Shown here in pieces: positions 1 through 23,035 of a stretch of 23,035 nucleotides of DNA; position 1 is the stretch's first letter; every line of letters starts with the position of its first letter. The notes under the pieces are model-generated. The model was not told the origin of the DNA. It did no database searches and saw nothing but the letters and a program-made list of their open reading frames with translations. The stretch comes from a virus, in the IMG/VR virus record IMGVR_UViG_3300036800_000539, positions 1 to 23,035 of that record; one strand, written 5' to 3'. The position numbers were made by a program, and so were the translations under genes.

Positions 1-204
1 ATGACGATCAGGGAGGCTAATGCGGCCAACGAAGTGGCGCGCGAAGTGATTGCTCTTGCAAGGTCCGGAGCTGGGGTTTCGCCTGCGCTGGAGTGTGGCG
101 TGGCGACGTTGCTCCTCAACGCCAACCTAACTTTGAAAGCGGGCTTCGACCCTAGAGGGTTTCTAGATTATCTGGCCGGTGCGCGGGTCGAGGGCGGCCG
201 ATGA
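1..204 (+). CDS. small hypothetical phage protein
   Basis: I do not recognise this 67-residue protein. It is mostly helical-looking and alanine-rich, with a central stretch ending in LLLNANLTLKAGFDPRGFLDYL that could fold as two helices. The ATG is the very first base of the window, so an upstream start cannot be excluded and no ribosome site can be seen. Its stop overlaps the next start as ATGA, which suggests translational coupling with the following small genes. It belongs to the left-hand cluster of short accessory genes. No function is assigned. Confidence 0.55.
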   Translation: MTIREANAANEVAREVIALARSGAGVSPALECGVATLLLNANLTLKAGFDPRGFLDYLAGARVEGGR

Positions 205-431
205 TGCCCCAGCATGAATACCAGCGGCCGGACCTGGTGGTGTTTCGCTCGATGGTTGCGTCCGCTGATCAGATCCGCGAGGAACTCAAGGCCATCGGCG
301 ACAACGAAAAACGTTACCCGAGCTCGCTTCGCGTGGTGCGCACGCAGTCGCAGCTGATCACAAAGCTCGCAGAGGAACTGCTGCGCCGGTTCGAGATAGC
401 GGGCTCGGGTGCGGAGGGCTCCAATGGCTGA
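201..431 (+). CDS. small hypothetical phage protein
   Basis: A 76-residue protein of unknown function, charged and probably helical. Residues about 20-66 (ASADQIREELKAIGDNEKRY and the following TQSQLITKLAEELLRRFEI) look like two amphipathic helices or a short coiled coil. The gene overlaps the upstream stop by ATGA, and its own stop lies inside the start region of the next gene. A second ATG directly follows the first, so the start may be at 204. The tight overlaps on both sides argue that it is a real gene rather than a shadow frame. Confidence 0.55.
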   Translation: MMPQHEYQRPDLVVFRSMVASADQIREELKAIGDNEKRYPSSLRVVRTQSQLITKLAEELLRRFEIAGSGAEGSNG

Positions 432-684
432 ACTCCATGCAGGCCTCCGCATCGCCATCGAGCATCAAAACGGCGAGATCGACTACGGGCGGATCGAGCA
501 TTCGATCGATCACGCGTGGCTGGGAACCTGCTGCTCGGACGCGGTCGCCGTGCTGATTATCGAGTCCGGCGTCGGCGAAGATCGCCGCCTGAGAGCGCTC
601 ATCCAACACCACTCAGGTGAGTGGTACGACTTCGCCGGCAATCGCGTGGCGATAAGCAGACAGACGGAAAGGAAAATCGCATGA
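424..684 (+). CDS. small hypothetical phage protein
   Basis: An 86-residue protein of unknown function. I chose the ATG at 424 because GGAG lies about eight bases upstream. A GTG at 409 would add only five residues (MRRAP) and has a poorer context. The middle contains a hydrophobic strand (SDAVAVLIIESGVGEDRRL) and the C-terminus reads HSGEWYDFAGNRVAI, which suggests a small alpha/beta fold. The stop codon overlaps the ATG of the repeat-protein gene, so the two are probably co-translated. Confidence 0.6.
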   Translation: MAELHAGLRIAIEHQNGEIDYGRIEHSIDHAWLGTCCSDAVAVLIIESGVGEDRRLRALIQHHSGEWYDFAGNRVAISRQTERKIA

Positions 685-1382
685 CCGAAGAAAAGCTCAC
701 CGAACGGCAGTACCGCGCCCTGATGGCAACGGCCATCGGGCTGAGCCCCGACCAGATCGCGCGGCTGAGCCCCGCCCAGATCGCGTGGCTGAGCCCCGAC
801 CAGATCGCGTGGCTGAGCCCCGACCAGATCGCGCGGCTGAGCCCCGCCCAGATCGCGTGGCTGAGCCCCGACCAGATCGCGTGGCTGAGCCCCGACCAGA
901 TCGCGCGGCTGAGCCCCGACCAGATCGCGTGGCTGAGCCCCGACCAGATCGCGCGGCTGAGCCCCGCCCAGATCGCGCGGCTGAGCCCCGCCCAGATCGC
1001 GTGGCTGAGCCCCGAAGGGCTCAGCCGGCATAAGGAGCTCTGGGAGTCTGTCCCTGCCGTGCAGGGACTCTATTCGCAAATCGCAGCGGATATAGCGGAT
1101 GCGAAACGCAGGCTCGATCAATCGACCTTCGGTCCTTACCGCGAGGAACCGACCATATGTGACAGCCCGATGTGCATCGCCGGACACACAGTCAACCGCG
1201 CCGGCGCGGCCGGGTACGCTCTGCTGCGAAAGCTCGATCACAACTTCGCGGCCGCGGCAGCGCTCATTCACGCCAAGTCTTGTCCAGACGTCCCGCGCCC
1301 GCGCTACGATTCGTATCCGAACGAATGGGCCCTGGCCTACATTCAGGAGCGGGCGGCCGAAGAGTCGCAGGGGCGTGTATGA
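681..1382 (+). CDS. octapeptide-repeat protein (LSPxQIAx repeats)
   Basis: A 233-residue protein of unknown function. After about 20 residues it holds eleven consecutive octapeptides of the form LSP(D/A)QIA(W/R), at about residues 21-108, plus a degraded twelfth copy. A non-repetitive C-terminal domain of about 120 residues follows, with cysteines in CDSPMCIAGHTVNRAGAAGY. The ATG at 681 is preferred over the upstream GTG at 621 because GGAAAGGA lies just before it and it overlaps the previous stop. A regular L-S-x-x-Q-I pattern suggests a helical solenoid with a register of eight residues. The near-identical DNA units point to recent expansion. It might act in binding or adhesion, but that is a guess. 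Confidence 0.75.
   Translation: MTEEKLTERQYRALMATAIGLSPDQIARLSPAQIAWLSPDQIAWLSPDQIARLSPAQIAWLSPDQIAWLSPDQIARLSPDQIAWLSPDQIARLSPAQIARLSPAQIAWLSPEGLSRHKELWESVPAVQGLYSQIAADIADAKRRLDQSTFGPYREEPTICDSPMCIAGHTVNRAGAAGYALLRKLDHNFAAAAALIHAKSCPDVPRPRYDSYPNEWALAYIQERAAEESQGRV
741..1004 (+). repeat. 11 x 24-bp tandem coding repeats
   Basis: Eleven perfect-length 24-bp units follow one another without spacers, and a partial twelfth begins at 1005. The unit reads CTGAGCCCCG-M-CCAGATCGCG-Y-GG. Only two positions vary: base 11 (A or C, giving Asp or Ala) and base 22 (T or C, giving Trp or Arg). The order of states is DR, AW, DW, DR, AW, DW, DR, DW, DR, AR, AW, so the first six units form two copies of a 72-bp higher-order unit. 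All other bases, including third codon positions, are identical. Confidence 0.95.
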
Positions 1383-1588
1383 CGATCCGGGTTTCGCGCG
1401 ACACCGTCGCCTGCAGGCTGCTCGATCCAGCACTGACGGACGACGACAAGACCTACATCAGGGCGCAGATCGTCCGCAGCGCGGCCCGGCATTTTGATTT
1501 CGCCGACAGCATCCGCTTGCGCGAACTGCTGGAGGTTGCGCACTCCTTCTCCACGGCGGGCGGCGTCGGGCTGATGAGACGCACATGA
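1379..1588 (+). CDS. small hypothetical phage protein
   Basis: A 69-residue protein of unknown function. The ATG at 1379 overlaps the stop of the repeat-protein gene (ATGA), which is why I prefer it to a much longer frame starting further left. The sequence is charged and probably all-helical, with the stretch DDDKTYIRAQIVRSAARHFD followed by FADSIRLRELLEVAHSF. Its own stop overlaps the start of the HNH gene. The overlap on both sides is the main support. Confidence 0.6.
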   Translation: MTIRVSRDTVACRLLDPALTDDDKTYIRAQIVRSAARHFDFADSIRLRELLEVAHSFSTAGGVGLMRRT

Positions 1589-2361
1589 ACGGCCGGTTCT
1601 GGTCAGAGGGCGACATCGAGCGCTTGCGCGAGTTATATCCGCACCAGCGCACAGATCGCGTCGCGGAGGCGCTCAACCGAACCGTTTGCGCGGTGTACGG
1701 CACGGCGCAAAAGCTCGGGCTTAGCAAGACCGAGGAGTTTCTGCGCAGTCCCGAAAGTGGTCAGTTGCAAGAGGGAATGACGCGCCCTGAATCCGTTCCG
1801 CACCAGTTCAAGAAAGGTCTCGTCCCGGCGAACAAAGGCACCCGGCGTCCCGGCTGGGCGCCTGGGCGCATGGCTGAAACGCAGTTCAAGAAGGGCGCAA
1901 TATCGGGCAAGGCGAAGACCAACCAGAGACCGATTGGAACCATCCTCACCGATCACGAAGGCTATCTGCGCATCAAGGTTCGCGAGCGGAACAAGCCAAC
2001 CGAGGTCGGCTGGCACAAGGATGTATGGCCACTGCTGCATCACGTCGTCTGGACGCGGACAAACGGCCCTATTCCGCCCAAACACATGGTGGTCTTTCGA
2101 GACCGAGACCGATCGAACTGCGTTATCGAAAATCTCGAAATGATCACCATGGCAGAGTGCGCGCGGCGCAACCGGATGTGGCACAACATGCCGCGCGAAC
2201 TCGCGCAGGCCATTCAACTTCAGGGTGTACTGAAACGAAAGCTGAGGAAACACAGTGCCAAAGAACAAAGTGACGGACCTTCGCAACCACCTTTTCGAAA
2301 CGCTGGAAGCGCTGAAGGACAAGGACAGCCCGATGGAAGTCAAGCGGGCGCTGGCTATTAG
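1585..2361 (+). CDS. HNH-type homing-endonuclease-like protein
   Basis: A 258-residue protein with three recognisable parts. Residues 5-46 (FWSEGDIERLRELYP... AVYGTAQKLGL) resemble a SANT/Myb-like helix-turn-helix. Residues 74-104 contain two FKKG motifs, one followed by PANKG, like the NUMOD3-type DNA-contact motifs of phage endonucleases. Residues 151-188 form an HNH-like core: LHHVVWTRTNGPIPPKHMVV, then FRDRDRSN and IENLEMIT. The central His of the usual NHxDG is Phe here (VVFRDRD), a change I know from other phage relatives. Nuclease activity is therefore uncertain. The last 35 codons overlap the next gene in another frame. The role is probably DNA nicking or cutting, as a free-standing mobile endonuclease or packaging helper. 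Confidence 0.8.
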   Translation: MNGRFWSEGDIERLRELYPHQRTDRVAEALNRTVCAVYGTAQKLGLSKTEEFLRSPESGQLQEGMTRPESVPHQFKKGLVPANKGTRRPGWAPGRMAETQFKKGAISGKAKTNQRPIGTILTDHEGYLRIKVRERNKPTEVGWHKDVWPLLHHVVWTRTNGPIPPKHMVVFRDRDRSNCVIENLEMITMAECARRNRMWHNMPRELAQAIQLQGVLKRKLRKHSAKEQSDGPSQPPFRNAGSAEGQGQPDGSQAGAGY

Positions 2362-2542
2362 CCAGGTTGCCCAGGCAATCATCGATTCCGCAAAAGTTGA
2401 AGTCGCCTTGCTGAAGACCATTGGCGGCAGCAACGTCGGAACGGACTTCCTCTCGGTTCCCGAGGAGTCGCGTGAGCTGCCAAAGATCGTCGAAGCAAAC
2501 AAGGTTGAACCGCGCAGACTCGCAGCCCGCGGCGCTGCCTGA
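2255..2542 (+). CDS. small conserved phage protein next to HNH genes
   Basis: A 95-residue helical protein. Its pattern KVTDLRNHLFETLEALKD followed by KRALAISQVAQAIIDSAKVE is one I recognise from small unnamed proteins in phage accessory regions. The molecular function is unknown. The start is a GTG at 2255, with AGGA about eight bases upstream. It overlaps the end of the HNH gene by 107 bp in a different frame, which is unusual. Because this frame has good protein character, the C-terminal tail of the HNH protein (low-complexity Gly/Ser/Gln) is the weaker of the two readings. The stop overlaps the next ATG as TGATG. Confidence 0.75.
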   Translation: MPKNKVTDLRNHLFETLEALKDKDSPMEVKRALAISQVAQAIIDSAKVEVALLKTIGGSNVGTDFLSVPEESRELPKIVEANKVEPRRLAARGAA

Positions 2543-3033
2543 TGCCGATCCGTCGCGAGCTGCGCCACTTCTATCGGGGTCCGGCCTGGCGGGCCAAGCG
2601 CCGCTTCGTGCTCGATCGTGCTGGCGACAAGTGCGAGCGATGCGGCAAACCCAACCGGCAGCTGATATGGGTGCTGCGCGATGGCACCGGCCGCTGGGCG
2701 CTGTATTGGGAAGGCGGAACGCGAAACCTCACGCTGGGCCGGTGGCGGGATCAGTCGGGCGCGGAGATCTCCGCCCCGGCAACGCAGTCCGATCCGCGCG
2801 GCGTCTGGCCGTTCCTGATTACCTGCGTCCTCACCGTCGCCCACCTGAATCAGGTCGCCGGCGACGATCGCGACGACAATCTTGCGGCACTCTGCCAGCG
2901 CTGCCACCTCGCCCACGACGCGCGAGCGCACGTCGCCAGTGCCCGCAGGACGCGCGCCGCTCGCGTCGGGCAGGGGTGGCTATCTCCGGAAATTGAACAG
3001 GCGGGAGAACCGCAGGGAGTAACGAACGCATGA
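2542..3033 (+). CDS. HNH endonuclease with zinc-binding cysteines
   Basis: A 163-residue protein with a complete-looking HNH/zinc core split by an insertion. C31-x2-C34 (KCERCGK) and C118-x2-C121 (LCQRCHLAHD) are the likely zinc ligands. H101 (LTVAHLNQ), N113 (DDNLAALC) and H122 supply the H-N-H residues. Between them, residues about 40-95 are an insertion rich in Trp and Gly. Unlike the upstream HNH gene, no key residue appears to be missing. HNH nucleases are common near terminase genes in phages and can assist packaging or act as homing nucleases. Here it lies about 1.3 kb before the small-terminase-like gene. Start and stop both overlap neighbours by a few bases. Confidence 0.85.
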   Translation: MPIRRELRHFYRGPAWRAKRRFVLDRAGDKCERCGKPNRQLIWVLRDGTGRWALYWEGGTRNLTLGRWRDQSGAEISAPATQSDPRGVWPFLITCVLTVAHLNQVAGDDRDDNLAALCQRCHLAHDARAHVASARRTRAARVGQGWLSPEIEQAGEPQGVTNA

Positions 3034-3254
3034 CAGTCACACTCGAAAGCACCACGCGCATCGTAACCCTAAACGGCATCGAATGTCGGCTTTGGGAGGG
3101 CACCACTGAAGCAGGCGTTCGGGTCTACGCGCTGATCCCGCGCATCGCGGCCCATAAGGACTCCGATCTTCGCCAGTTCGAGGCCGAGCTGCTCCCGCAG
3201 AAAGCTCCGACCGACATTGCGATGCAGGTATTTCCGCTGCGAATGCTCATCTGA
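3030..3254 (+). CDS. small hypothetical phage protein
   Basis: A 74-residue protein of unknown function. It begins with beta-like segments (TVTLESTTRIVTLNGIECRL, then a segment with VRVYALIPRIAA), continues with an acidic helix and ends MQVFPLRMLI. The ATG overlaps the preceding stop (ATGA), so it is probably coupled to the HNH gene. It is the last gene before an 84-bp non-coding gap that carries a promoter, so it most likely closes the first transcription unit. Confidence 0.6.
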   Translation: MTVTLESTTRIVTLNGIECRLWEGTTEAGVRVYALIPRIAAHKDSDLRQFEAELLPQKAPTDIAMQVFPLRMLI

Positions 3255-3301
3255 TCCCGTCCGCTAAAGCGTGAAAACCATTACGTTTGTCGAGGATAGT
3301 A

Positions 3302-3330
3302 TTGGAATTCACACAATTTAGTTGTACTAT
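3302..3330 (+). promoter_or_regulatory. sigma70-like promoter, leaderless geometry
   Basis: TTGGAA (3302-3307) and TACTAT (3325-3330) are separated by exactly 17 bases and lie in an AT-rich island inside GC-rich DNA. The only plausible start of the next gene, GTG at 3339, is 8 bases after the -10 box, so the transcript would begin at or next to the start codon. A short inverted repeat (ACAA-N5-TTGT, 3313-3325) overlaps the spacer and could be an operator. The non-coding gap is 3255-3338. Confidence 0.65.
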
Positions 3331-3338
3331 GCCGAGAA

Positions 3339-3818
3339 GTGGCAGACAGTACGGCCGCATCGCGCCCAGCGAAGGCGCAAAGGGGGACCCCGGGGCCCAC
3401 TTCTTCGAAGACAACCGGCGCCCAATCTGGGCGCCCGGACGGCGTTGCCCCGATCGCCGCTGCCGACGTCGATGAACTCGGCCGGCTCGAAGCCGAGCTT
3501 GCCCCGTTCAAAGCGAAAATAAGTCGGCGCGACGCGATCAGGAAGAATCTGCGCGAGGCCTATTCGAAGGCCGACGCACTGCAGCAATTCGAACTCAAAG
3601 GCGAAAAATTCGTCGCGATTATCGGTCCCCGCGGCAACGAACGCATCATCAATTTCAAGGAACTGGCGAAAAAGATCGGCATCAAGGCCTACGCGGCGTT
3701 CGCCACATGCACCCTGAAAGCGCTCGGTGAACACGTTCCCGAGGATGTGGCCAGCCAGGTGGTCAGCTACGAGTACTCCGGGCCGCGTGACATCACGCTT
3801 GTTCCGAGGGCCGAATGA
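3339..3818 (+). CDS. conserved-looking phage protein, unknown function
   Basis: A 159-residue protein. Residues 1-45 are low-complexity (Ala, Gly, Pro, Ser, Thr). Residues about 45-70 form a charged helix (DELGRLEAELAPFKAKI). The C-terminal 85 residues look folded, with strands FVAIIGPRGNERIINFKELA and a conserved-looking end VASQVVSYEYSGPRDITLVP. I remember similar unnamed phage proteins but no function. The start is GTG at 3339, since no in-frame ATG lies near the folded part. It has no Shine-Dalgarno and lies just downstream of a promoter. Several DNA palindromes fall within its first 100 bp. Its stop overlaps the LuxR-type gene (ATGA), so the two are probably expressed together. Confidence 0.75.
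   Translation: MADSTAASRPAKAQRGTPGPTSSKTTGAQSGRPDGVAPIAAADVDELGRLEAELAPFKAKISRRDAIRKNLREAYSKADALQQFELKGEKFVAIIGPRGNERIINFKELAKKIGIKAYAAFATCTLKALGEHVPEDVASQVVSYEYSGPRDITLVPRAE
3388..3435. other. cluster of perfect palindromes near transcript 5' end
   Basis: Three perfect inverted repeats lie within 48 bp: CCCCGGGG (3388-3395), TCTTCGAAGA (3402-3411), and GGCGCCCA-ATC-TGGGCGCC (3417-3435, an 8-bp stem with a 3-nt loop). They fall in the low-complexity N-terminal codons of the gene starting at 3339, about 50-100 bases after the inferred transcription start. They could be operator sites or an RNA hairpin that attenuates transcription or translation. The function is inferred only. Confidence 0.5.
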
Positions 3819-4243
3819 CAGCCACGCTCCCGCTCGCCGGCTCAGGCCTCTCGGGCCGCGAGCGGCAGCTGGTGCGTGAGATCGCCTCGGGAGCGAAAAA
3901 CAAGGACATCGCCGAACGGATGCACTTGACGGTGGGCACTGTGAAGGTGTACGTCTCGCGCCTCTTCGGCAAGCTTGGCCTCGCGAACCGGGGCGAACTC
4001 GTCACCTGGGGACGCCGGCACGCTCTCGACCTCGCCGCAATGGACCCGAAGCTCACGCTCGGGCTCAAGGCCGGCCAGCAGGGATTTCACAACGGACGGC
4101 CGGTGGAACTCATCCAGTTGGTGCAACGGGAGCTTCCTCAGGAGGTCTGGCTCGTGCAGCCGCTCTTCGTTGAAGGGCCACGCAGCGAGGAAACCTTCCA
4201 CGCCGGCGATCGCATGACACCCATTCACTCCGGCCGGGTTTGA
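3815..4243 (+). CDS. LuxR/GerE-type helix-turn-helix regulator
   Basis: A 142-residue DNA-binding protein. Residues about 12-66 are a clear LuxR-type HTH: LSGRERQLVREIASGAKNKD, then IAERMHLTVGTVKVYVSRLF and GKLGLANRGELVTW. They include the usual LSxRERxL opening, the NKDIAE turn and the VGTVKxYVSxLFxKLG recognition helix. There is no receiver or autoinducer domain before it. A C-terminal extension of about 65 residues (79-142) is of unknown type. It overlaps the preceding gene by ATGA and lies directly before the terminase/sigma block. It may switch phage transcription, or serve as a terminase-associated DNA-binding protein. Confidence 0.85.
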   Translation: MTATLPLAGSGLSGRERQLVREIASGAKNKDIAERMHLTVGTVKVYVSRLFGKLGLANRGELVTWGRRHALDLAAMDPKLTLGLKAGQQGFHNGRPVELIQLVQRELPQEVWLVQPLFVEGPRSEETFHAGDRMTPIHSGRV

Positions 4244-4251
4244 ACAGCGCC

Positions 4252-4398
4252 ATGTTCACCGACGAATTCTCATTTGCGGACGAAGAGGATCGCGACGAGC
4301 TGATCGCGCGCCGCCCGCAGACCAAGGAGAATGCGCTACGCCGAAGTGCACCGCTAAATCGAAGCAGTCAGGCAAGCGATGCGGAAACCACGCTATAG
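4252..4398 (+). CDS. possible 48-residue ORF upstream of the small-terminase-like gene
   Basis: An ATG at 4252, nine bases after the LuxR gene, opens a 48-codon frame. The first half is strongly acidic and protein-like (MFTDEFSFADEEDRDELIAR). The second half, after about residue 26, turns into basic low-complexity sequence. In the overlapping frame, one base back, the Cys-rich N-terminus of a small-terminase-like protein begins at just that point. The simplest readings are a short upstream gene, or the real N-terminus of the terminase gene separated from it by a -1 frameshift. No strong ribosome site is visible. Confidence 0.4.
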   Translation: MFTDEFSFADEEDRDELIARRPQTKENALRRSAPLNRSSQASDAETTL

Positions 4399-4700
4399 CC
4401 GGAGGCACGGTCTGCCGGTATCACGGCGGCGCGGCTCCGCAGGTGCAGAAGAAAGCCCGCGAGCGGCTGCTCGAGCTTGTGGATCCCGCGCTGGCCATGC
4501 TTTCGCGCATTCTCAACCGGGAGTTCGATGAAGGTGAGCAGCCCCGCACGGTCGAGCTCAACGCGGTGCGCGACATCCTCAACCGCACGAAGTTCGGCGC
4601 GGAAGAAGAAGCCGCCGGCGACGACGGCACCGCGACGTGGGAAGACTTCCTCGCAAAGTACGGCGAGCGTACATCCACTGCGAAGACACCTGTGGCATAG
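4338..4700 (+). CDS. small-terminase-like Cys/His protein with no canonical start
   Basis: The frame encodes a motif I recognise from phage proteins placed just before the large terminase: KCTAKSKQSGKRCGNHAIAG followed by GTVCRYHGGAAPQV, with C4, C15, C26 and H29 as a likely zinc site. A helical part follows (RERLLELVDPALAMLSRIL, then NAVRDILNRTKFG), ending in an acidic tail. It probably recognises phage DNA for packaging. No ATG, GTG or TTG precedes the Cys motif in frame. The first is GTG at 4443, which would remove it. AAGGAG at 4324-4329 is 8 bases before an in-frame ACG (4338), so I place a tentative ACG start there. A frameshift from the 4252 frame is the alternative. Confidence 0.65.
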   Translation, partial: TPKCTAKSKQSGKRCGNHAIAGGTVCRYHGGAAPQVQKKARERLLELVDPALAMLSRILNREFDEGEQPRTVELNAVRDILNRTKFGAEEEAAGDDGTATWEDFLAKYGERTSTAKTPVA

Positions 4701-4782
4701 CTATCTGTCCCAATGCGCAGCCCGTGCGGGCCGCATAGGCAACTGGCGGCGCTACCACCGCGACCGCGCGATCGAGGATCAG

Positions 4783-5286
4783 ATGGCGATCGTGCGGCGG
4801 ATCGCGAAGGAACAGTCGCGGGTATTTGTTCACGTGCAGATCGAGGACCTCGAGCAGCAGGGTTATGTCGGATTGCTCGAAGCCGCGCGACGGTACGACC
4901 CAGCAGCGGGATCGTTCGGCGCGTTCGCATACTTCCGGATCCGCGGAGCGATCGTCGACGCGCACAAGCGGCGCCGGTGGCGCGAAGAGATGCTCGAGTC
5001 GCTGCAGGCGATCGCGGCTGCGCATGACGGGTGGCTGCCGCCGTCGATCGCAACGTGTCCCCTTCCCCGCCCGGACGAGCTGGCGGCTCGCGGCCAGATG
5101 GCGGCCAAGCTTGCGAACGCGCTGGGGGCACTGGCAAGCGAGGATGCCGAACTTCTCAGGGCATGGGCTGAGGGCGCGCCGATCCGCGAACAGTGCGAGA
5201 TCAGCGGCATGAGCCCGAACTATACGCGGGACCGGGTTGCGCAGCTGATCGGACGGGTGCGTGCCCTGATTGAAAGGACCCTGTGA
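4783..5286 (+). CDS. phage-encoded sigma-70 family factor, FliA-like
   Basis: A 167-residue sigma factor that would direct RNA polymerase to phage promoters. Region 2 is clear at residues about 19-62: DLEQQGYVGLLEAARRYDP, then FGAFAYFRIRGAIVDAHKR. The RIRGAIVD signature is typical of the FliA/SigB/WhiG class. Region 4 is a helix-turn-helix at about 117-165 (LASEDAELLRAWAEGAPIRE, then ISGMSPNYTRDRVAQLIGRV). Region 3 is very short. ATG 4783 has GAGGA five bases upstream. However, the frame is open and protein-like further back (LWHSYLSQCAARAGRIGNWR), so a CTG start near 4690 is possible. It lies between the small-terminase-like and large terminase genes and may recognise the GTCGAATA sites. Confidence 0.85.
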   Translation: MAIVRRIAKEQSRVFVHVQIEDLEQQGYVGLLEAARRYDPAAGSFGAFAYFRIRGAIVDAHKRRRWREEMLESLQAIAAAHDGWLPPSIATCPLPRPDELAARGQMAAKLANALGALASEDAELLRAWAEGAPIREQCEISGMSPNYTRDRVAQLIGRVRALIERTL

Positions 5287-5513
5287 GCCACTCTTTCGGA
5301 GGCACGAAACCTACGCTGTGGCGGATATTCCCGCAGGTTTTGCCCGACTACTTTTTCTGGGAGACAAGCCGCCGCCGGTGGCTGACTTTTCTTTTGCCTG
5401 AGGTTCTCGAGGACCTGCAGTTCCACCCGCCTGCGCGGCAGCAGTTGCAGGGCATCGTCGCACGCGAGCTCGCGGCCGCGCTTCCGCTTGGCGTCGGCGT
5501 TAAGCTCCGATGA
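5283..5513 (+). CDS. small hypothetical protein before the large terminase
   Basis: A 76-residue protein of unknown function, starting with GTG inside the stop of the sigma gene and ending inside the ATG of the large terminase. It is rich in aromatics and Pro (LWRIFPQVLPDYFFWETSRR), with a helical C-terminal half (ARQQLQGIVARELAAALPLG). There is no signal peptide or membrane segment that I would trust. Its position between the sigma factor and terminase, with overlaps on both sides, supports it as a real coupled gene, perhaps linked to packaging. Confidence 0.65.
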   Translation: MSHSFGGTKPTLWRIFPQVLPDYFFWETSRRRWLTFLLPEVLEDLQFHPPARQQLQGIVARELAAALPLGVGVKLR

Positions 5514-7279
5514 AGCCGCTGTCACAGTGCAGCGATCAGGAACTGAAGCTCATCTACGACAATTTCAGCAACCATGCGGCGTTCTGCCGCGAGTCGCTGA
5601 TCGTCGAAACCGAAGACAAACGCATTGTGCCGATGATCCTTTCCCCGGGACAGGTGCGCCTCCGGGAAGCCATCCGCCGGCAGCGTGAGAGACAACGGCC
5701 GGTCCGGATCATCTACTTGAAGTCCCGCCGCATTCAGGCCACCACCGGCACCGCGGCGGAGTTCTTCCGTGAAACGGCGTTTCGCGCCGGCGTCCACACC
5801 GTCGTACTGGGTCACGATGCCAAAAGCACGGAAAACATTTTCGGAATCTATCGTCGCTTCCACGAGAACTACCGCCCGTTCGCCGGCCGGATCGTTTTGC
5901 CGAACCCGTCGAAGAAACACCCGGCCCCGCTCTCGGACCGCGTGTACTACGAGTACGGCGGCGATCCGGAGTCGAGCTTCATTCAGGTCCATACAGCCGG
6001 GTCCACGAATTTCGGCCGAAGCTTTCGCGTCACGAACGTGCACTTCTCCGAGTTCCCCTACTACGACAACCCGGGCGCGATCCTGAGCTCGGTGATGTCG
6101 GCGGTGCCGAAGCTGCCGGATACGTGCGCCGTGATCGAGGGGACCGCGAAAACCATCGCGGACAAGTTCCACAAGATGTGGCAGGACGCCATCGATCCGT
6201 CCTCTGACAGCGAATGGATCGGGGTGTTCATGGGCTGGTGGGAGCATCCGGCCAACCGCATGCCGCCCGCGATCGCGATCGAGCAGTTTGCCAACTCCAT
6301 CACCAGAGAGGAGCGCGAGCTGATGGAGCGGTATCGCCTGGACCTTCAGCAGCTGTGCTGGCGGCGGTGGACGATTGCCAACGATTTCTCCGGAGATCTC
6401 GCGAGCTTCAAACGCGAGCACCCTGCGACGCCTGAAGAGGCCTTCAGCGCAAACAGCCGCAACCGCTTCAGCGTGCCGAACATTCAGCGCATGCCCATTC
6501 AGCGCGATCCGATGGTCGGTGAACTGGCGATCGAGGACGTCGGGATCGAGAAGCGGATCGTATTCCATCCGAACCCGCAGACCGGCGGCGCGCTGCGCGT
6601 TTGGCGCAGACCCGAGAAGGGACGCCTGTACGCAGTCGGCGCCGACTGCGCCCAAGGGATCGACGTGGGCGAGGGCCAGGGCTCTTCGGATCCGGATTAC
6701 TCGGTGGCGCAGGTCTTCGATCGCGATACCGGCGAGCAGGCGGCGGTCCTGCGGGCACGCATGATGCCTGGCGAGACCGGCAGGTATATCGCGGCCCTCG
6801 GCCGCTGGTACAACATGGCGCAGATTTGCGGGGAGCGTAACCCGGGCGGCGGCGGGATCTCGATGCTGGAGGCGATCATCAACTCGGATTACCCGTCCGG
6901 GCTGCTGTACCATCGCTCGGTGACGCCGGATCAGGAACCGCAGGTCCGCGGCGACCGGCTCGGCTGGGACACGTCCGGGGTTTCCCGGCCGCAACTGCTG
7001 TCGATGCTCGATGAAGCGATCCGCCTCGACGCGCTCCACGTCCACTGCCACATTACCCAGTCGGAGCTGCTGACATTCATCATTAAGCCGACCGGCAAGG
7101 CCGAGGCCCAGGCTGGGTGCCATGACGACTGCGTGATCGCGCTGGCGCTGGTCATGGTGGTCTGCGAGCGTATGCCGCGGCCGCTGCGCCTGCCGGACGG
7201 CGCGGCTCGGCCGGAGGTGACGCGATACGGGCGCGGACCGCAGGGTGACGGACGGGGGACGATTGTGAGGCGACGATAA
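5510..7279 (+). CDS. terL: terminase large subunit (ATPase and nuclease)
   Basis: A 589-residue packaging motor protein that pumps DNA through the portal and cuts the concatemer. The N-terminal ATPase contains a Walker A-like motif at residues 70-79 (LKSRRIQATTG) of the phage type lacking the standard GxGKT. The Walker B/catalytic acid is VTNVHFSE, with E181. A coupling-type motif follows near 206-213 (AVIEGTAK). The C-terminal RNase H-like nuclease has D379 (AVGADCAQG), E442 (CGERNPGGGG) and D539/D540 (CHDDCVIALAL) as metal ligands. The length is normal for the family. The ATG overlaps the previous stop. The last 35 residues are a basic Arg/Gly/Pro tail. Confidence 0.95.
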   Translation: MKPLSQCSDQELKLIYDNFSNHAAFCRESLIVETEDKRIVPMILSPGQVRLREAIRRQRERQRPVRIIYLKSRRIQATTGTAAEFFRETAFRAGVHTVVLGHDAKSTENIFGIYRRFHENYRPFAGRIVLPNPSKKHPAPLSDRVYYEYGGDPESSFIQVHTAGSTNFGRSFRVTNVHFSEFPYYDNPGAILSSVMSAVPKLPDTCAVIEGTAKTIADKFHKMWQDAIDPSSDSEWIGVFMGWWEHPANRMPPAIAIEQFANSITREERELMERYRLDLQQLCWRRWTIANDFSGDLASFKREHPATPEEAFSANSRNRFSVPNIQRMPIQRDPMVGELAIEDVGIEKRIVFHPNPQTGGALRVWRRPEKGRLYAVGADCAQGIDVGEGQGSSDPDYSVAQVFDRDTGEQAAVLRARMMPGETGRYIAALGRWYNMAQICGERNPGGGGISMLEAIINSDYPSGLLYHRSVTPDQEPQVRGDRLGWDTSGVSRPQLLSMLDEAIRLDALHVHCHITQSELLTFIIKPTGKAEAQAGCHDDCVIALALVMVVCERMPRPLRLPDGAARPEVTRYGRGPQGDGRGTIVRRR

Positions 7280-7287
7280 GCGGTGAC

Positions 7288-7295
7288 GTCGAATA
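7288..7295 (+). promoter_or_regulatory. GTCGAATA junction motif
   Basis: A perfect GTCGAATA lies nine bases after the large terminase stop and 8 bases before ATG 7304. No Shine-Dalgarno is present; the spacer AACTCCTC is pyrimidine-rich. It is one of a family of identical sites at gene starts in this window, interpreted as a -10-like element for leaderless transcription. Confidence 0.6.
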
Positions 7296-7303
7296 AACTC
7301 CTC

Positions 7304-7504
7304 ATGGTGATCAGGATGCTGGCTTGGTGCGCATACGCCTACTGCGTGTTTTGGATCTCGGTTCGGTGGGGTGGTGGACGTCGACTTTGCAGCGGTCGGC
7401 TCCGGACTCGGATACGCCGGTCTAGTACACACGCACATTCCGCGCTGGGTCTTCAGGCTGCTCTACTGGATCGGCGATCGCCGCCGCCGGCGTGCGTCGA
7501 ATAA
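7304..7504 (+). CDS. small membrane protein, frameshifted after residue ~22
   Basis: The first 22 residues (MVIRMLAWCAYAYCVFWISV) form a convincing hydrophobic segment. After the G-rich run at 7367-7376 this frame continues as Arg/Ser-rich sequence that looks like an out-of-frame translation. The +1 frame from 7371 encodes a natural-looking continuation. I start at ATG 7304 rather than the in-frame GTG at 7283 because the GTCGAATA site lies 8 bases before 7304. It is probably one gene of about 70 residues broken by a one-base change or sequencing error, or read by frameshifting. A role as a holin-like or inner-membrane protein is possible but unproven. Confidence 0.5.
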   Translation: MVIRMLAWCAYAYCVFWISVRWGGGRRLCSGRLRTRIRRSSTHAHSALGLQAALLDRRSPPPACVE

Positions 7505-7511
7505 CTCCTAG
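7371..7511 (+). CDS. continuation frame of the small membrane protein (or separate 46-aa ORF)
   Basis: This frame can begin at GTG 7371 or 7374 and encodes DVDFAAVGSGLGYAGLVH followed by IPRWVFRLLYWIGDRRRRRA: a small hydrophobic region, an amphipathic aromatic helix and an Arg cluster, as in membrane-anchored small phage proteins. It has better protein character than the overlapping frame from 7304 over the same DNA. I read it as the C-terminal half of the same gene after a +1 frame change. An independent overlapping gene is the alternative. Confidence 0.45.
   Translation: MVDVDFAAVGSGLGYAGLVHTHIPRWVFRLLYWIGDRRRRRASNNS
7496..7503 (+). promoter_or_regulatory. GTCGAATA motif without a start codon downstream
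   Basis: A perfect GTCGAATA followed by ACTCCTAGC. The sequence matches the other sites (compare GTCGAATAGCTCCTCATG at 19070) until the point where ATG would be. It overlaps the end of the small membrane gene and precedes the terminator-like structure. It may be a decayed or non-productive member of the motif family. Confidence 0.45.
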
Positions 7512-7521
7512 CTGTTAGCGC

Positions 7522-7570
7522 GCGCCGGGACAAAAGGGCAGCGGAAAAGCCCTCTCTCGATCCCCGGCGC
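7522..7570 (+). terminator. terminator-like nested stem-loop before the portal
   Basis: GCGCCGGG (7522-7529) pairs perfectly with CCCGGCGC (7563-7570). Inside it, AGGGC (7535-7539) pairs with GCCCT (7549-7553). A pyrimidine-rich run (TTCCCTTCCCTG) follows, but not a true U-tract, so factor-independent termination is uncertain. It sits in the 86-bp gap between the small membrane gene and the portal, directly before a GTCGAATT site, where one transcript could end and the next begin. Confidence 0.5.
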
Positions 7571-7581
7571 TTCCCTTCCCT

Positions 7582-7589
7582 GTCGAATT
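7582..7589 (+). promoter_or_regulatory. GTCGAATT motif before the portal GTG
   Basis: GTCGAATT differs by one base from the repeated GTCGAATA and lies 8 bases before the portal GTG at 7598. The portal has no Shine-Dalgarno. The spacing equals that of the site at 7288, which supports a shared function. Confidence 0.5.
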
Positions 7590-7597
7590 CCCCGGTA

Positions 7598-9841
7598 GTG
7601 ACGCCACAGCCGCCCATTCCGGACACCGACGATCAGGAACCTGAAGACAGGCCAACGCAGGAGCAGTACCAGCTCAAACTGCCGCAGTCGGAGCTCTCGC
7701 GGCTCGGAACCCGCGTTCTGACCGACTACCGCTCCGCCCTCGCCGATCACAACCGGCGCATTCAGCGTTTCCGCGAGCTTTACCGGCGCTGGCGGGCGAT
7801 GACAGACACGCCCAACCAGGGCGAGGAAACCGCCTCGAACTTCCCGGTGCCTTTCGTGCGCTGGAACATCTTCACAAAGTGGGCCAAGGAAATCGACGCC
7901 CTCTTCGGTGATGACGCCGAAATCGTGGCCGTTCCCGTGGGCCCGAGCGACTACCGCAAGGACAAGAAGATCGGGCGGTACATGACCTGGCGGGTCTTCA
8001 ATTCCATGAAGCTGCTGGGCCCGATATGCGAGTTCGTTCTCCGCAAGCTGGTCTTCGGCCGATCGGTGGCGTATTCGCCGTGGAAGCGCGAAACCTACGA
8101 AGTCAAAGGCGAGGAGGTCGTCGATTACGAAGGCCCGGGCTTTGAGCCACTTTGGCCTGACGACATCATCGTGCCGGCGGAAGACGTGCGGTCGATCCAC
8201 GAGTTCAGCTTCGCAATCCGGCGCTACCGGGTCACGCCTGACCAGCTGCTCCGCGGCGAAGAAGAAGGCCGTTACCAGAACATCAAAAAGAACTGGCATA
8301 CGATTGTGAACCTCGCGCTGCACGGACAGCAGCGGGATTTTGAAGGCGAAGACATCAAGCTCGAAAAGGATAACGCGGAAGGCGTGCTGTACCAGCGTCC
8401 GCTCTCGTCGGGCGAGTGGGTGATGGTGCTCGAATGGTACGGCCGCTGGCGCCCGCTGAAAAAGGGCGTCGGCAAATCGGGCGGCGGCAGCGCGAAGGAC
8501 GCCGGCGAGTACGACTTCGACAAGCGCGAGATGAAGCAGCGCGATTTCGTGGTGCGCTACCTGTACGACCTGAATATGGTGATCGGCGTTCAGGACCTCG
8601 AAACTCTGTACCCGCACATGCGGCAACGCCGGCCTTTCGTTGAGTCGTCCATGCTCAAGGCCGGAGAATACTGGTCGCCTGGAATGGCCGAGATGCTCCT
8701 CGACATCGAAGACGAGCTGCGCGCCAACCATAACCAGACCACCGAAGCGGCGCAGCTCTCCATCACCCCGACCGTGATGTACCGGCCGGCGTCGGGCTTC
8801 AACCCCGAAACCTTCAGGATGGAACCCGGGATGGCTATCCCGGTGGACGATCCGTCGCGCGACGTGAAGGAGCTCAAGATTACCGCGAACATCGAGGCGG
8901 CAACATGGAAAGAACAGGTCATGCTTGGCTACGGCGAAAAGCTGACGGGCCTGTCCGACATGCAGCTGGGCCGCCAGAGCGATCGCCCGAACGCGCCACG
9001 CACGGCAACGCAGACCGTGAAGCTGCTCGAAGAGGGAAACGTCCGGATCTCGCTCGACACCAAAGTGCTCCAGGAGGACATGCGATTTGTGCTGGAGCAC
9101 TTCTGGGAGCTCGAGTACGAGTTTTCGCCCGATGAAACGTTCTTCCGCGTGACCGAGGAAGACGCCGACGGCCTGTTCCCGGTGAATAGCGGAGGGTCGA
9201 TTCTCAGCTACCAGGAGCGCGACGGCCGCTACGATTTCCGGCTTCAGTTTGCGAACTCGGTCTGGTCAAAAGAGGTCAAGAAGCAGCAGGCACTGGCGCG
9301 CTATCAGCTTGACCTGCAGAACCCGCTGATCGCGCAGAATCCCCGGGCGCTGTGGCAGGTTACCAGGGACGCGCACGACGCGCTGGGGGATCCGAACTTT
9401 GCCGAGCTGGTGCCAGAGCCCCCGGCTCCGGATCTTCCCGTGGATCCGCGCGAGGAGTGGAACCGGCTCCTGCAGGGCGAAGACATCCACGTCAACCCGA
9501 TGGATAACGACCAACTGCACCTGCAGAGGCACATGCAGGACCTCAAAAAGGCGGAGGCGGATACGCAATGCGATCCGGACGCGATCCAGAAACTTGTCGC
9601 GCACTACCGGCAGCACATCCTGCAGCTGCAGCAAAAGAAAATCAACCAGGCGATTGTCGAGCAGGCGGTGAACGCCGTCGCGGGAATCGCCGGCGGCCAG
9701 CTTGCGTTCCCGCACGGGCTGTTCGGCGGATCCCGGCCGGTGAAGAAAGGTGACGCCCTGCCTACCGGCCTGCAGGGCAATCCGGCCCAAACGGGCCCGG
9801 CGGTCTTCTCCCAGCATCCGGAGATCCAGCATGAAGAATGA
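7598..9841 (+). CDS. portal protein, P22-like size
   Basis: A 747-residue head portal, the ring through which DNA enters and leaves the capsid and onto which the terminase docks. The length is close to the P22 gp1 class (about 725 residues). Recognisable features are the N-terminal helical region with RFRELYRRWRAMTD (57-70), the ASNFPVPFVRWNIFTKW segment (79-95), a wing/clip part with FEPLWPDDIIVPAEDVRSIH, and a stem region ending TGLSDMQLGRQSDRPNAPRT. The C-terminal helices (HLQRHMQDLKKAEAD, HYRQHILQLQQKKINQ) could form a barrel. The start is GTG, without a ribosome site, after GTCGAATT. The next gene overlaps its last bases. Confidence 0.9.
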   Translation: MTPQPPIPDTDDQEPEDRPTQEQYQLKLPQSELSRLGTRVLTDYRSALADHNRRIQRFRELYRRWRAMTDTPNQGEETASNFPVPFVRWNIFTKWAKEIDALFGDDAEIVAVPVGPSDYRKDKKIGRYMTWRVFNSMKLLGPICEFVLRKLVFGRSVAYSPWKRETYEVKGEEVVDYEGPGFEPLWPDDIIVPAEDVRSIHEFSFAIRRYRVTPDQLLRGEEEGRYQNIKKNWHTIVNLALHGQQRDFEGEDIKLEKDNAEGVLYQRPLSSGEWVMVLEWYGRWRPLKKGVGKSGGGSAKDAGEYDFDKREMKQRDFVVRYLYDLNMVIGVQDLETLYPHMRQRRPFVESSMLKAGEYWSPGMAEMLLDIEDELRANHNQTTEAAQLSITPTVMYRPASGFNPETFRMEPGMAIPVDDPSRDVKELKITANIEAATWKEQVMLGYGEKLTGLSDMQLGRQSDRPNAPRTATQTVKLLEEGNVRISLDTKVLQEDMRFVLEHFWELEYEFSPDETFFRVTEEDADGLFPVNSGGSILSYQERDGRYDFRLQFANSVWSKEVKKQQALARYQLDLQNPLIAQNPRALWQVTRDAHDALGDPNFAELVPEPPAPDLPVDPREEWNRLLQGEDIHVNPMDNDQLHLQRHMQDLKKAEADTQCDPDAIQKLVAHYRQHILQLQQKKINQAIVEQAVNAVAGIAGGQLAFPHGLFGGSRPVKKGDALPTGLQGNPAQTGPAVFSQHPEIQHEE

Positions 9842-10115
9842 GGCCGTTCCCGATGCGACCGGGTTCGCCGTTCCGGAGCCAGACGACATCCGGGAAGCGC
9901 GAAACATCGTCGGGCGGCTGACGGAAATGATCGACGCCGGCGATGCCGAGGAGATCTCGGTTTACGTCGCGCGGCGGGACGGTACCTACCTGACCATGCA
10001 GAACAGAAACAACGGACGCCATGAGGACGCCGGCCGCATTCTGGAGCTCGCGCTTTTGCGCCTCGGCTTTGTCCAGGTCGAGACGGTGCGGGACATGGTG
10101 GACGACGTCGAATAA
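9831..10115 (+). CDS. small hypothetical phage protein
   Basis: A 94-residue protein of unknown function. ATG 9831 overlaps the portal stop and has GGAG about eight bases upstream. The acidic N-terminus (PEPDDIREARNIVGRLTEMI) is followed by a strand-rich middle (AEEISVYVARRDGTYLTMQN) and a helical end (GRILELALLRLGFVQVETVR). It is a likely portal-coupled accessory protein. Its last codons, Val-Glu-stop, are read from the GTCGAATAA of the next gene's upstream motif, so the DNA does double duty. Confidence 0.6.
   Translation: MKNEAVPDATGFAVPEPDDIREARNIVGRLTEMIDAGDAEEISVYVARRDGTYLTMQNRNNGRHEDAGRILELALLRLGFVQVETVRDMVDDVE
10107..10114 (+). promoter_or_regulatory. GTCGAATA motif, 7 bases before ATG 10122
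   Basis: A perfect GTCGAATA with spacer ATCCTGC (7 bases) to the ATG at 10122. No Shine-Dalgarno. It overlaps the final codons and stop of the preceding gene, so it is kept as DNA sequence in a coding context as well. Confidence 0.6.
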
Positions 10116-10121
10116 TCCTGC

Positions 10122-10310
10122 ATGAGTAAAGCCAACACCCCCCACTTTGACGACTTGATGACACAGCGCGGCGGCCGCGGCCCGGTCGGTGACAGCCACC
10201 CGGGATTTAAGGCACCGGGTACTGCGGGTCCGCAGGCTCGGGGCTCCAAGGTCGCGAACGTGCCCGCGAAAGGCGCGCCCCGCGGATCGATGCCAGCCGG
10301 AAAGTGCTGA
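10122..10310 (+). CDS. small Gly/Pro-rich phage protein
   Basis: A 62-residue protein, basic and rich in Gly, Pro and Ala (GDSHPGFKAPGTAGPQARGS), with a single C-terminal Cys. Probably unstructured. I do not recognise a family. The start follows the GTCGAATA motif and lacks a ribosome site, consistent with a leaderless message. It leads a cluster of small genes between the portal and the lysis genes. Confidence 0.55.
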   Translation: MSKANTPHFDDLMTQRGGRGPVGDSHPGFKAPGTAGPQARGSKVANVPAKGAPRGSMPAGKC

Positions 10311-10311
10311 A

Positions 10312-10557
10312 TTGAAGGTCGGGGTCCAGCCACGGCTCGACGACGTCGACGCGCGTCAATTGTCCGACATGAAGGCGTCGGCCCCCTTTGGCGTGTACCG
10401 AAAACGCGTTGAGGCCGAGCTTGAACGCGTCCGGGAGCTGTGCGAGCGCAACGACGGCGCGATGGACATCCACCGGGCCCAGGGCATGGTGGCCGCGCTG
10501 CGCACCGTTCTCGCGCTGCCGGACCGGCTGATTACTGAAGCGAAGAGCGCGAAATGA
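10312..10557 (+). CDS. small helical phage protein
   Basis: An 81-residue protein, all-helical and charged (YRKRVEAELERVRELCERND, then AQGMVAALRTVLALPDRLI), resembling small unnamed proteins near phage portal and connector genes. The start is a TTG at 10312, one base after the previous stop, with GGAAAG about nine bases upstream. The next in-frame ATG (10369) would cut off a natural-looking N-terminus. The end overlaps the next gene by ATGA. Function unknown. Confidence 0.65.
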   Translation: MKVGVQPRLDDVDARQLSDMKASAPFGVYRKRVEAELERVRELCERNDGAMDIHRAQGMVAALRTVLALPDRLITEAKSAK

Positions 10558-10751
10558 ACTGGCCCGAAGTAAGCGCAATTTTGACGGGGACGTTCGGCGT
10601 CGTGGCGGGCGCCGTCTTCGTCGTGCGCCTGATTGTGCGCGAGGAAATCCATAGCCTCCGAAAAAGCTTTACAAGCCGCGAACTCGCCGACGAGCGGCAC
10701 GAGGATCACGACCGCAGAATCGAACTGCTCGAAGGGAAGATGCTCCGATGA
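10554..10751 (+). CDS. single-pass membrane protein with coiled-coil tail
   Basis: A 65-residue protein with one hydrophobic segment at residues about 8-28 (ILTGTFGVVAGAVFVVRLIV), followed by a charged helix (REEIHSLRKSF ... HEDHDRRIELLEGK). This outline fits a small holin-like or spanin-like membrane protein, or a phage inner-membrane accessory protein. It lies in the block that also holds the lysin, which favours a lysis role. Overlaps on both sides (ATGA) indicate translational coupling. Confidence 0.6.
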   Translation: MNWPEVSAILTGTFGVVAGAVFVVRLIVREEIHSLRKSFTSRELADERHEDHDRRIELLEGKMLR

Positions 10752-10915
10752 ATCTTGCAGGATGGATGGCGATCGCGCAGCTGGCGATCAAGGGCGACCA
10801 GACAGTCCGCGACGTGCACAAAGCCGTGGTGGTCGCGACGAAGTACGTAAAGAAGGGCGCGCGCAAAACGGCCCACGGCACCGCCGCGGCCGCTAAAAAG
10901 GTCACGGGTAACTGA
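10748..10915 (+). CDS. 55-residue basic helical protein
   Basis: A short gene starting inside the previous stop (ATGA). The N-terminus is mildly hydrophobic (MNLAGWMAIAQLAIKG). The rest is Lys/Ala-rich (KYVKKGARKTAHGTAAAAKK), an amphipathic cationic character. It may associate with membrane or nucleic acid. It ends five bases before the next GTCGAATA site, so it probably closes its transcription unit. No family is recognised. Confidence 0.5.
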   Translation: MNLAGWMAIAQLAIKGDQTVRDVHKAVVVATKYVKKGARKTAHGTAAAAKKVTGN

Positions 10916-10920
10916 CCGGC

Positions 10921-10928
10921 GTCGAATA
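10921..10928 (+). promoter_or_regulatory. GTCGAATA motif, 7 bases before ATG 10936
   Basis: A perfect GTCGAATA with spacer TACCGGA to ATG 10936 (a second ATG follows at 10942). It lies entirely between genes, five bases after a stop codon. No Shine-Dalgarno is present. Confidence 0.6.
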
Positions 10929-10935
10929 TACCGGA

Positions 10936-11304
10936 ATGCGCATGTTTATCACCGTCGCGGGCAAGTCCGGCAAGGTTGCCATCAACGTCACACAAATCGC
11001 CTTCATCGACTTCCACGACGACGGCACGGCCGCAATCCACATTTCCGGGAACTCGATCACCGTCGGGGAAACCGAAGCCGATCGGCTCAGGCAGATGTTC
11101 CTCGAGCCCGACGAACCGGAAGACGGCTATCGATATCCGGACGGTTCCTGCACTCCGATCGCGCAGCCCAATGGACCAACCGCCCCCGTTGGACACCCCG
11201 GCCCTTCGGGACCCTCTGGTGACGATCCCGATCCCGAGGCGCAGCCGAACCCTACCCCCGCCGCACCGGTTCCGGCGGCGGAAGACACCGAACAGAACCA
11301 GTAA
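10936..11304 (+). CDS. small protein with Pro/Gly-rich C-terminal tail
   Basis: A 122-residue protein with two parts. Residues about 1-60 look like a small beta/alpha domain (KVAINVTQIAFIDFHDDGTA, then IHISGNSITVGETEADRLRQ). Residues about 65-122 are acidic and Pro/Gly-rich, including a short collagen-like run (GHPGPSGPSG) and a low-complexity end. It could be a structural or surface accessory protein; function unknown. The start is set by the upstream GTCGAATA site. ATG 10936 gives the 7-base spacing seen elsewhere. Confidence 0.6.
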   Translation: MRMFITVAGKSGKVAINVTQIAFIDFHDDGTAAIHISGNSITVGETEADRLRQMFLEPDEPEDGYRYPDGSCTPIAQPNGPTAPVGHPGPSGPSGDDPDPEAQPNPTPAAPVPAAEDTEQNQ

Positions 11305-11307
11305 GCA

Positions 11308-11607
11308 ATGCCACTGCTGAATGTGATCGACTACTCGGCGGCCCAGAAGGCTCTCGAGAACGTCGAGAACCAGACCGTGAAGGACATCGGGACGCAGCTG
11401 CTCCCGGCGCTGCAGGCGGTCCTGAATGCGACCCTTGCGGGCGCGACGGCGACCATCGAGGAGACGGTCGGCGGGGCGTTGAGAGATTTGACGGCCGAGA
11501 GGATGGAGGTCGTCGATCAGGTCCACGGGATTCTGGATCGCCTGAACGGGACGCATCTGGCGTTTACAGCGGGCGGTTTCGAACTGCAGATTCCGGAGCG
11601 CAAATGA
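11308..11607 (+). CDS. small helical phage protein
   Basis: A 99-residue protein beginning three bases after the previous stop. It is mostly amphipathic helix (QLLPALQAVLNATLAGATAT, then ERMEVVDQVHGILDRLNGTH) and ends with short strands (AFTAGGFELQIPERK). It may form a coiled coil or interact with membranes. No clear ribosome site. It is placed directly before a two-helix membrane gene with an ATGA overlap, so a lysis accessory role is possible. Confidence 0.55.
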   Translation: MPLLNVIDYSAAQKALENVENQTVKDIGTQLLPALQAVLNATLAGATATIEETVGGALRDLTAERMEVVDQVHGILDRLNGTHLAFTAGGFELQIPERK

Positions 11608-11792
11608 AGGACGCCCTGAAGTGGCTGTTTACCGATCCGGCGGGCGCGTTTGCGCTCGCCTGCATTGCACTAGGAATTTGCGGCATCACTTGGCTGGTGC
11701 TGTTCCTCTGGTTCGGGCCGGGCCCGGCAACGCCGGTCGCCGTCGCGTGCGGTTCGCTCTTCCAGCTCTTTCTGACCAAGATCAGGGCCTGA
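11604..11792 (+). CDS. small two-helix membrane protein, holin candidate
   Basis: A 62-residue protein with hydrophobic segments at about 13-37 (AGAFALACIALGICGITWLV) and about 42-57 (ATPVAVACGSLFQLF), and a short basic end (TKIRA). The size and two-segment outline match small phage holins, which open the inner membrane at lysis. GGAG lies about five bases before the ATG. It precedes the lipoprotein and lysin genes, which supports the lysis reading. Small membrane proteins of other roles cannot be excluded. Confidence 0.6.
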   Translation: MKDALKWLFTDPAGAFALACIALGICGITWLVLFLWFGPGPATPVAVACGSLFQLFLTKIRA

Positions 11793-11793
11793 A

Positions 11794-11801
11794 GTCGAAT
11801 A
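11794..11801 (+). promoter_or_regulatory. GTCGAATA motif, 7 bases before ATG 11809
   Basis: A perfect GTCGAATA with spacer GCCCTGC (7 bases) to ATG 11809, starting one base after a stop codon. No Shine-Dalgarno. It stands before the lipoprotein that begins the lysis pair. Confidence 0.6.
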
Positions 11802-11808
11802 GCCCTGC

Positions 11809-12387
11809 ATGACATCAGCTTCACGACTTACAGCAGTAGCCTTTGTGCTCGGCGCGACACTCCTTCTCGGCGCCTGCAGTCCCGATCAGATAACCTCCAG
11901 CCTTGAACTCGCTGTCGACGCCGCGATCGCGGCCGGTCCGGCAGTTGAAGCCGCCGCCGGCGTTCCGGCCGACACTCAGCAAATCGTCGGGGAATACCTC
12001 GACGCCGCGGAAACGTGCCTCTCGGAAGCAGCGGCCGCGCTCGATGCCGCGCCGGCCAGACCCTCCGCTACAGCCGCGCAAATCGCCGCGGTATGCTCGG
12101 CAACCCTTGAAAAGAGTCCGGCGCTCCCTGCGGGCACTCCGGCCAGTGTGACCGCCGCGGTGAACGCGGTGGCCACCGCGCTCGCAAAATTCCTCGGGTC
12201 CGTTCCAATGCCATCGCCGGCGGGGCTTCCACCGTCCGGCGCAAGCTCATTTTTCGCAGCCCAGGCACCAGTGAAAGTGAAGGTCGATCGAAAGCGCCTG
12301 ACCCGCATCCATTCGAAGCTCTTGGCTCTGAGAGAAAAGCTACACAGATCGAAGCCCCAAACCCGGCTGTCCGTTAGCTTCGCCTAG
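11809..12387 (+). CDS. phage lipoprotein, spanin-like or surface lipoprotein
   Basis: A 192-residue protein with a typical lipoprotein signal: basic start (MTSASR), hydrophobic core (LTAVAFVLGATLLLG) and lipobox LLGAC, with C23 as the lipid-attached residue. The mature part is Ala-rich and helical, with two further cysteines, then a Pro/Ser-rich linker and a basic C-terminal helix (RLTRIHSKLLALREKLHRSK). Next to a lysin gene it may act as an outer-membrane spanin. It is longer than usual for that role, so superinfection exclusion is an alternative. The gene follows a GTCGAATA site and has no ribosome site. Confidence 0.7.
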   Translation: MTSASRLTAVAFVLGATLLLGACSPDQITSSLELAVDAAIAAGPAVEAAAGVPADTQQIVGEYLDAAETCLSEAAAALDAAPARPSATAAQIAAVCSATLEKSPALPAGTPASVTAAVNAVATALAKFLGSVPMPSPAGLPPSGASSFFAAQAPVKVKVDRKRLTRIHSKLLALREKLHRSKPQTRLSVSFA

Positions 12388-12392
12388 CCGCG

Positions 12393-12776
12393 ATGTGGCT
12401 CTACAAACAGTCGACCGGAGAATTGTTCGCCGGCGCGGAAGAAGGCGTCTCGATCGGCGTACTCGCCGGCACGGGTTACGCGGGCTTCGGCGCCGGAAAG
12501 AATAACCCGGAACTGGAGGCGGTGCACTTACTCGGACCGCTCCCGAAGGGCCTTTACCGGTTCGGCTCTCCCGAGGCCTCGCCGAAGCTGGGGCCGCTCG
12601 CAATCCCGCTGATTCCGGATGACTCCAACGAGATGTTCGGGCGTTCCGCGTTCTTTCTTCACGCCGATTCGATCACGCACCCGGGCGAGGCCTCCGAAGG
12701 CTGCATCGTCATGGCGCGCGATGTACGCCAGCGCGTTTTTGCGAGCGCCGACAAGGACCTCCGGGTAATCGCATGA
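12393..12776 (+). CDS. L,D-transpeptidase-like (DUF2778/Tlde1-type) peptidoglycan enzyme
   Basis: A 127-residue protein with the pattern of DUF2778 enzymes, a YkuD-like L,D-transpeptidase/carboxypeptidase group that includes the Tlde1 toxins. Visible are YAGFGAGKNNPE (29-40), GPLPKGLYRFG (48-58) and the active-site block H90-x-D92 ... S101-x-G103-C104 (FLHADSITHPGEASEGCIVM), with C104 the likely nucleophile. In a phage it probably serves as an endolysin that cuts peptide stems of the cell wall. There is no signal peptide, so export would rely on a holin. The start has no clear ribosome site. The stop overlaps the next gene. Confidence 0.8.
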   Translation: MWLYKQSTGELFAGAEEGVSIGVLAGTGYAGFGAGKNNPELEAVHLLGPLPKGLYRFGSPEASPKLGPLAIPLIPDDSNEMFGRSAFFLHADSITHPGEASEGCIVMARDVRQRVFASADKDLRVIA

Positions 12777-13156
12777 CCAGCGCGGCCGTCCTCCCCTTCC
12801 GCAACGTTCCTGACGTCGCGCTTCAGCGCTGCAATTACTGCTCGAAGCGGCGCCGGCGTTTCGAGCTTCGGCGGTTGGCCGGCCACGCGCAGCTGATCTG
12901 CGACGACTGCATCGACTGGCACAACCGCGCAGTCGAGTTCCTCGCTGGTTCGGTGCCGCCTGGATGCCAGGAGTGCCGCGCCACGTGGGAGTTTTTGCGC
13001 GACTCAACACCCTTCGTCGAAATACGAATGTATGTGGTGCCGAAGGATGGCATTTATCAGCTCCTCTGCGCGGCATGCGTCAGACCTTACCTGCCAAAAC
13101 GGCAGGATCTCTATCGCGGCACGCAGTTTGGAACAGACGTTTTGAAACTCCCATAA
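12773..13156 (+). CDS. four-CxxC zinc-binding-like protein
   Basis: A 127-residue protein with four CxxC pairs: C20/C23 (CNYC), C43/C46 (CDDC), C65/C68 (CQEC) and C99/C102 (CAAC). That is enough for two treble-clef or zinc-ribbon sites. The spacing C-x2-C-x19-C-x2-C in the first pair resembles ClpX-type C4 zinc fingers. A basic patch (SKRRRRFELRRL) follows the first CxxC. It might bind nucleic acid or another protein; no exact family is recognised. It lies between the lysin and scaffold genes, starts inside the lysin stop, and ends just before a promoter-like sequence. Confidence 0.7.
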   Translation: MTSAAVLPFRNVPDVALQRCNYCSKRRRRFELRRLAGHAQLICDDCIDWHNRAVEFLAGSVPPGCQECRATWEFLRDSTPFVEIRMYVVPKDGIYQLLCAACVRPYLPKRQDLYRGTQFGTDVLKLP

Positions 13157-13157
13157 A
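13128..13157 (+). promoter_or_regulatory. sigma70-like promoter before the scaffold gene
   Basis: TTGGAA (13128-13133), 18 bases, then CATAAA (13152-13157) and six bases to ATG 13164. The -35 box is identical to that at 3302, the scaffold start has no Shine-Dalgarno, and the spacing again predicts a transcript starting at the ATG. The -10 box matches TATAAT at four of six positions. Most of the element lies inside the end of the preceding gene. Confidence 0.45.
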
Positions 13158-13163
13158 TCACGC

Positions 13164-13943
13164 ATGACCCCAACGGCTACAGTCTCAGCTTCCGGCAACG
13201 GCAATGGAGCGACACCCGCGTCGCCCGCGGCGCCAGCCCAACCAGCGGCGGGGGCACCTCCCGCGGCCGCCGCCGCGTCACCCGATGCGGCAGGCCTGCA
13301 GAAACAGGTCGATGAACTCCGGGCTCAGCTGACGGAAAAAGAGAACGCGGCGCAGTTCTGGCACGATCGGGCGCAGCAGCATGCGCAGCCGGCCAAACAG
13401 GATGCAGCCCCGGCAGCCGACGACGATGTCGACATCCTCGAGCTCATCACCACCAAAGGTTCCAAAGGGCTCGACGAGTACATCGCCAAAAAGGGTTTCG
13501 TGCGCGCCGACGAAGTCGATAAGCGTGTCAACGCCAAGGCCACCGCTGTTCAGAAGGAACAGGAGCTGATGGGCCGGTACCCGGGCCTGAAGGACCGGAG
13601 CTCCGACTTCTTCAAGCAGACGGCGCTGCACTACGGCACGCTCGTCAAATCCGGAGTCGCCGAAAGCGTGGCCATGGAAGTGGCCGCCGAGCGCACCGAG
13701 CTCCAGCTCATGCGCGATGGCAAAATCAAGCCCCCGACCCAGCAGCAGGAAGACCGGGAAGCCGAACGGCGCAGGCGCGCCGCGGCTCAGGCCGGCGACA
13801 CCGGCAATCGCGGTCAGGGCGGGGACGAAGAGGACGAGGAACTCACGTCCGATCAGAAACAGATCGTGCGAGCCATGGGCATCACGGAAGAGTCCTACAA
13901 AGAGCGCGCCAAAAAGGGCGTCGCCATGAAGGGAGTCCGGTAG
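13164..13943 (+). CDS. capsid scaffold-like protein
   Basis: A 259-residue, highly charged protein with the outline of a phage scaffold: an Ala/Pro-rich N-terminus (about 1-42), a coiled-coil helix (GLQKQVDELRAQLTEKENAA, about 44-63), a middle helical domain (DILELITTKGSKGLDEYIAK), and a Gln/Glu/Arg-rich region with an acidic run (GGDEEDEELTSDQKQ). The end is basic, KERAKKGVAMKGVR, as is usual for capsid-binding scaffold tails. It would guide assembly of the capsid encoded 1.5 kb downstream. The start ATG follows a promoter-like sequence directly and has no ribosome site. Confidence 0.75.
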   Translation: MTPTATVSASGNGNGATPASPAAPAQPAAGAPPAAAAASPDAAGLQKQVDELRAQLTEKENAAQFWHDRAQQHAQPAKQDAAPAADDDVDILELITTKGSKGLDEYIAKKGFVRADEVDKRVNAKATAVQKEQELMGRYPGLKDRSSDFFKQTALHYGTLVKSGVAESVAMEVAAERTELQLMRDGKIKPPTQQQEDREAERRRRAAAQAGDTGNRGQGGDEEDEELTSDQKQIVRAMGITEESYKERAKKGVAMKGVR

Positions 13944-13946
13944 TCC

Positions 13947-14864
13947 ATGGCATCCCGCAAACATCCCGTTCCCGTCGGCCGAAAGGCCGACCCAGTTCAG
14001 CCGATCAACGATCAGGTCCTCGCGGACCGCGAGGCGCGGATCGAAAACGACCGGCGCCAAATCCCCGATCTCGGGCTCGGGCTCGAGGAACCGGAACCCG
14101 CCACGGCGGCCGAGTTCATCGACGAGTTCGACAAGAAAGCATTCGGCGAGGATGTACCGACCTACTCGCGTATTGTGTACGGACCGGATCCGCTGTTCGA
14201 TCAGTGCCCGTCAATGCGCGCCGCGATCGAGAAGATCGGGCTGCATGACTATGCCGAAGTGGTTTTCCGCGAAATCGTGAAGAACCGCGAGACGGCATTC
14301 AGCGACCAGATCCTGCAGCGCGGCATCGCGGCCGGGATCAACAAGTTCGGCGTCGAGCAGGTTGCAGACGCTTTCCGGAAGCGGATTCTGAGGATTCCCA
14401 GCCGCAGAGTCGAATACGAAGTGGACCGCGACTTCGACTCGGAAGTTGTGGGATCGCGCGTTCTCGACGAGGCCGTCGCGCGGTACGGGCAGCCTGGCAT
14501 GGCATACAAGTTTCTCTCCGATCGCGTCATCGCACAGCTCGGAATGCGCGGCTACGAAATCGTGAAGAACGAGGCCGGCGAACCGGTGAAGGTCGGCTCG
14601 CTGATGATGGGCGAGATCCCGCTCCGGGTCGCGGAACGCCGCCGCCGGCACAACGCCGAACAGGCGCGCGAAGCGATCGACCGTGAAGTCGAAAAGTTTC
14701 AGGACGAGGCCGAACGCCTCGCCCAGCAGTCAAGGCATGCGGGCGTGGGCCCGCTCCTGCGCGATGAGCTCATGACCGCGCATGCTTCCGAATCCAAAGC
14801 CGCAGTGGGCCAGACCCGTGCCGCCGGATTCCATCTCGAACAGGAGAACCTAACCCGTGTCTAA
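13947..14864 (+). CDS. hypothetical structural-module protein
   Basis: A 305-residue protein of unknown function located between scaffold and decoration genes. The N-terminal 50 residues are extended and charged, with a Leu/Gly/Glu/Pro stretch (DLGLGLEEPEPATA). The middle is helical (IEKIGLHDYAEVVFREIVKN, then GINKFGVEQVADAFRKRIL). A second half contains ERRRRHNAEQAREAIDREVE, a likely coiled coil. It could be a minor head protein or an assembly factor. GGGAG lies about 13 bases before ATG 13947. A GTCGAATA copy inside it (14409) is read as Val-Glu-Tyr and is not at a gene start. Confidence 0.65.
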   Translation: MASRKHPVPVGRKADPVQPINDQVLADREARIENDRRQIPDLGLGLEEPEPATAAEFIDEFDKKAFGEDVPTYSRIVYGPDPLFDQCPSMRAAIEKIGLHDYAEVVFREIVKNRETAFSDQILQRGIAAGINKFGVEQVADAFRKRILRIPSRRVEYEVDRDFDSEVVGSRVLDEAVARYGQPGMAYKFLSDRVIAQLGMRGYEIVKNEAGEPVKVGSLMMGEIPLRVAERRRRHNAEQAREAIDREVEKFQDEAERLAQQSRHAGVGPLLRDELMTAHASESKAAVGQTRAAGFHLEQENLTRV

Positions 14865-15426
14865 TCCGAATAACCCCTTCGGCTTCCGGCCTATCATTCG
14901 CCTCGGCGGCTCGCCTTTCTCGGTTGCCGAGTACGGCAAACCGGTGGGGGACTCCAATGCGATCTACGCGTTCGATCTGGTCGGATTCGCCACCGGAACG
15001 GCGCCATCGCTGCCGGAAAACACGAACTACAAGCTGCCGATCATCCAGACGGGCTACCAGCTCACCCCGGGCACATCGCTCTACGTGGGGGCCACGCTTG
15101 CATATGGCGCGGCGTCGACGGCAACCGTTCACCCGGTCACCGACGAGCCGGACGTGCTGTACATCGGCCAGCTGAAGACGGGCACAACGTACTCGACCAC
15201 CTCTCACGCTCACCGCAACGCGAATGTCAGCCAGACCACCGCGGGCTCGACCACGACCAAGCAGAGCGGCCTTGCGATCGACGGGGCGGGCATCGCGACG
15301 ACCTCTTCGCTCGACCTGCGAATTCGCGGGATGTACATGAGCCCGCCCAACGCCGAGGGTGACTCGGCGATTCTCGAAGTCACCATCAACAAGCACGCGC
15401 TCGGCCTGCAGACCGCCGGCGTGTAA
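14857..15426 (+). CDS. probable head decoration protein
   Basis: A 189-residue protein immediately before the major capsid gene. The opening NPNNPFGFRPIIRLGGSPFS is one I recognise from phage structural proteins in this position. The rest is beta-rich with Gly/Thr turns (SLYVGATLAYGAASTATVHP, then STTTKQSGLAIDGAGIATTS). It likely coats or stabilises the capsid surface. The start is GTG, with GGAG about eleven bases upstream. It overlaps the previous gene by 8 bases. Confidence 0.7.
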   Translation: MSNPNNPFGFRPIIRLGGSPFSVAEYGKPVGDSNAIYAFDLVGFATGTAPSLPENTNYKLPIIQTGYQLTPGTSLYVGATLAYGAASTATVHPVTDEPDVLYIGQLKTGTTYSTTSHAHRNANVSQTTAGSTTTKQSGLAIDGAGIATTSSLDLRIRGMYMSPPNAEGDSAILEVTINKHALGLQTAGV

Positions 15427-15453
15427 AACCGCAACCAAGGAACCGGAAACGCT

Positions 15454-16371
15454 ATGTTTATCCGCACACTTTTTCCCGACCTCTACCTGGCAAACATGCT
15501 GCCCGCGATCGACGAGGTCGTCATGACCAAGTACTCGCGTTACCCGGACGAGTTCAGCGAGGTCTTCCGGCTCGAGAGCAGCTCGCGCTCGATCGAGCAG
15601 ACCGCCGAGGTCACGGGCTTCGCCCAGTTCGCGGTGGTGCCGGAAGGCGACACCACACGCTATGACGAGGCGCTGCCGGCGTTCAACAAGACGTACACGC
15701 ACGCGCAGTACGGCCTCGGCTTCAAAGCCACCAAAGTGGCGATGGACGACGACCGTTTCGGTGTTGTGCGCAAGCTCTCCACCGAGCTGGGCCGGTCGGC
15801 CAAGGAAACAGTGGAAGTCGCGGGCGCCGCGGTTTTCAATAACGGTTTCGGGGATACGGGCCCCGATGGCGTTTCGCTCTTCAGCACGGCGCACCCGCTG
15901 GTGGGCGGCGGCACACAGACCAACAAACTCTCCTACGCGACGGATCCGGACGTGACGAGCATCGCGCTCGCACTGACCGACATCCGGCAGACGAAGGATC
16001 ATCGCGGCAAAAAGCTCCGGATTCCGCCCAAGAAAGCCATCTTCCCGCCGGCGCTCGAGTTCATCGGGGCGGAGCTGCTCGGCGGTGCCGATCGGTCCGA
16101 TACCGGCAATCGCGCGATCAACGCGTTCAAGCGCCGCTCGGGAATGCCCAGCTTCGATTCGTGGATGGTGTGGGATTACCTGAGCGACTCGAACGCGTGG
16201 TTCATCGAGTGCGAGAAGGAAGACACTGAGCTCCGCTTCTACTGGCGCGAACAGTTCAACACCGTGCACGACATCGACTTTGATTCTCGATCGGTGAAGA
16301 CCGCCGGCTGGATGCGTTTCAGCGTCGGCTACAACGGCTTCTACGGCATCTACGGCGTCCCGTCCAGCTAG
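15454..16371 (+). CDS. major capsid protein (Mu gpT-like, HK97 fold)
   Basis: A 305-residue capsid protein. The sequence matches the Mu gpT-type major head family in my reading: an early YPDEFSEVFRLESSSRSIEQ segment, the GFAQFAVVPEGDTTRYDEAL strand region, KATKVAMDDDRFGVVRKLS (spine-helix-like), VEVAGAAVFNNGF, and the GPDGVSLFSTAHPLVGGG block. The C-terminal strands (GWMRFSVGYNGFYGIYGV) close the fold. It would form the icosahedral shell. No long pro-domain is visible, consistent with a separate scaffold. AAGGAA lies about ten bases before the ATG. Confidence 0.88.
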   Translation: MFIRTLFPDLYLANMLPAIDEVVMTKYSRYPDEFSEVFRLESSSRSIEQTAEVTGFAQFAVVPEGDTTRYDEALPAFNKTYTHAQYGLGFKATKVAMDDDRFGVVRKLSTELGRSAKETVEVAGAAVFNNGFGDTGPDGVSLFSTAHPLVGGGTQTNKLSYATDPDVTSIALALTDIRQTKDHRGKKLRIPPKKAIFPPALEFIGAELLGGADRSDTGNRAINAFKRRSGMPSFDSWMVWDYLSDSNAWFIECEKEDTELRFYWREQFNTVHDIDFDSRSVKTAGWMRFSVGYNGFYGIYGVPSS

Positions 16372-16407
16372 CGGACGCGGCGGAAGGGAATTTAAGGGAT
16401 TGACTCC

Positions 16408-17055
16408 ATGAGCCTGTTTGCCGGCAACACACCAAAACCCACGCGCTTCCGGCTTCTTCGTGTCGACCCGCGCGGCACGCTTGGCCAGGGGCACGAGCCG
16501 GCGGTCGGCGCCGGTGCGGACATTCCGCTCGTCGTGCACGTGCCATCCACCCAGACCGTCGATTGTTTCGACATCAGCACCGCGGCGGATGCGCTGCTCT
16601 TCGGCATTGACCTGTCCGGCAACGTGACGCAGTCCGGCGTCGTAACGGCGAAACAGTTTGTTGTCCAGGTCGCCGTCACCTCCGCCCAGCTGAAGGCGAT
16701 GTTCGCCGCTCCGGTGTCGCTAATGGCCGCTCCGGGCGCGGGCATCGGGATCGTCATCGATCAGATCCTGTTCGAGATGAAGCGGACCGCGACGGCGTAC
16801 GCCAGCGGCGGGACACTCCAGTTTCAATATCACACCGCCGCCACGGTTGTGCATCAGGGCACCATCCCGGCATCCCGGTTAACGACCGCCGGCGCGGCCA
16901 ATACCCTCGACGCACTGCTGGCGGGCACGCCAACGAATTCAAACGTGATCGCGATCAACGACGGGATCGACATCACGAACAACACCGGAGCCTTCACAAC
17001 CGGCACCGGCACCGCGATCGTCACCATTTTCGGCACCTACCTGACCCTGGGATAA
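16408..17055 (+). CDS. beta-rich phage structural protein
   Basis: A 215-residue protein. The block ending SLMAAPGAGIGIVIDQILFE, followed by ASGGTLQFQYHTAATVVHQG and a C-terminal ITNNTGAFTTGTGTAIVTIF, is a pattern I recall from phage head or appendage proteins. It is probably a beta-sandwich surface or fibre component. It follows the capsid with a 36-bp gap containing AAGGGA, which supplies the ribosome site. The exact role is unknown. Confidence 0.65.
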   Translation: MSLFAGNTPKPTRFRLLRVDPRGTLGQGHEPAVGAGADIPLVVHVPSTQTVDCFDISTAADALLFGIDLSGNVTQSGVVTAKQFVVQVAVTSAQLKAMFAAPVSLMAAPGAGIGIVIDQILFEMKRTATAYASGGTLQFQYHTAATVVHQGTIPASRLTTAGAANTLDALLAGTPTNSNVIAINDGIDITNNTGAFTTGTGTAIVTIFGTYLTLG

Positions 17056-17059
17056 GCGG

Positions 17060-17482
17060 ATGAGTGCTTTCGTTAAGTCACTGCTGCGGAATATCATTTC
17101 CGCGGCTTCCTGCACGTCCGGATCCACGACGACTTCCACCGTCCGGCAGGATTTTCTCGGCAAAGGAATCAGGCTCACCATCACCGTTTCCGGCGCCACC
17201 GCGACGGGGACGACGGACTTCCTTTATCTCTGCGCCGTTGCTCCGGCCACACCGACCGCCGCTCTCCCGCTTGTCGGCTTCTCGGCGGCGAACATGCTCT
17301 CTGTCAATGGGACTTACTTCGCAGATTTCTACCCGGGAGCCTGGCTGCCTCCGGCCGTGGCATCGGGATCCAAGCTGCTCGGCATTGCCGGCGTGAACGT
17401 CGGCCGCGCCTGGGCTGTGCAGGTCGTGATGGGCAACGGCAATTCGGCTACGATCACTGTCGATGCGGAGACGCTTCCGTGA
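17060..17482 (+). CDS. hypothetical beta-rich structural protein
   Basis: A 140-residue protein, Ser/Thr/Ala-rich and mostly strand-forming (GIRLTITVSGATATGTTDFL, then WAVQVVMGNGNSATITVDAE). It lies four bases after the previous gene and overlaps the next GTG by four bases, so it is part of the same structural unit. No family is recognised. The opening (FVKSLLRNIISAASC) is mildly hydrophobic but too weak to call a signal peptide. Confidence 0.6.
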   Translation: MSAFVKSLLRNIISAASCTSGSTTTSTVRQDFLGKGIRLTITVSGATATGTTDFLYLCAVAPATPTAALPLVGFSAANMLSVNGTYFADFYPGAWLPPAVASGSKLLGIAGVNVGRAWAVQVVMGNGNSATITVDAETLP

Positions 17483-18780
17483 GTCGCTTCCTGCGCGCGA
17501 TCGCAATTCTGGTCGCGGCGGCTGCCTCCCTCGCAGCTCAGTGCCCGCAGGGCTATTCACCGCAGAACGGTAGTTGCCTGCAGGCGTCCACGCCGCTCTA
17601 TGTTCCGCAGGTACCCGGCTCAGTCGTGGTGTCATTCTTCGGAAACTCCGCCAGCGCCGCGGTGAACCTGTTCGGCGGCAACGCCACTGCCGGCTGCAGC
17701 TCGGGCGCGGCCGCCGGCAGTTACTGGCCCACCGAGGGTTACTTCCGGAGCGCAACCCTGACGACCAGCGCGACAAACGGAAAGTCCGCGATGCGCGGAA
17801 ACATCGATGTGGACTGTTCCGGCAACGTCAACGGATCGAACGGACCATCGCCGGGCGGCGTCATAGTACCCCCGCTCGCCTCGGCCGGCGGCTTTACTTC
17901 GGCTACGGATTTTTACCACGTGAGCCCGGGCAGCCAGTCCGCTTTCGGGTGGACTGTCGGCAACGGAAGCGCGACCGCCGCGAACGTGGTCGCAGGCGCA
18001 GTTGAATTTGTGGATGCAGCCGGGCAGGCCGCGACCATTCTCCCGATGGTGGGAATGACCGTGACCGCCAGCACGACCAAGTATGGAGGCCCGTTCGGAA
18101 ATTGCTGCGGCGGTGGCGGAGAACTGGGTCAGTCAATGCCATTCCCGATCGCGGGAACGATCAGCTCTCTTGTGGCCTGTTCGGACGGCACATCCCCGAC
18201 TAATAGCGAGACCCTGACCGTCGATGTCAGCGCCTCACCGAGCAGCCTCACAGTCACTCTGCCGGGCGGCTCTGCCGGGAGAGGGTGCTATGTGGATTCG
18301 ACCCACTCCATCGCCGTCACAGCTGGCCAGTATCTCACCTGGTCCGCGACAGCAGGCAGCGGAACGGTTTCCAATTTCGTGTGGGTTGCAGTGAAGTTTG
18401 TCCCGGCCTCCGGGACGAGCACGATCGTGGGCGGCTCTGCCTATACGGCGCCAACCACTACGGTCAACTACTCCACAGTTGGATCGACCGCCGACACAAA
18501 TACCCTGGCCAACGCAGAGGTGGCCATGCCGATTTCCTGTCTGGCAGCGAATCTGTACGTCACTCTAACGGGGAGCTCGGCCACGGCCGACATATTCACG
18601 CTTTACAAGAACGGCGTTGCGACTGCGCTCACCGGGAGCCTTGTCAGCGTCTCCGGCGCGCAGGCGGTGGATACGACGCATACCGTTAGCTTTGCAAAAG
18701 GGGACCTGGTGACCCTCGCGAAATCGACAGCGTCCGGCACTGGCGCGATACCTGGAGGCTTCGCTTTCTCGTGCAATTAA
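17479..18780 (+). CDS. signal-peptide protein with tandem beta-sandwich-like repeats
   Basis: A 433-residue protein. Residues 1-21 are a textbook signal peptide (MSRFLRAIAILVAAAASLAA-Q), followed by a Cys motif (CPQGYSPQNGSC). The mature part shows three diverged units (about 50-178, 219-308, 349-433). Each alternates strands and ends in a V/F-rich strand (VVAGAVEFV, VWVAVKFV, GGFAFSC). The second and third share a DxTHxxxxxxG element (VDSTHSIAVTAGQYL; VDTTHTVSFAKGDLV). This domain style occurs in phage fibres and metagenomic surface proteins. Export of a phage structural-module protein is unusual. It could be a host-surface protein made during infection, or the signal-like segment may be a membrane anchor. 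Confidence 0.7.
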   Translation: MSRFLRAIAILVAAAASLAAQCPQGYSPQNGSCLQASTPLYVPQVPGSVVVSFFGNSASAAVNLFGGNATAGCSSGAAAGSYWPTEGYFRSATLTTSATNGKSAMRGNIDVDCSGNVNGSNGPSPGGVIVPPLASAGGFTSATDFYHVSPGSQSAFGWTVGNGSATAANVVAGAVEFVDAAGQAATILPMVGMTVTASTTKYGGPFGNCCGGGGELGQSMPFPIAGTISSLVACSDGTSPTNSETLTVDVSASPSSLTVTLPGGSAGRGCYVDSTHSIAVTAGQYLTWSATAGSGTVSNFVWVAVKFVPASGTSTIVGGSAYTAPTTTVNYSTVGSTADTNTLANAEVAMPISCLAANLYVTLTGSSATADIFTLYKNGVATALTGSLVSVSGAQAVDTTHTVSFAKGDLVTLAKSTASGTGAIPGGFAFSCN

Positions 18781-19070
18781 CGGCGCCCGGCCCTCTCTGG
18801 TATACGGCCACCCTCGTGAACGCCGTAAACAGCGGCTCGGCCGTGATCGCTTCGTTTTCCGTGGCCGATGCATCCAGCGGGGCACATAACGGACTCGCGC
18901 TCGATGGGGTGACCCCCCAGCAGTACCTGGACGTTCAGCTCGATCCGGCGGATCCCATGAGATCCATAGCGAACGCACTCATGACGCTTCTGATCGCGGA
19001 ATACGGCGGGATCGAAGCCCTGCTCGCGGCGTGCATTTCACAGCGGGTCCCTTTCAAATTCCTCAGCTAG
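18771..19070 (+). CDS. small hypothetical structural-module protein
   Basis: A 99-residue protein starting with GTG inside the end of the preceding gene. The N-terminal half is beta-rich (TATLVNAVNSGSAVIASFSV). The C-terminal half is helical (RSIANALMTLLIAEYGGIEA, then LLAACISQRVPFKF). GGAGG lies about twelve bases upstream. Its stop TAG shares two bases with the next GTCGAATA motif. Function unknown; it may be a fibre or connector accessory protein. Confidence 0.55.
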   Translation: MQLTAPGPLWYTATLVNAVNSGSAVIASFSVADASSGAHNGLALDGVTPQQYLDVQLDPADPMRSIANALMTLLIAEYGGIEALLAACISQRVPFKFLS

Positions 19071-19077
19071 TCGAATA
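19070..19077 (+). promoter_or_regulatory. GTCGAATA motif, 7 bases before ATG 19085
   Basis: A perfect GTCGAATA with spacer GCTCCTC (7 bases) to ATG 19085. No Shine-Dalgarno. It stands at the boundary between the fibre-like genes and the adaptor genes and would give the adaptor block its own leaderless transcript. Confidence 0.6.
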
Positions 19078-19084
19078 GCTCCTC

Positions 19085-20032
19085 ATGACCTGGGGGCAGC
19101 TCAGATTCTCTCTTCAGACCTCCGCGCCGGGCGTGTCGCTCGACCTGATCGACGAGTTCCTCAACACCACGTACGAAGAGATCCTCGAGGCCACCGACTG
19201 GCAAGGCGCGAAATACCACGCCACGATCCAGACAACGGCCGCGTATCAGTCCACCACCGACAGCGTCACCGCGACGATCGGCAGCAGTTCGGTCACCGGT
19301 ACCGGGACCGCCTGGAGCTCCGGACAGATCGGCCAGAAGTTCTACATCCCTGGTGACGCTGTGATCTACACCATCGCCAATGTCTCCGGCGTGGGGGCAC
19401 TGACGCTCGACCGAGGCTACGAGGACAACGGCGTCGACGCCGGCGGAACTGTTTACTCCGGCAAGCCCTACGTCTTCATGCAGAACGTTTACACGCTGCC
19501 TTCCGACGTGCGGAGTATCGTAAGCGTCCTCGATCCGGTGAGCAGTTTTCCCCTCAACGGAATGTCGAAGGACCAGCTTGACCAGTCAGCCGGGCCGCGA
19601 ACACTGGTGAACGATCCGGACAGCTACGCGCCGATCGAGGACTCGAGCGAGTCGTCGCCGCCGGCACTGAAGCAGATCGAGTTCTTTCCCCCGCCGCTCC
19701 ACGCGCGCGGCATGGTCGTCGAGTACGTCCATTTGGGCGTCTTTTTCGACGGGACGAGCACGAGCGGATCCCCGCTGCCGTTTGTGTCGAGCTCCGTATT
19801 GCTTGACGGCGCCCGCGCGAAGATCTTCCTTCACCTGGAAAGCGCGCTAAAGGCGGATCGCTATCAGCGGGCGTTCGAGAAAGGGCGTGACCGGATACTC
19901 CTCGTCGAACACGCGCAGCGCCGGGTTAAGGTCGCAACGCGCATGGCGCCACGGTTCACGCGTCACAGACTTGAGAGGGCGTCGCGCGGCAACAACAACA
20001 ACTGGGGACCGGGCGCGGGCGGCCCGTCGTAG
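19085..20032 (+). CDS. head-tail adaptor-like protein (first of three)
   Basis: A 315-residue protein. The helical N-terminus (TWGQLRFSLQTSAPGVSLDL, then IDEFLNTTYEEILEATDWQG) is typical of phage adaptor proteins that seat under the portal. A beta-rich insertion follows (SVTATIGSSSVTGTGTAWSS). A C-terminal helical hairpin (LHLESALKADRYQRAFEKGR, then DRILLVEHAQRRVKVATRM) completes the pattern. The tail is a Gly/Asn-rich linker. It probably extends the portal channel. The gene starts after a GTCGAATA site without a ribosome site. Confidence 0.75.
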   Translation: MTWGQLRFSLQTSAPGVSLDLIDEFLNTTYEEILEATDWQGAKYHATIQTTAAYQSTTDSVTATIGSSSVTGTGTAWSSGQIGQKFYIPGDAVIYTIANVSGVGALTLDRGYEDNGVDAGGTVYSGKPYVFMQNVYTLPSDVRSIVSVLDPVSSFPLNGMSKDQLDQSAGPRTLVNDPDSYAPIEDSSESSPPALKQIEFFPPPLHARGMVVEYVHLGVFFDGTSTSGSPLPFVSSSVLLDGARAKIFLHLESALKADRYQRAFEKGRDRILLVEHAQRRVKVATRMAPRFTRHRLERASRGNNNNWGPGAGGPS

Positions 20033-20035
20033 CGC

Positions 20036-20749
20036 ATGCAGCTCTCCGCGATGCAGGCCCTGTGCTCCCAGCGGCTGAACGAGGCTTCGGGAGCCGCGTA
20101 CTATCCCACTGCAGAAATTACGGCCGCCATCAACGAAATGTACCGGTTTTTCGTACTGCTGACGCTTGGCCTTGAAACGACGGCGAGCTGGACGCCGGCG
20201 ACCGGTACGACGTTCTTCCGGATGCTGACCGCTTTCAGCGACTGGATCGCGCCGCTCCGGATCACCAACGCCGCGGGCCAGAAGGTGCGGCCGGGCCGCC
20301 TTGAGGACCTGTCCTCACTCGATTCGGCCTGGGTATCCTCCGCAGGCTCCCCAACGCGCTACGTCGCGCTGGGCGTCGATCTGGTGGGTCTGTACAAGCA
20401 GCCCGCGATCTCAACGACCCTGAAGATCACGTACGCCAAATCCCCGGCCGCGCTCTCCGGAGGCACTGACGTTCCCCTGATCCCGGCCGAATACCATCCA
20501 AAGCTCGTCGACGGCGCGATCTACCGCCTCAGGCAGGTCGAAGGCGCGAGCGAGTTCGCTAAGACCAAGCCACTGATGGACGGTTTCCTCGACGCCGCGA
20601 CGGCCTACGGCAACTACGTCCGGGCCCGGAACCTTGGGAGCCGCTACGACAAGGTGCCGTTCGAGCTCGAAAAGTTCGACCGGTCGAAGCTTTACAAGTT
20701 CCGGCCGGACCTGACGCCGGCGCGCGTGGTGAAGGACGTCGATGCTTGA
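20036..20749 (+). CDS. adaptor-like connector protein (second of three)
   Basis: A 237-residue protein with the same plan as its neighbours. The N-terminal helices (AMQALCSQRLNEASGAAYYP, then ITAAINEMYRFFVLLTLGLE) lead into a strand domain (TRYVALGVDLVGLYKQPAIS, LKITYAKSPAAL). The pattern IPAEYHPKLVDGAIYRLRQV, then LDAATAYGNYV is typical of phage connector proteins. It is probably a stacked ring between portal and tail. It starts three bases after the preceding stop and has no clear ribosome site. Confidence 0.72.
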   Translation: MQLSAMQALCSQRLNEASGAAYYPTAEITAAINEMYRFFVLLTLGLETTASWTPATGTTFFRMLTAFSDWIAPLRITNAAGQKVRPGRLEDLSSLDSAWVSSAGSPTRYVALGVDLVGLYKQPAISTTLKITYAKSPAALSGGTDVPLIPAEYHPKLVDGAIYRLRQVEGASEFAKTKPLMDGFLDAATAYGNYVRARNLGSRYDKVPFELEKFDRSKLYKFRPDLTPARVVKDVDA

Positions 20750-21377
20750 CACCGCCAGCTGCGTCACCGATGCCGTCTACAGGCTGGGCTTCGAGAATTC
20801 GAGCGAGCTGACCAGTTCGAGCTGGGTTACTCAGGCCGAGCTCTACCAGTTTGCCGACGATGCCGTCCGCAAGCTTGCCTGGAAGCATGGCCTATTCATT
20901 GTTTACGACAACACGATCAGCGTGACCGCCGTCGCTGGCGCAGTCTATACCCTTCCGGCCGCCCACGTGTTCACGCTGCTTGCCTGGCTCGCCTATAGCG
21001 GCGGCCCGGTGCTCCTGCGACTGACCACAGTGCGGGATCTTTGGGCGCTCGATGGTGCCTGGCCGGCTGCTGCGGCCGCGCCGCCCGTTCGCGCCTCGCT
21101 CGATGCCGGCGCGGTGGGAACGATCACGCTCTACCCTCCCCCGAACGCGTCGTCCACACTCTGCCAGGTCTGCCAGGAAGCACCATCGACCGTCGCCAGC
21201 GGCGCATCGACGATTCAGTTGCCGCTTGTGCTGCAGGATTACTTCACCTACGCGATGCTCGCCGGCGCGCGAGGCAAGGAATCGGACGCGGCCGTTCCGG
21301 AAATGGCGGCTCATTACCGTGAACGCGTCGCGATGTACGAGGCCGTCTTCGACCATCTTTGGGGACCGGGCCAGTAA
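20742..21377 (+). CDS. adaptor-like connector protein (third of three)
   Basis: A 211-residue protein overlapping the previous gene by 8 bases. The N-terminal helices (SSWVTQAELYQFADDAVRKL), a beta domain with VYTLPAAHVFTLLAWLAYSG, TLYPPPNASS, and a C-terminal helix pattern (LQDYFTYAMLAGARGKESDA, then YRERVAMYEAVFDHLW) copy the layout of the two upstream proteins. I infer a third connector ring or a diverged paralogue. It contains two close cysteines (CQVCQE). Confidence 0.7.
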   Translation: MLDTASCVTDAVYRLGFENSSELTSSSWVTQAELYQFADDAVRKLAWKHGLFIVYDNTISVTAVAGAVYTLPAAHVFTLLAWLAYSGGPVLLRLTTVRDLWALDGAWPAAAAAPPVRASLDAGAVGTITLYPPPNASSTLCQVCQEAPSTVASGASTIQLPLVLQDYFTYAMLAGARGKESDAAVPEMAAHYRERVAMYEAVFDHLWGPGQ

Positions 21378-21383
21378 ACCGCC

Positions 21384-21391
21384 GTCGAATC
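21384..21391 (+). promoter_or_regulatory. GTCGAATC variant motif upstream of gene at 21413
   Basis: GTCGAATC differs by one base from the repeated 8-mer. It lies between genes, but the next ATG (21413) is 21 bases away and has its own strong GAGAGAGGAAAA ribosome site. If it is a promoter, this transcript would have a short leader. Confidence 0.35.
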
Positions 21392-21412
21392 CACCAGAGA
21401 GAGGAAAATCCC

Positions 21413-21688
21413 ATGCACTACAAGAACGGCCGCGAGGCCAAAAACGGCGATAAGGTTGTCCTGTTCCCGAGCTACGGCCCTCCTGCGGTCGGCATTCTCT
21501 ATGACGCCGTCGCAGGAAATGACTATTGCAACGGCCGCATTGCGCCCATCAGCCCCGGCGACCCCTACCCAAACCTGAAGGAAGTTCTGCACCTCGACGA
21601 CGTGAAGGCAGCGCTGCCGCTTGAAGTTCCCGACACCACGGCCCCGGCTCAGGAAGCTCCCGAACCCAAGACACCCGCCGCGGCATAG
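21413..21688 (+). CDS. small hypothetical phage protein
   Basis: A 91-residue protein. I chose ATG 21413 because of the strong ribosome site GAGAGAGGAAAA just upstream; the longer reading from 21359 overlaps the previous gene unnaturally. The N-terminal 65 residues look like a compact beta barrel (REAKNGDKVVLFPSYGPPAV, then GILYDAVAGNDYCNGRIAPI), reminiscent of small nucleic-acid or head-associated folds. The C-terminus is Ala/Pro-rich (PAQEAPEPKTPAAA). Function unknown. Confidence 0.65.
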   Translation: MHYKNGREAKNGDKVVLFPSYGPPAVGILYDAVAGNDYCNGRIAPISPGDPYPNLKEVLHLDDVKAALPLEVPDTTAPAQEAPEPKTPAAA

Positions 21689-21694
21689 TCGCCC

Positions 21695-23035
21695 GTGCCC
21701 TACGAGCGCAAATCGATCCAGATCCTGGGCGGCAGCTTCAACATGCTGCCGCCTGGGGACAAGACGCCGGTCACCGACTATCTGCTCGCGCAGAACTGGC
21801 GCGCGGACCGGACGGGCAAGCTCGTCTCCAGATACCCGTATTCCCCGAAATTCTCAATCAGCGGCGCGGGCCTCGCGCACTCCGCCGCGCTCGATGGCGG
21901 CATTCAGAGCGGGCCCTACTATGTCGGCTGCAATGACAGCCTGACCACGCCAACCGGAAGCCTCTACTTCAATTTCGTCTCGACTGCGATCGCAACCGGC
22001 TTCGACGGCAACCGCATCGCCATGTGCCCGATGAACGGCTGGATGTGGGTCATGAACCGGGCCAAGCAGGGCCGGCACAACGTGAACGCATCGCCAGCCT
22101 GGCAAAACTGGAACCTCGCCGCTCCCTCGAAGTCGATATCGAGCGCCTCGGCTTCGGCTCCTTCGCCCTCGACGTCGGTCACCTACTCGTATACGGCGGC
22201 CGGCACGGTCGGCACACAGCACTTTCTGACCGTCGCGGGCGTCGCATACAACGTTTTCGAGACATCCGGGATGACGTCGGCGCAGCTCGCTCAGGCGATC
22301 GCGCAGGCCGCGCAGAGCGATCCAAACTGTTCGGTGACTTACTCGGGATCCGGATCGAGCGTTGTGATTGCGCCGATCCCGTCGAACGTGATCCTCCAGG
22401 TAACTGGCTCAGATTCGAACACGACGACCAATCTCGCCAAGGGCAGCGTCACGAGCCTGCCCAACGGCACCTACCAGTACTACTGCACGTTCGCGACGAT
22501 CGACGATACGCTCGAATCGAACCCGGGCCCGGTGTCGGCCGCGGTCGCGCTTTCTTCTCAGGCCGCGGCGCTCACCGGCGTCCCCACCAGCGGGGATGGT
22601 CGCGTCGGCAAGCGGAATATCTACGCAGCCGGCGGCACGCTCGGGCAGCCCTATCTGGTCGGAACGATTCCGGATAACTCGACGACTTCGATCACAATCT
22701 CGACCCCGGACCTGCAGGCCACCAACAACGGCGTCGTGATGCCGACGCAGAACGATGCTCCGCCGGCCGCGGCGGGAATGATCGGACCGCACTTCTCGCG
22801 ACTGTTTGCCTGGTCGACCGCTTCCGCGCCGCACCGACTCTTCTACACCCCATCCGACGAGCCGCAGTACTGGCCGGGCTCTGCGGATCCGTCCGATGGC
22901 AACTGGATAAACGTCGGCGATGAAGGCGAGGCAATCCTGTGGTGCACGATCCACGGCAACACGCTGGTGATTTACAAAGAACGTTCGATCTGGATGCTGG
23001 TGGGCGACCCGTCGACTGGCTACTTGCAGCAAGTT
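21695..23035 (+). CDS. tail-hub-like/DNA-stabilisation-like structural protein (partial)
   Basis: An open frame of 447 codons from GTG 21695 runs off the right edge with no stop. It opens with PYERKSIQILGGSFNMLPPG, contains a Ser/Ala-rich stretch around residue 150, and has strand-rich repeats. Late elements (FSRLFAWSTASAPHRLFYTP, then EGEAILWCTIHGNTLVIYKE and RSIWMLVGDPSTG) are typical of beta-propeller-like phage tail-hub proteins, including the P22 gp10 type. It follows the three adaptor genes as a hub would. Being incomplete, its full length and exact family are unknown. It lacks an obvious ribosome site and begins 6 bases after the preceding stop. Confidence 0.75.
   Translation, partial: MPYERKSIQILGGSFNMLPPGDKTPVTDYLLAQNWRADRTGKLVSRYPYSPKFSISGAGLAHSAALDGGIQSGPYYVGCNDSLTTPTGSLYFNFVSTAIATGFDGNRIAMCPMNGWMWVMNRAKQGRHNVNASPAWQNWNLAAPSKSISSASASAPSPSTSVTYSYTAAGTVGTQHFLTVAGVAYNVFETSGMTSAQLAQAIAQAAQSDPNCSVTYSGSGSSVVIAPIPSNVILQVTGSDSNTTTNLAKGSVTSLPNGTYQYYCTFATIDDTLESNPGPVSAAVALSSQAAALTGVPTSGDGRVGKRNIYAAGGTLGQPYLVGTIPDNSTTSITISTPDLQATNNGVVMPTQNDAPPAAAGMIGPHFSRLFAWSTASAPHRLFYTPSDEPQYWPGSADPSDGNWINVGDEGEAILWCTIHGNTLVIYKERSIWMLVGDPSTGYLQQV

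Follow-up and report, generated by a model that had tools for sequence, protein, structure and literature searches.

A sigma factor gene and a candidate single-box late promoter word at start codons in a group of uncultured phages

Introduction

FliA (sigma-28) recognizes promoters with the consensus -35 TAAAGTTT and -10 GCCGATAA, and at the aer promoter sigma-28 transcription begins 6 bp past the -10 octamer (PMC2859248). The late promoters of phage T4 consist of a single 8-bp box without a -35 element (PMC2988020). In Deinococcus, -10 motifs located approximately 6-7 bp before open reading frames (ORFs) drive leaderless genes (PMC12340547).

The locus described here resembles each of these systems in part. 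It lies in the whole IMG/VR record IMGVR_UViG_3300036800_000539 (23,035 bases, hereafter the window), a tailed-phage fragment in which PHROGs identifies genes for the terminase and portal as well as major head and tail-like genes. The original prediction for this DNA was that a FliA-like phage sigma factor encoded at 4783-5286 may read a set of sites with the sequence GTCGAATA. We compared the sigma protein, the word and its position in the window, in related phages and in genomes of the presumed host order.

Results

Three plus-strand genes define the region:

4690..5286, plus strand: sigma-70 family gene (approximately 198 aa with a start at CTG 4690; 167 aa, truncated, from ATG 4783)
5510..7279, plus strand: large terminase subunit (PHROG 2, E 4e-20), the first of the late genes to follow the sigma gene
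7598..9841, plus strand: portal gene (PHROGs), GTG start at 7598

As judged from its sequence, the product of the first gene is a small sigma-70 family protein, with core RNA polymerase binding and initiation as predicted functions. Positions 4783-5286 matched Pfam Sigma70_r2 (E 1.3e-12, passing the cut-off), and PHROGs annotates them as 'RNA polymerase sigma factor'. The sigma-2 domain contains the RIRGAIVD signature, as had been predicted, and Lys93-Arg94 in region 2.4, the Lys93 codon being 4966-4968. The helix-turn-helix of region 4, also predicted, gave only a weak Pfam match (HTH_23, E 0.015, below the cut-off), but a sigma-4-like C-terminus was found in the family profile and in an AlphaFold model. 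This model, made with 40 family members (mean pLDDT 90, pTM 0.53), is confident for the domains and not for their mutual arrangement, and its C-terminus is modelled as four helices resembling sigma-4. When the family profile was compared with solved structures (PDB), FliA entries ranked first (E 7e-31), with sigma-2 and sigma-4 aligned and sigma-3 skipped; the spacing between the two aligned parts is approximately 33 residues here versus approximately 80 in FliA. Structure searches with the model returned sigma-28 and other sigma factors, and comparison with phage isolates gave weak partial matches only. The layout is sigma-2, a short linker and a sigma-4-like C-terminus. Thus, the description of the protein as FliA-like holds for region 2 and for its best solved relatives, but not for the domain content, which lacks sigma-3.

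The gene is a real sigma gene, but the predicted interval omits a conserved N-terminus. The frame 5' of ATG 4783 encodes a stretch that is kept in homologues, reading LWHSY...NWRRYHRDRAIEDQ here (NWRRYHRD) and LWDSY...WRRWHRE in most of them. Because of this conserved stretch, and since no in-frame ATG, GTG or TTG occurs between TTG 4477 and ATG 4783, the protein likely starts at about CTG 4690.

Several other features of the window were observed. A LuxR/GerE-type HTH protein (3815-4243, E 4e-15) is a possible second regulator located before the late genes. Two HNH endonuclease-like genes (1585-2361 and 2542-3033) lie upstream of the packaging genes. Positions 739-1015, within the ORF 621-1382, contain 11.5 copies of a 24-bp repeat that encodes LSPDQIAW and matches the Pfam ALTTAQ repeat (E 5e-42). 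In the late region, a protein with a Tlde1 domain (12393-12776, Pfam E 6e-11) is possibly a cell-wall enzyme.

The sigma protein alone, used as a query against viral contigs, gave no matches, and relatives were therefore collected through terminase searches, and later through a sigma alignment; most of the related contigs are fragments. A sigma-like ORF was present upstream of the large terminase gene (terL) in approximately 70 of approximately 95 loci found through the terminase, and among related uncultured phages dozens show the same arrangement of sigma gene and word. The better matches in bacterial genome collections were mostly to Bryobacterales/Acidobacteria metagenome-assembled genomes (MAGs), and the phage host group appears to be soil Acidobacteria (Bryobacterales).

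Individual relatives showed further peculiarities. Contig L028 carries two sigma-like ORFs (6347-6997 and 9100-9999) upstream of one terminase, the first with Pfam regions 2 and 4. The late region of L008 contains a second, ECF-like, sigma-looking ORF at approximately 6221-6697, with a weak sigma-2 match at 6302-6499 (E 2e-4); the ORF as cut gave no Pfam match. In L137, L140, L141 and L144 the terminase is only approximately 40% alike, the portal approximately 70% alike and the sigma related; the histories of the terminase and of the sigma-portal part are thus mixed.

The copies of the word in the window, with distances counted from the T of GTCGAAT to the start codon, are as follows:

7288..7295, plus strand: GTCGAATA; GTCGAAT 9 nt before ATG 7304 (ORF 7304-7504)
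7496..7503, plus strand: GTCGAATA; no start codon 8-10 nt 3', overlaps the stop of ORF 7304-7504
7582..7588, plus strand: GTCGAAT(T), 9 nt before portal GTG 7598
10107..10114, plus strand: GTCGAATA; GTCGAAT 8 nt before ATG 10122
10921..10928, plus strand: GTCGAATA; GTCGAAT 8 nt before ATG 10936
11794..11801, plus strand: GTCGAATA; GTCGAAT 8 nt before ATG 11809
14409..14416, plus strand: GTCGAATA; within gene 13947-14864, no start codon 3'
19070..19077, plus strand: GTCGAATA; GTCGAAT 8 nt before ATG 19085 (tail-like gene)
21384..21390, plus strand: GTCGAAT 22 nt before ATG 21413, with the Shine-Dalgarno-like AGAGAGGA in between

All seven copies of GTCGAATA are on the plus strand, compared with 0.43 expected, and none of 100 shuffles reached seven. 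Five of them stand 8-9 nt before an ATG, and a sixth start, the portal GTG, is preceded by GTCGAATT. The spacing rule is obeyed at the starts 7304, 7598, 10122, 10936, 11809 and 19085, and not at the sites 7496 and 14409, the latter probably being a chance copy. The GTCGAAT at 21384 is a candidate promoter with a short leader. As had been predicted, the sigma gene is upstream of the sites, every one of which lies 3' of it. The motif itself also proved real; its principal feature, the strict spacing between GTCGAAT and the start codon, was absent from that prediction.

In the relatives, the general form is GTCGAAT, 8 nt (rarely 9-10), then ATG or GTG. The portal gene begins directly behind the box in approximately 17 of these phages. 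An earlier test on 7 loci placed 33 of 45 copies at 8-9 nt (binomial, ~1e-39), and a set of 23 loci contained 132 copies on the plus strand versus 17 on the minus strand. For 19 relatives, in which the start codon was required to begin an ORF with a minimum of 35 codons, 76 of the 109 plus-strand copies were found 8-10 nt before ATG or GTG, with one such case on the minus strand; the distance tally for these relatives was 62 at exactly 8 nt, 6 at 9 and 9 at 10. One-mismatch neighbours of GTCGAAT showed little or no enrichment in the same set. Two other patterns were discarded: the extended pattern GTCGAATANCTCCTCATG, whose two matches were both chance occurrences inside a recA-like gene, and CTCCTC as an anti-Shine-Dalgarno word, which was not conserved in relatives.

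The preceding gene often terminates inside the box (GTC GAA TAA/TAG), for example at 7502-7504 and 10113-10115 of the window, which leaves neighbouring genes packed around the box. Such overlap would be expected if the word were kept by descent, or as a packaging, processing or recombination signal, and were close to start codons only as a result of gene packing. However, it is the spacing to the start codon that is fixed, the spacing to the previous stop is variable, the box precedes unrelated genes in different phages, and its flanks are not conserved. We consider this explanation very improbable.

The fixed spacing could alternatively come from a translation signal. The word stands exactly at the Shine-Dalgarno position, and the host 16S rRNA (16S genes L122-L129) contains ATTCGAC, to which GTCGAAT is exactly reverse-complementary. 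The word might therefore take the place of the Shine-Dalgarno sequence as an mRNA initiation element, pairing for instance with helix 31 of the 16S rRNA, and have nothing to do with transcription. The details of the sites speak against this. The 16S match predicts T at the eighth base, but the constant part in relatives is GTCGAAT, followed by A in 50 of 88 sites, with T the rarest base. Phages with Arg-Arg in region 2.4 of the sigma (RR phages; see below) use G[GC]CGAAT, the complement of which was not found inside host 16S, and pairing as the main reading was rejected on these two grounds. Helix 31 is itself paired in the ribosome, which also counts against it. Host genes do not use the word, and the motif variant tracks the DNA-binding region of the sigma. 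In addition, three or four intergenic copies lie approximately 17-22 nt upstream of starts preceded by a Shine-Dalgarno sequence of their own (four plus-strand boxes, including that at 21384 of the window, versus 0.9 expected for random positions), which hints at a promoter more than at an RNA signal. We judge the match to 16S rRNA to be a coincidence and an initiation element of this kind to be improbable.

As a promoter element or operator, the word could be read by another factor, with the sigma serving other promoters. A host sigma is one candidate. However, 100 genomes of the host order contained 184 matches to GTCGAATA-N7-ATG in total, or ~0.3 per Mb, versus 4 in the 23-kb window. Host-wide use was thus rejected, the host genomes being without the word as a signal before genes. 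The second HTH regulator of the phage, the LuxR-type protein, is another candidate, but the first seven relatives gave a match to it only in L010, a contig without the word. The sigma, on the other hand, is a conserved regulator adjoining terL across the family. Every motif-rich contig that reaches far enough upstream carries the sigma gene; those without a full one (L008, L013, L052 and L069) start only at the terminase or within it, and at the contig edge of L008 the C-terminus of the sigma is visible. We looked for relatives that have the motif but no sigma gene, which would argue against the link, and found none other than such truncated contigs. The proposed co-occurrence was borne out, the motif sites in related phages lying downstream of the sigma gene with few exceptions. 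In L144, with its divergent terminase and related sigma and portal, the box is kept and also precedes the terminase.

A further indication comes from region 2.4. Sigma proteins with Lys-Arg (KR) at this position are found with GTCGAAT, and Arg-Arg (RR) proteins usually with G[GC]CGAAT. This pairing of residue and box holds for 33 of the 38 phages on the terminase tree. The tree provides 3-5 supported independent contrasts, of which the motif follows the residue in approximately three and almost never the reverse (p ~0.25, for a residue that was picked after looking at the data). Residue and box thus tend to go together, a lead with too few contrasts for significance. There are exceptions: the Lys-type sigma of L058, L061, L067 and L141 is accompanied by few or no sites and that of L028 by one, and L065 and L066 each combine an Arg sigma with a single GTCGAAT site. 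No clear motif accompanies the sigma of L010 or of the NR phages L064 and L068. A search for replacement motifs in the motif-negative clades gave none that was convincing except G[GC]CGAAT in RR phages.

The few phages that have a Lys-type sigma and lack the word are compatible with a different reader, as is the fact that we infer the binding of the word by the sigma. Since the word is absent before host genes, and since its variants track the sigma subtype with independent contrasts almost never opposite, we regard another reader as unlikely. The proposed link between sigma and motif is supported in part, by co-occurrence and by the position of the sites; the FliA-type form of the promoter is not.

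That form had been proposed despite the lack of a -35 box in the window, and likewise none emerged among 87 sites, whose best upstream words were no more frequent than in random windows. The column information from -50 to -1 was at most 0.2 bit. One 4-mer, CGCG, exceeded the random controls in one subset of the search, but not in the full set. The box itself is identical to the FliA -10 GCCGATAA at 5 of 8 positions. Because no -35 element was present in the 87 sites, they look like single-box promoters of the T4 late kind and not like FliA-type promoters.

Discussion

Taken together, we think it probable that the word, at its fixed distance from the start codon, acts as a single-box late promoter read by the phage sigma. 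In this model, the sigma, together with host core RNA polymerase, would recognize the single word GTCGAAT(A) through region 2, without a -35 element. With the word at the -10 position, transcription would start some 6-8 nt beyond the octamer, which places it on the start codon or within approximately 2 nt of it. The octamer is usually separated from the start codon by seven bases, and a sigma-28 transcript starts 6 bp after its octamer; the promoter reading therefore predicts a transcript start at the start codon or 1-2 nt before it. Late messages would consequently be leaderless or nearly leaderless, and the late genes would be switched on from several internal promoters. One point against the model is that the C-terminus is sigma-4-like, yet no -35 partner was found in the 87 sites.

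We lean slightly towards a broader proposal as well, namely that phages of uncultured Acidobacteria possess their own sigma and a single-box promoter fixed to the start codon as a private, leaderless late channel, in which region 2.4 and the second base of the box have co-evolved. If this is true, the genomes of uncultured soil phages across a large group would contain a late-promoter code open to direct reading. The natural series of sigma factors and boxes in this group would allow the role of region 2.4 in specificity to be examined where no -35 element takes part, and a phage sigma factor would here be coupled with leaderless messages.

Sigma and word are conserved together, in what would be a form of the known phage late sigma systems. 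One close parallel is T4 gp55 with the late promoters TATAAATA, which similarly combine a small phage sigma-70 family protein with a single 8-bp -10 box, no -35 element and many late promoters (PMC2988020). Here, however, the box is different and its spacing is tied to the start codon, region 2 is FliA-like, and a sigma-4-like C-terminus is present, whereas gp55 has only sigma-2 similarity. FliA/sigma-28, which belongs to the group 3 sigma factors with WhiG, is the best solved match over sigma-2 and sigma-4, shares the RxRGAxxD signature, and has a -10 octamer that likewise starts with G and holds CGA. In contrast to FliA, the phage protein has no sigma-3, and its sites have no -35 TAAAGTTT and carry the box GTCGAATA instead of GCCGATAA. 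The RinA/Ltr-type late regulators of Gram-positive phages, such as phi13 Ltr, activate one late promoter via repeats upstream of a host sigma-A promoter, unlike the present arrangement of a sigma factor with many single-box sites. Finally, the leaderless genes of Deinococcus-Thermus also carry a -10 box at a fixed 6-7 bp from the ORF and lack a Shine-Dalgarno sequence and, usually, a -35 element (PMC12340547), but theirs is the housekeeping TANNNT box of the host, whereas here a phage-specific word is accompanied by a phage sigma.
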